A DNA stretch of 64,000 nt from Paludibacteraceae bacterium (GTDB lineage: Bacteria > Bacteroidota > Bacteroidia > Bacteroidales > Paludibacteraceae). The notes under the pieces were generated by a model. It worked only from the letters and a program-made list of their open reading frames with translations, was not told the DNA's origin and made no database searches. Positions 1 through 64,000 of this stretch are shown here, piece by piece. How positions within the stretch are numbered: the stretch's first letter is position 1; each line of letters starts with the position of its first letter. Made by a program: the position numbers and the translations under genes. The DNA is taken from positions 55,699 through 119,698 of the forward strand of contig CAJOFU010000003.1 of assembly GCA_905233935.1 (NCBI GenBank), given 5' to 3'.

Positions 1-668
1 GCAAAGCCCCGTGAGAACAACTTCACACTGAGTTTGCCTTCTTCCAGATACGTCTTATTCAGGTCGGTAATCTCGTACTCACCGCGCTTCGAAGGCTTGA
101 GTGCTGCGGCTTTTTCCGTCACGGTGTCATCGTAGAAATACAACCCAGGCACTGCGTAGTTTGACTTCGGTTTTTCGGGTTTCTCTTCAAGACTGAGCAC
201 ACGTCCTTCTCCATCAAACTCCACTACGCCGTACGCACGCGGATCCATTACCTCATAACCGAAGATACATGCTCCGCCCTTGGTCTCCACTTGCTCCACG
301 GCATCCCGCAAGATATGACGGAAGCCGTGTCCGTAGAACAGGTTGTCACCAAGTATCAGGCAACCCGGCTCGCCGTTCAGGAACTCTTTGCCTAACACAA
401 ACGCTTGTGCCAAACCGTTCGGAACCAATTGCACCTTGTACTCCAGACGCATCCCTATGCGTTTGCCATCGCCAAGCAACTCCTCGAACATCGGCAGATC
501 GCGCGGTGTGGAGATGATCAGCACCTCACGGATTCCTGCCATCATCAACGTGGATAACGGATAGTAGATCATCGGCTTGTCATAAACAGGCATAATCTGC
601 TTGCTGATTGCCTTCGACAACGGGTAAAGCCTTGTCGCACTTCCACCTGCTAAAATAATTCCTTTCAT
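1..668 (-). CDS. rfbA: Glucose-1-phosphate thymidylyltransferase, 3' end cut by window edge
   Basis: This open frame is absent from the ORF track because it runs off the left edge. It makes dTDP-glucose from glucose-1-phosphate and dTTP, the first step of dTDP-rhamnose synthesis for O-antigen or capsule. The start at 668 gives [18 protein letters not shown], the nucleotidyltransferase signature, followed by [25 protein letters not shown] (metal and sugar binding) and GVVEFD. About 222 of the usual 290 residues are present. The loop reads GGSATR rather than GGSGTR, a variant I recall from other Bacteroidetes. It follows rsgA on the same strand across a repeat-filled 65 bp spacer. The family is clear; the C-terminus is not visible. 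Confidence 0.93.
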
Positions 669-670
669 CT

Positions 671-736
671 AAAATATCTAATTTTTAAATCTTCAAATCC
701 CTAAATTTGAAATCGTAAATTTGAAATCATAAATCA
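671..736. repeat. A/T-rich phrase repeat (AAATTTGAAATC unit) between rsgA and rfbA
   Basis: The spacer is made of near-copies of AAATTTGAAATC, AAATCTTCAAAT and ATAAATCAT, and it runs into the rsgA stop codon. The same phrases recur at 63072-63112 upstream of secA. There is no GC stem followed by T residues, so it does not look like a terminator. Confidence 0.8.
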
Positions 737-1708
737 TCTGTACTTCCCCTCTCCCGCATCGCTCAAAATGCTCAGATAGCTGTCAAACCGCGACTCGGCT
801 ATCGTCTGTCCCACTTCCGGCAGCACAGCGCATCCCGGTTCGCCGCAGTGCAGACAGTTTGAGTACCGGCACTCCCGGCTTTTAGCAAAGATCTCGCGGA
901 AGTAATGTCCCACTTCCTCTTTCTGCATATCTATCGTACCAAACCCCTTCACTCCCGGCGTATCAATTATCGCCCCACTAAAATCTGAATTCTGATCTCT
1001 AAAATCTGAATTCTGAATTCTGAATTCTGACTTCTCCAAGAAATACATCTCACTAAACGTCGTCGTGTGCATCCCTTTGTCGTGTGCCTGACTTATATCC
1101 GCCGTGCGGGTCATCGTCTCGCCGAAGATCGCATTCAGCAGCGTGGATTTGCCTACGCCCGAATTGCCGCTCAGCAGGGTCGTTTTCCCGATGAATTCGT
1201 TTTTCAAATCCTCGATGGTTCCGTACTTGGCGCTGATGGCAAATGTCGGGTAACCGATCGACTCATATAGTGCGCGCAATGCGTCCAACTCCTCCAACTC
1301 CTCGGGCGACAACAGGTCAACTTTGTTGAACACCAACATCGCCGGCACATTGTACGCCTCAGCCGTTGCTAACAACCGATCGATGAACGTTGTCGAGGTT
1401 TCGGGGTGTTTGATGGTCACTAATAGTGCCACTTGGTCGATGTTCGCCGCCAATATATGCGACTGTTTGCTCAGGTTCGTACTCTTCCTTACGATATAGT
1501 TCCGTCGCGGCAATACCGACGTAATCCATGTCGTGCCGTCAGCCTGACGCTCTATCGTCACCTGATCCCCTACTGCCACAGGATTAGTCGATCGTATACC
1601 CGCAATACGCAGATTGCCTTTTATCCGACAATCCACGTTCTCGCCCTCCGAAGTCAACACCCCGATGGCACTTCCCGTCGATTTGATCACCAAACCTGTA
1701 TTCATCAA
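734..1708 (-). CDS. rsgA: Ribosome small-subunit-dependent GTPase A
   Basis: Late-stage 30S maturation GTPase. An OB-fold occupies about residues 1-75. The circularly permuted GTPase domain follows, with NKVDLL (G4), GNSGVGKSTLLNAI (G1) and DTPGVKGFG (G3). A C-terminal zinc knuckle has CRYSNCLHCGEPGC. The length of 324 aa is near the family norm of about 300. The excess is explained by a repeat-derived insert (EFRIQNSDFRDQNSDFS) between the switch I segment TTTFSEM and the G3 motif. A promoter lies just upstream at 1742-1773, and the gene is followed by rfbA. Confidence 0.96.
   Translation of the reverse strand: MMNTGLVIKSTGSAIGVLTSEGENVDCRIKGNLRIAGIRSTNPVAVGDQVTIERQADGTTWITSVLPRRNYIVRKSTNLSKQSHILAANIDQVALLVTIKHPETSTTFIDRLLATAEAYNVPAMLVFNKVDLLSPEELEELDALRALYESIGYPTFAISAKYGTIEDLKNEFIGKTTLLSGNSGVGKSTLLNAIFGETMTRTADISQAHDKGMHTTTFSEMYFLEKSEFRIQNSDFRDQNSDFSGAIIDTPGVKGFGTIDMQKEEVGHYFREIFAKSRECRYSNCLHCGEPGCAVLPEVGQTIAESRFDSYLSILSDAGEGKYR
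980..1033. repeat. In-frame GAATTCTGA repeat inside rsgA
   Basis: Five near-copies of (A)AATCTGAATTCTGA lie in tandem. Read on the minus strand they encode EFRIQNSDFRDQNSDF, and the rsgA frame stays open across the tract. The same phrase occurs in the GT2 gene at 17998-18053. Confidence 0.9.
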
Positions 1709-1741
1709 TCAATATAATCCGCTATCTGCCGAAAGCGCCTG

Positions 1742-1773
1742 CAAATTTACAAAAAAAAATCCACATTTCCAAA
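1742..1773 (-). promoter_or_regulatory. Bacteroidetes-type promoter of rsgA
   Basis: On the minus strand, TTTG is followed by 20 nt and then TAAATTTG, matching the sigma-ABfr consensus TTTG-N19-22-TAnnTTTG. It sits 34 nt before the rsgA start. Confidence 0.8.
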
Positions 1774-1813
1774 TTTTGCAGTATTTTTTTTCATAATTCT
1801 TTGAATTATCGCT

Positions 1814-1843
1814 AAAAAAGCCGCCACGATTTCTCGTAGCGGC
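1814..1843 (-). terminator. Rho-independent terminator of the secreted OB-fold gene
   Basis: On the minus strand a 10 bp stem, GCCGCTACGA/TCGTGGCGGC with one G-T pair, closes a GAAA tetraloop and is followed by TTTTTT. It lies 41 nt after the stop codon. A second small hairpin (CTCGTC-ttt-GACGAG) precedes it at 1854-1868. Confidence 0.9.
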
Positions 1844-1883
1844 TCATTTCCCTCGTCTTTGACGAGATTTTGTCGTCTATTGC

Positions 1884-3602
1884 TTAACGAACAACCTGTC
1901 CCATTACGTTGTAACGAATACCGTTGCGCTCGATCAGCAGCGTTGCGTTCTCAATGAACTTAACGGCCTTGTCAGCAACCTTCGTGCTCTCAACACCGGT
2001 CTCAGGATTGTCTTCAAGCTCAATTTCTTCTACCTCCTCGCTCTCTCCGTTGTACGCAAGAACAGGTACTTCGGCATCCAGAACGTAAGTATTACCGTCG
2101 TCACCTACAAACTCCATATAGAAGCTATATACGCCATTGCCAAGGCAGACAACCTCAAGGTCTGTAGCCTCTGTTGCAGTAACGGTTTGCTCTAATGCTA
2201 CATCCACCTCAACGAACGCAATCTCCTCCTCTATCGAGTAGATACCTGCAATAGTGGTTGCACTCTTCGGTGTAACACCGATATACAAGTCAGGATAGGT
2301 TACCGTCTGAGTCTCAGAATCATAATCTTTATACAAATTGATTTGCCAGATTCCCTGTGTTGCATACAAAGCAGCTTCGCCGTAAACTACATCCAACTCG
2401 ATAGTCTGAGGTTCGGGTTTCTCGCCTTTCTCTACCGATACAAATACAGCGTTCGGTGCTTGAGGTGTGCCATTATGTTCACCATAAACAGCCTTGATGG
2501 TCAGGATGTCGTTCTCCTCAACACCCATCTCAGCAAACTTCTTTGCTTCGCCGGCAGCGGTCAGCAGACCGTATACATATACCGTACCCGTCTCGTCCTC
2601 AAGGTCGAAGTTACCGTAGGTGGTGTTCACAATGTTCTTAACAACACCCGTCAAAACGCAAGTGTCTTTCGCGTTCTTAAGTGCAAGGAACTCCTCAATA
2701 GTCTTCTCACCAAGGTTTACAGGAGCAGCAGCTCTCTCCAGAATCTCAACGGTGCAACCGGCAGCAAACTCCGGAGTGGTGTTGAACTTGGTCAACTTAC
2801 CGGTAACAGCAACTTTGTCACCTACGCGTACAGCGTCCTCTTCTTTCTCGATAGCGCACTTGTAAGCCTCAAGAACATTACCGCCGTTAGCTTCGTCAGC
2901 CATCCAGAAGCTCATTGAGCCGTCTTTCCAAGCATAAGCGATAGATGTTACAAATCCTTGGATGGTGTACTCCTTACCACCATTGTACTCTTCGTTGTTA
3001 GCGCTAACCGACAAAGCAGCTTCACGAGCCTCAGCGCAGTTGGTCGGGTCGGTGAGCTCTTCGCCACCTCCACCTTGACCTTCCTCGACATCAGCGGTAA
3101 CTTTTGCTGTCTTGATTTCCCATGTTCCGGCAGCGGAAGAAGTGGAAGTGTAAACGAAAGCAATCTTCACACTTTCCTCACCTGCAAAATCGCTCAAATC
3201 GGCAGTGGCATCAATAAATGTCCAGTTGCTTCCGTCTGACCAAGCTGAAACAGTCAAAGCTGACCAGTTCTCACCGTCAGCAGTAGCCTTAACAGAAAGA
3301 TGAGAAACATCACCATAACGGCGAACATGCGAAATCGCAAGAGTAGCCTCAGTTGCCCCGCTCAAGTTAATAGCCGGAGAAATAAGCCAGCTCTCTGTAG
3401 CGTGGTTCGTGCCGCTTACATAGGCACTTGCCTTCATTCCATAAGAGGAATTCTGCTGCCAAACGTAACTGATACCATCCAGTTCCACGTCATTGATTGT
3501 CCAAGAACCTTGACCGGCTGTGAAGTCAATGCTCAGCACATCTGCAGCCATCATACTGCCGGCAAAGAGCACAGCAGCAAACAAAGAAAAGATTTTCTTC
3601 AT
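1884..3602 (-). CDS. Secreted multidomain protein with jelly-roll and OB-fold domains
   Basis: The start at 3602 is preferred over the longer ORF because it gives a clean signal peptide, MKKIFSLFAAVLFAGSMMA. Residues about 20-170 resemble the choice-of-anchor J jelly-roll family (SWLISPAINLSG, GTWEIKTAKV). A Gly-Gly-Glu linker follows, then two OB-fold-like segments (about 185-290 and 300-390; YTIQGFVTSIAYAW, VGDKVAVTGKLTKF, KDTCVLTGVVKNI), then a beta-rich region. The last 25 residues (LLIERNGIRYNVMGQVVR) are a short Bacteroidales tail like the end of the M6 peptidase at 49449. No catalytic motif is visible. It is probably an exported surface or adhesion protein. It has its own promoter and terminator. 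Confidence 0.72.
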   Translation of the reverse strand: MKKIFSLFAAVLFAGSMMAADVLSIDFTAGQGSWTINDVELDGISYVWQQNSSYGMKASAYVSGTNHATESWLISPAINLSGATEATLAISHVRRYGDVSHLSVKATADGENWSALTVSAWSDGSNWTFIDATADLSDFAGEESVKIAFVYTSTSSAAGTWEIKTAKVTADVEEGQGGGGEELTDPTNCAEAREAALSVSANNEEYNGGKEYTIQGFVTSIAYAWKDGSMSFWMADEANGGNVLEAYKCAIEKEEDAVRVGDKVAVTGKLTKFNTTPEFAAGCTVEILERAAAPVNLGEKTIEEFLALKNAKDTCVLTGVVKNIVNTTYGNFDLEDETGTVYVYGLLTAAGEAKKFAEMGVEENDILTIKAVYGEHNGTPQAPNAVFVSVEKGEKPEPQTIELDVVYGEAALYATQGIWQINLYKDYDSETQTVTYPDLYIGVTPKSATTIAGIYSIEEEIAFVEVDVALEQTVTATEATDLEVVCLGNGVYSFYMEFVGDDGNTYVLDAEVPVLAYNGESEEVEEIELEDNPETGVESTKVADKAVKFIENATLLIERNGIRYNVMGQVVR

Positions 3603-3682
3603 GATTTTTGTGTTTTTTTGTTTTAAAAAGGTTATTATTATGTTATAAAGCATATAACTATGCATTTGTCCCAATTTCACCG

Positions 3683-3714
3683 CAAAGATACGAAATCTTT
3701 TTTGAATAAGCAAA
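3683..3714 (-). promoter_or_regulatory. Promoter of the secreted OB-fold gene
   Basis: TTTG, 20 nt, TATCTTTG on the minus strand, an exact Bacteroidetes match. It implies an 80 nt leader to the start at 3602. Confidence 0.82.
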
Positions 3715-4105
3715 TTTATTTCAATAATTTTTCATATTTTCTCATTTATTCCTCTTTTCGCACCCAAACATTACAATCTCCCACTTAGCCTCTATCAAAT
3801 TCCCGCATCCCCTCAACCTCGCCCTCGCCTCCCTTCCGCCTCGCTCCGTTTCCCACCCCGCATTAGACCGTTGTCGGATCCTCACCACATGATAACCACA
3901 ACATAACCATAAGATAACCATAGGATAAATCCTTGATTTTACATTTTTTTACCTTATTACATATAATACGTAGTATTATATGGTTTTTGTTGTAAAAATC
4001 CTTAAAAACACATCCCATCCCCCATCGTTTTTGCCTATAAAATCGCTCATTTCTATTGCATATTATCAATCTTCACTTGCTATCTGACAAAATTTTGACC
4101 AAAAA
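3715..4105. other. Non-coding spacer between divergent genes
   Basis: No gene is supported here. The left part is pyrimidine-rich (CCTCGCCCTCGCCTCCC). Positions 3888-3930 hold loose ATAACCAT repeats. At 3960-3982 there is a perfect 10 bp inverted repeat CATATAATAC-gta-GTATTATATG. The 68-codon minus-strand ORF at 3863-4069 has no family signature and spans the repeats, so it was left out. Confidence 0.6.
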
Positions 4106-4137
4106 TTTGCAATTCTCAATTATTTTTTGTACCTTTG
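4106..4137 (+). promoter_or_regulatory. Promoter of the dapB operon
   Basis: TTTG (4106-4109), 20 nt, TACCTTTG (4130-4137). Transcription would start near 4144, giving a leader of about 75 nt that contains the GC-rich stretch TGTGCGCACACCC. Confidence 0.85.
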
Positions 4138-4217
4138 TAGGCTTTTTTTGTGTGCGCACACCCGTTGTGCGTACTCGCAATGCGCATTACAATAATGAAC
4201 AGACCACGCCAAATCAA

Positions 4218-4910
4218 ATGAAGATAGCACTTATAGGATACGGCAAGATGGGCAAGATGATTGAATCCGTTGCCCTCTCTCGCGGACATGAGATAGTCTG
4301 CGTCATCGACCCGTTTGCCTCCACACAAACCTTCGACAGCCCGGCTTTCCGCTCAGCCGATGTGGCTATCGAGTTCAGCCGCCCCGATGCCGCAGAATCC
4401 AATATCCGCCAAGCCATCGCCCAAAACGTTCCCGTAGTCAGCGGTACAACCGGCTGGAACGCTGCTGCCCTCCGCGACGAGCTGAACAATGACCACCCGG
4501 GAATCATCTGGAGCAGCAACTACAGTGTCGGCGTCAACATATTATTTGCCGTCAACCGCTATCTGGCACAGTTATTGCATCACTCGGGTGGATACACTCC
4601 CTCTATCACCGAGGTGCATCACATCCACAAACTTGACGCACCCTCCGGCACTGCCGTCACGCTTCGCGATGGAATAAGCCAAGAGCTAAGCAAAAATAGC
4701 CAACAGCCAAGATGCCCTATTGAAAGTATCCGCGAAGGCGAAGTACCCGGCATCCATGAGGTGCGCTGGGAAAGTGAAGCGGACATCCTCACTCTCCGCC
4801 ACGAAGCCAAATCTCGTCAGGGCTTTGCCCTCGGTGCAGTCCTCGCTGCTGAATACCTCGCCGGCAAACGCGGCTGGCACACAATGACCGAAGTAATGAA
4901 CATCAATTAA
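4218..4910 (+). CDS. dapB: 4-hydroxy-tetrahydrodipicolinate reductase
   Basis: Reduces hydroxy-tetrahydrodipicolinate in lysine and diaminopimelate synthesis, feeding peptidoglycan. The start at 4218 gives MKIALIGYGKMGKMIE, the dinucleotide-binding motif. The ORF-track start at 4056 lies upstream of the promoter and is rejected. Seen: VPVVSGTTGW, SSNYSVGVN, the catalytic-domain motif EVHHIHKLDAPSGTA, and a C-terminal RQGFALGAVLAAEYL. It has 230 aa, slightly short as in other Bacteroidetes. A repeat-like stretch (SKNSQQPRC) fills a variable loop. It leads a long operon with lepB. Confidence 0.96.
   Translation: MKIALIGYGKMGKMIESVALSRGHEIVCVIDPFASTQTFDSPAFRSADVAIEFSRPDAAESNIRQAIAQNVPVVSGTTGWNAAALRDELNNDHPGIIWSSNYSVGVNILFAVNRYLAQLLHHSGGYTPSITEVHHIHKLDAPSGTAVTLRDGISQELSKNSQQPRCPIESIREGEVPGIHEVRWESEADILTLRHEAKSRQGFALGAVLAAEYLAGKRGWHTMTEVMNIN
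4677..4712. repeat. In-frame AGCCAACAGCC-type repeat inside dapB
   Basis: AGCCAAGAGCTAAGC followed by AATAGCCAACAGCCAAG encodes the loop residues SQELSKNSQQP. The same phrase occurs in lepB (5744-5780) and kdsA (24863-24905). Confidence 0.6.
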
Positions 4911-4913
4911 AGC

Positions 4914-4933
4914 ATCAGCCAAGTTTGGCTGAT
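4914..4933 (+). other. Intergenic hairpin, dapB-lepB
   Basis: Perfect inverted repeat ATCAGCCAA-gt-TTGGCTGAT starting three bases after the dapB stop, with no T-run after it. The layout matches hairpins at 7924 and 38904 (GCATCMGCCA...TGGCKGAT). It may act as an mRNA-stability or processing element within the operon. Confidence 0.7.
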
Positions 4934-4952
4934 CTAACAGAAACAACGCAAT

Positions 4953-6353
4953 ATGAAATCATTCAACGAACGCATAAACGAAGTTCCCCGTGGCGGGTGG
5001 ATTCGTGCAGCCATCTGGTGTGCACTCTACATCGCTTTCGTCATCTGGGTTGCATGGGGAGATTGGTTGAGTCTGCTTTGGCTCTTCCTCCTTCCTTTCA
5101 TCGCAGACCTGTTCACCACCAAATACATCCCTTGGAGCTGGTGGCGAAAGTACAAACCTGCCGATAAAGACGAACCCGCCAACCCGCAGGCTAATCCGCT
5201 GCTATATACGATCTGCTCGTGGATTGACGCTATCGTCTTTGCCCTTGTAGCCGTCTATTTCATCAACATCTACATCTTCCAGAACTACCAGATCCCCTCA
5301 TCCTCGCTCGAGAAGACGCTGCGTGTGGGTGACTTCCTCTATGTCTCGAAGATGGGTTACGGCGCACGTGTACCGCAAACGCCTCTGAGTATGCCCCTTG
5401 TGCAACACACTATGCCTGAATGGCTCGGCGGTGGCAAGAGTTACTTCGATCATCCCCATTGGGACTACAAACGCCTCGCGGGTTGGAAAACTCCGCAAAA
5501 AGGCGATATAGTAGTATTTAACTTTCCTGCCGGTGATACGGTCTGCACCAAAGTCCAGAACCCTGACTACTATACCCTCTGCCATTACCGCGGTCGCCAC
5601 GTCGTGAACACTCGCAAAGACATCTTCGGCGACATCGTCGTTCGTCCTGTTGATCGCCGCGAGAACTACGTCAAGCGTTGTGTCGGCACGCCCGGCGACT
5701 CCCTGCAGATCATCGATAATGTGATTTTCATTAAGACTAACGACCAAGAGCCAACAGCCAACAGCCAATGGGAACAAGAGCCCACGCACGAGTTTGCGCA
5801 ACTTAACTACTTTGTGCGCACCGACGGGCACGTTCTCACCAAGTCGTTCCTTGACTCGCTCGGCGTAAGCCGGGACGACCGGTTGAAGATTGACGCCAAT
5901 ATCTATCATTACCCGCTCACCCGGGCAATGAAAGAGCAACTGGAGAATAACCCTCACGTTCTAAATATCGAAGTGGAGTCCTCGAAATACGGAGGATCGG
6001 TTTATCCGCTCGGGCACAACAATTGGACTCGTGACAACTACGGTCCCATCTATATTCCTCGCAAAGGCGACCGCATCCTCATCACCGAGGATAACTACTG
6101 GCTCTACAAGCGCATTGCTGATGCCTATGAGTTCCAGCCTATTCATATCGGCGAAGAGTACACCTTCAAGATGGATTACTACTGGATGATGGGTGACAAC
6201 CGCCACAATAGTGCTGACAGCCGCTACTGGGGATTTGTGCCTGAAGACCACATTGTCGGTCAACCGATCTTCGTCTGGCTCAGCATCGAGAAAGACAAAC
6301 CTTGGGGTAAAGGGCATATCCGTTGGAACCGCTTAGGTCTGCACGCCGAATGA
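4953..6353 (+). CDS. lepB: Signal peptidase I, long Bacteroidetes form
   Basis: Cleaves signal peptides from exported proteins at the inner membrane. Three hydrophobic helices lie at about residues 16-35, 37-53 and 84-110. The catalytic serine is in IPSSSLEKTL (about S118; Leu replaces the usual Met), the catalytic lysine in RRENYVKRCVGTPGD (about K241), and box E is MGDNRHNSADSRYWG. It has 466 aa against 324 in E. coli, because of periplasmic inserts typical of Bacteroidetes. One insert (EPTANSQWEQEP) is repeat-derived. It is followed with ATGA overlap by a WbqC-like gene. Confidence 0.95.
   Translation: MKSFNERINEVPRGGWIRAAIWCALYIAFVIWVAWGDWLSLLWLFLLPFIADLFTTKYIPWSWWRKYKPADKDEPANPQANPLLYTICSWIDAIVFALVAVYFINIYIFQNYQIPSSSLEKTLRVGDFLYVSKMGYGARVPQTPLSMPLVQHTMPEWLGGGKSYFDHPHWDYKRLAGWKTPQKGDIVVFNFPAGDTVCTKVQNPDYYTLCHYRGRHVVNTRKDIFGDIVVRPVDRRENYVKRCVGTPGDSLQIIDNVIFIKTNDQEPTANSQWEQEPTHEFAQLNYFVRTDGHVLTKSFLDSLGVSRDDRLKIDANIYHYPLTRAMKEQLENNPHVLNIEVESSKYGGSVYPLGHNNWTRDNYGPIYIPRKGDRILITEDNYWLYKRIADAYEFQPIHIGEEYTFKMDYYWMMGDNRHNSADSRYWGFVPEDHIVGQPIFVWLSIEKDKPWGKGHIRWNRLGLHAE
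5744..5780. repeat. In-frame AGCCAACAGCC repeat inside lepB
   Basis: The tract CCAAGAGCCAACAGCCAAC continues with AGCCAATGGG and encodes QEPTANSQW in a periplasmic loop 20 residues after the catalytic lysine. The reading frame is kept. Confidence 0.75.
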
Positions 6354-6874
6354 TGATCCTGCCAACGGCATATATGGCACCCGAGGCGTGGTACAAAGCG
6401 TTCTTTGAGGCGGATAACGTACAGATAGAGGTACAGGAATCCTTTGTCAAACAGACCTTCCGCAACCGCTGCCTGATTCACGACATCCAAGGACACGAAG
6501 TGACACTCACCGTCCCTGTCCTCAAAGTCGAACACAAACAACTGACCCGTGACGTGCAGGTCAGTTACCAGCAGCACTGGCAACACCAGCATTGGATGGC
6601 ACTCCGCAGTGCGTACGGCAAGTCGCCTTACTGGGATTACTACGCAGATTTCTTTGCGCCGTTCTATACCCGGCAAACGAAGTGGCTGCTCGACCTCAAC
6701 GAAGGACTACACGACGTCATCGTACGTCTGTTACATAACCGCCCAAACGAACAGCTTGCACGTTTGGCGCACACAACAACTTTTATGCAAGCAGACCTTG
6801 AGCACTTTTGGGGCAACGGCACAAGCATCCTCGACTCCCTCATGGATCTTGGACCAACAGCCCAAACGGCTTAA
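6350..6874 (+). CDS. WbqC-like family protein
   Basis: The start ATG at 6350 overlaps the lepB stop (ATGA); the track start at 6323 would extend 9 residues into lepB. The product is 174 aa. It resembles the WbqC-like family: ILPTAYMAPEAWYKAF at the start, a central KSPYWDYYADFFAPFY and later LHDVIVRLLH. WbqC relatives occur in O-antigen and polysaccharide loci, but no reaction is firmly assigned, so only the family is claimed. Its last codons fall in a repeat (CCAACAGCCCAAACGGC). Confidence 0.8.
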   Translation: MMILPTAYMAPEAWYKAFFEADNVQIEVQESFVKQTFRNRCLIHDIQGHEVTLTVPVLKVEHKQLTRDVQVSYQQHWQHQHWMALRSAYGKSPYWDYYADFFAPFYTRQTKWLLDLNEGLHDVIVRLLHNRPNEQLARLAHTTTFMQADLEHFWGNGTSILDSLMDLGPTAQTA

Positions 6875-6900
6875 CAATTTAACAGCTTAACAATTTAACA
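6870..6900. repeat. TTAACAATTTAACA repeat before ilvE
   Basis: Tandem near-copies (TTAACAATTTAACAGCTTAA...) begin at the WbqC-like gene end and reach three bases before the ilvE TTG start. A comparable phrase, TTAATTGTTAA, lies before rsmI. Confidence 0.8.
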
Positions 6901-6903
6901 AAA

Positions 6904-7920
6904 TTGAAAAAAATAAACTGGACAAACTTAACATTCTCATATACTCCGACAGACTACATTGTCCGGAGTCACTATGCGAACGGTGTGTGGAGTAAACCCT
7001 ACGCCACTACCGATCCTATTATACCCGTACACGCAGCAGCGACCGCTCTTCAATATGCCCAACAGGCTTTCGAGGGACTGAAGGTCTATCGTACCGTTGA
7101 CGGCAAGGTGAGCATCTTCCGCCCCGAAATGAATGCAAAGAGAATGCAGCAGTCGGCAGAGGCGATGTATATGGCACCGGTGCCCACCGACCTGTTCATC
7201 GAAGCCTGCGAACTGGCTGTGCGCAAGAACATCGACTACTTGCCACCCTATGAGACAGGCGCAACGCTCTACATCCGCCCGATCCTCTTCGGCACAACGC
7301 CCAAGGTCGGTGTTAGCCCGGCACAGGAGTTTGAGTTCTGCGTCATAGTAACGCCTATAGGTCCGTACTTCCCCGCAGGTTTTGGCACTACGCCGTTCAT
7401 CATCAACCGTCATGTGGATCGTGCAGCTCCGCTTGGCACAGGTCAATGGAAGGTTGGCGGCAACTACGCCTCATCCTTCCGCGCCACAGAGCCTGCACAC
7501 GAACAGGGCATGGGAGTGCTCTTCCTCGATAGCGAGGAACACAAGTACCTCGACGAGTGCGGAGGCGCAAACATCTTCCTCGTCAAGGACAACACCTACG
7601 TCACGCCGCTCTCGCAGTCGATCTTGCCGAGCATCATCAACGACAGTCTGATGACCCTCTGCCACGATCTCGGTATCCGTGTGGAGCAACGCAAGATTCC
7701 CGTAACCGAACTCGGTACGTTCGAGGAAGCCGCTTCCTGTGGCACGGGCGCAGCCATCTCGCCTATCTCTCGCATCATCGACCCCGATAACGGCACAATC
7801 TATGAGTACGGCGATGAGGCGGGCAAAGTCTGCCAGCGACTCTACCAAGCTATTCGTGACATCCAGTATGCCCGCGTAGAAGACAAGCACGGCTGGCGGC
7901 ACTACATGGCTACCCGATAA
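6904..7920 (+). CDS. ilvE: Branched-chain amino acid aminotransferase
   Basis: PLP enzyme for the last step of leucine, isoleucine and valine synthesis. The start is TTG at 6904, since MKKINWTNLTFSYTPTDYIVR aligns with the usual Bacteroidetes N-terminus and no ATG fits. Seen: AFEGLKVYR, the PLP lysine in QWKVGGNYA (about K183), LDECGGANIF and SCGTGAAISPI. The 338 aa length is normal for the family. It lies within the dapB transcription unit. Confidence 0.96.
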   Translation: MKKINWTNLTFSYTPTDYIVRSHYANGVWSKPYATTDPIIPVHAAATALQYAQQAFEGLKVYRTVDGKVSIFRPEMNAKRMQQSAEAMYMAPVPTDLFIEACELAVRKNIDYLPPYETGATLYIRPILFGTTPKVGVSPAQEFEFCVIVTPIGPYFPAGFGTTPFIINRHVDRAAPLGTGQWKVGGNYASSFRATEPAHEQGMGVLFLDSEEHKYLDECGGANIFLVKDNTYVTPLSQSILPSIINDSLMTLCHDLGIRVEQRKIPVTELGTFEEAASCGTGAAISPISRIIDPDNGTIYEYGDEAGKVCQRLYQAIRDIQYARVEDKHGWRHYMATR

Positions 7921-7923
7921 TGT

Positions 7924-7943
7924 ATCCGCCATGCTTGGCGGAT
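7924..7943 (+). other. Intergenic hairpin, ilvE to peptide transporter
   Basis: ATCCGCCA-tgct-TGGCGGAT starts three bases after the ilvE stop, with no T-run. The stem is identical to the hairpin at 38904-38923 and resembles the one at 4914-4933. Confidence 0.75.
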
Positions 7944-7976
7944 TAATAACGACATAACATTAAACAACAATACATT

Positions 7977-9515
7977 ATGTTTGACAATCAACCCAAAGGG
8001 CTTTACGCCCTGGCATTAGCCAACACGGGCGAGCGTTTCGGTTACTACACCATGCTCGCGGTCTTCGCGCTGTTCTTGCGCGCTAACTTCGGTCTGACAG
8101 CCGGTGAAGCCGGTATGATCTACGCCAGTTTCCTCGGATTTGTGTATTTCTTACCGTTAGTCGGCGGTATTCTTGCCGACAAAATCGGTTACGGCAAATG
8201 CGTAACCATCGGTATTATCATTATGTTCCTCGGCTATGTGCTGTTGGCTATACCATTGGGCGGCATTGACAATGGTTCGATTGCCCTGCCGATGACCGCA
8301 ATGTTTGCCGCCTTGGTGCTTATCAGTCTGGGTACCGGTTTGTTCAAGGGTAACCTGCAAGTGATGGTAGGTAACCTCTACGACGATCCGAAATACGCCG
8401 ACCGCCGTGATGCTGCTTTCTCGCTCTTCTACATGGCAATCAATATCGGTGCTATGTTCGCTCCGACAGCTGCCGTGAAGATTATGGATTGGGCAAGGGA
8501 GTCGTTACATTATAGCGTGAACGACAGTTATCACTTTGCATTTATGGTAGCATGTGCTTCGCTTGTATTGAGTATTGCTATCTACTACGCTTGCCGTCCT
8601 TGGTTCAAGCACGTGGAGAACACCGCCAAACAACAAGCCGCGGCGGGACAGAAAGTAGAAACACTGACGCCGGAGCAGACCAAGAAACGTATAATCGCCC
8701 TTTGCCTCGTATTCGTTGTTGTACTATTCTTTTGGATGGCTTTCCACCAAAACGGTTTGACACTTACTTACTTCGCCAACGAGTTTGTCAATCCCGTTGT
8801 GACCGGTGTACAAACGATGGCGTTCGACATCATCAATCTTGTGCTGGTTGCTATCCTCGTGTACGCATTGTTTGGCGTGTTCGGCAAGAACTCACAGAAA
8901 GCGAAAACAATCTGGGGTTGCGTGGGCGTAGCTGTTATCGGTGCGTTGGCATATAAATACTTTAACCATCCCGCCGAGACCGATATTTCTGCTCCTATCT
9001 TCCAGCAGTTCAACCCGTTCTACGTAGTGGCTTTGACACCGGTGAGCATGGCTATCTTCGGTGCTTTGGCTGCTAAAGGCAAAGAACCAAGTGCACCAAG
9101 AAAGATTGCTTACGGTATGTTAGTTGCCGGTTTGGCTTACGTGTTTATGGCATTCTGTTCGCTGCCGCTGCTCAGCCCGGCTGCACAGGAACTGGCAAAG
9201 GCAAGTGGTAATGCCGAGTTTGTCAATGCCAACGTGCTGATCATTACCTATCTTATTCTTACGTTTGGTGAGTTGCTGCTCAGCCCGATGGGTATATCGT
9301 TTGTGAGCAAGGTTGCTCCTCCTCAATACAAAGGTATGATGATGGGTCTGTGGTTCGTAGCTACTGCACTCGGTAACATGCTTGTTTCCGTAGGCGGATT
9401 CCTTTGGGGTGAACTGCCCTTGTGGCTTGTTTGGACTGTATTCGTCGGCGTTTGCGCTATAGCCGCTATCTTTATGTTCTCAATCATGCGCAAACTCGAA
9501 GACGCAACCAAATAA
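7977..9515 (+). CDS. Proton-dependent oligopeptide transporter (POT/PTR family)
   Basis: Inner-membrane symporter for di- and tripeptides. It has 512 aa and about 12-14 hydrophobic helices. The family segment near the start reads NTGERFGYY, so the first Glu of the ExxERFxYY proton-coupling motif is replaced by Asn. The middle has LGTGLFKGNLQVMVGNLY followed by FSLFYMAINIGAMFAP, a clear PTR2 pattern, and the C-terminal half has GELLLSPMGISFVSKVAPPQ. A soluble linker follows helix 6 (NTAKQQAAAGQKVETL). It is preceded by a hairpin and followed by repeats. Confidence 0.92.
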   Translation: MFDNQPKGLYALALANTGERFGYYTMLAVFALFLRANFGLTAGEAGMIYASFLGFVYFLPLVGGILADKIGYGKCVTIGIIIMFLGYVLLAIPLGGIDNGSIALPMTAMFAALVLISLGTGLFKGNLQVMVGNLYDDPKYADRRDAAFSLFYMAINIGAMFAPTAAVKIMDWARESLHYSVNDSYHFAFMVACASLVLSIAIYYACRPWFKHVENTAKQQAAAGQKVETLTPEQTKKRIIALCLVFVVVLFFWMAFHQNGLTLTYFANEFVNPVVTGVQTMAFDIINLVLVAILVYALFGVFGKNSQKAKTIWGCVGVAVIGALAYKYFNHPAETDISAPIFQQFNPFYVVALTPVSMAIFGALAAKGKEPSAPRKIAYGMLVAGLAYVFMAFCSLPLLSPAAQELAKASGNAEFVNANVLIITYLILTFGELLLSPMGISFVSKVAPPQYKGMMMGLWFVATALGNMLVSVGGFLWGELPLWLVWTVFVGVCAIAAIFMFSIMRKLEDATK

Positions 9516-9579
9516 CACGCAGTCATTAACACAAAGTCACCAACACGTAGTCACTAACACGCAGTAAAAATCACGCAGT
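9514..9579. repeat. CACTAACACGCAGT repeat before the coiled-coil gene
   Basis: Four near-copies of (A/C)AC(G/A)(C/A/T)AGTCA(T/C)(T/C)AACAC fill the space between the transporter stop and the next ATG. The same family lies at 15274-15331, 16580-16630 and, inverted, at 20392-20430. Confidence 0.9.
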
Positions 9580-9580
9580 T

Positions 9581-10312
9581 ATGAACGAACTAATCAAATA
9601 TTTCGAAGCTCTTGAGGCACGTCTGGCTGCCCAAGAAGAGCGTATAGCCAAACTGGAGAGTGTGGTAAACAAGTTCATTGAATTGCAACCACAACTCGAA
9701 GAGAACATGAAAGCCTGTTCCGATCTGGCAGAGAGGATGAATAAGATCCTCGATGAAGGTATTCAGGTAACAGCCGAACCGGAGGTGGATGTCGAACTCA
9801 TTTACCCCGAGGACGAAGAGGCAACCGTTGAACTGCCGCAAGAGGATGCAGCCGTAGTAGAACCTGTTGCAGAGCCGGAACCCGAGGTAGCGCTTCAGCC
9901 CGAACCAGAACCGGTAGTTGAACCTCAGCCCGTAGTAGAGCCTGAGCCGCAACTGGAAATTCCGGGAGTTCCTGAGGTTCCAGAAGCTCCGCAAGCTTCT
10001 GAGCCACAGCCTGCGCCAGCACCCGAACCTGCACCTGTATCCCAACCCGAGGCGCCGCGTGCACCGCAGCAGACCTCACTCTTTGGTGCAGCCGTAACGG
10101 ATATCCGTCAGGCGGTGTCGATCGGTGACCGTTTCCTCTTCCAGCGCGAACTATTTGGCGGTAACGCAGAAAAGCTGCAACAAACCCTTACTGAACTCAA
10201 TGCCCTGCACTCCTTCGACGAGGCAGTAGCATTCATTGAGCGCTTCGGTTGGGACAAGCAGTCGCCTACTCACGAACTGTTCATCAACGTATTACGTCGC
10301 CGTTTTCAGTAA
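9581..10312 (+). CDS. Coiled-coil, Pro/Glu-rich protein of unknown function
   Basis: Not recognised as a named family. Three parts can be seen in the 243 aa. Residues 1-65 form a likely coiled coil (EALEARLAAQEERIAKLESVV). Residues about 66-165 are a low-complexity Pro/Glu/Ala/Val linker (EPEPVVEPQPVVEPEPQ). The last 70 residues form a compact domain (DIRQAVSIGDRFLFQRELFGGNAEKL...FGWDKQSP) that I have seen at the C-terminus of Bacteroidales hypothetical proteins. There is no signal peptide, so it is probably cytoplasmic. The leader consists entirely of phrase repeats. Confidence 0.75.
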   Translation: MNELIKYFEALEARLAAQEERIAKLESVVNKFIELQPQLEENMKACSDLAERMNKILDEGIQVTAEPEVDVELIYPEDEEATVELPQEDAAVVEPVAEPEPEVALQPEPEPVVEPQPVVEPEPQLEIPGVPEVPEAPQASEPQPAPAPEPAPVSQPEAPRAPQQTSLFGAAVTDIRQAVSIGDRFLFQRELFGGNAEKLQQTLTELNALHSFDEAVAFIERFGWDKQSPTHELFINVLRRRFQ

Positions 10313-10324
10313 TCGCTGCAAAAT

Positions 10325-10345
10325 ATTAATTGTTAATTGTTAACT
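10325..10345. repeat. TTAATTGTTAA repeat before rsmI
   Basis: Two to three copies of ATTAATTGTTA lie directly before the rsmI start. Short but clearly periodic. Confidence 0.6.
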
Positions 10346-10347
10346 GA

Positions 10348-11010
10348 ATGCTGTACGTTGTCCCCACGCCGGTGGGAAATATGGAAGACATCACGATGCG
10401 GGCACTGCGTGTGCTGCGAGAGGTGGATGTGATCTACGCGGAAGATACGCGTACCACATCTGTCTTGCTCAAGCATCACGATATCCACACACCGCTACGT
10501 GCCCACCATAAGTTCAACGAGCACGAGACCTGCGAACGCATAGCCGATGCTATCGCTGCCGGCGAAAAAGCTGCACTCGTATCTGATGCCGGCACGCCGG
10601 GCATCAGTGATCCGGGGTTCATGCTGGTTCGCGCTTGTGTGGCGCGTGGCGTAGATGTGCAGTGTCTGCCCGGCGCAACGGCTTTAGTACCGGCACTCGT
10701 GGATTCCGGTCTGCCATGTGAGCGGTTCTACTTCGAGGGCTTTCTTCCCCAAAAGAAAGGTCGCCAGACAAGACTGAACCTGCTTGCCGAGCAAGACCAC
10801 ACGATGATCATCTATGAGTCGCCTTTCCGCCTCGTAAAGACCTTGGAGCAACTCGCAGGAGTCTTAGGTGCTGACCGTCAGGCTTCTGTCAGTCGCGAGA
10901 TAAGCAAACTCTTTGAGCAGACCGTTCGCGGCTCATTGGCTGAGTTGACAGAACATTTTAAGCAACAACCACCGAAAGGAGAAATAGTGTTAATTGTAGC
11001 AGGAAAATGA
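10348..11010 (+). CDS. rsmI: 16S rRNA 2'-O-ribose C1402 methyltransferase
   Basis: Uses S-adenosylmethionine to methylate C1402 in the decoding centre. MLYVVPTPVGNMEDIT, EDTRTT, VSDAGTPGISDPG and LPGATALVPAL are tetrapyrrole-methylase-fold signatures specific to RsmI, with FYFEGFLPQKKGRQ. It has 220 aa, a little shorter than E. coli RsmI because the C-terminal helical extension is missing, as in other Bacteroidetes. Its stop overlaps the flippase start (ATGA). Confidence 0.95.
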   Translation: MLYVVPTPVGNMEDITMRALRVLREVDVIYAEDTRTTSVLLKHHDIHTPLRAHHKFNEHETCERIADAIAAGEKAALVSDAGTPGISDPGFMLVRACVARGVDVQCLPGATALVPALVDSGLPCERFYFEGFLPQKKGRQTRLNLLAEQDHTMIIYESPFRLVKTLEQLAGVLGADRQASVSREISKLFEQTVRGSLAELTEHFKQQPPKGEIVLIVAGK

Positions 11011-12461
11011 GTGAGATGAAATCCTTGGCGAAGGACACCGCCATCTACGGAGTAAGCAGTATAGTAGGTAAGTTTCTTAACTACCTGCTCGTGCCGCTCT
11101 ATACCTACGTTCTCAAGCAGACAGCCGACTATGGTATAGTCACCAACCTCTATGCGTGGACTGCTTTGCTGCTCGTGATTCTCACCTACGGCATGGAAAC
11201 GGGATTCTTCCGTTTCGCCAACCGCGAGGATCAGGACAGCCCGACTGTCTATAAGACAGCGTTCCTGTGTCTGCTGTCCACCAGTGCAGTATTTGCAGTA
11301 CTCGTCACCCTCTTCCGCCAGCCAATAGCGAACCTCTTGGGATACTCCGACCATGCGGAGTTTGTGGCGATGATGTTTGTGACGGTGGCTATTGATGCGT
11401 TTGCTTGTATCCCGTTTGCATATCTGCGCCAACAGAAACGCTCGATGCTCTTTGCCGGATTGAAACTATTGTTCGTGCTGCTGAACATAGCCTTCAACCT
11501 CTTGTTCCTCGTTGTGCTGGGCAAGAACGATGTGTTCTACGTCTTCTTGAGTAACATCCTCGCTACCACCATCCAGACGCTTGTATTACTGCCGTTCACG
11601 TTGCCCAAAGGCGGACGTTTTGACGGAGGTGTGCTGCGGCTTATGCTCCGTTACTCCTTGCCGCTGTTGGTGCTCGGCGTTGCGGGTATCATGAACCAGA
11701 CGCTCGACCGCATCCTTTTCCCTTACCTCTATCCGGGCGATGATGCACAGGCGCAATTGGGTATCTACGGTGCATGCTTCAAGGTGGCGATGGTGATGAT
11801 GATGTTCACGCAGGCTTTCCGTTATGCGTACGAGCCGTTTGTGTTCAGCAAGCACAAAGACCGCCACTCCGTTGAAGCTTACGCCGATGCAATGAAGTAT
11901 TATATTATATTCTCGTACCTTATCCTCTTGGGCGTCATCTTCTACCTCGACATCTTCCGTTATATTGTATCAAGTGCATATTGGGAAGGACTGAAGATCG
12001 TGCCTGTTGTGCTCTGGACGTACGTGTTCCAAGGCATATATTTCAACCTCTCGTTCTGGTACAAGCTGACGGACGAAACCAAGTGGGGTGCATACTTCTC
12101 GCTCATAGGACTTGCTATCACGCTTGTACTGCAGGTAGTCTTCGTACCGATCATCGGTTATTGGGCAAGTTGCGGCAGTAGCTTGGTTTGTTACTTCGTG
12201 ATTATGCTGCTCTCGTTCTTTATCGGACAAAAGAAAGCCCCGATACCCTACGACCTGCGCCGTATAGGACAATACACCGTACTCACCATCGGTCTGCTTG
12301 CCGTCTATTACGCCCTGCGTCTGTACTACATCCACAACATGTGGCTACTCATGGCTATCAGCACTGTGCTGATTATAGTATATCTATTTGTGTTAACCCG
12401 TAAAGATTTCCCTCTGCAAAATGTTCTCAGGAATCGTAGAAGCAATGGCTCAGGTCGTTAA
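11007..12461 (+). CDS. Oligosaccharide flippase family membrane protein
   Basis: A Wzx/MATE-like lipid-linked glycan flippase candidate. It has 484 aa and about 12-14 hydrophobic helices. The N-terminus KSLAKDTAIYGVSSIVGKFLNYLLVPLYTYVL is typical of polysaccharide biosynthesis flippases, as is LLVLGVAGIMNQTLDRILFPYLYPG mid-protein. It overlaps rsmI by 4 nt and its last 41 nt overlap ribE in another frame, giving the basic tail RNRRSNGSGR. The substrate is unknown. A second flippase lies at 15061. Confidence 0.88.
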   Translation: MSEMKSLAKDTAIYGVSSIVGKFLNYLLVPLYTYVLKQTADYGIVTNLYAWTALLLVILTYGMETGFFRFANREDQDSPTVYKTAFLCLLSTSAVFAVLVTLFRQPIANLLGYSDHAEFVAMMFVTVAIDAFACIPFAYLRQQKRSMLFAGLKLLFVLLNIAFNLLFLVVLGKNDVFYVFLSNILATTIQTLVLLPFTLPKGGRFDGGVLRLMLRYSLPLLVLGVAGIMNQTLDRILFPYLYPGDDAQAQLGIYGACFKVAMVMMMFTQAFRYAYEPFVFSKHKDRHSVEAYADAMKYYIIFSYLILLGVIFYLDIFRYIVSSAYWEGLKIVPVVLWTYVFQGIYFNLSFWYKLTDETKWGAYFSLIGLAITLVLQVVFVPIIGYWASCGSSLVCYFVIMLLSFFIGQKKAPIPYDLRRIGQYTVLTIGLLAVYYALRLYYIHNMWLLMAISTVLIIVYLFVLTRKDFPLQNVLRNRRSNGSGR

Positions 12462-13038
12462 AATTGACCAAGAGCAGACTAATAAACATTTCACACTGCG
12501 CAACCCTTTCGGTGACGCGTTCAGTATTGATCAGTCCATCGCTCACAACGGTGTATGTCTGACGGTTGTTTCGTCGGATAGTGATACCTATACCGTCACC
12601 GCTATGCAAGAGACGCTGCGACTGACGAACCTCGACGCACTCAAAGTTGGTGACTATGTCAACTTGGAACGTGCTATGACGCTCGACAAAGCCTTGGACG
12701 GTCACATAGTACAGGGACATGTCGATCAGAAAGCCACGTGCATCGAGCGTCGTGAGACAGACGGCTCGTGGTACTTCCGCTTTGCGTATCAATCGTCGCC
12801 CGAGATGATCAAGCGCGGGTACTTCTGCGTGGATAAAGGCTCGGTGACCATCAACGGCGTCAGCCTCACGGTCTGCGAACCCGACGTCAAGGGCGACACA
12901 GGTTACGTTTCGGTATGTATTATTCCCTACACCTACGAGAATACGAATTTCCGATTCATCGAAGTAGGCACCGAAGTAAACATCGAGTTCGACATCATCG
13001 GCAAATATCTCTCCCGCTACCTCGAACTCACCAAATAA
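12421..13038 (+). CDS. ribE: Riboflavin synthase alpha chain
   Basis: Dismutates two 6,7-dimethyl-8-ribityllumazines to riboflavin. It has the duplicated lumazine-binding fold: MFSGIVEAMAQV and IAHNGVCLTVV in the first half, and GHIVQGHVDQKAT, SVTINGVSLTVCE and SVCIIPYTYENTNF in the second. The 205 aa length is normal. The start lies inside the end of the flippase gene, so translational coupling is likely. Confidence 0.95.
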   Translation: MFSGIVEAMAQVVKIDQEQTNKHFTLRNPFGDAFSIDQSIAHNGVCLTVVSSDSDTYTVTAMQETLRLTNLDALKVGDYVNLERAMTLDKALDGHIVQGHVDQKATCIERRETDGSWYFRFAYQSSPEMIKRGYFCVDKGSVTINGVSLTVCEPDVKGDTGYVSVCIIPYTYENTNFRFIEVGTEVNIEFDIIGKYLSRYLELTK

Positions 13039-13078
13039 ATGGGCAAATTAGAAAATGAATAAATAATTAAATGAATTT

Positions 13079-13663
13079 ATGGATAAAATCAGTTATGGAT
13101 TAGGCCTCTCGATAGGTCAACAGATGAAGTCCAGTGGCGTGAAGGAACTTGCCTACGCCGATCTGGCAGCCGGCGTACAAGATATGCTGGAAGGTAATCA
13201 ACCCAAAGTAAGTTTCCAGGAAGCACAACAGGCTATCAGCAAGTTCTTTGCTGAACTGGAAGAGAAAGCTTCCGTAGCCGCAAAGGCAGCCGGTGAAGCG
13301 TTCCTTGCAGAGAATGCCAAACGCCCGGGCGTAAAAGTCACTGCTTCCGGTTTACAGTACGAGGTGCTCGACGGAACCATCGGACAAAAACCAAAAGCCA
13401 CCGACACCGTGCGTGTACATTACGAAGGCACACTGCCTGACGGTACAGTGTTCGACAGCAGTTACAAACGCGGCGAGCCGATCTCGTTCGCGCTCAATCA
13501 GGTCATCGCCGGCTGGACAGAAGGATTGCAACTTATGTCTGTTGGCTCGAAGTACAAACTGTTCATTCCCTACCACCTCGGTTACGGTGAGCGTGGTGCA
13601 GGCGCAACGATCCCGCCATACTCTGCACTTGTATTCACAGTAGAACTTTTAGGCATTGAATAA
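13079..13663 (+). CDS. FKBP-type peptidyl-prolyl isomerase, cytoplasmic
   Basis: 194 aa: an N-terminal helical FKBP_N dimerisation domain ([16 protein letters not shown]) and a C-terminal FKBP domain (about 95-194; [58 protein letters not shown]). There is no signal peptide, so it probably acts in the cytosol as a folding helper like FklB. The next gene is a lipoprotein paralogue with about 65% similar FKBP core, which suggests an old tandem duplication. Confidence 0.93.
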
Positions 13664-13664
13664 T

Positions 13665-13702
13665 TCGAAATATCGATTTGTCGATATCCCGATATATCGA
13701 AA
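13665..13702. repeat. ATATCGAT palindromic repeat between the two FKBP genes
   Basis: TTCGAAATATCGA and GATATATCGAA flank GTCGATATCCC. The tract is rich in CGATAT and partly palindromic. It begins at the upstream stop codon and ends 25 nt before the next start. Confidence 0.6.
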
Positions 13703-13727
13703 ATTAACGATCAATAAATCAACAATA

Positions 13728-14984
13728 ATGAAGAAATTATCAATTATCATTCTTGCCGCCATGGCATTGGTTTCGTGCGGCAACACCTACACAGCCCAAC
13801 AGGCAGAACTGTCGAATGTGAACGACTCCATGAACTTCGCTTTGGGTATTATTAACGGTGCACAGATCAAAGTGTACACTCTGAGCAACGACAGCTCGGC
13901 AGAAACAGTAGCGGAATTTATCGACGCCCTGCAGGCTGGTTATGACGGCTCGGTACCCGAACTGTCACATGAAGCGCAAACCGGTATGAGCATTGGTGCC
14001 GGTATTGCAGAGTGCGAGAAGAGCGGTTTGGCTGACAACCCCGCGTGGACGCTCAACGAGAAGTTGTTCTTCCAAGGTCTGGTTAACGGTCTGGAGCACG
14101 ACACAACTGTGATGGATGCCGCTTTTGCCCGTCAGTTCTTCCAGAATCAATATGCTGCATCGCAAGGTTCGACTGAGAAGGCCGGAAAGCCTATCAAAGG
14201 TACGTGCCCAAGCAAGGCTAAGACAATTGTACTCAAGTCGCTTAACGACTCGCTGAACTATGCGTTCGGTTTGATGAATGGTAGTGACATAGCCATGTAC
14301 GTGCTGGCTGATGATACACTTGGCAAACAAAAAGCCACCCTCATCAAGCACATCAACAAAGGTCTGAAGGAGAATGTGCGCAACCCGCGACTCAAGAATA
14401 TGGGTGAACAGATCGGTAAAACCATCAAGAAACAGGAAACCGACCATGAAGGTCTGTTTGGTGAACCGTCATTGGAAATCGACTTCGCACTCATCAAGCA
14501 AGGTCTTCTCAACGGTTTGCTCGGCGATGAGAGCCAGTTTGACAGCCGCTCAGCCAGCGAGTATATCCAAGCCACACTCAACCACATCAAGTATGGTGAC
14601 ACCAAGGAGCAAGGCGAAAAGTTCCTCGAGGAGAATAAACTCCGTGAGGGTGTGATCGTTACCGAGAGCGGTCTGCAATACGAAGTATTGAAGATGGGTA
14701 AAGGTAAGAAACCTACTGCTACGGATCGCGTAAAGGTTCACTATCATGGTACGCTGACCGACGGTACGGTGTTTGACAGTAGCGTGGAGCGTGGCGAACC
14801 GATTGTGTTTGGTCTTAACCAAGTTATCCCGGGTTGGACGGAAGGTGTACAGTTGATGCCTGTAGGCTCGAAGTTCCGCTTCTTTATCCCGCAGAACCTC
14901 GGCTACGGCGAACGTGCTGCCGGCAGTATCCCGCCGTACTCAACCTTGATCTTCGAGGTTGAACTGCTCGATATTGAGAAGTAA
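13728..14984 (+). CDS. FKBP-type peptidyl-prolyl isomerase, lipoprotein with doubled N-domain
   Basis: The start at 13728 (not 13656) gives a lipoprotein signal peptide, [19 protein letters not shown], with the lipobox Cys at about 17. It is probably anchored in an envelope membrane. Two FKBP_N-like helical domains follow in tandem ([16 protein letters not shown] at about 35 and [16 protein letters not shown] at about 180), then an FKBP domain (about 320-418; [38 protein letters not shown]). At 418 aa it is roughly twice the usual size because the N-domain is duplicated. Likely a periplasmic prolyl isomerase or chaperone. Confidence 0.9.
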
Positions 14985-14993
14985 CTTTTTAAC

Positions 14994-15054
14994 GTTTTAC
15001 GCAGTAAAACCATTTTAACACTTTAACTGTTTAACGTTTTACGCAGTAAAACCA
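14994..15054. repeat. Double TTTAACGTTTTACGCAGTAAAACCA repeat before flippase 2
   Basis: Two copies of a unit of about 25 nt sit side by side. Each contains the small hairpin GTTTTAC-gca-GTAAAAC. The second copy ends just before the ATG at 15061. There is no T-run that would make it a standard terminator. Confidence 0.8.
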
Positions 15055-15060
15055 TAAACC

Positions 15061-16620
15061 ATGGGCGTAATAGCAAAGCAAAGCATCAGAGGCACCATCG
15101 TCACCTATCTTGGGGTGGCGGTGGGCTTTCTGACGACATTCTTTGTTATTACCCGTTTCCTTACAGCCGAGGAGATTGGTTTGGCGCGCGTGTTGATTGA
15201 TGCCGCTACGCTGTTCATCGGCTTGGCGCAACTCGGTACAAGCTCTTCCATCCTTCGCTTCTATCCGTACTTTGTCACCAACACGCAGTCATCAGCATGC
15301 AGTCACCAACACGCAGTCACTAACACGCAGTCTGACGAGCACGGCTTCTTTTTCTGGACGATGCTGGTGCCGATGATAGGGTTTCTACTTGTAGCGGCAC
15401 TATTCCTCACTTGTTATGCACCGCTCAATCAGTGGTTTGGTGAGAAAAGTCCGCTGTTTGTCAACTATTACTATCTCGTTCTTCCGCTGGCATTCTTTAT
15501 GTTGTACCAAGCGGTGTTTGAGACCAACGCCAATGTCCGCATGCACATCGTTGTGCCGCGTGCGGTACGCGAACTGTTGACGCGCATCGGGTTGCTCGTC
15601 GTCTATCTGCTCTACGCCTTCGATGTGCTGACCATGGACGGCTTTGTGTACTCATTGATCGGCGTATATGCGCTCGCTACCTTGTGTAATGCCGTCTATC
15701 TGTTTTCGCTGGGCGGTATAAGCCTCAAGCCGGATTTTGCCTATCTCAAGCAGAACAAACCTCTTGTCCGCAAATATCTGTATTATACTGCGTTTCTTGT
15801 TCTTTCGGCAGTTGTGTCAGTGCTTGCGCCTACGCTCTCATCGTTCTTTATCACGGCTCAGATGGGACTGAATTACACAGGCATCTTCGCTATCGCTACG
15901 TATATAGCGGTGATGGTCAGTATTCCCTACCGTTCGCTTACGGCTATAGCCTCGCCGCAACTGTCAATGGCGATCAAGAACAACAACCGCGAGGAGACCG
16001 GCACTCTCCTGGCGCAGGTAAGCGGTAATCTGCTGCTCATCGGCGGATTGATTCTTGCGGCAATATGGGTGAATATTGATCTGATCTTCACTATCCTGCC
16101 CAACGGTGAAACCTACGCTATAGCCAAACGTACCGTGTTGCTGTTAGGCATCGGGCAGTTATTTGTCGCTACGTTCCAGTTCACCTTCACCGCCCTGAGT
16201 TATTCGCGTTTCTACCCGTTCTCACTGTTGTTCTCGTTTGTGCTGACCGCCTTGGCGTTGTTGCTGAATAACATGTTCATTCCTCGCTGGGGCATGGACG
16301 GTGCAGCCTTTGCCACACTGATAGCCGATGTCACTTATTACGCCTTAGCGGTGCTGACCGTGCATCTCACATTCCGCTGCCGCATTCTTACGAGGCGACA
16401 TCTGTTGACCATCATACTGCTCGTTCTGCTGTTTGCCGCCAACTGGCTTTGCTTGCGGTTTGTGCCGATCAGCAATATCTGGTTGAGCAGTATTCTGCGC
16501 TCGCTGCTGATTGTCATCACAGCCGCTTTGGCGTACCGCTGGCAACTCAGTCCCGAACTCAATCAGGTCATCCGCCAACACATAGTCACTAACACGAAGT
16601 CACCAACAAGCAGTCACTAA
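15061..16620 (+). CDS. Oligosaccharide flippase family membrane protein (second copy)
   Basis: 519 aa, about 14 hydrophobic helices. MGVIAKQSIRGTIVTYLGVAVGFLTTFFVITRFLTAEEIGLARVL is a polysaccharide flippase N-terminus. The loop after helix 2 carries a repeat-derived insert (VTNTQSSACSHQHAVTNTQSDE), and the last 12 residues (HIVTNTKSPTSSH) come from the same repeat, so the native end was probably a little earlier. The substrate is unknown. It is unrelated at close range to the first flippase, so not a recent duplicate. truA follows after 13 nt. Confidence 0.88.
   Translation: MGVIAKQSIRGTIVTYLGVAVGFLTTFFVITRFLTAEEIGLARVLIDAATLFIGLAQLGTSSSILRFYPYFVTNTQSSACSHQHAVTNTQSDEHGFFFWTMLVPMIGFLLVAALFLTCYAPLNQWFGEKSPLFVNYYYLVLPLAFFMLYQAVFETNANVRMHIVVPRAVRELLTRIGLLVVYLLYAFDVLTMDGFVYSLIGVYALATLCNAVYLFSLGGISLKPDFAYLKQNKPLVRKYLYYTAFLVLSAVVSVLAPTLSSFFITAQMGLNYTGIFAIATYIAVMVSIPYRSLTAIASPQLSMAIKNNNREETGTLLAQVSGNLLLIGGLILAAIWVNIDLIFTILPNGETYAIAKRTVLLLGIGQLFVATFQFTFTALSYSRFYPFSLLFSFVLTALALLLNNMFIPRWGMDGAAFATLIADVTYYALAVLTVHLTFRCRILTRRHLLTIILLVLLFAANWLCLRFVPISNIWLSSILRSLLIVITAALAYRWQLSPELNQVIRQHIVTNTKSPTSSH
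15274..15331. repeat. In-frame CACTAACACGCAGT repeat inside flippase 2
   Basis: Four near-copies of GTCACCAACACGCA encode TNTQSSACSHQHAVTNTQS in a loop between helices. The frame remains open. It matches the intergenic copies at 9514 and 16580. Confidence 0.92.
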
Positions 16621-16630
16621 CACGAAGTTT
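16580..16630. repeat. CACTAACACGAAGT repeat at flippase 2 end and truA leader
   Basis: Four near-copies of AGTCACTAACACGA span the flippase C-terminal codons, its stop, and the space up to the truA start. Confidence 0.9.
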
Positions 16631-16633
16631 ACT

Positions 16634-17374
16634 ATGCGTTATTTCATCGAGTTCGCTTATAAGGGTACACATTACCACGGCTCGCAGATTCAGCCCAACG
16701 GTATAACCGTGCAAAACGTCTTGCAAGATGCTTTCTTTACTATTCTGCGCACGCCGGTTGCCTTGACGTTTGCCGGACGAACGGACGCCGGTGTACATGC
16801 CATGCAGATGTTTGCGCATTTCGACCTTGATATGGATCCGCCTGCTGTCGAACGTCTCAACCGACTGCTTCCCAATGACATCGCTGTGTATCGCATCTTT
16901 CACGTGGCGGACGATCTGCATGCGCGGTTCTCTGCTGTCAGTCGCACCTACGAGTACCGCATCGTAACCCGCAAATCGCCTTTCACGCATAACACGCGCA
17001 CGTACATACCCGTACCTCTTGACTATGACGCCATGAACGAGGCGGCACAACGGTTGCTTGGTACCCACGATTTTGCATCGTTCTGCAAACTCCATACCGA
17101 TGCCAAAACAACCATCTGCACCATTACAGAAGCACGATGGATAAAAAAAACAGATGGTGCTGTCTTCACCATCACTGCGAATCGTTTCTTGAGGAATATG
17201 GTTCGTGCCGTAGTGGGCACGCTCTTTGAGGTGGGCAGACACAAACTCTCACCCGATGACTTCGAGGCTGTCATTGCCTCACGTTCCCGTCAGGTTGCTG
17301 GACAGTCGGCTCCAGCCGAAGGATTATTTCTTATGCGTGTTCAGTATCCGGAGTGTTCAGCACAAGGCTGTTGA
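16634..17374 (+). CDS. truA: tRNA pseudouridine(38-40) synthase
   Basis: Converts U38-U40 of tRNA anticodon arms to pseudouridine. The catalytic Asp is in FAGRTDAGVHAMQM. Also seen: MRYFIEFAYKGTHYHGSQIQPNG, SRTYEYRI, HDFASFCK and NRFLRNMVRAVVGTLFEVG. The 246 aa length is normal. Its last 44 nt overlap the end of the convergent glycosyltransferase gene, and there is no terminator between them. Confidence 0.96.
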   Translation: MRYFIEFAYKGTHYHGSQIQPNGITVQNVLQDAFFTILRTPVALTFAGRTDAGVHAMQMFAHFDLDMDPPAVERLNRLLPNDIAVYRIFHVADDLHARFSAVSRTYEYRIVTRKSPFTHNTRTYIPVPLDYDAMNEAAQRLLGTHDFASFCKLHTDAKTTICTITEARWIKKTDGAVFTITANRFLRNMVRAVVGTLFEVGRHKLSPDDFEAVIASRSRQVAGQSAPAEGLFLMRVQYPECSAQGC

Positions 17375-18179
17375 ACGCGTCCCGCTCTTTGTCCATTATC
17401 CAGCCCCATTTGTTGAAGTAACGGATCATGTTTACAGCATGAATCCATAGCATCCGTATGCTGTGGTACGATGCTTGACGGTGGGCGTGAACAATCGTTT
17501 CCGACGGGTAGTATAAGGTCAGGTAATCCCGATGAATCCGTCGGGTGAGATCAATGTCTTCGGGGTACATAAAGTACCGTTCGTCGAATAGTCCGGCTTT
17601 CAGCAGTGCTTCGGTGCGCAGCAGCATAAAGCAGCCGGACAGGTACGGTGCATTGATCGGTCGGGAGTGGTCAAGATGCCTAAGTTCAAATCGTTGGTTA
17701 GCCTTGCTCTCTTTGCCGCGTTTGCCTAACAGGATGCGGCGCAGCAGATCTATTGGGGTAGGCAGCAGTTTGCACAAATACTGCAATTCTCCGCTGACAC
17801 CGACGACGCGGGGCATCAATTGTCCGATGGCATCGTTACTCTGCATTACGTCAAGCAGATTGTCTATAGCCTCGGCTGTAACCTGTATATCTGAGTTGAT
17901 TACCAGATGAAAAGGTATCTCGTCGTATATCGTCTCGCGCATCGCTATATTGTTCGCTGCCCCGTAACCGAGGTTCTTACCTGTATGCCGATAACTGACT
18001 TCTGAACCCTGAATCCTGAATCCTGAATTCTGAATCCTGAATTCTGAATCCTCAGGCGAGTTGTCAATCAGATATATCTTATGCACATTCTCCGATTGCA
18101 GCAACTCTTCCACCAGAGGTTTCCATTCATCCTCCGGTGTCTTGTACAGTACAATCGATATATTCAGCAGCCTACCCAC
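17331..18179 (-). CDS. Glycosyltransferase family 2 protein
   Basis: A rhamnosyltransferase-like GT2 enzyme for surface glycans. Seen: ISIVLYKTPEDEW, YLIDNSPED, GYGAANNIAM, the metal-binding HLVINSDIQV, SGCFMLLRTEAL and DERYFMYPEDIDLTRRI. Between the Asn-Ser-Pro and the GYGAANN motif is a repeat-derived insert (EFRIQNSGFRIQGSE) that displaces a short loop. It lies downstream of rpsP on the minus strand, and its 3' end overlaps truA antiparallel. It has 282 aa, normal for the group. The acceptor sugar is unknown. Confidence 0.9.
   Translation of the reverse strand: MGRLLNISIVLYKTPEDEWKPLVEELLQSENVHKIYLIDNSPEDSEFRIQNSGFRIQGSEVSYRHTGKNLGYGAANNIAMRETIYDEIPFHLVINSDIQVTAEAIDNLLDVMQSNDAIGQLMPRVVGVSGELQYLCKLLPTPIDLLRRILLGKRGKESKANQRFELRHLDHSRPINAPYLSGCFMLLRTEALLKAGLFDERYFMYPEDIDLTRRIHRDYLTLYYPSETIVHAHRQASYHSIRMLWIHAVNMIRYFNKWGWIMDKERDAFNSLVLNTPDTEHA
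17998..18053. repeat. In-frame GAATTCTGAATCCT repeat inside the GT2 gene
   Basis: Six near-copies of CTGAATCCTGAATTCTG encode EFRIQNSGFRIQ on the minus strand. It is the same family as in rsgA at 980-1033. Confidence 0.9.
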
Positions 18180-18210
18180 CTCTTCAACTATTAACTATTC
18201 ACTTTTAACT

Positions 18211-18246
18211 AAAAAAGTGGTGCCCCTAAGTAGGGTACACCACTTT
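18211..18246 (-). terminator. Rho-independent terminator after rpsP
   Basis: On the minus strand the stem AAGTGGTG...CACCACTT, with an inner ACCC...GGGG pairing, is followed by TTTT. It lies 18 nt after the rpsP stop and about 30 nt before the GT2 start, so GT2 expression may depend on readthrough. A short TTAACTATT-type repeat follows it. Confidence 0.88.
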
Positions 18247-18264
18247 GTTGCAACATGCTGTTGA

Positions 18265-18813
18265 TTATTCAGCAGCTTCTTGAGTTGCCTCTTGCACAGC
18301 CTCAGCAGCCTCTTTTGCAGCCTCAACGGCGGCAGCAGCAAGTGCCTCAGCGGCCTCCTGACGTTTCTTTGCAACGGCAGCGGCTTTGGCTTTGTTAGCC
18401 TCAACCTCTTGAGCCAGACGCTCCTTGGCGGTAGCAGCTTTCTTGCTTGCCTCCTCACGGCTGATCTTGCCGAACTTGGCATCCTTCTGAGCCTTCCATG
18501 CGTCGAAACGCTTCTGAGCCTCAGCCTCGCTGAATGCGCCTTTCTTTACACCACCCTGCAAGTGCTTCATGAGCAGTACGCCTTCGCCCGAAAGCAGGTT
18601 GCGTACGGTGTCGGTAGGTTGAGCACCTACGTTTACCCAATAAAGTGCACGCTCGAAGTTCAGATCGATCGTCAAGGGGTTGGTGTTAGGGTTGTACGAG
18701 CCAATGCGCTCGATGATTTTGCCGTCACGCGGTGAACGACTGTCGGCTACTACGATGTGGTAGTATGCATAGTCCTTGTGACCATGACGTGCCAAACGAA
18801 TTTTTGTTGCCAT
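18265..18813 (-). CDS. rpsP: 30S ribosomal protein S16 with Ala/Lys tail
   Basis: The first 80 residues are canonical S16 ([56 protein letters not shown]). The remaining 100 are a helical tail rich in Ala, Glu and Lys ([16 protein letters not shown]). Long S16 tails are typical of Bacteroidetes. It has its own promoter and terminator. Confidence 0.97.
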
Positions 18814-18930
18814 TTGTTTGTTTGTTTATGGGCTACGATTGCTCGAATCGCCTGCCCGAGGTTAGTAATTGGTGAAATCGGTTGCATCGGTTTCACCGGA
18901 ATGGTCGTGCTTTTTTCTCGAAAAAGCGGA

Positions 18931-18962
18931 CAAAGATAGTATTTTTTTTGCAAACTTCCAAA
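18931..18962 (-). promoter_or_regulatory. Promoter of rpsP
   Basis: TTTG, 20 nt, TATCTTTG on the minus strand. It sits back to back with the add promoter, 15 nt apart. Confidence 0.85.
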
Positions 18963-18977
18963 TTATTTTACAAAAAA

Positions 18978-19009
18978 TTTGCAAATATAGTTATTTTTTT
19001 GTAATTTTG
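18978..19009 (+). promoter_or_regulatory. Promoter of add
   Basis: TTTG (18978-18981), 20 nt, TAATTTTG (19002-19009). The leader to the add ATG would be only about 17 nt. Confidence 0.85.
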
Positions 19010-19032
19010 CAAGCCAAATCACAGAATGTACC

Positions 19033-20046
19033 ATGAATAGCATAAATTCTTACCCAGCATGGATTGATCTCCATCTGCATATCGATGGTTCTATTTCGAT
19101 GAAGACTGCCCGCAAGCTCGCGGGTATGCAAGGTATAGCTATCCCCTCGTCGCCCGGGGAGCTGCAGCGTCGCATGTCGGTTATTGCCGGATGTGCCAGC
19201 CTGATTGACTATCTCGAGCGTTTCAAGTTCCCTTGCTCGCTGTTGCATATACGCGAAGCGTTGTATCTGTGTACCTACGAACTGCTCGAGGAATTGTACG
19301 ATCAGGGACTCCGTTATGCCGAGATCCGTTTTGCTCCGCAGAAGTCGCGCGCCGAACAACTCACGCAGTACGAGGCGACGGAGATCGTACTGCGTGCCAT
19401 GCACGACGTAGCGCTGCCCTGCGGGTTGATCCTGAGTATGATGCGCGGTGACGACAACCATGACCAGAATCTTGAAACGGTCGAGGTTGCTCGCCAGTTC
19501 GCAAAGCAGGGCGTGGTGGCTGTTGATCTGGCAGGTGCCGAGTCGCTCTATCCTACGCACACGTTCAGCGAGGAGTTTGCTGCTGTGCATCGTGCCGGTG
19601 TACCGCTTATCATCCACGCCGGAGAGGCAGCCGGTGCCGATAGTGTGCGCGAAGCCATTGAGGCGGGTGCGGTGCGCATCGGTCATGGTGTGCGCTCGCT
19701 CGAAGATCCCGAGGTTGTACGCATGCTCGTCGAGCGCGGCATAACCCTCGAACTCTGTCCTACCAGTAACCTCAATACAGGCATCTACCGTACTTATGCC
19801 GATTACCCGCTGCGCCGACTCATGGACGCCGGTTTGCGCGTATGTATCAATACGGATAACATGACGGTAAGCAGCACCACCTTGCAGCAAGAGTGGCGGC
19901 ACATGATCCAGACCTTCCATCTCACCGACGACGAGATTCGCCGCATCCTATGCGACACCGTCAACGCCTCCTTCGCTCCCGCAGATGTCAAGAGCGAATG
20001 CTTAGCCGTTTTCATAAACAATAAACGATGGCAGCCTATCTGGTAA
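19033..20046 (+). CDS. add: Adenosine deaminase
   Basis: Zinc hydrolase converting adenosine to inosine in purine salvage. Zinc and active-site motifs are visible: DLHLHIDGS near the start, VDLAGAES, IIHAGEAAGADSV, RIGHGVRS, LELCPTSNLNTG and INTDNMTVSST. It has 337 aa, typical length. It is monocistronic, with its own promoter and a 470 bp spacer after it. An adenine deaminase role is possible but the SSTTL context favours adenosine. Confidence 0.93.
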   Translation: MNSINSYPAWIDLHLHIDGSISMKTARKLAGMQGIAIPSSPGELQRRMSVIAGCASLIDYLERFKFPCSLLHIREALYLCTYELLEELYDQGLRYAEIRFAPQKSRAEQLTQYEATEIVLRAMHDVALPCGLILSMMRGDDNHDQNLETVEVARQFAKQGVVAVDLAGAESLYPTHTFSEEFAAVHRAGVPLIIHAGEAAGADSVREAIEAGAVRIGHGVRSLEDPEVVRMLVERGITLELCPTSNLNTGIYRTYADYPLRRLMDAGLRVCINTDNMTVSSTTLQQEWRHMIQTFHLTDDEIRRILCDTVNASFAPADVKSECLAVFINNKRWQPIW

Positions 20047-20333
20047 AAGTTGCCGAAAGAAACCAAACCCAATAAGATGAATTAATGAAATCAAGCCATA
20101 TTTTGCACTTCTAACAGAGTGGATAGCGGAGCTATTGCTGATGCCGGTTGATTTGTTGTCGAACGGGTCTCGGATCGTTATCGGGCGAATGTCGTATCCC
20201 ACCGCACCTTATATATACTATGTATATATCCCGTGATTTTGATTCGTACACGTAAAATTTTGCATTTATATCCGGTATAATGACAATTGATTCTGCAAAA
20301 TTTCACACAACGATGAAAAAAAATGACAAAAAA
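20047..20333. other. Non-coding spacer between add and gyrB
   Basis: No gene is supported. It has a GC-mixed part (20100-20200) without a good frame, an inverted repeat ATATATAC-tat-GTATATAT at 20211-20229, and then A/T-rich DNA leading into the gyrB promoter. The add terminator was not found. Confidence 0.6.
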
Positions 20334-20365
20334 TTTGCAAATGTCATTTTTTTTTTGTAATTTTG
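20334..20365 (+). promoter_or_regulatory. Promoter of the gyrB operon
   Basis: TTTG (20334-20337), 20 nt, TAATTTTG (20358-20365). It implies a leader of about 145 nt containing the inverted CACTAACACGCAGT repeat. Confidence 0.82.
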
Positions 20366-20391
20366 TACGCTTTTTAGTAAAACTAAAAAAC

Positions 20392-20430
20392 TACGTGTTG
20401 GGGACTGCGTGTTAATGACTGCGTGTTAAC
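20392..20430. repeat. Inverted CACTAACACGCAGT repeat in the gyrB leader
   Basis: GTGTTGGGGACTGCGTGTTA is followed by ATGACTGCGTGTTAAC. These are reverse complements of the phrase in flippase 2 and truA, so the family occurs in both orientations. Degenerate phrases (CATCAACATTCAC, CATCAACAGCGAAGC) follow up to 20485. Confidence 0.85.
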
Positions 20431-20503
20431 ATTTACTCATCAACATTCACTCGTGAACAGCGGAGCTCATCAACAGCGAAGCTAATAACTGAAAAAATAA
20501 TAG

Positions 20504-22557
<2,054 letters not shown>

Positions 22558-22558
<1 letters not shown>

Positions 22559-23100
22559 TGAAGATAGCGGTTTATTGCAGTGCGAAGGACATTATCCCGG
22601 AGGAGTATCTCCGCTTGGGTGATGAACTCGGCAAGTGGATTGCCGAGCACGGTCATACACTCGTGTACGGCGGTGCTACAGGCGGCTTGATGACCCGCAC
22701 GAGCAATGCTGCGCGCAATGCAGGTGGCGAGGTTATAGGCGTTGTGCCGCAACGGATCATTGCTGCCGGACGACTCGCAAAGAACTGCACCACACAGTAT
22801 ATCGTCAGTTCGATGGCTGAGCGCAAACAGATGATGCGCGATGTAGCCGACTGCTTCGTTTGTTTGCCCGGTTCTTACGGCACGCTCGACGAGATGTACG
22901 ACGTGATAGCAGCTGGCACGGTAGGCGAGCACAAGAAGCCGATTTATGTCCTCAACTACAAAGGCTTCTACGAAGGCATTCGCCGCGAAGCCGAGGATAT
23001 GCGCGCGCTTAACTTCCTGCCGCAACAAGAAGCGTATGCTCCGCAATACGTTAGCACGCTTGACGATTTGTATGAACAACTCACCTCACTAATCCGCTAA
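22558..23100 (+). CDS. LOG-family (TIGR00730) Rossmann-fold protein
   Basis: 180 aa. It resembles lysine-decarboxylase-like proteins that in characterised cases are nucleotide 5'-monophosphate phosphoribohydrolases (LOG). The N-terminus MKIAVYCSAKD, VYGGATGGLMTRTSNAA, GVVPQRI and PGSYGTLDEMYDV are visible. The signature reads PGSYGTxxE where the family consensus is PGGxGTxxE. Its start overlaps the gyrB stop by one base, so it is probably coupled. The substrate is unknown. Confidence 0.88.
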
Positions 23101-23135
23101 TCCACTAACCCGTAAATAATTAAACAACCATACGT

Positions 23136-24437
23136 ATGAAACATGTTACGCAACTCAAGGCTGAGACCTTGACAACCAAACAGATGGAGGATCGCATCCA
23201 CCAAGTCAGCAGCGACATCCGCCGTTACCGCGACATCGAGCACTCGGCTGAATTGGCTGAGTTCCTTGACCTGAAGAAGATCGTGGAAACCAAGGAGTTC
23301 CAAGACTACAAACAAGAGCTGCTTACCACCAAGTACAAAGACCGCGAGGAATTCAAACAGCTTACAGCCTACAATCGTGCCAAACGCAGTCACCATGTGC
23401 GCTGGTATCACATCTACCGCGGTTGGTCGAAAGTGCAGGAGTACGTGCACTTTGCCGAGACCAGCGACTTTGCCAAACTCAGAGACCCCGAGGCTGTTAA
23501 AGCCGATCCGCGTCTTCGTCAGATGCAACGTCTGGGCAACTCGTTTGCAGTAAAGCGTTATCTTGTTCACCAGAACTCCGAACAGGTGAAAGAGTACTAC
23601 CGTCTGGGCGAGATCGTGAACACCCAAGAGTTCCGTACACGCAACCATTTCTGGAAGAACCCCAAACGGTGGTACACAACCTTGCAAAGCCAGCAAGACG
23701 GCAAGTACAACGCATTAAAAGAGTCGCAGAACATCAAGTTCTTCCTCTCGCAAGACCCGAAGAAGATAGAGGAGTATGAGTCGTATCAGGAGATCTTTGC
23801 GGATGCTTGCCAGTGGAACAGGATGCAGGACAGCCAGTGGAAGCCAGGGTTCTTCTATGACAACAAGAAACTCAAATCCAACCACTCGTATGCCAACGAA
23901 GAAGCCGCTATGAACGGCGGACGTAATGTAGCTTGTACACGTGACGGCCGAATGGCTGTTACTGTTAAGGCTGAACACCTGACTGCACCCGCTTGGGACG
24001 CCAAGAAAGGCTTCATCATGAAGGACTTCGACTATACCGGCGATGTTATCCAGACCGCCGAGGACTTCCGCGCTGCAGAGGGAATGTTCCAAGTCAAAGC
24101 TTCGTTCACGGGCAAAGCCAACGGCGCTATCTGTCTGATGAGTGAGAAACGTCTGCCGATCCTGCGAATCGATGGTGAGAAGGTGACGGTAGGTGTTACG
24201 TTCGACAAGTTTGAAGAGCAGACGGTAGTCGAGGGACTCAAGGAAGGTCAGGAGTACGTATTCACGGTAATCATCACCAAGGAAGATATAACCTGGTATG
24301 TCAACAACCAAGAGGTAGCACGTACTGCCAACAAACTCGGTACGAAACTCTTCTTGAGCGTGATAGCATTCCTGCCGGAAGGCGTGAAAGCTACGGGTGT
24401 GACCTCTATTGACTGGCTCAAGGTTTATAAGCACTAA
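23136..24437 (+). CDS. Helical-repeat plus concanavalin-like domain protein, unknown function
   Basis: Not recognised as a named protein. The first 240 of 433 residues are charged helices with a loose repeating pattern of short phrases (SAELAEFLDLKKIVETKEFQ, VQEYVHFAETSDFAKL, VKEYYRLGEIVNTQEF, IEEYESYQEIFADA), spaced about 30-60 residues. The last 180 residues look like a concanavalin/laminin-G jelly roll (MFQVKASFTGKANGAICLM, TWYVNNQEVARTANKLG, IDWLKVYKH) similar to glycoside hydrolase family 16 folds. The GH16 catalytic ExDxxE is not visible. No signal peptide is seen. It lies between the LOG-like gene and kdsA. Confidence 0.72.
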   Translation: MKHVTQLKAETLTTKQMEDRIHQVSSDIRRYRDIEHSAELAEFLDLKKIVETKEFQDYKQELLTTKYKDREEFKQLTAYNRAKRSHHVRWYHIYRGWSKVQEYVHFAETSDFAKLRDPEAVKADPRLRQMQRLGNSFAVKRYLVHQNSEQVKEYYRLGEIVNTQEFRTRNHFWKNPKRWYTTLQSQQDGKYNALKESQNIKFFLSQDPKKIEEYESYQEIFADACQWNRMQDSQWKPGFFYDNKKLKSNHSYANEEAAMNGGRNVACTRDGRMAVTVKAEHLTAPAWDAKKGFIMKDFDYTGDVIQTAEDFRAAEGMFQVKASFTGKANGAICLMSEKRLPILRIDGEKVTVGVTFDKFEEQTVVEGLKEGQEYVFTVIITKEDITWYVNNQEVARTANKLGTKLFLSVIAFLPEGVKATGVTSIDWLKVYKH

Positions 24438-24440
24438 TCT

Positions 24441-25244
24441 ATGTTCCTGATAGCAGGCCCGTGCGCAATAGAAGGTGAGCAGATGGTGCTTGATACCGCT
24501 GCCGAACTGCAACAGGTGTGTCGTGAACTTGGCATCACGTTGTATTTCAAATCATCATTCGACAAAGCCAACCGTACATCCTCATCCTCTCAGAGAGGTG
24601 TGGGGATGACGGAGGGTTTGCGAATACTTGCTGAGGTCAAACAGCGATTTGGTCTGCCTATCGTGACCGACGTACACGAGAGTTACCAGTGCGCACCTGT
24701 TGCCGAGGTGGCAGATGTGTTGCAGATCCCTGCGTTCCTCAGCCGTCAGACTGACCTGCTGCAAGCCGCCGCCCGTACAGGCAGGATCGTGAACATCAAG
24801 AAAGGTCAATTCATGGCACCGTGGGATATGCGCGGCGCGATACAGAAGTGCCGCGAAGTTATGCCAACAGCCGATAGTCAACAGCCCTTGACCAATAGCC
24901 GAATTTGGCTGACAGAGCGCGGCTCGTCGTTCGGCTACGGCAATCTCGTCGTGGATATGACTTCGCTCGTCAGGATGCGCGAATATGGTTGTCCGATCGT
25001 ATTTGACGCCACGCACTCCGTACAACAACCTTCATCGCAGCAGGGCATAACAGGCGGCAACCGCGAACTTGTCCAGCCACTGATGCGTGCCGCATTGGCT
25101 GTTGGCGTTGACGGATTGTTCCTCGAGGTACACCCCGACCCCGACCACGCTATCAGTGATGCTGCCAACCAAGTGCGGCTGAACGATATCCGTTCAATCC
25201 TCACGCAGGCAAAAGCCTTCGATGAGCTCGCGCACGCCATTTGA
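24441..25244 (+). CDS. kdsA: 3-deoxy-8-phosphooctulonate synthase
   Basis: Condenses arabinose-5-phosphate with phosphoenolpyruvate to Kdo-8-phosphate for LPS core. Seen: FLIAGPCAIEG, FKSSFDKANRTS, PIVTDVHE, FLSRQTDLL, NIKKGQFMAPWDM, LTERGSSFGYGNLVVDM and FDATHSVQQPS. The 267 aa length is near normal. A variable loop before LTERGSSFGY holds repeat-like PTADSQQPLTNSR. The next gene supplies its substrate (KdsD), so the two form a Kdo pathway pair. Confidence 0.97.
   Translation: MFLIAGPCAIEGEQMVLDTAAELQQVCRELGITLYFKSSFDKANRTSSSSQRGVGMTEGLRILAEVKQRFGLPIVTDVHESYQCAPVAEVADVLQIPAFLSRQTDLLQAAARTGRIVNIKKGQFMAPWDMRGAIQKCREVMPTADSQQPLTNSRIWLTERGSSFGYGNLVVDMTSLVRMREYGCPIVFDATHSVQQPSSQQGITGGNRELVQPLMRAALAVGVDGLFLEVHPDPDHAISDAANQVRLNDIRSILTQAKAFDELAHAI
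24863..24905. repeat. In-frame CCAACAGCCGATAGTCAACAGCC repeat inside kdsA
   Basis: CCAACAGCCGATAGTCAACA, then GCCCTTGACCAATAGCCG, encodes PTADSQQPLTNSR immediately before a conserved active-site segment. Same phrase family as in dapB and lepB. Confidence 0.7.
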
Positions 25245-25270
25245 AATCTTCAAATTAGCAAATCTTCACT

Positions 25271-26269
25271 TTGGAGAATTCCACCACTCATAGAGCCAAA
25301 GAAATTTTCGAGCAGGAGATAAGTGAACTGACGAAAGTTGCTGCTAACATCGACGAACATTTTTCGTTGGTGGTGGATGCGTTGTACGCCTGCCGCGGAA
25401 AGGTTGTCGTCATGGGTATCGGCAAAACCGGTCTTATTGGTCGGAAGATTGCCTCCTCATTCGCATCCACCGGCACACCGGCGATCTTCGTCAACGCAGT
25501 GGAAGCAGTGCATGGCGACCTCGGGATGGTTACTGCCGACGATGTAGCACTGCTGGTCAGCAATAGTGGCGCAACCAATGAGATACTTGCCGTCATTGAC
25601 CCGCTACGCCAGATAGGTTGCCAACTGATTGCTATGACAGGCGACCTGCAATCACCGCTTGCACAACGTTGCGACCTCATACTTTCCGTACATGTGGATA
25701 AAGAGGCGTGCCCTTTAGGGCTGGCTCCCACCACCTCCACGACCGCCGCATTGCTGATGGGTGATGCGCTGATGGTTTGCCTGATGGAGAAACGGCATTT
25801 TCAAGCAGAGAACTTCGCGGTCTATCATCCGGGCGGAGCTCTCGGACGCAAACTCCTCGGGCGTGTGGAAAACTATATGTACGCTTCCGTGCCGCGCGTG
25901 ATGACCGATACACCTTTCCGCGAACTCGTATGCGAGATGACACGGCATCACCTCGGAATGACGATGGTGTATCAGCAGTCAGAGGTCAGAAGTCAGAAGT
26001 CAGAGATTAGCACTCAGTTGTCAGTTTGCGTTGGTATTATTACAGACGGTGACCTTAGACGCGCTATACAGAAGTACGAAGACTTGCATATAACAGCCGC
26101 TGACGTGATGACGCACGGCTACAAGCATATCAGTAAGGATGCTTTGCTCACCGAGGCTCTGGCTGTCATGGATAAGTACAATATCACAACACTCGCGGTG
26201 ACAGAAACACAGGATTCCGATGAAATAATCGGCATCATCTCTATTCATCACATTATAGATTTCGCTTAA
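25271..26269 (+). CDS. kdsD: Arabinose-5-phosphate isomerase (KpsF/GutQ type)
   Basis: Converts ribulose-5-phosphate to arabinose-5-phosphate, the KdsA substrate. The start is TTG at 25271; no ATG gives a complete N-terminus. The SIS domain (about 20-190) has VVVMGIGKTGLIGRKIASSFASTG, VHGDLGMV and LLVSNSGATNEI, then FAVYHPGGALGRKLL. Two CBS domains follow (about 205-332; GIITDGDLRRAI, NITTLAVTE). CBS1 carries a repeat-derived insert (SEVRSQKSEIS) before its GIITDGDLRR strand. Length 332 aa. Confidence 0.95.
   Translation: MENSTTHRAKEIFEQEISELTKVAANIDEHFSLVVDALYACRGKVVVMGIGKTGLIGRKIASSFASTGTPAIFVNAVEAVHGDLGMVTADDVALLVSNSGATNEILAVIDPLRQIGCQLIAMTGDLQSPLAQRCDLILSVHVDKEACPLGLAPTTSTTAALLMGDALMVCLMEKRHFQAENFAVYHPGGALGRKLLGRVENYMYASVPRVMTDTPFRELVCEMTRHHLGMTMVYQQSEVRSQKSEISTQLSVCVGIITDGDLRRAIQKYEDLHITAADVMTHGYKHISKDALLTEALAVMDKYNITTLAVTETQDSDEIIGIISIHHIIDFA
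25976..26022. repeat. In-frame AGTCAGAAGTCAGAG repeat inside kdsD
   Basis: Four copies of AGTCAGAGGTCAGA-like phrases encode QQSEVRSQKSEISTQ. I know the same peptide phrase (SEVRSQKSEV) as low-complexity runs in other bacterial genomes. The frame is kept. Confidence 0.9.
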
Positions 26270-26272
26270 CTC

Positions 26273-26303
26273 TTGCTTATTAGCAGAATTTTTCGTAACT
26301 TTG
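26273..26303 (+). promoter_or_regulatory. Promoter of the serine recombinase gene
   Basis: TTG (26273-26275), 20 nt, TAACTTTG (26296-26303). The gap to the ATG is 13 nt. Only the -33 T is weak. Confidence 0.75.
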
Positions 26304-26316
26304 TGGCAAAAACGCC

Positions 26317-26946
26317 ATGAATTACGGATATATTCGTGTCAGTAGTGACAAGCAAACGGTCGAGAATCAGCGATATGAGATCCTTAAGTTCTGCGAACGA
26401 GAGCAAATAACCATCGATGCCTGGATAGAAGAAACGGTTTCCGGCACTCGGCAGTACTCTAAACGGCGTTTGGGTAAACTGCTCAAGCGGATGAAAAGGG
26501 GCGATATGATTGTGTGCAGCGAATTGAGCCGACTCGGACGAACATTGTACATGATAATGGAAATTCTGAGTTTGTGCATGAAGCGCGGTTGCCGTGTGTG
26601 GACGATCAAAGATGGTTACCGTCTGGGCGATGATATTCAGTCGAAAGTGCTGGCATTCGCTTTCGGGCTCTCCGCAGAGATTGAGCGCAACCTCATCAGC
26701 CAGCGTACACGCGAAGCCTTGGCGCGCGTGAAAGCCGAAGGCAGACATGTAGGCCGACCACAAGGAACATATACCAGCCAGGCTATGCATGTACTATATT
26801 GCCACGACAAGTATATCCGTCGCGCACTGGATAATGGAAGATCGCTATACTCGATAAGCAACAGGCTGCACTGCAACCGCAACACATTGCAGCGATACAT
26901 CAAACGATACATTACTAACAATAATGACCCGCATACAAGTAGCTAA
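26317..26946 (+). CDS. Mpi-like serine recombinase (DNA invertase family)
   Basis: A small serine site-specific recombinase. The catalytic serine is about S9 in MNYGYIRVSSDKQTVENQR. SELSRLGRTLYMIMEIL, TIKDGYRLGDDIQSKVLAFAFGLSAEIERNLISQRT and a C-terminal helix-turn-helix (SLYSISNRLHCNRNTLQRYIK) follow. From memory this is close to Mpi of Bacteroides fragilis, the master invertase that flips capsule promoters, so it may control phase variation elsewhere in the genome. It has 209 aa, complete. Its 3' end overlaps the acyltransferase gene by 23 nt. No flanking repeats of a mobile element are visible. Confidence 0.92.
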   Translation: MNYGYIRVSSDKQTVENQRYEILKFCEREQITIDAWIEETVSGTRQYSKRRLGKLLKRMKRGDMIVCSELSRLGRTLYMIMEILSLCMKRGCRVWTIKDGYRLGDDIQSKVLAFAFGLSAEIERNLISQRTREALARVKAEGRHVGRPQGTYTSQAMHVLYCHDKYIRRALDNGRSLYSISNRLHCNRNTLQRYIKRYITNNNDPHTSS

Positions 26947-27586
26947 GTTCACCCGTTGGCTGATGCATCTGCATTACGATATCCGCACCGAAGGCGGAGA
27001 CCTGCTGCGTGATGGTAAGGTGCATCTGATTCTGCCGAATCATCCGGCATACGTCGAGCCGCCAATGCTTTGCGCGGAATTTGCCGAGGTGATGATCCGC
27101 CCTATGGCGGACGAGGCTTTCTTCCGCAAACGTATATCCGGTTGGGCGCTACGTTTGGCAAACGCCATACTCGTTCCCGACCTGCCAGCCACCTCTGCTG
27201 ATAACCGCGAGCAGAGTGCAGCCAAAGCCCGCCAACTCACCACAACAGCCCTGCAAGCACTTGCAGACAACAACGATCTGCTGATCTACCCCTCAGGACA
27301 TATACGCCACAAACCCGTTGAGCAGATCGGTAACCGCCGCCTTGCTTACGAAGTATGCCAAGGCATCTTCGCGCACGAAAATAAGGAAACGTACGCACGC
27401 GTGCGCGTAATAATGTTGCGCACCACAGGGCTGGATGACAGTTTCTTTAGCAAACAAAAGACCCGTTTCACCTTCCGGCGACGAGTGCTTATGCACTTTG
27501 AAGATATGACTGACAGCCTGCGTGAGTGGTCACAACTCAATCGTCGCGCATTCAACGAGCAACTGGAGCAGTGGTATAATAGTTGA
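26924..27586 (+). CDS. PlsC-like 1-acyl-glycerol-3-phosphate acyltransferase family protein
   Basis: 220 aa. Block I is LILPNHPAYVEPPML, an NHx4D-type site with Glu in place of Asp. Block III is LLIYPSGHIRHKP, corresponding to FPEGTRS-like motifs. No clear transmembrane helix is seen. Similar sequences form the acyltransferase part of Bacteroidetes glycerophospholipid enzymes. It probably acylates a lysophospholipid or lipid A precursor at the inner membrane. The start overlaps the recombinase gene, so translation may be coupled. Confidence 0.8.
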   Translation: MTRIQVAKFTRWLMHLHYDIRTEGGDLLRDGKVHLILPNHPAYVEPPMLCAEFAEVMIRPMADEAFFRKRISGWALRLANAILVPDLPATSADNREQSAAKARQLTTTALQALADNNDLLIYPSGHIRHKPVEQIGNRRLAYEVCQGIFAHENKETYARVRVIMLRTTGLDDSFFSKQKTRFTFRRRVLMHFEDMTDSLREWSQLNRRAFNEQLEQWYNS

Positions 27587-27678
27587 GAGCTAAGAGTTTT
27601 GTGCTGAGCATTAGTACTCCGTTTTTTAAGGATTGTCTTACAAAAAGTACGTTTTAGGCAACAAAAATGTGCTTTTTT

Positions 27679-27694
27679 TTAAGAATATTCTTAA
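27679..27694. promoter_or_regulatory. Palindrome over the -33 region of the AraC gene promoter
   Basis: A perfect 16 bp palindrome TTAAGAATATTCTTAA covers the place where the -33 box should lie, 17 nt before the -7 box at 27712. A candidate operator, possibly for autoregulation. Confidence 0.5.
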
Positions 27695-27711
27695 TTATGG
27701 AATATTTTTTG

Positions 27712-27719
27712 TATCTTTG
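27712..27719 (+). promoter_or_regulatory. -7 box of the AraC-family gene promoter
   Basis: TATCTTTG with no good TTTG at -33, which suggests an activated or operator-controlled promoter. It lies 26 nt before the ATG at 27746. Confidence 0.65.
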
Positions 27720-27745
27720 CATTCGTCATTAAATATTTGACTATT

Positions 27746-28603
27746 ATGCAAGAGATTATCCAAGACAACTCTATCCCATTGTTGGACTGCCCGAAAGATT
27801 ATCTGATCGGTGATGCCAGTGGCAGGATCATGAACGAATATGGTCGTTATCCGTGTAAGATTCAGTGCACAGTGTTTGCTATTCTCGCACGCGGGACTGC
27901 CAAGGCGACAATCAACGTGACGCAATACGACTTCCGCGCCAACGATGCATTGTTGTTAGAGTCGGGTTCGTTCCTGCTGATTCATGAGTTTTCGGATGAC
28001 GCATTGGTATATTACGTGCTGTTCAGTTCGTCGTTTATGGAGAAAAACACATTCCAGACGCGCCTGACAGCCAATGCCATGCACATGCATTCGCCTATCG
28101 TTACGCTGACGCAAGAGCAGGCAGGTATTATGATTAACACTTGCAAACTGCTCATCGACGCATCAAACTGCACACCCTCGCTGCTTAACACCGAAAAGAT
28201 GGTGAATGTGTACAACATCTTCCAGATGACGTTCAACGGTTTCTTCCGTGCGCAGTCGGATACAACACTGCGTCCGCAGGATCGCAAGAATGAGATATAC
28301 TACGAGTATTGCAACCTCGTGTTGAAGCATTATCACGAGTGGCATCATGTATCGAAATACGCCGACACGATGCATATTACCCTGCCTCATTTGTGCGCAA
28401 CCATCAAACAGGTGAGCGATAAGACTGCCGGTGACCTGATCGTCGAGGCTATCATTACCGATGCCAAAGCCAAACTCAAACTCACCAACCTGCAAGTCAA
28501 GGAGATTGCTCTATCGCTCGGATTCGACAACGTGGCGTTCTTCAACCGGTTCTTTAAGACCCATACTTCCGTCACACCCAAAGCCTACAGGCTGTTGGTG
28601 TGA
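27746..28603 (+). CDS. AraC-family transcriptional regulator
   Basis: The ATG at 27746 is chosen over TTG at 27737 because it leaves a usual leader. It has 285 aa. The N-terminal cupin-like ligand domain is diverged (CTVFAILARGTAKATINV, DFRANDALLLESGSFLLI). The C-terminal double helix-turn-helix (about 190-285) has the typical VKEIALSLGFDNVAFFNRFFKTHTSVTPKAYR. The ligand is unknown. miaB follows on the same strand, but a regulatory link is not evident. Confidence 0.9.
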   Translation: MQEIIQDNSIPLLDCPKDYLIGDASGRIMNEYGRYPCKIQCTVFAILARGTAKATINVTQYDFRANDALLLESGSFLLIHEFSDDALVYYVLFSSSFMEKNTFQTRLTANAMHMHSPIVTLTQEQAGIMINTCKLLIDASNCTPSLLNTEKMVNVYNIFQMTFNGFFRAQSDTTLRPQDRKNEIYYEYCNLVLKHYHEWHHVSKYADTMHITLPHLCATIKQVSDKTAGDLIVEAIITDAKAKLKLTNLQVKEIALSLGFDNVAFFNRFFKTHTSVTPKAYRLLV

Positions 28604-28623
28604 TAAACGAGAATTCCAAAATT

Positions 28624-28660
28624 CAATATACAATCTTTGAATCTTTAAATCTTTGAATAA
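28624..28660. repeat. AATCTTTGAATCTTTAAATC repeat before miaB
   Basis: Three near-copies of AATCTTTGA sit between the AraC-family gene and miaB. Related phrases occur at 671-736 and in the kdsA-kdsD spacer (AATCTTCAAATTAGC). Confidence 0.75.
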
Positions 28661-28665
28661 TTAAA

Positions 28666-29991
28666 ATGTCCAAGACATTTTACATAGAGACCTACGGCTG
28701 CCAGATGAATGTGGCGGATAGTGAGGTGGTAGCAGCTATCCTCAACACTACGGATGCCGAACTGACCGATGATATCAACCATGCGGATATTATCCTGCTA
28801 AACACCTGCTCTATCCGCGACAATGCCGAGCAGAAAGTGCAGCACCGTTTGCAGGAGATTCACGGCAAAATGGTAAATGGTAAATGCCAAAAAGGCAAAT
28901 TGATCGGCGTTATCGGCTGCATGGCAGAGCGCATGGGCGAGGAACTGCTGCGGGACTACAAGGTGGACTTTGTAGCCGGTCCGGATGCCTATCTTGATCT
29001 GCCTAACCTCATCGCTCAATGCGAACAAGGGCACCAAGCCATCAACGTTCAACTCAGTACCACAGAGACCTACGCCGACGTACTGCCGGCACGCATCGGC
29101 AAACAGATATCTGGTTTTGTGAGTATTATGCGCGGCTGCAACAACTTCTGCTCGTACTGTGTTGTACCTTACACACGCGGACGCGAACGTTCACGCGATA
29201 TAAACAGTATATGTGCCGAGGTGCTCGATCTGCAACAACGCGGCTATAAGGAAGTTACCCTGCTTGGGCAAAATGTTAACTCCTACCGTTGGGAGAAAGA
29301 CGGCGAGGTGATAGACTTCGCCGACCTGCTGCAAACTGTTGCAAAAACCGTCCCCGACATGCGCATCCGCTTCACGACTTCGCACCCGAAGGACATGAGC
29401 GACAAGACCTTACAGGTTATTGCAGACAATGCGAACATCTGCAAATTCATTCACCTGCCCGTGCAGAGTGGTAGCAACAAGATCCTCAAACTCATGAACC
29501 GCAAATATACCCGCGAGTGGTACTTGGAGCGCATAGCCGCTATCCGCCGTATAGTGCCCGATGCCGCTATCGGTACTGATGTGTTCTGCGGATTCCACGA
29601 CGAGACACTAGAAGACCACGCACAAACACTTTCGTTGATGCGTGAGGTAGGATTTGACACGGCGTTCATGTTCAAGTACTCCGAACGCCCGGGCACCTAC
29701 GCTCAGAAACATCTGCCGGACAACATCAGCGAGGAAGAAAAAGTTCGCCGGTTGAACGAGATCATAGCCCTGCAGAACACGCTTTCTCTCAAGAGCAATC
29801 AGCGTGAGGTGGGTAAAGTGGTTGAAGTGCTGGTGGAAGGTTACTCCAAGCGCAGCCATGACGACATGTACGGTCGTACATCGCAGTACAAGACTGTAGT
29901 CTTCCCGCGTGAAGGAAGGCATATAGGCGAATTTGTCAACGTCAAGATTCTCTCCGCCACAGCCGCCACACTCAAAGGCGAGCTGGTCTGA
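28666..29991 (+). CDS. miaB: tRNA-2-methylthio-N6-dimethylallyladenosine synthase
   Basis: Radical SAM methylthiotransferase acting on A37 of tRNA. The N-terminal UPF0004 domain holds three cluster cysteines (IETYGCQMN, LLNTCSIRDNAEQKV, GVIGCMAER). The radical SAM triad is IMRGCNNFCSYCVVPYTRGRERSR. A TRAM domain lies at the end. It has 441 aa, normal. A repeat-like KMVNGKCQKGK segment sits before GVIGCMAER, adding a Cys in a variable loop. Confidence 0.96.
   Translation: MSKTFYIETYGCQMNVADSEVVAAILNTTDAELTDDINHADIILLNTCSIRDNAEQKVQHRLQEIHGKMVNGKCQKGKLIGVIGCMAERMGEELLRDYKVDFVAGPDAYLDLPNLIAQCEQGHQAINVQLSTTETYADVLPARIGKQISGFVSIMRGCNNFCSYCVVPYTRGRERSRDINSICAEVLDLQQRGYKEVTLLGQNVNSYRWEKDGEVIDFADLLQTVAKTVPDMRIRFTTSHPKDMSDKTLQVIADNANICKFIHLPVQSGSNKILKLMNRKYTREWYLERIAAIRRIVPDAAIGTDVFCGFHDETLEDHAQTLSLMREVGFDTAFMFKYSERPGTYAQKHLPDNISEEEKVRRLNEIIALQNTLSLKSNQREVGKVVEVLVEGYSKRSHDDMYGRTSQYKTVVFPREGRHIGEFVNVKILSATAATLKGELV
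28865..28900. repeat. In-frame AAATGGTAAATGGTAAATGCC repeat inside miaB
   Basis: AAAATGGTAAATGGTAAATG is followed by CCAAAAAGGCAAA and encodes KMVNGKCQKGK, just before the third cluster cysteine motif. Confidence 0.6.
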
Positions 29992-29994
29992 TCA

Positions 29995-31110
29995 TTACAT
30001 AAATACTATACTTAATCCGATGGACGAGAAATTGTCCACGCTTCGGAACATGCCATACGGGCAGTTACCGTGGTAGGCACGCACGCCGGCAGCTATTCGA
30101 GAGAAGTAGCCGTCGTAGTGCGGCATGTTGTATCGTGCTCCGACGAATACGCTGTAAGTGAAACGTCTCGGGTCGGCTTTCGCTTCACGCGGACTATCGG
30201 CGTGTGTTGTTTCGGCCAACGAGTAGCCGTAACGTGCGCGGTTACGCACCTCGGCGGAAACAATCGCTTGAAAGCCGTGCGGACTACATGATGACTGATA
30301 TTGATATTGCAGCCACATCTCAAACGGTAGTCCACTTGGACCATAGCGTTCAGGCAGACCATTCGGATTGAGATGTACAGGCTGGTTGGAGGCTATATTA
30401 TTCACATCGCCATCGCGGCTGTCGATGAAATACCAACCTTGTTTGGGATTGAGCAGAACCAATACGCCAACGCGGAACGTATGCGTCTGTGTATATCGGT
30501 CTTCGGGTTCGTTGAGCGTTACATCTAACTCGGCATAGTTGTAGCTGACATTCACGCGGCGCAACGCATAACCTTTGTCGGCTCGTTGCAGAACCATCTC
30601 ATCGCCTATATGCGTCGATTCATGCTTGAAGGGACAGAACTGAATACTATAGTTCCTCAAGAACGGCACTTTCTCATCGCCCTGAAGGCGATGCAGGAAC
30701 GTAAAAGTCGGCACAGCTACGCGGTAATCGGTGTTTACCACCGGCGAGGTAGTATGCTCGGATATATCCATCCAGAGGTGTGCACTGGCTGTCTGTGATA
30801 TGTTCAATCCGAAACGACGATCTTGGAGATCCATAGTCCACACACTGATCCGCGCACCAAACACAGCGAACATCTGTACACTATATTTCGAAGGTGATCC
30901 GCCATAGTTCGTTTCAGGAGCAAAAGATACTGCTCCCAAATCCGCGCGCATGAAGTCAGGATGCTGATCGGCATACAGTGAGTGACCGTACTGGGTGTAA
31001 TGAAACCACTTCCCTGCTCTGTATGCTACGGAATCGGGCACAAGATCTGCAGCGCTGCTTGCAACAGACAGCGCCAAACATGCAAGCAATATCAAGGTTT
31101 GTCTTTTCAT
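29995..31110 (-). CDS. Outer-membrane beta-barrel protein, unknown
   Basis: The start at 31110 gives a signal peptide (MKRQTLILLACLALSVASSA) and overlaps the glycosyltransferase stop (ATGA). The 371 aa product has alternating beta strands ending in aromatic residues (NYAELDVTLNEPEDRY, GWYFIDSRDGD, MWLQYQYQSSC) and a final hydrophobic strand (FSSIGLSIVFM), consistent with a barrel. I do not recognise a family. It is co-transcribed with an upstream MurG-like glycosyltransferase, so a role in glycan export or display is possible. Confidence 0.7.
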   Translation of the reverse strand: MKRQTLILLACLALSVASSAADLVPDSVAYRAGKWFHYTQYGHSLYADQHPDFMRADLGAVSFAPETNYGGSPSKYSVQMFAVFGARISVWTMDLQDRRFGLNISQTASAHLWMDISEHTTSPVVNTDYRVAVPTFTFLHRLQGDEKVPFLRNYSIQFCPFKHESTHIGDEMVLQRADKGYALRRVNVSYNYAELDVTLNEPEDRYTQTHTFRVGVLVLLNPKQGWYFIDSRDGDVNNIASNQPVHLNPNGLPERYGPSGLPFEMWLQYQYQSSCSPHGFQAIVSAEVRNRARYGYSLAETTHADSPREAKADPRRFTYSVFVGARYNMPHYDGYFSRIAAGVRAYHGNCPYGMFRSVDNFSSIGLSIVFM

Positions 31111-32048
31111 AGGCGGGAGGATTGAATATAGGTTGCAAGATATTCTTGTTCTGGTTGTCCGGGGGTAGGATGCCACTCTACTTTATTCATCACGCCAAGC
31201 GCGTACATATCCATCACCGAAGAGTACCCAGAACGGCAGATGATACGCTCCGCGCCAAGCAAATAGGCCGCCAGATGAGCGTCATCCAGCCATGGCGCAA
31301 TGGTTACCAAGCCATGCTTGATTACCGTTGGCGGTTCATGCATTTTGCCACGAACAATGAGAACGGTCTCATCGGCATTTTCGTAGTGGCGAATGATATC
31401 CTGTTCAAACATAGTACGCTGTGGTTCCAGGCCAGAGAGCACGGCAACTACCCTAAATGTGGAATTGGGAGTAAATGATTTTCCGGCAAATCGTGACAAT
31501 ATACCGATAAACTTGGCATTGTCAGGCAGAACAGCAGGATGCGACAACCTGCCAGCCATAGCCGGTTGCTGCTCGTCGGGAATCCAGCATTCGTCGAAGC
31601 GGTTGATAATACGCTTATGCCAACGTGCTACTAATGGCTCAAGCCAACGCCATGGATACGGCAATGCTATCGTGAGTTGGTGGGTCATATAAATGCAATG
31701 TGTCTTGGTGTTGTATAGCCCGAAACGGTTGTCGGATATAACCTCGTCAATCTGTTCGTAAAGCAGGTAACCGGCGAGCATCTGATGATCACGTATAGCA
31801 GCGTGTATAATTTGCGGCAAAGCACGAAGCATTGCAAATACCTGTCTGCGCCCTGTGCTATAGCATAGGTTCAACGGAGCCAACGGCAAAACCGGAAGAG
31901 TAGGAAAATGTTTGCGCAGCAGAGTAAGCGATTCTCCGTCACCGCCAAGCACAACCTCATGCCCCTCAGCCTGCAGTCGCTCAATGAGCGGCACACAGCG
32001 CGAAGCATGACCTAATCCCCAGTTCAACGGTGCTACAAGTATGCGCAT
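31107..32048 (-). CDS. Glycosyltransferase, MurG/GT28-like
   Basis: The start at 32048 gives MRILVAPLNWGLGHASRCVPLIERLQ; the longer ORF reads through the promoter. The GLGHA motif and the C-terminal half (CRSGYSSVMDMYALG) fit nucleotide-sugar glycosyltransferases of the MurG-like fold. It has 313 aa. It is not MurG itself, as it is short and lies outside a mur cluster. A middle loop (RHYENADETVLIVRGKMHEP) is acidic. It is followed by an outer-membrane protein with 4 nt overlap. Confidence 0.8.
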   Translation of the reverse strand: MRILVAPLNWGLGHASRCVPLIERLQAEGHEVVLGGDGESLTLLRKHFPTLPVLPLAPLNLCYSTGRRQVFAMLRALPQIIHAAIRDHQMLAGYLLYEQIDEVISDNRFGLYNTKTHCIYMTHQLTIALPYPWRWLEPLVARWHKRIINRFDECWIPDEQQPAMAGRLSHPAVLPDNAKFIGILSRFAGKSFTPNSTFRVVAVLSGLEPQRTMFEQDIIRHYENADETVLIVRGKMHEPPTVIKHGLVTIAPWLDDAHLAAYLLGAERIICRSGYSSVMDMYALGVMNKVEWHPTPGQPEQEYLATYIQSSRL

Positions 32049-32076
32049 AATCTGTCGTGTTTCGTCAAAAATCGTG

Positions 32077-32108
32077 CAAAGATACAACTTTTTTTTGAAA
32101 TATGCAAG
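32077..32108 (-). promoter_or_regulatory. Promoter of the glycosyltransferase/OMP pair
   Basis: On the minus strand CTTG, 20 nt, TATCTTTG, 29 nt before the start at 32048. It is divergent from the xseA promoter. Confidence 0.8.
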
Positions 32109-32166
32109 AGCAAACTGTTTTTCTGTGCACGAATTGGCTTGCAAAAGACAAAAAAATGCACACATC

Positions 32167-32198
32167 CTTGCATAATTCAAAAATTTGTTGTATCTTTG
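32167..32198 (+). promoter_or_regulatory. Promoter of xseA
   Basis: CTTG (32167-32170), 20 nt, TATCTTTG (32191-32198), 34 nt before the ATG. Confidence 0.82.
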
Positions 32199-32232
32199 CA
32201 CCAAAATTTGAATTACAACCTATACACCCTTT

Positions 32233-33387
32233 ATGAACTCACTATCTCTCTCCGAATTGTGCGCAGTGCTGGATGAACATATTCAGCAGTCGTTTCCTGA
32301 CACATATTGGGTGCGTGCGGAGATAGCGCAACTTACTGACCGTGGTCACTGCTATCTTGAACTCGTGGACAAGAGCGAGCGGGGTATCTTTGCCGCGAAG
32401 ATGCGTGCCACATGCTGGAGCGGCACATGGCAACTCATCTCTGCGTACTTCCAGCAGGAGACAGGCAAACGCCCTGAACCCGGGATGCAAGTACTCGTTG
32501 AGGTCAGTGTGGATTTTCATCCGGTGTATGGTTTGAGCCTGAACATACAGAACATTGACCCCTCTTTCACTCTCGGCGATCTTGCCCGCCAACGTCAACT
32601 TACCTTGCAGCAACTGGAGAAAGACGGAGTGTTAGAGATGAACAAGTCGCTACCCCTACCTACTGTCATTCGTTACATAGCTGTCATATCAGCCGAATCT
32701 GCAGCCGGTTATGGTGATTTCTGCCACCAGTTGCAAGACAATCAGTATAATCTCCGTTTCACCACACAACTCTTCCCTGCTACGATGCAGGGCGAAAGTG
32801 CGGTGCGTTCGATCATTTCGGCACTCAATACTATCGCCGAAAATGCCGATGACTTCGATTGCGTGGCAATCATTCGCGGAGGCGGTGCTACAACCGATCT
32901 CACATGCTTTGACACCTACGAACTGGCATCACATTGTGCACAGTTTCCTCTACCGATCTTCTCCGGAATAGGTCACACACGCGACGTGAGCATTGTGGAT
33001 ATCGTTGTTCACTCGTCGCTCAAGACTCCGACAGCCGTTGCCGAGGCATTGATTGACCACAATGCGCGCCAACTCGTTCGTATTGATGAACTGCGCCAAC
33101 GCTTGTCGCGTATTGCCACGCAGATGGTTGCCGTACGCAGGCAACAGATCGAGCAACTGCGTCTCACTCTGCAATATACCATCAGCAATACGTTGCAGAA
33201 AGAGCGTAACCGCTTGCAGATGTTCAGTCAGGCAATAGCACTCCATTCGCCCGAACAGATATTCAAGAAAGGTTATTCCCTTACTCTTTGCGATGGCAAA
33301 CCTGTTCGTCACGCAGCCGATATCCCGCAAGGCAAAACTATCACCACCGTTCTTGCCGATGGTGAATTAACATCTGTAGTCCAATAA
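32233..33387 (+). CDS. xseA: Exodeoxyribonuclease VII large subunit
   Basis: Single-strand DNA exonuclease subunit. An N-terminal OB-fold (YWVRAEIAQLTDRGHCYLELVDK) is followed by the nuclease core (PLPTVIRYIAVISAESAAGYGDF, ATMQGESAVRSI, VAIIRGGGATTDLTCFD, PIFSGIGHTRDVSIVD, HSSLKTPTAVAEAL), a coiled coil and a short C-terminal beta tail (KKGYSLTLCDGKPV). It has 384 aa against 456 in E. coli, with a shorter coiled coil. xseB is not adjacent. Confidence 0.95.
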   Translation: MNSLSLSELCAVLDEHIQQSFPDTYWVRAEIAQLTDRGHCYLELVDKSERGIFAAKMRATCWSGTWQLISAYFQQETGKRPEPGMQVLVEVSVDFHPVYGLSLNIQNIDPSFTLGDLARQRQLTLQQLEKDGVLEMNKSLPLPTVIRYIAVISAESAAGYGDFCHQLQDNQYNLRFTTQLFPATMQGESAVRSIISALNTIAENADDFDCVAIIRGGGATTDLTCFDTYELASHCAQFPLPIFSGIGHTRDVSIVDIVVHSSLKTPTAVAEALIDHNARQLVRIDELRQRLSRIATQMVAVRRQQIEQLRLTLQYTISNTLQKERNRLQMFSQAIALHSPEQIFKKGYSLTLCDGKPVRHAADIPQGKTITTVLADGELTSVVQ

Positions 33388-33402
33388 GGGAGCGTAGAAG
33401 GT

Positions 33403-34404
33403 TTATTTTGTCATCCGCTGGCGTAGATGCTCCTGATAGTAGCGGATATTCACAGCCTGCTGACGCGCATCAGATGAGCGAAGAGCATCGAAACAGGCGA
33501 TGGCATTGGTGCATGCCATATAAGCCTGAGCAAGTTCTCCAAGAATCTCGTACGTAACAGCACAGTTAGCCGCCGCGTAGGCTTCGGATTTCTTATCCGG
33601 TTGCTGTTGCGACCATGCGTCAATAGCCTGTTGCCATTGGCGGCGAGTGAAGTAATACATGCCTTGATCGCCATTACCCAAGTCGTACAAATAGCGGTCT
33701 GCAGTCTCAATAGCCGGCATGAACCTCGAGGCAAACCGTTCGCCTGCATAGATATACATCTCATCGCGTGCTTCATCTGTCGATGGCAAAGCTGCGACAG
33801 CCTCGGCACAAGACTCTGCCTCGTTTTCCCAATATAATGTATCGGAATATACAAGTGTACGCGAGCGTAATTCTCCGTTGGATGCATTGTGGAAGAATAA
33901 CGTCCAATGCGAGGCTGCTATTCCTTGGGTGTATGCGTAGAACGTCTCATTATCCGTTTCAAAACATTCGGTAGCAGGATGAACAATCAGTTGGTTGAGC
34001 ACAGCCAATGCATCGCTGTGGTAGAGGGTCATTAGCGAATCTGCCTGCGCGTTGCTTAGCTGTTGCTTGCGATAGAGGCTGGCGGAATTATTCTGAGAAG
34101 TCTCTAATACAGAAGGCAGATAATCTGAACCTTCCAAACTCTCCGAGGCAGCCATCAGTGTGTAGAACGAGCCTGATGGAGCATCGGGATGCGCTACAGT
34201 ATTGTTTACTAGTAGCAGTTCACTTATATGATCCGGCAAAACAATCTCCGCAGGGTGAGTGATCTCAATCGTCGTATGCCACTGCTGCGCATGAAGAGAA
34301 ACTACTACTGCAAGCAATAGCATTATGGCTATCGACTTTCGATTATTGTCTTTCGACTTTCGACTTTCGACTTTCGACTCTATTACAGATTGCGTATGCG
34401 CCAT
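33403..34404 (-). CDS. DUF6340-like secreted/TPR protein
   Basis: 333 aa as drawn from ATG at 34404, which overlaps the rsmF 3' end by 22 nt. It resembles the Bacteroidetes DUF6340 group (EIVLPDHISELLLVNNTV) with a C-terminal TPR-like helical part (AYAAANCAVTYEILGELAQAYMACTNAIA). The basic n-region before the hydrophobic core (ESKVESRKSKDNNRKSIAIMLLLAVVVSLHAQ) is encoded by an ACTTTCG repeat. The alternative ATG at 34323 gives a signal peptide with no positive charge. The role is unknown; probably periplasmic or outer-membrane. Confidence 0.72.
   Translation of the reverse strand: MAHTQSVIESKVESRKSKDNNRKSIAIMLLLAVVVSLHAQQWHTTIEITHPAEIVLPDHISELLLVNNTVAHPDAPSGSFYTLMAASESLEGSDYLPSVLETSQNNSASLYRKQQLSNAQADSLMTLYHSDALAVLNQLIVHPATECFETDNETFYAYTQGIAASHWTLFFHNASNGELRSRTLVYSDTLYWENEAESCAEAVAALPSTDEARDEMYIYAGERFASRFMPAIETADRYLYDLGNGDQGMYYFTRRQWQQAIDAWSQQQPDKKSEAYAAANCAVTYEILGELAQAYMACTNAIACFDALRSSDARQQAVNIRYYQEHLRQRMTK
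34330..34383. repeat. In-frame ACTTTCG repeat at the DUF6340-like start
   Basis: Four tandem copies of CTTTCGA, with two more nearby, encode ESKVESRKSKDNNRKS on the minus strand, starting about two bases from the rsmF stop. Confidence 0.9.
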
Positions 34405-35726
34405 TCGTTCGGGTAGAGATTATTGCAGCGTGAGCCGACGTTCTTGACGAAGCCGAGCGGTACGCCATGGTAAGTAACGAGCAATAAGCCGAGCGGCAGG
34501 TTGGCTATCGGCAATGCCTCGGTGCGCAAGAACGCCAACGCGTTATCCAGATTGAGCTCGAGTTGCGGGAAAGCCTCCATGCGTATGGCTTTTGACATGC
34601 TCAGACTGTGTTGCGGTGCGAAATGTTTGCCACGTTCCTCTGCCAAACCGAAACCAAGAGAGATACAGAGGAAGCGAGTGCTCATATAGTCAATCAGATC
34701 CCTGTACTTCATCGGGTAGGCGGTGATGAAACGGTCGAGCTGGCGTAGAGCCCACTGATCAGGCTCACTGAGCCACGATCGAACGAGTTGTTCGTCGTCG
34801 GCAGTGATAGGAGTGCTGTTGGGTTTCTTGGGATGACGAATGCGGAAAGGTGAGAACTCACGGCGACGCTTACGCAATACGCACAGGTAGAATCCCTCAC
34901 CACGCACGAGATGCGGGTAGCAGTGGTAACCGGCTATGCTCTCCACGATACCCCACGAAGGGTCGAGACTGAGCGGCAGGATGTCTGCGCCGAGCTCATC
35001 GGCAATCCACAGAGCGTTCTCCTCGCACTCATGGCGGTTGAACGTGCAAGTGGAATAGATGAGTATGCCGCCGGGTTTGAGGGCATCCCACGCGTCTCGC
35101 AGGATAGAACGCTGACGCTCCACACACATTCGCACGTTACGCATCGACCATTCGGCTATAGCCTGCTCGTCCTTGCGGAACATTCCTTCACCGGAGCATG
35201 GCGCATCAACCAGCATGCAGTCGAAGGCTTTTGGCATCGCTTCGCTGAATAGTTCGGGAGCATTATGCGTGACGACTGTGTTGCCGTTACCCCACTTCTG
35301 GATATTCTCCGAGAGAATAAACACGCGCTGACGCACAACCTCGTTGGCAACGAGCAGACCTTGTGCACCGAGATATTGACTGATGAGTGTAGATTTGCCG
35401 CCGGGAGCAGCGCAGAGATCAAGCACGATGCTATCCTCACTAACATACTGCTCCAACGCACGTTCGATGAGCATCGACGATGCCTCTTGTACGTAATAGC
35501 AGCCAGCGTGCATCAAGGGGTCGAGAGTGAACTGCGGACGCTCAGACAAATAGTAGCCGTCGTAGTGCCATGGCACCTCGTCTATATCCGCATCGAAGGA
35601 GAGTTCGTCAATCTTGTCATTGAGGCGGATAGAAGTCACCGGCTCTTGCTCCAACGCATGAAAGAGTTGAGGCGCCTGCGCACCCAACTGCTGTTGCATC
35701 ATATCTACAAATTCGACCGGTAACAT
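34383..35726 (-). CDS. rsmF: rRNA cytosine-C5 methyltransferase, RsmF type
   Basis: Methylates a cytosine in 16S rRNA with S-adenosylmethionine. Seen: LDLCAAPGGKSTLISQYLG (SAM site), LVDAPCSGEGMFRKD (catalytic Cys) and LIYSTCTFNRHECEENA (second Cys). A C-terminal region (about 290-447; EWRIRNL end) resembles the RsmF C-terminal PUA-like domain. It has 447 aa, near E. coli RsmF. RsmF is favoured over RsmB by the GEGMFRKD motif and the C-terminal extension. Confidence 0.9.
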   Translation of the reverse strand: MLPVEFVDMMQQQLGAQAPQLFHALEQEPVTSIRLNDKIDELSFDADIDEVPWHYDGYYLSERPQFTLDPLMHAGCYYVQEASSMLIERALEQYVSEDSIVLDLCAAPGGKSTLISQYLGAQGLLVANEVVRQRVFILSENIQKWGNGNTVVTHNAPELFSEAMPKAFDCMLVDAPCSGEGMFRKDEQAIAEWSMRNVRMCVERQRSILRDAWDALKPGGILIYSTCTFNRHECEENALWIADELGADILPLSLDPSWGIVESIAGYHCYPHLVRGEGFYLCVLRKRRREFSPFRIRHPKKPNSTPITADDEQLVRSWLSEPDQWALRQLDRFITAYPMKYRDLIDYMSTRFLCISLGFGLAEERGKHFAPQHSLSMSKAIRMEAFPQLELNLDNALAFLRTEALPIANLPLGLLLVTYHGVPLGFVKNVGSRCNNLYPNEWRIRNL

Positions 35727-35748
35727 CGCATTTTTGCCAATTTCGCTA

Positions 35749-35780
35749 CAAAGTTACAGATTTTTTTTCATTTTTGCAAA
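35749..35780 (-). promoter_or_regulatory. Promoter of rsmF
   Basis: TTTG, 20 nt, TAACTTTG on the minus strand, 22 nt before the start. Confidence 0.83.
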
Positions 35781-35819
35781 AAAAAATGCAAATAATTATG
35801 ATTTTTCATTTTTTTTTTG

Positions 35820-35827
35820 TAACTTTG
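35820..35827 (+). promoter_or_regulatory. -7 box of the pcrA operon promoter
   Basis: TAACTTTG, 29 nt before the ATG at 35857. The -33 position reads TTAT or TATG, so only this half is well conserved. Confidence 0.68.
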
Positions 35828-35856
35828 TGGCGTCAATGTGTGCAAAAGCCTACAAA

Positions 35857-38172
35857 ATGCAGTTTATAGATGAGCTAAACGAGAGTCAACGGGCAGCGGT
35901 ATCCTACAACGATGGTCCACTGCTGGTGATAGCCGGAGCAGGCTCCGGCAAGACGCGTGTGCTCACCTATAAGATTGCGTACTTGCTCACACAAGGAATC
36001 CCCGCCGGACATATACTCGCCCTGACGTTCACCAATAAAGCTGCACGAGAGATGAAGCAACGTATCATCCATCTTGTGGGCGAAGAGGTCGGCAGGTATC
36101 TGTGGATGGGAACGTTCCATAGTATATGCGCGCGCATATTACGTGCAGAGGCAGAACATGTAGGTTTTACGCGAGACTTCACAATCTACGACCAAGCCGA
36201 CCAGAAAAGTCTTGTGAAGAAGATCGTCAAAGAGTTGCAACTCGATGACAAGATCTACAAGTCAAATATGGTGCTGGCGCGCATCAGTTCGGCAAAGGCG
36301 AACTTCATCGATCCTGAAGCGTATGCTCAGAGTGATTCGTATGCAAAGATCGACCGTTTGGAGCGCTTGTATAAGATGGCGAGTGTGTATTCGGAGTACA
36401 ATCGTCGCCTTAGGGCAGCGAATGCGATGGACTTTGACGACCTACTGATGTACACTGTGCTGTTGCTCAACAACAACCCCGAGGTGCGCCAACGTTATCA
36501 GCAACGGTTCTGGCACGTACTTGTGGATGAGTACCAAGATACCAACCACACGCAATATCTGATTGTCAAACTCCTCGCTGAACCACAGAACCATATATGC
36601 GTAGTGGGCGATGATGCGCAGAGCATATATAGTTTTCGCGGGGCAACCATCGAAAATATCCTCACATTCCAGAATGGCTATACGGGTGCCAAACTCTTCA
36701 AACTTGAACGCAACTACCGCTCCACGCAGAATATTGTCAATGCTGCTAATAGTCTGATCCACAAGAACAAAGGGCAAATATATAAAGAGGTTTATTCAGA
36801 AAAAGAGGTTGGGGAACGGCTGTATCTGACCGGCTATAGTAGCGACCGTGAGGAGAGTTCGGCTATCGCCAAGCAGATCATGAGCATGCACAAACTCAAT
36901 CATCGCGACTATGAGCAGATAGCTATCCTTTACCGCACGAATGCACAAAGCCGTAACCTCGAGGAAGAGATGCGCAAGCTCGGTATCCCGTACCGTATAT
37001 ACGGCGGTATGAGTTTCTATCAGCGTAAGGAGATTAGGGATGCCATTGCGTACTTCCGTCTGGCAGCCAACAGTAGCGATGATGAGGCACTGGAGCGCAT
37101 AGTGAATGTACCCAAACGGGGTATAGGTGACACAACCGTTACCCGTGTGCGTGAAGCCGCTTTGCGCGAGAACGTACCGATGTTGCGTGTAATGCAGTCA
37201 CCGCAGGTATATGCTGCGGAGATAGCTGCCGCTACACAAAAGAAGTTGCAGGCGTTTGCTGAGAAGATCGGGCTCTTTGCTGAGAAAATGCAGGAGATGA
37301 ACGCTTTTGAGTTTGCTCAACTCGTACTCAATCAGTCGGGAATGATGGCAGATGCAGCCATCGACACGACTGCTGAAGGTATTGACCGTAAGGGCAACTT
37401 GGAAGAATTGCTCAGTGGTATACGTCAGTACGTTGAAGACCGCACACAGCAAGGCGAGGATACAAGTATAACGGACTTTGTACATGAGGTGAGTCTGCTG
37501 ACTGACCAAGACGAAAACTCCGATGACTCCGTAGCACGCATCACGATGATGACTGTGCATTCTGCTAAGGGGTTGGAGTTTCCCGTAGTGTTCATCGCAG
37601 GCTTGGAAGAGAATCTGTTTCCCTCAACGTACTGTCAGACAGAGAGCGAACTGGAAGAGGAACGCCGACTGCTTTACGTAGCCATCACACGAGCCGAACA
37701 GGAGTGTTACCTCACGTATGCTTCTTCCCGCTGGCGAAACGGACAACTGAGTTTCAGTAATCCCTCGCGATTCCTCAAGGACATTGACCGGCAATATATC
37801 CAGCAACTCAGTGCACCGAGCAAAGAACCCTCACCATGGAACGACCCGCCGCGCACATGGTACGGAGGTGAACTGCTATCCGATCCTACTGAACGGTATA
37901 TACCTCACGCCAATGCACCCAAAACGCCGATAACTCCGACAACGGTGTCATCGAGAAACTTAAAAGCCACCACAGGGCTCAAACCCAGGACTCCACAGCA
38001 GGCTATCGCTACCGAGTGGAACACGGGCGATAGGATTGAGCATAAGGTGTTCGGCAAAGGAACCATTCTGCGTGTGTATCGCGAGAACGACAATGACAAG
38101 ATTGAGATAGAGTTTGACACCAAAGGCACAAAAACATTGTTGTTGGCATACGCAAAGTTAGATAGGATTTAA
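35857..38172 (+). CDS. pcrA: ATP-dependent DNA helicase, UvrD/PcrA family
   Basis: 3'-5' SF1 helicase for repair and replication restart. The ATG at 35857 (MQFIDELNESQRAAV) is chosen; the longer track start lies before the promoter. Seen: Walker A VIAGAGSGKTRVLTYKIAYLL, TFTNKAAREMKQRI, VDEYQDTNHTQY, GDDAQSIYSFRGA, NYRSTQNIV, MTVHSAKGLEFPVVFIAG and LLYVAITRAEQ. The C-terminal tudor-like domain (IEHKVFGKGTILRVY) matches PcrA. Length 771 aa. It heads an operon with pyrH and frr. Confidence 0.95.
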   Translation: MQFIDELNESQRAAVSYNDGPLLVIAGAGSGKTRVLTYKIAYLLTQGIPAGHILALTFTNKAAREMKQRIIHLVGEEVGRYLWMGTFHSICARILRAEAEHVGFTRDFTIYDQADQKSLVKKIVKELQLDDKIYKSNMVLARISSAKANFIDPEAYAQSDSYAKIDRLERLYKMASVYSEYNRRLRAANAMDFDDLLMYTVLLLNNNPEVRQRYQQRFWHVLVDEYQDTNHTQYLIVKLLAEPQNHICVVGDDAQSIYSFRGATIENILTFQNGYTGAKLFKLERNYRSTQNIVNAANSLIHKNKGQIYKEVYSEKEVGERLYLTGYSSDREESSAIAKQIMSMHKLNHRDYEQIAILYRTNAQSRNLEEEMRKLGIPYRIYGGMSFYQRKEIRDAIAYFRLAANSSDDEALERIVNVPKRGIGDTTVTRVREAALRENVPMLRVMQSPQVYAAEIAAATQKKLQAFAEKIGLFAEKMQEMNAFEFAQLVLNQSGMMADAAIDTTAEGIDRKGNLEELLSGIRQYVEDRTQQGEDTSITDFVHEVSLLTDQDENSDDSVARITMMTVHSAKGLEFPVVFIAGLEENLFPSTYCQTESELEEERRLLYVAITRAEQECYLTYASSRWRNGQLSFSNPSRFLKDIDRQYIQQLSAPSKEPSPWNDPPRTWYGGELLSDPTERYIPHANAPKTPITPTTVSSRNLKATTGLKPRTPQQAIATEWNTGDRIEHKVFGKGTILRVYRENDNDKIEIEFDTKGTKTLLLAYAKLDRI

Positions 38173-38185
38173 ACTTAAAACTAAT

Positions 38186-38893
38186 ATGGAATACAAACGA
38201 ATCTTACTGAAACTCTCTGGTGAGAGTCTGCAAGGCAAGCAGGGTTTTGGTATTGATACCGAACGTCTGCACGAGTACACCGAACAAATCAAATCCATTG
38301 CCCAGCAAGGAGTACAGGTGGCTATCGTCATCGGCGGTGGCAATATCTTCCGTGGTCTTAGTGGCTCGAAGCGAGGCTTCGACCGTGTGAAGGGCGATCA
38401 GATGGGAATGCTCGCAACCTGCATCAACGCGCTCGCATTGGCAAGTGCATTTGAGGCAATCGACCAGCCTGTTCGTGTGCTGACAAGTATCTGCATGGAA
38501 CCTATCGGTAACTACTACAGCCCCGACAAAGCCAAGCGGTTATTGAACAAAGGCAATGTGGTCATCCTTGCCGGAGGTACAGGCAGCCCGTATTTCACTA
38601 CCGACACCGGTTCGTCGCTCCGTGCTCTGGAGATACAAGCTGACGTAATGCTCAAAGGTACACGTGTGGACGGTATATACACCGCTGACCCCGAGAAAGA
38701 CCCTACAGCAACAAAGTTCGAGACTATCACCTACGACGAGGTTATCCGCCGTGGACTGAAAGTCATGGATCAGACAGCCACCGTCATGTGCAAAGAGAAC
38801 GGAATGCCGATCTATGTGTTCAACATGGACGTACCCGGCAATCTTGGCAAAGTAATGAACGGAGAGAAGATAGGTACATTAGTTACACCGTAA
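38186..38893 (+). CDS. pyrH: UMP kinase
   Basis: Phosphorylates UMP to UDP; hexameric amino-acid-kinase fold. Seen: KRILLKLSGESLQG, VIGGGNIFRG, DQMGMLAT, VILAGGTGSPYFTTDT, DVMLKGTRVDGIYTADP and FNMDVPGNLGKVM. The 235 aa length is typical. It lies 13 nt after pcrA, with frr next: the pyrH-frr pair is widely conserved. Confidence 0.97.
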   Translation: MEYKRILLKLSGESLQGKQGFGIDTERLHEYTEQIKSIAQQGVQVAIVIGGGNIFRGLSGSKRGFDRVKGDQMGMLATCINALALASAFEAIDQPVRVLTSICMEPIGNYYSPDKAKRLLNKGNVVILAGGTGSPYFTTDTGSSLRALEIQADVMLKGTRVDGIYTADPEKDPTATKFETITYDEVIRRGLKVMDQTATVMCKENGMPIYVFNMDVPGNLGKVMNGEKIGTLVTP

Positions 38894-38903
38894 CACTAAC
38901 AGC

Positions 38904-38923
38904 ATCCGCCATTCCTGGCGGAT
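38904..38923 (+). other. Intergenic hairpin, pyrH-frr
   Basis: ATCCGCCA-ttcc-TGGCGGAT in the 46 bp gap, 10 nt after the pyrH stop. Its stem is identical to that at 7924-7943; only the loop differs. No T-run follows. Confidence 0.75.
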
Positions 38924-38939
38924 ATAAACACTACATATT

Positions 38940-39500
38940 ATGATCGAAGCAAAACAAATCCTCAACGAGGCGGAAGAGTCGATGCAGGCAGCAGTACTCT
39001 TCCTTGACGATGCTTTGGCACATATTCGTGCCGGAAAAGCCAGCCCGCGAATCCTCGATGCTATTCGCGTTGATTACTACGGCACTATGTCGCCACTCGC
39101 GAACGTAGCTACCATCACAACGCCCGATGCACGCACCATCTCCATCCAGCCATGGGAGAAGAAGATTATCGGTGACATCGAACGCGCCATCATCAACTCA
39201 AACATCGGTCTTGCACCGAACAACAACGGTGAGACAATCCGTCTTATCCTGCCGCCGCTGACCGAGGAACGTCGTCAGCAACTTGCCAAGCAGTGTAAGG
39301 GCGAGGCTGAGAACGCCAAGGTTAGTATCCGCAACGCACGCCGCGATGCTATCGAGACCTTGAAAAAGCAGGTCAAAGAAGGTATGCCGGAAGATGCAGA
39401 GAAAGATGCCGAAAGTGAGGCGCAAAAACTTCATGACAAGTACATCCGTCAAATTGACGACGTATATGCCAAGAAAGAGAAAGAGATCATGACCGTCTAA
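38940..39500 (+). CDS. frr: Ribosome recycling factor
   Basis: Releases ribosomes after termination, together with EF-G. Seen: [68 protein letters not shown]-type helix ([19 protein letters not shown]) and [16 protein letters not shown]. Length 186 aa. It ends with a strong terminator. Confidence 0.97.
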
Positions 39501-39506
39501 ACAACA

Positions 39507-39540
39507 TCAACCCGTTTCAGCTGAAGCGGGTTGATTGTTT
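39507..39540. terminator. Hairpin terminator after frr
   Basis: TCAACCCG-t-TTCAG/CTGAA-g-CGGGTTGA is a near-perfect 28 nt palindrome six bases after the frr stop, followed by TTGTTT. It stands between convergent genes and could end transcription from both sides. Confidence 0.8.
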
Positions 39541-39564
39541 ATAACAAGGTGAAATTTAACCTAA

Positions 39565-39915
39565 CTACTTACCTAATCCATCAAGCAGACCTTCGATAGC
39601 ACCACCGAGTTCTATGAATGATTCGTGCAGACCCTGGGTGTTCTCATCAAAGGTGTGTTTGGCGAACTGCGCAAGGCAACGACCTTTGAGTTTTCCGATC
39701 TCGAGAATCTGTTCGTCGGTGTAATCGTAACGGTCAATAGTTTGGCAAATCTCGGAGTAATGCATGGCTGCATCATCCCAATCAGCATCCGACCAACGGT
39801 CAGACTTCTGTTCGATACGATCAGTGAACTTTTGCAGATCGTCCATCGCCGACTGCGAGGGGTTGCAAGCTGCAAACAGCAGACTCAGCAACATAATAGG
39901 GAGGAAACGTTTCAT
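39565..39915 (-). CDS. Small lipoprotein, unknown function
   Basis: 116 aa. The signal peptide and lipobox are clear (MKRFLPIMLLSLLFAACNPS, Cys at about 17). The mature part is an acidic helical domain (MDDLQKFTDRIEQKSDRWSDADWDDAA). It resembles small Bacteroidales lipoproteins of unknown role. It is the last gene of a three-gene minus-strand unit with murI and the lipid kinase. A short AACAAATAAC repeat lies upstream. Confidence 0.75.
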   Translation of the reverse strand: MKRFLPIMLLSLLFAACNPSQSAMDDLQKFTDRIEQKSDRWSDADWDDAAMHYSEICQTIDRYDYTDEQILEIGKLKGRCLAQFAKHTFDENTQGLHESFIELGGAIEGLLDGLGK

Positions 39916-39941
39916 AAGATTTGTTATTTGTTATTGATGTT

Positions 39942-40823
39942 TTATGCGAGAACATATAGCCCGCCATGTACGATACGAATGCGTATATCTTTGGGCATAG
40001 TGGCGGGGCTGCCGTCGATGTGAAACGGTGCTTTGCGCTCGCGTACAAGGGTTATGTCGTTGGCACGGATGGTGTGCATCAGTGGGCTGCGGTCGATGTT
40101 TCCGGCAAAAAGCCGTATGGCCAGCGGCAGTGCACCGAGAATCGCGTGTCGGGACATCATCATGATATCCATTTGTCCGTCTTGCAGGTCAGCGCGTGGC
40201 GCAATGAGTGCACCGTAGCCCCATTGGTTGGCGTTGGCTATGGTGACGAGGAACGCCTTGTGCGTCTCGTCGATGCCCTCACCTACCACGTGATACGACT
40301 CCGAATGATAGGTAAATGCTAACCCAAGAATATTCTTGAGATAGGTCATGAACCCTCGCGTAGTGCTGCTTGCAAAATGATCGGCAATAACGGCATCAAA
40401 CCCTGCACCACAAGTACTTACGAACAGTTCATCGTTCGCCAAACCGTAATCAATAGGCGTCGGCTGAGCGTAGTTCAGCCGCTCAATAGCTGCTTTGATG
40501 TTGATAGGAATATGCAGGTGTCTGGCAAATCCGTTTCCGCTACCCATGGGCAGAATACCGATGGCAGTACGTGTATCGCGCACGCCACGTGCTACTTCGT
40601 TGAGTGTCCCGTCACCACCAACGGATACCACGGCATCAAAACCCCGCTGCACGAATTGTTGCGCCAACTCAGTAGCGTGCCCGGCGTACTCGGTATAGAT
40701 GATCTCCGGTTGCCATTGGTTCAGATCGAGCGTGCGCATAATGAGTTCAGGCAGCGAATGCTTGGCGTGCTGCGTACCCTTGGCTCCGGAAATGGGATTG
40801 ATGATGAATGCTATGGTTTTCAT
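39942..40823 (-). CDS. YegS/DgkB-type lipid kinase
   Basis: 293 aa, diacylglycerol-kinase catalytic fold. Seen: IAFIINPISGAKGT, VVSVGGDGTLNEVARGV, IGILPMGSGNGFARHL, FVSTCGAGFDAVIADHF and ADLQDGQMDIMM. It probably phosphorylates a membrane lipid such as diacylglycerol; sphingosine-like substrates are also possible in Bacteroidetes. The start overlaps the murI stop (ATGA). Confidence 0.9.
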   Translation of the reverse strand: MKTIAFIINPISGAKGTQHAKHSLPELIMRTLDLNQWQPEIIYTEYAGHATELAQQFVQRGFDAVVSVGGDGTLNEVARGVRDTRTAIGILPMGSGNGFARHLHIPINIKAAIERLNYAQPTPIDYGLANDELFVSTCGAGFDAVIADHFASSTTRGFMTYLKNILGLAFTYHSESYHVVGEGIDETHKAFLVTIANANQWGYGALIAPRADLQDGQMDIMMMSRHAILGALPLAIRLFAGNIDRSPLMHTIRANDITLVRERKAPFHIDGSPATMPKDIRIRIVHGGLYVLA

Positions 40824-41674
40824 TGATTGACAGTTATTTCGATATGCTCCGCCTGAACGGTGTTTCCGAGGAAAAGCGTGGCGGCAGAAGAGAATCGATC
40901 GGCATCATCGGTTGTAAGATATCGGCAAGATCCGCCTTTCTGTAATTGCGTTTCGTACTCCGGATGACGGCGGAGATAATTAGCAAGACTACGGGCAACA
41001 ATCTCGCCTTGCGCAATCGTTCGGCAAGGATGTCCGAGATTCGCCAACTCGGCATCGATGGCGGGTTGAATGAGCGGATAATGTGTGCAGCCAAGCAGCA
41101 AGGTGTCAATCATCGGATCGCGTGCAATGATTTCTTGCAAGTATTTGCGGATGAAGTATTTAGCACCTTCGGAGTTATGCTCGCCGGCTTCGATGAGTGG
41201 TACCCACATCGGGCAGGGTTGCTGGGTGACGGTGAGGGTCGATGCTATCTTGTCGAGTTCGAGGACGTAGGATTCTGACGACACAGTGGCAGGTGTGGCG
41301 AGGATGCCAACGTGACCTGTACGGGTGACAGACGGCACAATTTCCACGGTCGGGCGGATTACTCCAAGAACATTGACCTTTTGATTTTTGACTTTTGACT
41401 TTTGACTATTTATAACCGGCAAATCGTGCTGCTGGATGGTACGCAGGGCTTTGGCTGAGGCAGTGTTGCAGGCAAGGATGATGAGTGTGCAACCTTGGCT
41501 GAACATATATCGGACGGCATCGAGGGTATAGTGGTAGATGCAATCGAAAGAACGTGTGCCATAAGGCGCACGCGCATTGTCGCCGAGGTAGAGGTAATCG
41601 TACTCGGGTAGAATCTTGCGAATCTGACCAAGAATAGTCAAGCCGCCGTATCCGCTATCAAAAATGCCGATCAT
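40820..41674 (-). CDS. murI: Glutamate racemase
   Basis: Makes D-glutamate for peptidoglycan. The start at 41674 gives MIGIFDSGYGGLTIL (first Asp/Ser site); the track start adds six residues. Catalytic cysteines lie in LIILACNTASAKAL and LLLGCTHYPLI. Also seen: YLGDNARAPYG and NVLGVIRPTVE. The loop just before NVLGVIRPTVE holds a repeat-derived INSQKSKVKNQK. Length 284 aa. Confidence 0.96.
   Translation of the reverse strand: MIGIFDSGYGGLTILGQIRKILPEYDYLYLGDNARAPYGTRSFDCIYHYTLDAVRYMFSQGCTLIILACNTASAKALRTIQQHDLPVINSQKSKVKNQKVNVLGVIRPTVEIVPSVTRTGHVGILATPATVSSESYVLELDKIASTLTVTQQPCPMWVPLIEAGEHNSEGAKYFIRKYLQEIIARDPMIDTLLLGCTHYPLIQPAIDAELANLGHPCRTIAQGEIVARSLANYLRRHPEYETQLQKGGSCRYLTTDDADRFSSAATLFLGNTVQAEHIEITVNQ
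41375..41413. repeat. In-frame TTTTGACTTTTGACT repeat inside murI
   Basis: Four near-copies of TTTTGACT encode NSQKSKVKNQK on the minus strand in a surface loop between the first catalytic domain and NVLGVIRPTVE. Related to the ACTTTCG family at 34330 and 58584. Confidence 0.9.
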
Positions 41675-41712
41675 ATATGATTCAAAAGTTGTCAAATTTT
41701 ACTAAAACGCTG

Positions 41713-41744
41713 CAAAATTACAAAAAAATACGCAAATATGCAAA
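41713..41744 (-). promoter_or_regulatory. Promoter of the murI operon
   Basis: TTTG, 20 nt, TAATTTTG on the minus strand, 38 nt before the murI start. It is divergent from the dnaN promoter. Confidence 0.83.
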
Positions 41745-41759
41745 TTATTTGGCATAATT

Positions 41760-41791
41760 CTTGCAAAAGTCAAAAAAAAATTGTAACTTTG
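41760..41791 (+). promoter_or_regulatory. Promoter of the dnaN operon
   Basis: CTTG, 20 nt, TAACTTTG (41784-41791). It leaves a leader of about 105 nt (ACACACGTGCAAGCGCCCGTGC region), which may fold. Confidence 0.8.
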
Positions 41792-41901
41792 TAGGCGCGA
41801 ATGAAATGTACACACGTGCAAGCGCCCGTGCGAACGAAAAGTATCGACCATACATGGGCGATAACCAAACAAGCAAACAAAACTAAAAACACTATAAGAT
41901 T

Positions 41902-43029
41902 ATGAAATTTCAAGTATCAAGTACACGGCTGTTTGGCCAGTTGCAGGCAGTAAGCCGCGTGATAGGAAGCAAGAACAGTCTTCCTATCCTTGACGATGTA
42001 TTGTTCCGTCTGGAAGGTAATCAGTTGTCGTTGACCGCTTCTGACGGCGAGACGACCATCCGCACCCGTCTGGAGGTAGAAGAGGCAGAAGGTAACGGGA
42101 CAGTTGCTTTCGGTGCGAAGATCCTGATTGAGACCTTCAAGCAATTCCCCGAAGTGCCGTTGCAGTTCAAGATTGACGAGCAGAACTTCGGTATGACCAT
42201 CAGTTCGCCGAATGGAGAGTACTCCGTAGTAGGTGTTAACGGCGCTGAATATCCTGAGGTTGCGTTTGCAGCAGAGCAAGACAGCCACGCGCTGAAGATG
42301 TCGTCGGAGTTGCTGTTGGATGCTATATCCAAGACGATCTTCTGCACGGCAGAGGACGAGTTGCGTCCGGTGATGAACGGTATATTCTTTGACCTCGCGC
42401 CCGAGAAAGCAACGCTGGTAGCTACCGATGCTCACCGCTTGGTTCGTTATACCAACACGACGGTGCATGTAGATGAACCCGCAAGTTTCATCCTGCCCAA
42501 GAAACCCGCTAATCTGCTCAAGAATGTGCTGGTAAAGGACGAGGGTGACGTGGATATCCGTTTCGGTGCAAGGAACGTGCTGTTCACGTTCGGTAACACG
42601 GAGATTGTTTGTCGTCTGATTGACGGTCGCTACCCGAACTACAACGCCGTTATCCCGCAGAACAACACGAACATCATGACCATCGACCGTCTGACGTTCC
42701 TGTCGGCTTGCAAGCGTGTGGCAGTGTTCGCTAACACCAGCACGGCATTGATCCGTCTGGCGTTGTCTGAGAACAGCGTAACCATCTCGTCGCAAGACAT
42801 CGACTTCTCGACTGCAGCCGAAGAGAAACTCGTTTGCTCGTACGGTGGCACGCCGATGGCTATCGGTTTCAAAGCTCCGTTCTTGTGCGAAATCCTGAGC
42901 ACGATAGAGTCTGACGAAGTGCAACTCGAACTCGCTGACCCGGCACGTGCAGGATTGATCCTGCCGAGTGAGGATGCCGAGAACGAAGAGCTCCTCATGC
43001 TGCTGATGCCAATGTTGCTCAACGACTAA
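41902..43029 (+). CDS. dnaN: DNA polymerase III beta subunit (sliding clamp)
   Basis: Forms the ring clamp that tethers polymerase III. Three clamp domains are visible: MKFQVSSTRLFGQLQAVSRVI with NSLPILDDVLF, then ELRPVMNGIFFDL with LVATDAHRLVRY, then GFKAPFLCEIL near the end. The 375 aa length is standard. It is followed by a DnaQ-like exonuclease gene. dnaA is not in the window. Confidence 0.97.
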   Translation: MKFQVSSTRLFGQLQAVSRVIGSKNSLPILDDVLFRLEGNQLSLTASDGETTIRTRLEVEEAEGNGTVAFGAKILIETFKQFPEVPLQFKIDEQNFGMTISSPNGEYSVVGVNGAEYPEVAFAAEQDSHALKMSSELLLDAISKTIFCTAEDELRPVMNGIFFDLAPEKATLVATDAHRLVRYTNTTVHVDEPASFILPKKPANLLKNVLVKDEGDVDIRFGARNVLFTFGNTEIVCRLIDGRYPNYNAVIPQNNTNIMTIDRLTFLSACKRVAVFANTSTALIRLALSENSVTISSQDIDFSTAAEEKLVCSYGGTPMAIGFKAPFLCEILSTIESDEVQLELADPARAGLILPSEDAENEELLMLLMPMLLND

Positions 43030-43039
43030 TTTTTGAGTA

Positions 43040-43849
43040 ATGAAGATTCATTTGAACCGCCCGCTCGTCTTCTTTGACTTGGAGACGACGGGCGTCAATA
43101 TCGCCAAGGATAGGATTGTGGAGTTGTCGTACTACAAGGTTTTCCCCAACGGAACGAAAGAGGGAAAGACCTATCGCGTACGTCCGACAATCATTGATGC
43201 ATTGGGCTTGGAGACGACAATGCATATTCCCGAGCAGGCATCGGAGGTACATGGCATCTATGATGATGACGTGAAGGACTGCCCGACGTTCACGGAGATA
43301 GCCCGTGAAGTGGCGGCAGTGTTCGAGGGCTCAGACATAGCTGGCTATAACTCCAACCACTTTGATATACCGCTGCTGGGCGAGGAGTTCCTTAGATCCG
43401 GTGTGCCGTTTGAGTTGCAAGACAGGAACATGATTGATGTGTTCACTATCTTCACGCGCAAAGAACAACGCACATTGTCAGCCGCCTACGCCTTCTACTG
43501 TGGCAAAGACCTGACAGATGCTCACTCGGCGAATGCCGATACCATGGCTACTTACGAGGTGCTGATGGCGCAGACAGAGCGTTATCCCGACCTGCCGAAA
43601 GACGTGACAGGATTAGCACAATACTCAGCCCCGGCACAGAAGTTCGCCGACCTGGCAGGCAAACTCTCCTACAATGCCAAAGGCGAGGTGGTATTTGCGT
43701 TCGGCAAGTACAAAGATGTGCCGGTAAGCGAGGTGCTGGTGAAAGACTCCGGCTACTACGGCTGGATCATGCAGGGCGACTTCCCGCAATACACCAAGAA
43801 CGTGATTGCGAACATCAAACTCCAACAACGATTAGCAAATAGATCTTGA
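43040..43849 (+). CDS. DnaQ-like 3'-5' exonuclease with DUF3820-like tail
   Basis: The exonuclease domain (about 1-175) has the metal sites VFFDLETTG, AGYNSNHFDIPLL and HSANADTMATYEVL. The C-terminal 90 residues include a FAFGKYKDVPVSEVL...YYGWIMQGDF segment like DUF3820. The location after dnaN suggests a proofreading or repair role. It is not the full polymerase epsilon subunit by context alone. Its stop overlaps the rnz TTG start. Confidence 0.9.
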   Translation: MKIHLNRPLVFFDLETTGVNIAKDRIVELSYYKVFPNGTKEGKTYRVRPTIIDALGLETTMHIPEQASEVHGIYDDDVKDCPTFTEIAREVAAVFEGSDIAGYNSNHFDIPLLGEEFLRSGVPFELQDRNMIDVFTIFTRKEQRTLSAAYAFYCGKDLTDAHSANADTMATYEVLMAQTERYPDLPKDVTGLAQYSAPAQKFADLAGKLSYNAKGEVVFAFGKYKDVPVSEVLVKDSGYYGWIMQGDFPQYTKNVIANIKLQQRLANRS

Positions 43850-44628
43850 ATAACGAGTTACACATATTAGGTTGCGGTAGCGCACTACCCACATTCCAGA
43901 ACTCGCCTGCATGTCAGGTGTTGGAGTTGTGTGACAAGTCGTTTATGATCGACTGCGGCGAGGGCAGCCAGATCTGGTTCAGGCGAATGGCGCTCAAGAC
44001 CGGCAGGCTGTACAACGTGTTCATCTCTCACCTGCATGGCGACCATTGCTTTGGTTTGATAGGCTTGATATCAACGTTCGGAATGATGGGAAGGACGCAG
44101 CCGTTGCACATCTACGCTCCGGCAGATATGGAGCGGTTGATGCAGCCGTGGCTGGATTATCACTGTCAGGGAATGTCGTACGAGATTATCTTCCACGCCA
44201 TCAATCCGCGTAAGAGCGAGGTGATCTACGAAGACCGCACGATCAACGTAACCACTATCCCGCTCAAGCACAAAGTGCCGACCTGCGGATTCCTGTTCAC
44301 CGAGCATCACCGCGACCAAGAGCCTGTCAAACGTTACGCCTATTGCTCCGACACACGTTATACGGAGAGTGTTCTGCCCATCATCGAGGGTGTGCAGACG
44401 CTCTATCATGAGGCAACGTACCTCAACCGCTACGCCGATCGATGCAAGACTACATTGCACTCAACGGCCGCTGAGGCTGCAACCATAGCCCAGAAAGCCA
44501 ATGCCGGTCAACTGATCATCGGGCACTACTCGGCACGTGTGGATGACCATACGGAGTTCCTCAACGAGGCAAAAGAAATATTCCCCAACACCATCATGGC
44601 ACAAGAGTGTCACACCTACACGATATGA
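43846..44628 (+). CDS. rnz: Ribonuclease Z / tRNase Z family
   Basis: Metallo-beta-lactamase-fold nuclease that removes tRNA 3' trailers. The start is TTG at 43846, overlapping the previous stop (TTGA). Seen: LHILGCGSALPTFQNSPACQ, MIDCGEGSQIWF, the metal motif FISHLHGDHCFG, PLKHKVPTCGFLF, YCSDTRYTES and a final LIIGHYSAR. Its 260 aa is shorter than E. coli RNase Z (about 305). Its stop overlaps radA. Confidence 0.93.
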   Translation: MNNELHILGCGSALPTFQNSPACQVLELCDKSFMIDCGEGSQIWFRRMALKTGRLYNVFISHLHGDHCFGLIGLISTFGMMGRTQPLHIYAPADMERLMQPWLDYHCQGMSYEIIFHAINPRKSEVIYEDRTINVTTIPLKHKVPTCGFLFTEHHRDQEPVKRYAYCSDTRYTESVLPIIEGVQTLYHEATYLNRYADRCKTTLHSTAAEAATIAQKANAGQLIIGHYSARVDDHTEFLNEAKEIFPNTIMAQECHTYTI

Positions 44629-45974
44629 AAGCAACGGTGACATATACGTGCAGTAACTGTGGAGCACATGCTTCGCAGGCATTAGGGCGTTGTCCGGTGT
44701 GCGGCGAGTGGGGCACGGTGATGGAGGAAGTGCAGGTACAGGAGAAAGCCAAAGGCGTTCGTCCGCGCACAGAATCGAAGGTGCAACGACTGCAAGACGT
44801 CAGCGTGACAGAGGATCAGCGCCTCGATATGCACAGCACGGAACTCAACCGTGTGCTTGGTGGCGGGTTGGTTCCCGGGTCACTGGTTCTGCTGGGCGGC
44901 GAGCCGGGTATAGGCAAATCGACGCTCGCATTGCAAGTTCTGATGCAGATGGGCAAACCTGTGACGCTCTACGCAAGCGGCGAGGAGTCTGTCAAGCAGA
45001 TCAAACTCCGCAGCGAACGTATAGCCGGTCAGCCGGACAATCTGTATATAGTCGCCGAAACCTCGCTGGAGAAGATTCTCGAGCACGCCAAGACGCTCAA
45101 ACCGGAGATAGTGGTAGTGGATTCCATCCAAACCATCGGCACGGAGGCTATTGATGCCACCATAGGTTCGCTCTCGCAAGTCAGGGAGTGTGCAGCCCGC
45201 ATCCTGCAGTTCGCCAAAGAGACGAACACACCCTTCATCATCGTTGGTCACATAACCAAGGAAGGTTCACTTGCTGGTCCGAAAGTGCTGGAACACATAG
45301 TGGACACTGTTTTGCAGTTCGAGGGTGACCAACATTATATGTACCGCGTGCTCCGTGCCCAAAAGAACCGTTTCGGTTCGACATCGGAGATCGGCATCTT
45401 CGAAATGCAGCAAGACGGCTTGCGCGAGGTGACCAACCCTTCAGAACTGTTGCTCAGTTCAAACCGTGACGGGCTGTCAGGCATCTCCATCGCTGTAGCC
45501 GTTGAGGGTGTTCGTCCGCTACTGATTGAGGTGCAAGCATTGACATCCTCGGCAGCCTATGGCACGCCGCAACGTTCATCCACGGGCTTTGACTCACGGC
45601 GACTGAATATGCTTCTTGCTGTACTGGAGAAACGCATCGGATTCAAACTGTTGATGAAAGATGTGTTCCTCAACATCGCCGGCGGACTAAAGGTCAACGA
45701 CCCCGCGATAGACTTGGCTGTGCTGGTTGCCGTCTTGTCATCGTCAATGGATATAGCCCTGCCCACTGACTGCTGTATGACAGGCGAGGTAGGTTTGGCT
45801 GGCGAGATACGCCCTGTCAACCGCATCGACCAGCGCATAGGGGAAGCGAAGAAGTTAGGATTCTCGCGAATATTGATTCCTGCCGGACAAAAACACCAGG
45901 CAGTCAAAGGCATTCAGGTGATAGAAGTGGCACGCGTGACAGACGCCGTGCGGCTGTTGTTCAAACAGAGTTAG
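44625..45974 (+). CDS. radA: DNA repair protein RadA
   Basis: Branch-migration helicase of recombination. The ATG at 44625 is chosen over the 44607 track start because it begins the Cys4 zinc finger (CSNCGAHASQALGRCPVCGEWG). The RecA-like ATPase has GGEPGIGKSTLALQV, ASGEESVKQIKLR and VVDSIQTI. The RadA-specific motif KNRFGSTSEIGIFEM and a Lon-like C-terminal domain (GEVGLAGEIRPVNRIDQRIGEAKKLGF) follow. Length 449 aa. Confidence 0.97.
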   Translation: MKATVTYTCSNCGAHASQALGRCPVCGEWGTVMEEVQVQEKAKGVRPRTESKVQRLQDVSVTEDQRLDMHSTELNRVLGGGLVPGSLVLLGGEPGIGKSTLALQVLMQMGKPVTLYASGEESVKQIKLRSERIAGQPDNLYIVAETSLEKILEHAKTLKPEIVVVDSIQTIGTEAIDATIGSLSQVRECAARILQFAKETNTPFIIVGHITKEGSLAGPKVLEHIVDTVLQFEGDQHYMYRVLRAQKNRFGSTSEIGIFEMQQDGLREVTNPSELLLSSNRDGLSGISIAVAVEGVRPLLIEVQALTSSAAYGTPQRSSTGFDSRRLNMLLAVLEKRIGFKLLMKDVFLNIAGGLKVNDPAIDLAVLVAVLSSSMDIALPTDCCMTGEVGLAGEIRPVNRIDQRIGEAKKLGFSRILIPAGQKHQAVKGIQVIEVARVTDAVRLLFKQS

Positions 45975-45975
45975 A

Positions 45976-46710
45976 ATGATTATCAAGCATTTAGGAGAAT
46001 ATTGGCTATTGATGGCGCGGGTGTTCCACATCCCTGACAGACAAAGGATGTTTTGGAGGCAGTTCAGCCGCGAACTGGAAAAACAGGGATTGCAGTCCTT
46101 GCCGATTGTGATTGTTATATCCCTTTTCATCGGTGCTATTCTGACCATACAAGCGAAGATCAACACGGAAAATCCGTTTCTGCCGACGTATATCGTAGGT
46201 CTATTGACCCGCGAAACCTTGCTGTTGGAGTTCTCGTCAACGATTCTTTGCCTTATCTTGGCGGGTAAGGTCGGTTCGAACATCGCTTCCGAGATCGGCA
46301 CGATGCGTATTACCGAGCAGATTGACGCCATGGAGATCATGGGCGTGAACTCTGCCAATTACCTTATTCTGCCGAAGATTCTGGCATTTATGACCATGAT
46401 GCCCATGCTGGTTATCCTGTCCACAACCATCGGTATCATCGGCGGATGGGCGGTCGGACAATTTACAGACATCATCACCGTGGCGGATTACTTGGTGGGT
46501 GTGCAATACGCATTCAACCCGTACTTCGTGTGGTACGGAATCATCAAGTCGCTGTTCTTTGCGTATATTATTACGTCGCTGTCGTCGTACTACGGCTATA
46601 TGGTACGAGGCGGCGCTCTTGAGGTAGGCAAAGCTTCAACGAACGCGGTGGTTAATTCGAATATTATCATCCTGTTGATGGATCTTGTGCTCTCGCGATT
46701 ACTGTTATGA
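45976..46710 (+). CDS. mlaE: MlaE-family ABC transporter permease
   Basis: Inner-membrane permease of the Mla phospholipid transport system. It has 244 aa and about 5-6 helices, with LPIVIVISLFIGAILTIQAK, the conserved EIGTMRITEQIDAMEIMG and a final SSYYGYMVRGGALEVGKAST. It overlaps mlaF by 4 nt. The substrate-binding mlaD gene normally follows mlaF, but here a prodomain/peptidase pair does, so MlaD must be elsewhere. Confidence 0.93.
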   Translation: MIIKHLGEYWLLMARVFHIPDRQRMFWRQFSRELEKQGLQSLPIVIVISLFIGAILTIQAKINTENPFLPTYIVGLLTRETLLLEFSSTILCLILAGKVGSNIASEIGTMRITEQIDAMEIMGVNSANYLILPKILAFMTMMPMLVILSTTIGIIGGWAVGQFTDIITVADYLVGVQYAFNPYFVWYGIIKSLFFAYIITSLSSYYGYMVRGGALEVGKASTNAVVNSNIIILLMDLVLSRLLL

Positions 46711-47465
46711 TTCAAGCGATTGACATAGTAAAAAGATTCGACGACCTGCTGGTGCTCGATCATGTGAATGCCACGTTTGAGGATGGTAAGGTCAACATGA
46801 TCATCGGTCAGTCGGGTAGCGGCAAAACAGTGCTGCTCAAGTCGCTCATCGGTATTCATCCTATCAATTCCGGGCGAATAGAATATGATGGCAGAAACCT
46901 GCCTAACATGAAGGAGAAAGAAGTGCGCATGTTGCACCGTGAGGTAGGCGTGTTGTTCCAGGGCTCAGCGCTTTTCGACTCGATGACGGTACTCGAAAAC
47001 GTTCTTTTCCCCATGCAGATGTTCGGCAGGATGACCAACGAGGAAATGAACGAACGTGCACGGTTCTGCCTCAATCGTGTGCAGATAGCCGAACATGCAC
47101 TGACGCTGATGCCTGCGGAGATCTCCGGCGGTATGCAGAAGCGCGTAGCTATTGCCCGTGCTATTGCACTCAACCCCAAGTACCTGTTCTGCGACGAACC
47201 GAACTCAGGCTTGGATCCCCAGACCTCGCTTGTGATTGACAAACTTATCCAGGACATTACCCGCGAATATAACATCTGCACCATCGTTAACACCCACGAC
47301 ATGAACTCCATCATGGAAGTGGGCGACAACATTATCTTCCTCAAGGGCGGCAAGAAAGAGTGGCAGGGTTCGTGTGACGACATCTTCCACGCCGACAACG
47401 AAGCGCTGAACAGCTTCGTCTTTGCCTCACAATTGTATCAAAAAATACGACAGGCGCAAAAGTAG
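46707..47465 (+). CDS. mlaF: MlaF-family ABC transporter ATPase
   Basis: ATPase partner of MlaE. Walker A GQSGSGKTVLLKSLIG, signature SGGMQKRVAIARAIALNP, Walker B LFCDEPNSGLDP, and H-loop VNTHDMNSIMEVG. Length 252 aa. Its end is followed by 130 bp of spacer with TTATCGG repeats. Confidence 0.94.
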   Translation: MIQAIDIVKRFDDLLVLDHVNATFEDGKVNMIIGQSGSGKTVLLKSLIGIHPINSGRIEYDGRNLPNMKEKEVRMLHREVGVLFQGSALFDSMTVLENVLFPMQMFGRMTNEEMNERARFCLNRVQIAEHALTLMPAEISGGMQKRVAIARAIALNPKYLFCDEPNSGLDPQTSLVIDKLIQDITREYNICTIVNTHDMNSIMEVGDNIIFLKGGKKEWQGSCDDIFHADNEALNSFVFASQLYQKIRQAQK

Positions 47466-47474
47466 CAAAAACGT

Positions 47475-47525
47475 ACGCCATTATCGGACCATTATCGGGG
47501 AATTATCGATCCGTTATCGGGCTAA
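47475..47525. repeat. TTATCGG repeat between mlaF and the prodomain gene
   Basis: Four near-copies of (C)CATTATCGG(A/G) in tandem (CATTATCGGACCATTATCGG, then TTATCGATCCGTTATCGGG). No GC stem and T-run is present, and no clear promoter is seen between here and 47601. Confidence 0.8.
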
Positions 47526-47600
47526 TCCTAGACTTTAGTCAGGGTTAAATCGGGGTTATGTCGGAGTTTTAAGCATAGTAACAAACCACAAAATACAACA

Positions 47601-47969
47601 ATGAAAAAATCATTATTCATACTTTTGGCTTGCATGGCATTCGTCCTCAGCGGCCACGCACAGGAGCCTGCACGTGTTCCGGCTTATCCGGGAGTAATAA
47701 CCCGCATTCAGCCGAGTGGTGATACGCTGCACGTCTATCTGCGCGGTGACGAGCGCTGGCACTTCATGATGACCGTTGACGGCTGGGAGGTCAATGAGGA
47801 CAACAAGGGCAAGATCTGTTACAACAAGCTCAAGACCCGCAAGATTGACGGCGAGAAGAAACAGGTTTCTGTTGCCACACGCCGTGTTGCCCATGATGCC
47901 GACAAACGCAGCAAGTGCGAACAACGCTGGCTCAACAAACGCGGCGTACAAAAGATGCAAATAAACTAA
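47601..47969 (+). CDS. Secreted prodomain-like protein of M6-type peptidases
   Basis: 122 aa with signal peptide MKKSLFILLACMAFVLSGHAQ. The mature part (VPAYPGVITRIQPSGDTLHVYLRGDERWHFMMTVDGWEV) resembles the N-terminal prodomain of M6 metallopeptidases in other Bacteroidales. It is here its own gene, ending with a basic tail (RSKCEQRWLNKRGVQKMQIN). Seven nt later the catalytic protein begins, with its own signal peptide. It may be a trans-acting propeptide or inhibitor; that is inference. Confidence 0.78.
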   Translation: MKKSLFILLACMAFVLSGHAQEPARVPAYPGVITRIQPSGDTLHVYLRGDERWHFMMTVDGWEVNEDNKGKICYNKLKTRKIDGEKKQVSVATRRVAHDADKRSKCEQRWLNKRGVQKMQIN

Positions 47970-47976
47970 CCCGATT

Positions 47977-49449
47977 ATGCAACGAATTCTACCTGTTCTG
48001 TTTCTTTGTTGCTCACTACTCAGCGTAGCGAGCGTGCCGCCGCGTGATCCGTCGAAATGGGCAGAGTGGCAACAGAGTTCGCAACGAAGACTTGCTCATG
48101 CTCCTGCCGCACAGCAAGCGGTCGGTACGCGTACGATCATCCCGCGCGTCTTGGTCATCATGACGAACTTCACCGACTACGAACTGGTTTCCACAAAAGA
48201 GGACGTGGATTCGATGTTCAATGCCCAGAACTGGACGAAAGACGATGCCAAAGGTAGTATACGTCAATACTTGTACGATCAATCTAACGGTGCGTATAAC
48301 CCGCAGTTCGACATCGTCGGACCTGTGACGCTGTCGAATGGCTACGCTTATTACGGTCAAGGTCAGAGTGTAAGCAGCCGAGCGGGATATATGGTTACTG
48401 AAGCTTGCGCATTGGTGGATGACGAGGTGGACTTCACGCTCTACGACTCCAACAATGACGGGTATATTGATCTGGTATATATCTTTTACGCCGGCTTCGG
48501 CGAAAATGACCCGCCGAAGTATTTTACTGTAGTAGCCAGTGATTTAATTTGGCCTGCTTATTGGACTGTTAATGGTGCAGGGTGTGGAACGAATCGTCGC
48601 GTATTTGACGGTAAAACGCTGAATGCTTTTGAGTACAGCAACGAATTGGATGGTTACTACTCCACACCCGAGAAAATTGTAGTTTCCGGTATAGGCGTTG
48701 CCTGCCATGAGTTCGGGCACGCACTTGGTTTGCCGGATTTGTATTATACCGGCTCGGGTAATGCAAACCACAAGCTGTTAGGCGCGTGGGATATAATGTG
48801 TTATGGTCCGTACAACGATGATATGCACTCACCGCCCTCGTACTCTGCCTACGAGCGGTTCTTCATGGGTTGGCTCACGCCCGAACTGATTACCGAGGCG
48901 GATGATCTCTCGCTGGAGCATATTGCCACCAGCAACAAGGCATATCTCATCGTCGAAAGTGATGAGCACAATATGGACGGCGTTAGTCCTAATCCTGCGG
49001 TATTCTATCTGTTGGAGAACCGCCAACGTGAGAGTTGGGATAGAGATGTTCCCGGTGATGGATTGTTGATCACGCGCATAAATTACCAACGCTCGTTGTG
49101 GACGTCGAACCATGTCAACAACGACCCGAACAACATGGGCGTGGATATCATCGAGGCGGATGGTTTGACGCCAACTACCGACATTGCTGATGGCTATTTC
49201 GGCAAACCCGGTGATGCTTTCCCCGAAGGCGCAACGGAGTACACCGATATAACCGATCACGCTATTACCGACATCACCATGACCGATGGCATCGTGTCGT
49301 TCAAGTACCGTGGCGGCAAACCCACTGACCCGACGGGTGATCATTCACCTGTTACAAATCAGCAAAGCACCTACAAAACAATTCAGAACGGACAACTGCT
49401 CATTCACACGAACGGGCAGATATACAATATTTACGGCATTCAGCAATAA
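47977..49449 (+). CDS. Secreted M6-family metallopeptidase
   Basis: 490 aa, signal peptide MQRILPVLFLCCSLLSVAS. The zinc site is VACHEFGHALGLPDLYY. RVLVIMTNFTDYEL, IRQYLYDQSNGAYNPQFDIVGPVTL and GAWDIMCYGPYNDD are M6-like. It lacks the usual N-terminal prodomain, which is encoded by the preceding gene. The last 23 residues (IQNGQLLIHTNGQIYNIYG) are a short tail like that of the OB-fold protein at 1884. Probably an extracellular or surface protease. Confidence 0.9.
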   Translation: MQRILPVLFLCCSLLSVASVPPRDPSKWAEWQQSSQRRLAHAPAAQQAVGTRTIIPRVLVIMTNFTDYELVSTKEDVDSMFNAQNWTKDDAKGSIRQYLYDQSNGAYNPQFDIVGPVTLSNGYAYYGQGQSVSSRAGYMVTEACALVDDEVDFTLYDSNNDGYIDLVYIFYAGFGENDPPKYFTVVASDLIWPAYWTVNGAGCGTNRRVFDGKTLNAFEYSNELDGYYSTPEKIVVSGIGVACHEFGHALGLPDLYYTGSGNANHKLLGAWDIMCYGPYNDDMHSPPSYSAYERFFMGWLTPELITEADDLSLEHIATSNKAYLIVESDEHNMDGVSPNPAVFYLLENRQRESWDRDVPGDGLLITRINYQRSLWTSNHVNNDPNNMGVDIIEADGLTPTTDIADGYFGKPGDAFPEGATEYTDITDHAITDITMTDGIVSFKYRGGKPTDPTGDHSPVTNQQSTYKTIQNGQLLIHTNGQIYNIYGIQQ

Positions 49450-49455
49450 AATAGT

Positions 49456-50220
49456 ATGAAACTCGTATCGTACAATGTTAACGGCATTCGCTCGGCTTTG
49501 AGCAAAGGACTGCTTGAGTGGCTGGCAACCGCTAATCCTGACGTGTTCTGCATCCAAGAGAGCAAAGCACAACCCGAGCAGATCGACACCACCGCTTTCG
49601 CCGAACTCGGTTACACCTCGTATATCCACTCGGCTGAGAAGAAAGGGTACTCTGGCGTGTGTATCTTCTCCAAACAACCCGCCGACAAGATTGTAGCCGG
49701 CATGCACAACGACCGCTATGACCGTGAGGGACGAGTGCTGCGTGCAGACTTCGGCGATCTGACCGTAGTGTGCGTCTATGTGCCCAGCGGTACAACGGGC
49801 GACATACGTCAGGAGTTCAAGATGGATTTTCTGGAAGTCTTCCTTAAGTGGCTCAACGAACTGCGCAAAGAACGTCCGAACGTGATCATCTGCGGCGACT
49901 TCAATATCTGCCACAAACCCATTGACATCAATCATCCTGAGCGGCAGATCGGCGTCAGTGGCTTCCTGCCAGAGGAGCGCGAGTGGATGGATCGTTGGCA
50001 AGAGACAGGATTGATCGACACGTTCCGTGTGTTCTGCGATGCGCCTGAGATGTACAGTTGGTGGTCATATCGCGCCGGAGCACGTGCACACAATGCCGGT
50101 TGGCGTATCGACTACTTCTGGGTGAGCGAACCGCTGCGTGACAAGTTGCGCGACGCCCGCATCCACAGCGATGCCGTCCATAGCGACCATTGTCCGGTGT
50201 CGTTGGAAATTGACAATTGA
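49456..50220 (+). CDS. xth: Exodeoxyribonuclease III
   Basis: AP endonuclease and 3' exonuclease of base excision repair. Seen: [49 protein letters not shown], and the final [12 protein letters not shown]. Length 254 aa. It begins 6 nt after the M6 peptidase. Confidence 0.96.
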
Positions 50221-50234
50221 TAGTTAAAGAGAAC

Positions 50235-50978
50235 ATGCAGACACTGCGTACAGAACATCTGATCAAGAAATACGGTAAACGTACTGTCGTCAATGACGTC
50301 AGTATTCAATTGGAGCAGGGCGAGATAGTCGGTCTGCTGGGACCGAACGGAGCAGGCAAAACGACAACGTTCTATATGACCACCGGCTTGGTGGTTGCCA
50401 ACCACGGGAAGATTTTCCTCGACGATCAGGATATAACCTCATTCCCTATGTACAAACGTGCGCAAATGGGTATAGGTTATCTGCCGCAAGAGGCATCCGT
50501 CTTCCGCAAAATGACCGTTGAGGACAATATCCTTTCCGTTCTGGAAATGACGAATTTCAGCAAGGAGTATCAGCACGAGAAATTGGAGCAACTCGTCAAG
50601 GAGTTCAACTTGGAGCACGTGCGCACGAACCTCGGTGACCGTCTGTCAGGTGGTGAACGCCGACGCACGGAGATTGCCCGCTGTCTGGCTATTGAGCCGA
50701 AGTTCGTGATGCTTGACGAACCGTTTGCAGGCGTTGACCCGATTGCCGTGCAAGAGATCCAAGACGTAGTGTGGCGACTGAAAGACAAGAATATCGGCAT
50801 CCTCATCACCGACCACAATGTGGATGAGACGCTCTCCATCACCGACCGCGCTTACCTGCTGTTTGAGGGAAAGATTCTTTTCCACGGCACGCCGGAAGAG
50901 TTGGCTGCAAACCCCGTTGTGCGTAACAACTACCTCGGTCGTGACTTCGAACTCAAGCGCAAGACGAAAGTGGAGTAG
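50235..50978 (+). CDS. lptB: LPS export ABC transporter ATPase LptB
   Basis: Energises LPS extraction from the inner membrane. The ATG at 50235 ([19 protein letters not shown]) is preferred over TTG at 50217, which overlaps xth. Walker [20 protein letters not shown], signature [19 protein letters not shown], Walker [21 protein letters not shown] and [12 protein letters not shown]. Length 247 aa. It begins a run of envelope genes. Confidence 0.96.
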
Positions 50979-50979
50979 G

Positions 50980-52869
50980 ATGAAAGACCTCTGGAAACAT
51001 CCTTGGACAGTAGCAGCGTGCAATATCGGGCTTGTGCTCTTGCTGTACAGCGTGCTTCGTATAGCCTGCTATGCAGTGAACGGGGCGATGTTTCCGAACA
51101 TCAGCGGCACACATCTTTGGGAGATACTCTGTGGCGGAGTGCGCTTTGACTTGACTGCCGTATTGTATCTGAGTGCGCTCTATTTGGTATGTATTATATT
51201 GCCCTTGCCTGCACAATGGAGAAATAATGCAGTTTGGCAGAAAGTGTTAGCATGGCTGTTCATTGTCCCGAACGCAATAGGGCTCATCGTCAACACCATA
51301 GATATAGTCTATATCCGCTTCACAGACCGCCGGACAACCTGCACGTTTTTTACGGAGTTTGCCAACGACGACAACCTGTGGCGGATAGCATTGCAAGGCG
51401 TATGGCAGTTTTGGTACGTGACACTGATCGGGCTTTTGGTGATAGCCGTTCTTATCTTCTGCACGCGCAAGACGTTCAGCCTCAGCACCACAAAGCCGGT
51501 ATCCTACTACCCGTGCGAAGCACTCCTGTTTGTGCTGACCGTGTATTTCTCTGTCATCGGTATTCGTGGAGGGTTTGGCAGGTACACTCGCCCTATCACG
51601 TTGAGCAATGCCCTGCAATACACCAACACACCGCGGGAATCAGCACTCGTACTGAACACACCGTTCTCGCTGATGAAGTCGCTGGAGAGCACGCAGTATA
51701 TAGAGCCGCAGTATTTCCCGGCAGACGAGTTGGCTAAGCACATGAGCCCCATTCATCAAGCCGACAGTTTGCGCGAGGCAAGAACCGACAATATAGTAGT
51801 AATCATATTGGAGTCATTCAGCACGGAGTATATCGGTTTCTACAACCGCGACATAGAAGGCTACAAGGGCTACACACCGTTCTTAGACAGTTTGCTGGAG
51901 CAATCGGTGACCTACGAATTCGCCTACGCTTCAGGACGAAAGAGTATAGACGCAATGCCTTCGGTGCTTTCGTCTATCCCGATGCTCATTGAGCCGTATA
52001 TCGTTACGCCGTACTCAACCAACAGCGTTTCGTCCATCGCCGACTGCCTGAACCGCAAAGGTTACACTACAGCGTTCTTTCACGGCGCACCGAACGGAAG
52101 CATGGGCTTTCAGGCGTACGCACGCAGTGCAGGGTTTGCTACATACTACGGGATGAATGAGTTCGGCGACAACAGCGCGTTTGACGGCACATGGGCAATC
52201 TGGGACGAGCCGTTCTTGCAGTACTTTGCCCAAACGATGAGCACGATGCCCGAGCCGTTTATGACGGCAGTGTTCACGGCATCGAGTCATCACCCGTACA
52301 AAGTGCCGGAGCAGTACAAAGGTGTGTTCCCGAAAGGTACAAAGCCTATTCACGAGGCAGTCGGATATGCAGACTACGCACTCCGTCAGTTCTTTGCTAC
52401 TGCAAGTCAGAAGCCGTGGTTTAATCGCACGCTGTTTGTGCTTACCGCCGACCACACCAACGAACTGACTTTGCCGGAATACACCAACGCACGCGGACTA
52501 TATGAAGTGCCTATCGCCTTCTATCATCCGCAACTATCAGCAGAGCGGCGGCAAGAGGTGATAAGCCAGACGGATATAATGCCACCCTACTTTGCGTTCG
52601 GCGAGGATGCATTGACACGAGCAAAACAACACCCTTACGCCGTGTGCTATAACGCACCGCTGTATCAGATATTCTCGGACAGCCTGCTCCTGCAGTTCGA
52701 CGGCGAACAAGTGACAGCCGTCTATGACTACCACCAGGACAAACTGTTACAAACAGATCTAAAACAAACCATAGCAAACGAGCGTATTGCCCAGATGACG
52801 GATTATTTGAAAGCCTATATCCAGCAATATATCCATCGGATGATTCACGATGAGTTGACTACACAATGA
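50980..52869 (+). CDS. LTA synthase family sulfatase/phosphotransferase
   Basis: The start at 50980 is one nt after the lptB stop; the longer track ORF reads into lptB. It has 629 aa with about five N-terminal helices (15-35, 55-80, 90-112, 135-160, 170-190), then a periplasmic alkaline-phosphatase-fold domain (about 290-600): VVIILESFSTEYIGFYN with SFAYASGRKSIDAMPSVLSS-like nucleophile region (GRKSIDAMPSVLSS), FHGAPNGSMGF, ASSHHPYK and LFVLTADHTNE. The family transfers phosphoglycerol or phosphoethanolamine groups. Downstream glycan genes suggest an LPS or capsule substrate. Confidence 0.88.
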   Translation: MKDLWKHPWTVAACNIGLVLLLYSVLRIACYAVNGAMFPNISGTHLWEILCGGVRFDLTAVLYLSALYLVCIILPLPAQWRNNAVWQKVLAWLFIVPNAIGLIVNTIDIVYIRFTDRRTTCTFFTEFANDDNLWRIALQGVWQFWYVTLIGLLVIAVLIFCTRKTFSLSTTKPVSYYPCEALLFVLTVYFSVIGIRGGFGRYTRPITLSNALQYTNTPRESALVLNTPFSLMKSLESTQYIEPQYFPADELAKHMSPIHQADSLREARTDNIVVIILESFSTEYIGFYNRDIEGYKGYTPFLDSLLEQSVTYEFAYASGRKSIDAMPSVLSSIPMLIEPYIVTPYSTNSVSSIADCLNRKGYTTAFFHGAPNGSMGFQAYARSAGFATYYGMNEFGDNSAFDGTWAIWDEPFLQYFAQTMSTMPEPFMTAVFTASSHHPYKVPEQYKGVFPKGTKPIHEAVGYADYALRQFFATASQKPWFNRTLFVLTADHTNELTLPEYTNARGLYEVPIAFYHPQLSAERRQEVISQTDIMPPYFAFGEDALTRAKQHPYAVCYNAPLYQIFSDSLLLQFDGEQVTAVYDYHQDKLLQTDLKQTIANERIAQMTDYLKAYIQQYIHRMIHDELTTQ

Positions 52870-53834
52870 ACAAAACGATATACATACTGATGCTTGCCGT
52901 TGCCTTGTGCGGCTGCCAACAGATTCCCGAGGCGGAGGTTGCAATCCATGAGTGTGCTACTCCTCCTGAGGGACGGGCTTGTGCTATGTGTTTTGCTTTC
53001 GACGGCACAGTCTATGTAGTCGGCGGACGTTTGGCAAACGGCGAATATACCAAGACGATGATGACCTACTCGCCTGCTACAGACCAGTGGACAAACGATA
53101 TATCCACACCGATCTCCGCCCGTGCGCATGGTGTGGTCTGCTGCAATTCGAATGCGGCGTATCTGGGCTTAGGCTATTTCGGTAAGAACATCTACTCCGA
53201 CAAAGCGCATTATCGGGATTGGTGGCGGTTTGATCCCAAGAAGAACAAGTGGAAACGCTTGGCGGACTTCCCGTCCAACAAAACCGTTGCTGCGGTCGCC
53301 TTTGCCGATGACGAGCATGTGTGGGTCGGATTCGGGTTCAACGGTTTCAGTAATGAGTTGTGGTGTTACTCGATAGCCGACGACAGTTGGCAGGAAGTGC
53401 CTCATCACGGCTCATGCCCTGAACGGCTGATGTCGCCCGTTGCGGCAAACGCAGGCGGAAGGTATTTTCAAGGTACGGGTTTTCTGCGTTACGGACGACG
53501 GGATTTCTGGGAGTTCTTTCCTGCCGACAATCATTGGGAACGTCGCGCCTCGGTGCCCGGCGAGGGACGACACAATGCAGCCTGCGCTGCTACCGATCAT
53601 TCCGTTTGGGTGATGGGTGGCTGGCATTACGGCGACTCGCTGACTACCGGTTACCATTTCGCGGATATTTTGCGCTATGCACCCGACGCTGACAGGTGGA
53701 CACGTTGCGGTACGATTCCCTGCGGCGTGACAGAGAACGGCGCAGCGTGTGCTATCGGTAATACCGTATACTTCGGCTTGGGCGAAAACGACAAGAGTGA
53801 ATTGCATCAACACTGGTATAGAATTGAAGACTAA
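52866..53834 (+). CDS. Kelch-repeat lipoprotein
   Basis: 322 aa, lipoprotein signal MNKTIYILMLAVALCGCQQ. About five kelch blades can be counted (FDGTVYVVGGRLANGEYTKT, FNGFSNELWCYSIADDSW, ATDHSVWVMGGWHYGD, IGNTVYFGLGENDKS). Kelch propellers bind proteins or sugars. It overlaps the LTA-synthase-like gene by ATGA and the Wzi-like gene at its end, so it belongs to the same unit. The ligand is unknown. Confidence 0.88.
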   Translation: MNKTIYILMLAVALCGCQQIPEAEVAIHECATPPEGRACAMCFAFDGTVYVVGGRLANGEYTKTMMTYSPATDQWTNDISTPISARAHGVVCCNSNAAYLGLGYFGKNIYSDKAHYRDWWRFDPKKNKWKRLADFPSNKTVAAVAFADDEHVWVGFGFNGFSNELWCYSIADDSWQEVPHHGSCPERLMSPVAANAGGRYFQGTGFLRYGRRDFWEFFPADNHWERRASVPGEGRHNAACAATDHSVWVMGGWHYGDSLTTGYHFADILRYAPDADRWTRCGTIPCGVTENGAACAIGNTVYFGLGENDKSELHQHWYRIED

Positions 53835-55245
53835 ACGTCACATAGTATTCATCGGTTGCCTGCTGTGTGCAAGCATCGTTCGTGCGGCAGACTTTTTTCC
53901 TGTTGCTATGCATCAGCCGGATTCGGCGCGCGACACCATTTGCTACATGGCTCAGGTTTCAGCCGTTGCCTCAACGGGCAAGAGTGCGCCGTTCTGGATT
54001 CATGCCGGTGAGAATGGCAACATCAGTTCTTCTCCGTTCAGCGGCAATATCTCGGCTGGCGTATATAAACCTGCTACACGCCCGTCACGATGGTACGACT
54101 ACGATTTCGCAGTTATACTGACAGGACGGTTTGATACGGAGCGGGCAACCGGTTACTTCCGTCAACTATACGCACATGTGCGCCTGTACATCATTGATAT
54201 AACCGCCGGTATCAAACCCTTGGTCTGCGGAGCGCAAAACCCCAAGCTATCCACAGGTGGACTACTGTTCTCCGGCAACGCTCAGCCTTTGCCGCGCATC
54301 AGCATCGGTATCGACGAGTATATACCTTTCCCCGGCTTGTTCGGTTACTGTGAGGTCAAAGGCGGCATAACCCACGGATGGTTTGTCGATGACAGCCGTT
54401 TGGATAAAACTATAGCCACCACCGGCACATTGCTGCACTACAAGTTCGCGGGTGTGCGTTTGGGTGGTCAGTTGCCTGTGAATTTCAGTTACGAGATCCA
54501 CCACGCAGCCCAATGGGGTGGTACGTCGCCGGAATTCGGAAAATATGACGTCAGCCTCAAGGCTTTCAAACATATCTTCATGGCTGGCGCAGGTGGCAAT
54601 AACCGCAGTGACCAACTCAATGCCGAAGGCAATCATATCGGATTCCAGCAACTGGCACTCACCGGCAAGTGGTCACAATGGAACATCACAGCATACTGGC
54701 AGACGATTTTCGAGGACAAGAGCGCCAGTTTCATCGGTAACACCAACCAGACCGACGGCTTGTGGGGACTATCTGTGCAACAGTCGCAATGGCGGTTTAT
54801 CCACTCCCTGACGTACGAGTTTCTGAATACCACGGCACAAGACGGTCCGTGGCACGACCGTGACGGCTTGGTGTACGGCGGACGAAGCAATTACTACAAC
54901 AACAGCAATTACAAGCAGGGCTGGACGCATTTCTCACGCACAATCGGCAACCCGCTCCTCAGTCCGTCCAACAACCGCGTGCGTACACATTTCATTGGCT
55001 TGGCAGGCGATATCTACGGCTTTGAGTACCGTGTCATAGGATCCTATACACGCAATTGGGGAACATACAAAGCACCGTCCATGAGCCGCAACACTGCCCT
55101 GATGCTCGAAGTCACCAAGCATGTCGAGCAGGCGTGGGGTTTGGATTTCTCGCTGCGCATGGCAGCGGACTTTGGTACGCAGTTCGGTAATCAGTTCGGT
55201 GCGATGCTGACCGTCAGCAAGCGCGGACTTATTCATTCGTATTGA
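53824..55245 (+). CDS. Wzi-family capsule assembly outer-membrane protein
   Basis: The start TTG at 53824 gives MKTKRHIVFIGCLLCASIVRA, a signal peptide; the longer track ORF runs through the kelch gene. The 473 aa product is a beta barrel with Wzi-like features: VSAVASTGKSAPFWIHAGENGN, KPLVCGAQNPKLSTGGLLFSGNAQPLPRISIGIDEY and HHAAQWGG. Wzi links capsule polysaccharide to the cell surface. It overlaps the kelch gene by 11 nt. Confidence 0.88.
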   Translation: MKTKRHIVFIGCLLCASIVRAADFFPVAMHQPDSARDTICYMAQVSAVASTGKSAPFWIHAGENGNISSSPFSGNISAGVYKPATRPSRWYDYDFAVILTGRFDTERATGYFRQLYAHVRLYIIDITAGIKPLVCGAQNPKLSTGGLLFSGNAQPLPRISIGIDEYIPFPGLFGYCEVKGGITHGWFVDDSRLDKTIATTGTLLHYKFAGVRLGGQLPVNFSYEIHHAAQWGGTSPEFGKYDVSLKAFKHIFMAGAGGNNRSDQLNAEGNHIGFQQLALTGKWSQWNITAYWQTIFEDKSASFIGNTNQTDGLWGLSVQQSQWRFIHSLTYEFLNTTAQDGPWHDRDGLVYGGRSNYYNNSNYKQGWTHFSRTIGNPLLSPSNNRVRTHFIGLAGDIYGFEYRVIGSYTRNWGTYKAPSMSRNTALMLEVTKHVEQAWGLDFSLRMAADFGTQFGNQFGAMLTVSKRGLIHSY

Positions 55246-55246
55246 T

Positions 55247-55366
55247 ATGAACATCGTTCAGATTCATTCGGGATTAGGCGTTGGCGCACCGCATACATGG
55301 TTTCGCCTACGCAAGAGACCTGACATCCTTCCTTCGAATTGGATAACGATCAATGCAGACGAATAA
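55247..55366 (+). CDS. Possible small protein before the GT2 gene
   Basis: This 39-codon frame (MNIVQIHSGLGVGAPHTWFRL...) is below the ORF-track cutoff. It starts 1 nt after the Wzi stop and overlaps the GT2 start by 14 nt, which is the pattern of translational coupling. The GC content is like its neighbours. No family is recognised. It may equally be a remnant of a longer protein or chance. Confidence 0.35.
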   Translation: MNIVQIHSGLGVGAPHTWFRLRKRPDILPSNWITINADE

Positions 55367-56054
55367 CTGTCATATAATAATGCCTGTCAAGGATTCAATA
55401 CAGACAGCCGAACAGGCTATCCGCGCCATTGTGGAGAGCGGATATACGCTGACTGTGTATGATGACCACTCGACTAACGATAATGCAGCACGATTAGATG
55501 CATTACGCAGCGAATTGGGCATAACTGTGATACATATAGGCGAGCACACTGATCATCCTTCCCCTAACTACCGTTGGGTGCTGATTAATGCCCAACGCGA
55601 ATGCCTCGAAAACAGGCAAAATTTGATTATTGTGGAAAGCGATGTAATAGTCAGACAATCAACGATCAGCGCGCTATGCAAAACAGAAAGGTCTAAGGTT
55701 GGACTGATAGCGGCTGTTACCACGGATGAGAGCGGCGTTATCAACTTCCCGTACGAGTACGCCAAGCGGATCAGGCAAGACGGCGTATGTAACAAGCGCC
55801 TCTCGTTCTGCTGCACGCTGCTGACCAACGAACTGCTGCAAGCCTACGACTTCAACGTGTTAGATCCCGAGAAGAACTGGTATGATGTGCATATAAGCCA
55901 TATGTCGCGGAAATTGGGCTTCGAGAATATCCTGCAAGTCAGCAACCCTGTGCTCCATCTGCCGCACTCTTCGCGTCCGTGGAAGCAACTCAAATATACC
56001 AACCCGCTGCTGTACTATTGGCGCAAACTCGTGTATGGAAAAGACAAGATTTAA
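55353..56054 (+). CDS. Glycosyltransferase family 2 protein
   Basis: 233 aa. CHIIMPVKDSIQTAEQAIRAIVESGYTLTVYDDHSTND is a GT2 N-terminus, with LIIVESDVIVRQS as the metal site. Probably adds one sugar of the LPS core or capsule. It overlaps the fusion gene by 20 nt, so the two are coupled. Confidence 0.86.
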   Translation: MQTNNCHIIMPVKDSIQTAEQAIRAIVESGYTLTVYDDHSTNDNAARLDALRSELGITVIHIGEHTDHPSPNYRWVLINAQRECLENRQNLIIVESDVIVRQSTISALCKTERSKVGLIAAVTTDESGVINFPYEYAKRIRQDGVCNKRLSFCCTLLTNELLQAYDFNVLDPEKNWYDVHISHMSRKLGFENILQVSNPVLHLPHSSRPWKQLKYTNPLLYYWRKLVYGKDKI

Positions 56055-57399
56055 GATATACAGCCTTCTGCTCGTCAAGAACGAGGCGGATGTGATAGCC
56101 GCGTCGCTGACAGATGCCTGCCGCTGGAGTGACAAGATCATAGTCATCGACAACGGCTCAACGGACGGCACGTGGGAGATCGTGCAGCAGTTAGCCGAAA
56201 GCTACCCGCAGATCATCCCCTGGCTGCGCTACGAGGGAGCGTTTCATATAGGACTGCGCGCTAAGGCGTTCCGTGCTTTCCGCCACGAGATGAACAAAGA
56301 TTGTTGGTGGAACGTGCGACTCGACGCCGACGAGTTCTATCCGGGTGATGTGCGCGCATTTCTTGCCAAGGTGCCCAAGCGATACCGTACTGTCAAAAAA
56401 GAGAGCACGGATTATGTGCTCACTCGCGAAGATCTGGAGCAACACACCTTTACAGGCGATTTCGAAAAGGATAAACCGTTTATCACTCACGCATTGCCTG
56501 AACGGCGACGCGAGCGCCGATTCATGCGTCACTCAGCCTTGCTGTGCTGGCTGGAGCGTTGGCGTTACCCGCATCCGTGGGGTAGAGTGTATGACAAGCC
56601 TATACCAGTAGAGCATTATCAGTACCGCAGTCCCGAACAGATGGCTCAACGTTTTGCCGTGCGTCGTCAAGCCAAGGCGGACGGCTGCGGCTCGTTCAGT
56701 CATGAGCAAGGACAGTCGTGGCGGGATTACCTGCTCACCAACAAACAACTCGAAGAAAAGTATCTCTTGGATCACCTCGAAGATGCGTTTGCCAAGTCTG
56801 ACAACGTGCTGTATCAGAGACGAAACACCATCAAGATCATCGGCGACGATATAGCCGTCAAATCGTTTCACCAGCCGCGTTTCCCCAACAGTCTTATCTA
56901 CGGAACACTGCGTGACAGCAAAGCAAAGCGCAGCTATCTGTACGCGCAGCGTTTGGGCGATCTGACACCCGAGCCTTTGGCGTATAGCGAGCACCGGCGC
57001 TGCGGCTTGCTGCGTGACAGTTATTATGCTTGCCGGCGATCTGACTTACCCCTTACATGGCGTTTTGTGGCGCGTTATCCCGACCTCCCCGACAGAGATA
57101 AGATCGCGTATGCAATAGGCGTGTTTATGGCGCGCATGCATGCATTAGGAGCCTATGCGTTGGATTTCTCGGGAGGAAATATCTTGGTTGATGAGGATGG
57201 AAACCGCGTGCAGATCGTGGATGTCAACCGGATGAGGTGGTACAAGAGTATCGGTTTGCGTCTCGGTTGCCGACAGACCGAACGCTTACACCTGAACCCG
57301 CAGGATTGTCAGCATCTCGCCCAAGGTTACGCCGATACGCGCGGCTACGATGCTACTGAGTGCCTGCGCTTGATTATGAAGCACCACTTGCCTCTATAA
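56035..57399 (+). CDS. Glycosyltransferase 2 - LPS core kinase (InaA-like) fusion
   Basis: 454 aa. The N-terminal half (1-245) is a GT2 enzyme: YSLLLVKNEADVIAASL, IVIDNGSTDGTWEIV, VRLDADEFYPGD (metal site near 97-99). The C-terminal half (about 255-454) resembles the lipopolysaccharide kinase InaA/WaaP family: DDIAVKSFHQPRFPNS (ATP lysine about 276), MHALGAYALDFSGGNIL (catalytic Asp about 377, Asn about 382) and IVDVNRMRW (metal Asp about 396). It would add a sugar and a phosphate to LPS core. In most genomes these are separate genes. Confidence 0.88.
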   Translation: MEKTRFKIYSLLLVKNEADVIAASLTDACRWSDKIIVIDNGSTDGTWEIVQQLAESYPQIIPWLRYEGAFHIGLRAKAFRAFRHEMNKDCWWNVRLDADEFYPGDVRAFLAKVPKRYRTVKKESTDYVLTREDLEQHTFTGDFEKDKPFITHALPERRRERRFMRHSALLCWLERWRYPHPWGRVYDKPIPVEHYQYRSPEQMAQRFAVRRQAKADGCGSFSHEQGQSWRDYLLTNKQLEEKYLLDHLEDAFAKSDNVLYQRRNTIKIIGDDIAVKSFHQPRFPNSLIYGTLRDSKAKRSYLYAQRLGDLTPEPLAYSEHRRCGLLRDSYYACRRSDLPLTWRFVARYPDLPDRDKIAYAIGVFMARMHALGAYALDFSGGNILVDEDGNRVQIVDVNRMRWYKSIGLRLGCRQTERLHLNPQDCQHLAQGYADTRGYDATECLRLIMKHHLPL

Positions 57400-57404
57400 A
57401 TCAA

Positions 57405-57467
57405 TCTTTTGTCAAACAATCCGCTTACTTGTCAAACAATCCACTTACTTGTCGAATAATCCCCGCA
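57405..57467. repeat. 20 bp tandem repeat spanning the stop of the OMP gene
   Basis: Three copies of a 20 bp unit, CTTACTTGTCAAACAATCCA, lie side by side. One copy is the last seven codons of the minus-strand OMP gene, including its stop (GGATTATTCGACAAGTAA); the others follow the stop. Confidence 0.9.
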
Positions 57468-58575
57468 AGTAGGGTTGCTGTTTGCCTGCCAATTCCTGCA
57501 TAAGCGGTTCTAACTGGAAGCGGACAATCATCTGTTGCTGGTGTTGCAGGTGATAGCCGTCGTAGTGCATATTCCACGAGAAGTAGAAGTTCACAAAACT
57601 GCTGCGGTACAGGTAGGCAAATATATCCGTACGGTTGTACAGTCGCGACTGATAGAACGGGTCGCCAAGCGATGACTCCACATTACGCACTCGCAAGGGT
57701 TGGAGATTGTCGCCGTAGTAGAACGTGTTCTTTATGCCCAAGAACCACCAGTTGGCGTACAATTCGATAATCAGACCATGATTAAAGAACGACTCGTTGG
57801 TAGTCCTGTCCCGTTGCCAGCCGAATATATATCCGGCGCGGATAGATAGTGAGTCCAGGGGTGTCAGGCGTGACAGGTTTGCTCCGGCAAAGGCGTGAAG
57901 ATGGATGTCATCCATCACCGGCTCATGCACTGCTGCTGCGGAAGCCTTGTGGTTCATGTGCGCCAAGCCGCCTACCTGCAACCATTTGTACCGGTATTCG
58001 CCGTTCAGTATGAGCCGGAACATCTCACGCCTCTCAGCGATTTGTGCTCCTCGCCAGTCACACATGAACTCAACGAATCCCCGTTCGTCGCGGTATTGCA
58101 GCAACGCACCCTGTATGTTCGGGTGGAAGTACGTCAGGCTGTCGTACATCAGCCATTCGGGTACGGGCATAATCCGCCTCGTATAAGGGATAGCACCCAT
58201 CCCGGCATCAAACCCCTTGTAGTTAAAATGATACCACGCTATCGGGGCAAACTGTACGTCCCGCCAGTTGCCGCCGAGGCGTTGGGTGTAACTCACACCT
58301 GCCGTCAGCTCATGCTTGCCGCCAACTCGATCCTGTATGCGCACACCGATCTGCGGCGACAAACGGAAGTTCAGTATAGTCTGCGACGTCTGATACGGAG
58401 CACGGTACTCGCGGTTGTCGAAGTACGTAGCAAAATCCACATCGTACAGCAATTGCACGGGTTTGGCAGCACGCTCGGCTTGTTTAGCCGCGAACGCCGA
58501 GTCCACAGGAACAGTCGGAGGATTAGGATTAAACCTCGTCCAAAATCCCACAAGAAGTATCAGTAGCAGTTGCAT
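57445..58575 (-). CDS. Outer-membrane barrel protein, unknown (downstream of a pair)
   Basis: The ATG at 58575 overlaps the upstream stop by one base (TAATG); the GTG 33 nt upstream lies in a repeat. The 376 aa product has an N-terminal hydrophobic segment (MQLLLILLVGFWTRF) and long alternating strands with aromatic ends (GEYRYKWLQVGGLAHM, NWWFLGIKNTFYYG, FVNFYFSWNMHYDGY). It ends with FDK. I do not recognise a family. It is co-transcribed with secA and another barrel protein. Confidence 0.72.
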   Translation of the reverse strand: MQLLLILLVGFWTRFNPNPPTVPVDSAFAAKQAERAAKPVQLLYDVDFATYFDNREYRAPYQTSQTILNFRLSPQIGVRIQDRVGGKHELTAGVSYTQRLGGNWRDVQFAPIAWYHFNYKGFDAGMGAIPYTRRIMPVPEWLMYDSLTYFHPNIQGALLQYRDERGFVEFMCDWRGAQIAERREMFRLILNGEYRYKWLQVGGLAHMNHKASAAAVHEPVMDDIHLHAFAGANLSRLTPLDSLSIRAGYIFGWQRDRTTNESFFNHGLIIELYANWWFLGIKNTFYYGDNLQPLRVRNVESSLGDPFYQSRLYNRTDIFAYLYRSSFVNFYFSWNMHYDGYHLQHQQQMIVRFQLEPLMQELAGKQQPYLRGLFDK

Positions 58576-59477
58576 TATTCCGTTTTTAGCTTTTGACTTT
58601 CGAGACACCCCACTTCGCTCGCTTGTGGGGACCCCGTGACTTTTGACTTTCTATTTTTCAGTATCTCTATGTTATATGCCAACCCCACACGCACTTGATG
58701 GAAAGGAAAATCCTTAATACCGTATTGATACTGCACGTAGGGTTCAAAGCCTTGTACATGTCCTGCGGCACGCACCTTGATGCTCATCGGTCGGTCGCCG
58801 TAGTTCTCCCATCCGACGTAACCGCCCCACGTGGCTTGCAGCGAGGCGTACTCATGCCGGAGTGTGGCTTGCACGCCGTACATCACCGCATCGTTCTGAC
58901 GCGCGTTGGCGGTCTGCCAGCACAGGAAGCCCACCGAGCCTGCTACACGCAGTTCAAGCTGACCCAAACCAAACGACTCTCCGATGGCAGCGTCGAAGAA
59001 GTACGCCGGGCAGTCGTAATGCCTGCGTCGTTCGTATTGTCCCCCGCTGGCGGTCTTCATGCCCAGGCGGATGGTCATCTGCGGGATGTACTTAGCCCGC
59101 GCGGACTTAAACCACGCGTTATGCAGCACTTGTACTTCGGTGGACAAGTACACGTCGCCTGCGCCGCTGCCCGTGACGTCCGCCTGCTTGTACCACTCGT
59201 AGAGCGGCATCCACACGCTCACATTCGCCCAGCGGGTGAACACCGGCACATGTACGCGCGCAAACAGGTCGGCTGTACGGCTGCCGTCATAGCCGAAGTA
59301 TCCGTCCGCAGCTACCTCCACGCTGAGCTGCTCGTACGTCATGCCGTCAGACATGTCGGGTACGGGCAGTGCGTTCGGACCGAAAAATGCAGGCGCAACA
59401 CCTGTAGGCGTAAACGCATACATGATGTTGCACCATATTAGCAGACAAATCAATACGTATGATCTCTTTGTCGCCAT
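58575..59477 (-). CDS. Outer-membrane barrel protein, unknown (upstream of a pair)
   Basis: 300 aa with signal peptide MATKRSYVLICLLIWCNIMYA. Beta strands with aromatic ends (RVAGSVGFLCWQT, LQATWGGYVGWENYG, QVRVGLAYNIEI) suit a small porin-like barrel. The natural C-terminus is probably GLAYNIEI; the last 22 residues (KNRKSKVTGSPQASEVGCLE...) come from a repeat that carries the frame on to a stop inside it. No family is recognised. Confidence 0.7.
   Translation of the reverse strand: MATKRSYVLICLLIWCNIMYAFTPTGVAPAFFGPNALPVPDMSDGMTYEQLSVEVAADGYFGYDGSRTADLFARVHVPVFTRWANVSVWMPLYEWYKQADVTGSGAGDVYLSTEVQVLHNAWFKSARAKYIPQMTIRLGMKTASGGQYERRRHYDCPAYFFDAAIGESFGLGQLELRVAGSVGFLCWQTANARQNDAVMYGVQATLRHEYASLQATWGGYVGWENYGDRPMSIKVRAAGHVQGFEPYVQYQYGIKDFPFHQVRVGLAYNIEILKNRKSKVTGSPQASEVGCLESQKLKTE
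58584..58660. repeat. ACTTTCG/ACTTTTG repeat at the junction of the two OMP genes
   Basis: Copies of TTTTGACTTTCG lie on both sides of a GC segment with the hairpin CCCCAC...GTGGGG. The tract encodes a C-terminal tail for one gene and a short alternative N-terminus for the next. It is the same family as murI and DUF6340-like. Confidence 0.85.
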
Positions 59478-59490
59478 CGCCGGGTCATCA

Positions 59491-59558
59491 AAATTTTAAT
59501 TATTAATTATTAATTTTTAATTTTGCATTTTGCATTTTTAATTTTGCATTTTGCATTA
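59491..59558. repeat. AATTTTGCATTTTGC repeat between secA and the OMP gene
   Basis: Two to three copies of AATTTTGCATTTTGCATT and TTAATTATTAATT cover the spacer and touch the secA stop codon. Confidence 0.9.
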
Positions 59559-62500
59559 GGCTTCCAGCCTGCCATGGCACTGTTTGTATTTCTTGCCACT
59601 GCCGCACGGACACGGATCGTTCGGACGGGGTTTCTTGTCCACATGGATCGGCATCGGTCGTTGCTGTTCGCGGGTGTCGCGTCCGGCAGCTGCGGCTTGT
59701 CCGCTGCGTTGTGCGGCTTGGTCGGCGGCATCCTTCTGCGTGCGGTAACGGCTGTAGTCCTGACGCTGCGGAGCTTGTCCTTGACGCACGTTCTCCGGCG
59801 CTTCGGTGCGGATCTGTCCGCGCAGCAGGATGGCTATAGCGCGGCGGTTGAAGTTATCGAGCATGCCGCGGAATATGTTGAACGACTCGAGTTTGTAGAT
59901 CAGCAGCGGGTCTTTCTGCTCGTACGAGGCGTTCTGTACGCTCTGCTTGAGGTCGTCCAGAGCGCGTAAGTGCTCTTTCCACTCGTCGTCGATCACGTAC
60001 AGCAGGATGCGCTTCTCAAACTCGCGGATCACTTCCTTGCTCTCCGTCTCCGCGGCACGCTTGAGGTTGCAGCTGACGTTATATACGTGACGCCCGTCGG
60101 TGATCGGCACGAGGATGTTCTCGTACATCTGTCCCTTGGTCTCAAACACCTGTTTGATTACGGGGTTGGCTATCTGCGCCATGCGCTCCATCTTACGCTT
60201 GAACATCTCCAGTGCTGCCTCAGCGAGTTCCTCGGCGAGCGCGGCAGACTTCTTGCTGTTGAATGTCTCTTCGTCGAACGGCACTTCCATCGCGAATACC
60301 TGCAGCACATCGTCCTTTAGTCCCTCGTAGTCGAGCATAGGACGGTAGTTGGCGATAACTGCCTCGGCGGTATCGTAGATCATATTCGTTATATCCACGC
60401 CTATGCGCTCACCCATCAGCGCGTGACGACGCTTGGCGTAGATCACGTTACGCTGCTGGTTCATCACATCGTCGTACTCGATTAGGCGCTTACGGATACC
60501 GAAGTTGTTCTCCTCGACTTTCTTCTGCGCGTTCTCGATCGACTTGCTTACCATCGAGTGCTCGATCATCTCGCCCTCTTGCATGCCGAGGCGATCCATC
60601 ACGGCGGCTATACGCTCCGAGCCGAACATTCGCATCAGGTCGTCCTCCAGGCTGACGAAGAATACGGACGAACCCGGATCACCCTGACGTCCGGCACGAC
60701 CGCGTAACTGACGATCCACACGGCGGCTCTCATGACGCTCCGTACCAACGATAGCCAGACCACCGGCTTCCTTTACCTCCGGCGTGAGCTTGATATCCGT
60801 ACCACGACCTGCCATGTTCGTGGCGATGGTTACTACGCCTGCACGACCGGCTTCGGCTACTACCATGGCTTCCTGCTGGTGCAACTTCGCGTTCAGTACG
60901 TTGTGCGGGATCTTACGGAGTGACAGCATACGCGACAGCAGCTCACTGATCTCCACGCTGGTTGTACCTACCAGCACCGGACGACCTTGGGCTACCAGAG
61001 AGGTTATCTCGTCAATCACGGCGTTGTACTTCTCGCGTTTGGTCTTGTAGATGCGGTCGTTCATGTCTTGACGCGCGATGGGTTTGTTCGTGGGGATGAC
61101 GACTACATCCAGCTTGTAGATGTTCCAGAACTCGCCTGCCTCCGTCTCGGCTGTACCGGTCATACCGGCGAGCTTGCTGTACATACGGAAGTAGTTCTGC
61201 AGCGTGATGGTCGCAAACGTCTGCGTAGCAGCCTCCACCTTCACGTTCTCCTTGGCTTCCACGGCTTGGTGCAGACCGTCACTCCAGCGGCGACCTTCCA
61301 TGATACGTCCGGTCTGCTCGTCAACGATCTTCACCTCGTTGTTGTCGATGATGTAGTCCACATCTTTCTCAAACAGCGTGTAGGCTTTCAGCAGCTGGTT
61401 GACGGTATGTACGCGCTCCGACTTGATGCTGTAGTTCGTCAGGATCGCATCTTTCTTTGCCTGTTTCTCTTCGGCGGTCAGATTCTCGTGCTCCAACTCA
61501 GCCATCTCGCTTCCTACGTCGGGCAGCACGAAGAACAACGGGTCATCCATGTTGCCTGTCAGGGTGTCTATACCTTTGTCGGTCAGCTCGATGGTCTTGT
61601 TCTTCTCGTCAATCACGAAGTACAGCACGTCGGTTGCGATGTGCATGTTCTTCTCGTTCTCTTGCAGGTACAGTTCTTCGGTTTTTTGCAGACGTACCTT
61701 CACGCCCTGCTCGCTCAGGTACTTGATCAGCGCCTTGCTCTTAGGCATGCCTTTGAACGAGCGGAACAACGCCAACTCGCCTTCCTCGCGCACCTTCTCG
61801 TCCGTCGAGCTCATCTTCTGCTTGGCTTCCGTCAGCAGCTGCGTGGTCAGTTGGTTCTGTGTGCGTACGAGCAGCTCTACGCGGTGCTTGTACTCGTCGA
61901 ACATCTGGTCGTCGCCCTTGGGTACGGGTCCGGAGATAATCAACGGCGTACGGGCGTCGTCAATCAATACGGAGTCCACCTCATCGACGATGGCGTAGTT
62001 GTGTCCGCGCTGCACGAGATCCATCGGGCTGGTCGCCATGTTGTCACGCAGGTAATCGAAGCCGAACTCATTGTTCGTACCGAAAGTGATATCGCAGGCG
62101 TACGCTTTGCGGCGGTCGTCGCTGTTGGGTTTGTGCTTGTCGATACAATCCACGCTCAAGCCGTGGAACATATACAGTGGTCCCATCCACTCCGAGTCAC
62201 GTTTGGCGAGGTAATCGTTCACGGTTACGACATGTACGCCCTCGTGCGTCAGCGCGTTCAGGAACACCGGCAGGGTCGCTACCAGCGTCTTACCTTCACC
62301 CGTCGCCATCTCGGCTATCTTGCCTTGGTGCAGTACCACGCCGCCGAATAGTTGTACATCGTAGTGAACCATGTCCCATGTTATTTCGTTGCCGCCTGCC
62401 ATCCAGTGGTTGTGATAGATCGCTTTGTCGCCGTCGATCTCGATGAAGTCAAACCGCGGGTCGGCTGCCAAGTCACGATCCATCTGCGAGGCTGTCACAA

Positions 62501-62882
62501 CGATCGACTCGCTCTCGGCAAAGCGACGGGCAGTGGATTTGACGATGGCGAACGCTTCCGGCAGCACTTCCATCAAGATGACTTTGTACTGCTCCTTGAT
62601 CTCTTTCTCCAGATCGTCGATCTGCTGATAGACTTTCTCGCGTTTGTCTATCTCCAATGCCTCTATCGAGGCACGGAGTTCGGCGATCTTCTGTTTCTTG
62701 GGTGCTACACTCGTGGCAATCTTGTCCATGAGTGCTTGCGAACGGGCGCGCAAGTCGTCGTTCGACAGCGCGTCAATCTCCGGATAGACGGCTTTGACCT
62801 GATCTACGTACGGCTGTATCTCGCGCATGTCTTTCTGCGCCTTGTTGCCGAACAGTTTGGTGATAAATTCAATAATATTCAT
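59556..62882 (-). CDS. secA: Protein translocase subunit SecA
   Basis: ATPase motor of the Sec preprotein channel. Seen: [23 protein letters not shown] (Walker A), [18 protein letters not shown] (DEAD-like), [36 protein letters not shown] and a C-terminal zinc motif ([16 protein letters not shown]). It has 1108 aa against 901 in E. coli, due to internal inserts typical of Bacteroidetes. It is transcribed from 63022-63053 through a palindrome-rich leader, followed by two OMP genes. Confidence 0.97.
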
Positions 62883-62919
62883 AGTGCTTCTTATTTACTG
62901 ATTTGCATACTTATGGGGT

Positions 62920-62951
62920 CCCCAAAAGCAATTATTTAATTGGTTTTGGGG
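62920..62951. promoter_or_regulatory. Large imperfect palindrome in the secA leader
   Basis: CCCCAAAA-g-CAATTA-tt-TAATTG-g-TTTTGGGG is a 32 nt palindrome between the secA promoter and start. The palindrome GGGGTCCCC overlaps its left end at 62915-62923. It could fold in the leader RNA or bind a protein. Confidence 0.6.
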
Positions 62952-62976
62952 AGAGCGGAGGCCTCGATGCGCTTTT

Positions 62977-62993
62977 ATGTCGCCAAGCGACAT
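62977..62993. promoter_or_regulatory. Second hairpin in the secA leader
   Basis: ATGTCGC-caa-GCGACAT, a 7 bp stem with a 3 nt loop, in the 5' half of the secA leader. Confidence 0.55.
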
Positions 62994-63021
62994 CTGTAGC
63001 GCCGAGTGCCGAACGCGAGCG

Positions 63022-63053
63022 CAAAGATACGAAAAATAATTGATATTTGCAAA
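63022..63053 (-). promoter_or_regulatory. Promoter of secA
   Basis: TTTG, 20 nt, TATCTTTG on the minus strand. The leader to the ATG is about 130 nt, much longer than for most genes here. Confidence 0.82.
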
Positions 63054-63071
63054 TATTTGGGCAAAAAAACG

Positions 63072-63112
63072 CAAATCATAAATTTGAAATCATAAATCAT
63101 AAATCATAAATA
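63072..63112. repeat. AATCATAA repeat upstream of the secA promoter
   Basis: Five copies of ATAAATCAT or ATAAATTTGAAATCAT. It is the same family as the rsgA-rfbA spacer at 671-736. Confidence 0.85.
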
Positions 63113-63179
63113 GAAAAATTGAGGCATCCGTGCGAGGGCACTGAAAAACCCTCGTGAGAGTTTTACTTAAAGAAAAATT

Positions 63180-63211
63180 GCACATATGTGGTAAAAAACT
63201 TGCATATGTGC
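63180..63211. promoter_or_regulatory. Inverted repeat at the transposase promoter
   Basis: GCACATATG-14 nt-CATATGTGC flanks the -33 region of the promoter at 63199-63229. A candidate operator for transposase or host control. Confidence 0.5.
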
Positions 63212-63229
63212 GATTTTTTTGTATCTTTG
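63199..63229 (+). promoter_or_regulatory. Promoter of the transposase remnant
   Basis: CTTG, 19 nt, TATCTTTG (63222-63229), 21 nt before the ATG. Confidence 0.75.
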
Positions 63230-63250
63230 TAGTGTAATTCAGAAACAGTT

Positions 63251-63526
63251 ATGCTGATCCAACAACAAACCATCCAATTGACTGCATATGCAGATTTATA
63301 CGACAAAGTAGTGCCACAAAAGCATTTGCTTCGTCAAATAAATGATTTAATAGATTTTAGTTTCGTTTATCAAGAACTCGTATCCAAATATTGCCCCGAC
63401 AATGGTCGTCGTGCAGAAAGTCCGATACGCTTGTTTAAGTATCTTTTGCTGAAGGTGATTTACGACTCGTCAGATGTAGATGTTCGCCAAATTTTGCCTT
63501 GTAATGGGCTGTTTGGGGATGTATAG
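63251..63526 (+). pseudogene. Truncated IS1182-type transposase, N-terminal part
   Basis: 91 residues only. YADLYDKVVPQKHLLRQINDLIDFSFVYQELVSKYCPDNGR followed by SPIRLFKYLLLKVIYDSSDVDVR is the N-terminal DUF772-type region of IS1182-family transposases. The frame stops after GLFGDV, and the catalytic DDE part is absent. It ends with a hairpin region (GATTGCA...TGCAATC) at about 63580-63604. It is non-functional. Confidence 0.88.
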
Positions 63527-63654
63527 AAGGCATTATACCGACGTATAGAGAAAATCTCTACTACTAATCAAAAAAAAGATTGCAACGTTAATCGCTGCAA
63601 TCCTTTCTCTTGTTATGAGTGCACTGTAAATATGCAACCTTTTTCAGTGCCCTC

Positions 63655-63797
63655 CCGAAAAGCACTTTTTTTTTACGTTTGAGGGTTTGATGTCGTTTGA
63701 GCACTGCGTGCTTTGTTGGATGTCGTATTAGTCCTGATGCGCTAACTTTAAGAAAATAAATAGTTCTTATCAAAAATGCATTTTTGAACGATAATTT
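63655..63797. other. Non-coding spacer right of the IS remnant
   Basis: No gene is supported. It contains a T-run (63668-63676) and A/T-rich DNA. The 82-codon minus-strand ORF 63588-63836 reads through the element end and has no family signal. Confidence 0.55.
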
Positions 63798-63829
63798 CTT
63801 GCGTAATTCAAAAATAATTAGTACCTTTG
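63798..63829 (+). promoter_or_regulatory. Promoter-like site facing the right-edge gene
   Basis: CTTG, 20 nt, TACCTTTG is a good match to the consensus. It points toward a terminator and the 3' end of an oppositely oriented gene, so no coding gene fits it. It may drive a small or antisense RNA. Confidence 0.5.
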
Positions 63830-63851
63830 CACTCAAAATTAGTCAAAAGAC

Positions 63852-63870
63852 AAAAAAGCGGCATCCGCTT
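63852..63870 (-). terminator. Terminator of the right-edge minus-strand gene
   Basis: On the minus strand AAGCGG-atg-CCGCTT is followed by TTTT. It lies about 60 nt after the stop codon at 63929. The stem is short. Confidence 0.7.
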
Positions 63871-63928
63871 GAATGGATTACCGCTTGGGGGGGCATTGGC
63901 GATTTTTATCGTACAACTGATTTCTTAC

Positions 63929-64000
63929 TTAATCGAACAAATCATCCATCGTCAACTCTTCTGCAACTTCGGAGGAATGGGTATTGTGTTTGAGTCCGTA
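63929..64000 (-). CDS. C-terminal end of an unidentified gene, cut by window edge
   Basis: The last 23 codons read YGLKHNTHSSEVAEEL, then TMDDLFD and a stop, with no internal stop to the window edge. The acidic tail and the terminator just downstream suggest a real gene that enters from the right. It is too short to identify. Confidence 0.45.
   Translation of the reverse strand, partial: YGLKHNTHSSEVAEELTMDDLFD

What the first reader, a model, noticed from the sequence alone, without database searches (positions are those of the whole stretch)
47601..49449. M6 peptidase split into a secreted prodomain and a catalytic protein
The N-terminal region seen in other M6 enzymes is a separate gene with its own signal peptide, 7 nt before a catalytic gene with another signal peptide. 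This is a gene fission, not a frameshift. The prodomain could act in trans as chaperone or inhibitor.
Basis: partly seen in the sequence, partly recalled or inferred. Interest (0 to 1): 0.6.

Follow-up and report, generated by a model that had tools for sequence, protein, structure and literature searches.

The report
Stand-alone prodomain partner for M6 protease
Next to a secreted zinc protease, these rumen bacteria keep a second gene that makes only the protease's 'safety catch' (prodomain) as a separate exported protein; it is an old gene found across the genus, not a freshly broken piece, and here the protease has lost its own catch and seems to depend on the separate one.

Summary
The two genes are real and at the stated coordinates. 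ORF1 (47601-47969, 122 aa) is homologous to M6 prodomains. ORF2 (47977-49449, 490 aa) is an M6 zinc peptidase with its own signal peptide, an intact HEFGHALGLPD site and no prodomain. This is not a frameshift or an assembly error.

'Gene fission' is the wrong history. The syntenic locus mlaE-mlaF-[stand-alone prodomain]-M6-exoA-lptB is present in nearly every sampled genome of the genus. In 27 of 39 loci the stand-alone gene sits upstream of an M6 that still has its own prodomain. All stand-alone copies form one group (bootstrap 94), apart from the genus's attached prodomains. In the window's lineage the protease lost its own prodomain and only the separate one remains. In sister lineages the stand-alone gene has been fused onto the protease, which points to a functional pair. 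A species in another order made the same arrangement independently, as a lipoprotein duplicated from its own protease's prodomain.

Best reading: a trans-acting M6 prodomain (folding helper and/or latency inhibitor), analogous in layout to SpeB-Spi and potempin-KLIKK pairs. Trans action is inferred, not shown. Structure predictions failed (pLDDT 34 and 47). New variant of a known kind.

The parts
47601..47969 (+). ORF1: stand-alone M6-type prodomain protein (122 aa); signal peptide MKKSLFILLACMAFVLSGHA; core VPAYPG...QPSGD...LRGDE..H...DGW...C-Y...; basic helix-like tail KRSKCEQRWLNKRG
   Evidence: dN/dS about 0.12
47977..49449 (+). ORF2: M6 zinc metallopeptidase (490 aa) with signal peptide but no prodomain; 'VPPRDPS' probably the vestige of the VPARRD prodomain start
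48706..48738 (+). catalytic motif HEFGHALGLPD (HExxHxxGxxD)
   Evidence: sequence
49365..49446 (+). C-terminal tail STYKTIQNGQLLIHTNGQIYNIYGIQQ, matched by about 48 other places in the same genome (a probable sorting tag); absent from ORF1
   Evidence: 20 of 20 checked lie at the exact C-terminus
45976..47465 (+). upstream syntenic neighbours: MlaE-like permease and MlaF-like ATPase genes (named from sequence similarity)
49456..50978 (+). downstream syntenic neighbours: exonuclease III-like (exoA/xth) and LptB-like genes (named from sequence similarity)

Best explanation
ORF1 is a dedicated trans-acting prodomain for the M6 peptidase ORF2. Shown: it is homologous to M6 prodomains; it belongs to an old stand-alone gene lineage kept directly upstream of M6 genes throughout this genus of rumen Paludibacteraceae-related bacteria; and in this clade ORF2 has lost its own prodomain. 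Inferred: both proteins are exported by Sec; ORF1 binds the catalytic domain in the periplasm, helping it fold and/or blocking its active site. ORF2 carries a C-terminal tag common in this genome and is then moved to the surface or medium, leaving behind or degrading ORF1, which lacks the tag. Where the downstream protease keeps its own prodomain, the stand-alone copy would act as a second guard in the periplasm. In some species it carries a lipobox, which would hold it at a membrane.
For: Homology. One orthologous locus in about 39 contigs: 27 stand-alone + M6 with own prodomain; 5 stand-alone + M6 without (window, G001, G007, G010, G029); 3 fused (G033, G017, G419; a fourth fused gene, G005, lies outside the recognised context); 3 M6 with own prodomain and no stand-alone gene (G022, G034, G004); 1 stand-alone only (G026); none with an M6 lacking every kind of prodomain. 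The fused proteins use the stand-alone type as their only prodomain. The clade G005/G017/G419 (with G029) is sister to the window's clade in the catalytic tree (SH-aLRT 99), and G033 fused separately. Stand-alone + fused prodomains form one group. Co-divergence with the M6 beyond species markers: partial r 0.40, 0 of 2000 permutations, against about 0.20 for exoA or mlaF. Purifying selection. An independent origin of the same layout in another order, as a lipoprotein paired with its own M6's prodomain at bootstrap 99. Lipobox forms within the genus in G016 and G012.
Against: No binding or activity data. Both structure predictions failed. M6 genes without a detectable own prodomain also occur elsewhere in these genomes with no stand-alone neighbour, so this type of peptidase may not strictly need a prodomain and the loss in ORF2 is not by itself proof of trans complementation. 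In G026 the stand-alone gene persists where the M6 has gone from the locus. In two other lineages it occurs with no M6 nearby.
Confidence: 0.66

Rival explanations
1. Gene fission: a single-chain M6 gene was split, a stop and a new signal peptide arising between prodomain and catalytic domain.
For: Single-chain proteins with the same prodomain type exist in the sister clade; with 82 columns the AU test cannot strictly exclude the window's ORF1 grouping with attached prodomains (p 0.06-0.15).
Against: The stand-alone gene is at the same place in 27 loci with an M6 that keeps its own prodomain. Stand-alone prodomains form one group with the fused ones nested inside. Fused proteins keep, just after the stand-alone C-terminus, a VPAR/CPPR vestige of the M6 mature N-terminus. 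ORF2's own signal peptide + VPPRD start matches the usual M6 start. Fission would need a new signal peptide.
Confidence: 0.08
2. The stand-alone protein is a specific inhibitor/immunity-type protein that protects the cell's own envelope from the M6 enzymes (potempin- or Spi-like), with no role in folding. (This overlaps with the best explanation, which leaves inhibitor versus chaperone open.)
For: Gene directly upstream of the protease; lipobox forms; most partners keep their own prodomain, so folding help looks redundant; stand-alone gene retained without M6 at the locus in G026.
Against: In the window's clade and in the fused proteins it is the only prodomain, so it can take the normal prodomain position; no inhibition data.
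Confidence: 0.4
3. ORF1 is a decoupled relic with another function (for example envelope stress or sensing) and its place beside the M6 is only inherited synteny.
For: Stand-alone copies without an M6 neighbour in G026, G116, G220 and one other genus.
Against: Strong purifying selection, repeated fusion onto the M6, co-divergence, independent re-invention next to an M6 in G501.
Confidence: 0.12

Closest known systems
M6 peptidases (immune inhibitor A, PrtV; TIGR03296/PF05547) with N-terminal prodomain
   Same: Catalytic domain and HExxHxxGxxD site; ORF1 homologous to the prodomain of Bacteroidales members.
   Different: Prodomain encoded by a separate secreted gene; ORF2 has none of its own.
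SpeB-Spi (propeptide-like inhibitor encoded beside the streptococcal C10 protease; Kagawa 2005, as described in PMC2873492)
   Same: A small gene beside the protease encodes an analogue of the protease's own propeptide.
   Different: Unrelated protease family (cysteine C10, not zinc M6); ORF1 is exported; inhibition is not shown here; here some proteases have lost their own prodomain.
Potempins of Tannerella forsythia (small lipoprotein inhibitors directly preceding KLIKK protease genes; PMC7296668)
   Same: Bacteroidales, small exported protein gene directly upstream of a secreted protease; lipobox forms exist (G016, G012, G501).
   Different: ORF1 has a signal-peptide-I-like leader; the proteases are M6, not KLIKK; I know of no prodomain origin for potempins and did not test homology.
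Staphostatin-like Bfi inhibitors beside C10 proteases of Bacteroides fragilis (PMC2873492)
   Same: Small exported protein gene within 35 bp of the protease.
   Different: Bfi proteins show no identity to propeptides; ORF1 does.

Membership tests
M6 metallopeptidase (ORF2) | Curated M6 domain model above cut-off | tested here: met
   TIGR03296 172 bits, cut-off 110.8; PF05547 52.9 bits, cut-off 22
M6 metallopeptidase (ORF2) | HExxHxxGxxD zinc site | tested here: met
   HEFGHALGLPD
M6 metallopeptidase (ORF2) | Own N-terminal prodomain, as usual in this group | tested here: not met
   no hit with the attached-prodomain profile, whereas 92 of the 114 M6 ORFs examined have one; this does not bear on M6 catalytic membership
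M6 prodomain (ORF1) | Sequence homology to the N-terminus of single-chain M6 proteins | tested here: met
M6 prodomain (ORF1) | Prodomain fold as in solved M6 zymogens | tested here: inconclusive
   no PDB sequence match; AlphaFold pLDDT 47 and 34
Product of gene fission | ORF1 nests with the attached prodomains of the partner's lineage | tested here: not met
   stand-alone clade bootstrap 94; constraint 29 log-units worse, AU p 0.06-0.15; synteny
Propeptide-like inhibitor (Spi type) | Homologous to the protease propeptide and encoded next to the protease | tested here: met
Propeptide-like inhibitor (Spi type) | Inhibits the cognate protease | not testable with these tools
   needs an enzyme assay
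Potempin | Small lipoprotein directly preceding the protease gene | tested here: not met
   ORF1 precedes the gene directly but shows a type-I-like signal peptide by inspection; relatives in G016, G012 and G501 do have lipoboxes
Potempin | Homology to known potempins | not tested
   no sequences fetched

The most novel reading that the evidence does not exclude
M6 prodomains have repeatedly been copied into separate exported (lipo)protein genes in Bacteroidia, making a dedicated trans-acting latency factor/chaperone family that guards the periplasm until the protease crosses the outer membrane. In the window's lineage the protease has become wholly dependent on it; in sister lineages the pair has re-fused.
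Probability: 0.5. Interest if true: 0.65.

Novelty: new variant of a known kind. Interest (0 to 1): 0.52.

Why it matters
One orthologous locus shows every step of a prodomain moving between acting in cis and in trans: duplicate beside intact partner, partner's own copy lost, re-fusion, loss of the duplicate, loss of the protease. That makes the general question of when a prodomain must be covalently attached directly testable with natural proteins. It also gives a candidate endogenous control protein for a widespread secreted protease family of gut and rumen Bacteroidales. I found no report of it for M6, but the library searched is partial.

Tried and rejected
(1) Frameshift or assembly error: rejected, independent assemblies agree. 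(2) Gene fission: rejected as history. (3) My own idea that M6 genes lose their prodomain only where a stand-alone copy is present: not supported. Of 22 M6 ORFs with no prodomain hit, about two thirds have no stand-alone neighbour; these include truncated or frameshifted ORFs, shortened prodomains and forms with a different N-terminus. (5) PDB search with the ORF1 family profile: no hit. (6) Quick-tree AU tests were unreliable because the free search was worse than the constrained ones; redone with fuller searches. (7) Literature searches for an M6 prodomain acting in trans: none found.

Full report
Observation. The window holds ORF1 (47601-47969, 122 aa) and, 7 nt later, ORF2 (47977-49449, 490 aa), both on the + strand. 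ORF2 is an M6 peptidase: TIGR03296 at 2e-50 and PF05547 at 4e-14, both above the curated cut-offs, with HEFGHALGLPD and a WDIMCYG Met-turn-like stretch. ORF1 alone hits no Pfam or NCBIfam model. Both begin with signal-peptide-like sequences (MKKSLFILLACMAFVLSGHA|QEPAR; MQRILPVLFLCCSLLSVAS|VPPRD), judged by eye because no predictor was available.

Is ORF1 a prodomain? Yes. A profile of 31 ORF1-type proteins (A1) finds the N-termini of single-chain M6 proteins over the order Bacteroidales at E down to 1e-26. Against the attached prodomains of the same genus, hhalign gives 99.6% and E 6e-24. In four single-chain M6 proteins ORF1 aligns with residues 1 to about 117 (43-50%) and ORF2 with the remainder (42-45%), in the same order.

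Real gene or broken gene? The ORF1 and ORF2 homologues are separate in two other assemblies, G001 (6 nt apart, same frame) and G007 (21 nt apart). dN/dS for ORF1 is 0.12-0.13, and 0.08-0.13 for other stand-alone pairs. The pair is neither a frameshift nor decaying.

History. In the other genomes of the genus the locus is conserved as mlaE-mlaF-[stand-alone prodomain]-M6 (one to three copies)-exoA-lptB. By my count: 27 loci have the stand-alone gene plus a first M6 with its own prodomain; 5 have the stand-alone gene plus a first M6 without one (window G000, G001, G007, G010, and G029, where the region is degenerate); 3 have the two fused in one frame (G033, G017, G419); 3 have only an M6 with its own prodomain (G022, G034, G004); 1 has only the stand-alone gene (G026). 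A further fused gene (G005) is outside the recognised context. No locus has an M6 lacking every kind of prodomain, although with only three loci lacking the stand-alone type this is not a statistical test.

Trees. In the prodomain trees all 33 stand-alone proteins of the genus and the 4 fused ones form one group (SH-aLRT 84; ultrafast bootstrap 94), apart from the genus's attached prodomains, with the fused ones nested inside. Forcing the window's type into the attached group costs 29 log-likelihood units; with only 82 columns the AU p-values are 0.06-0.15, so the sequence test alone is suggestive and synteny is the stronger argument. In the catalytic-domain tree the window, G001 and G007 are sister to G029 plus the fused G005/G017/G419 (SH-aLRT 99); G033's fusion is separate. 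After the stand-alone part, the fused proteins carry 'AHVPARR' or 'APCPPR', matching the mature start of ordinary M6 proteins, as expected if a deletion removed the stop and signal peptide. The direction is therefore duplication, then loss of the partner's own prodomain, with occasional fusion, rather than fission.

Independent origins. In G501, from another order, a 174-aa lipoprotein prodomain (lipobox SGC) overlaps the start of an M6 that keeps its own prodomain; these two prodomains pair at bootstrap 99, so the same layout arose again. Two genomes of one genus (G116, G220) have lipoprotein prodomains, and three genomes of another (G309, G219, G115) have non-lipoprotein ones; in both cases no M6 lies nearby. 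Within the window's genus, G016 and G012 have lipobox forms.

Function. The best reading is a trans-acting prodomain. The arguments are: fusion (one clade plus one separate case); the window clade's protease having no other prodomain; co-divergence of stand-alone and M6 beyond species markers (partial r 0.40, 0 of 2000 permutations; exoA and mlaF give about 0.20); purifying selection; and the independent re-invention. Against it: prodomain-less M6 proteins exist elsewhere without a stand-alone neighbour, and the stand-alone gene can persist without an M6 at the locus. Whether it is a chaperone, an inhibitor or both cannot be decided here. The GDE motif is invariant in all stand-alone and fused forms of the genus and present in 76 of 88 attached ones; it is a candidate zinc-site or cleft-binding motif (inference). 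ORF2 ends in a tail (KTIQNGQLLIHTNGQIYNIYG) matched at about 48 other places in this genome; 20 of 20 checked are at the exact C-terminus. ORF1 lacks it. The genome also has 14 matches to the classical type IX sorting-domain model. This suggests that the protease travels further than its partner (inference).

Known relatives. The layout resembles SpeB-Spi, where Spi is a propeptide analogue encoded beside the protease (PMC2873492), and the potempin-KLIKK pairs of Tannerella, small lipoprotein inhibitors encoded directly before the protease (PMC7296668). It is not a member of either: the protease family differs and inhibition is untested. I found no report of an M6 prodomain acting in trans in the papers searched.

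Limits. All genomes are draft or metagenome-assembled; G012 shows two copies of the locus and about 6% contamination. Both structure predictions were too poor to use.

Noticed in passing
window 49365-49446; G000 loci L198-L217: A C-terminal tail of about 25 residues (K.I.nGQLlI..nGk.YN.lG) is matched at about 49 places in this genome including ORF2; 20 of 20 checked sit exactly before the stop. No NCBIfam model covered it on ORF2 or on three others tested. Possibly a short type IX-like sorting tag.
   Followed up: partly
L218 4136-7001 (G501): Independent lipoprotein prodomain gene overlapping the start of an M6 gene that has its own prodomain, in a different order.
   Followed up: yes
L137 2685-5727 (own genome, contig C37): A paralogous M6 whose prodomain and catalytic part lie in different frames (a frameshift or assembly error); its sister L168 in G007 has the prodomain in frame. 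This is what a truly broken M6 looks like.
   Followed up: partly
L076 4328-4681 (G026): Stand-alone prodomain gene alone between mlaF and exoA, with no M6 at the locus.
   Followed up: partly
L121, L122, L124; L118, L119: Orphan stand-alone prodomain proteins in other Bacteroidales: one genus beside a topoisomerase/gyrase-like gene, another with lipoprotein forms; no M6 nearby.
   Followed up: partly
L153 (G016), L178 (G012): M6 proteins with a lipoprotein-like start and about 270 extra N-terminal residues in place of the prodomain.
   Followed up: no
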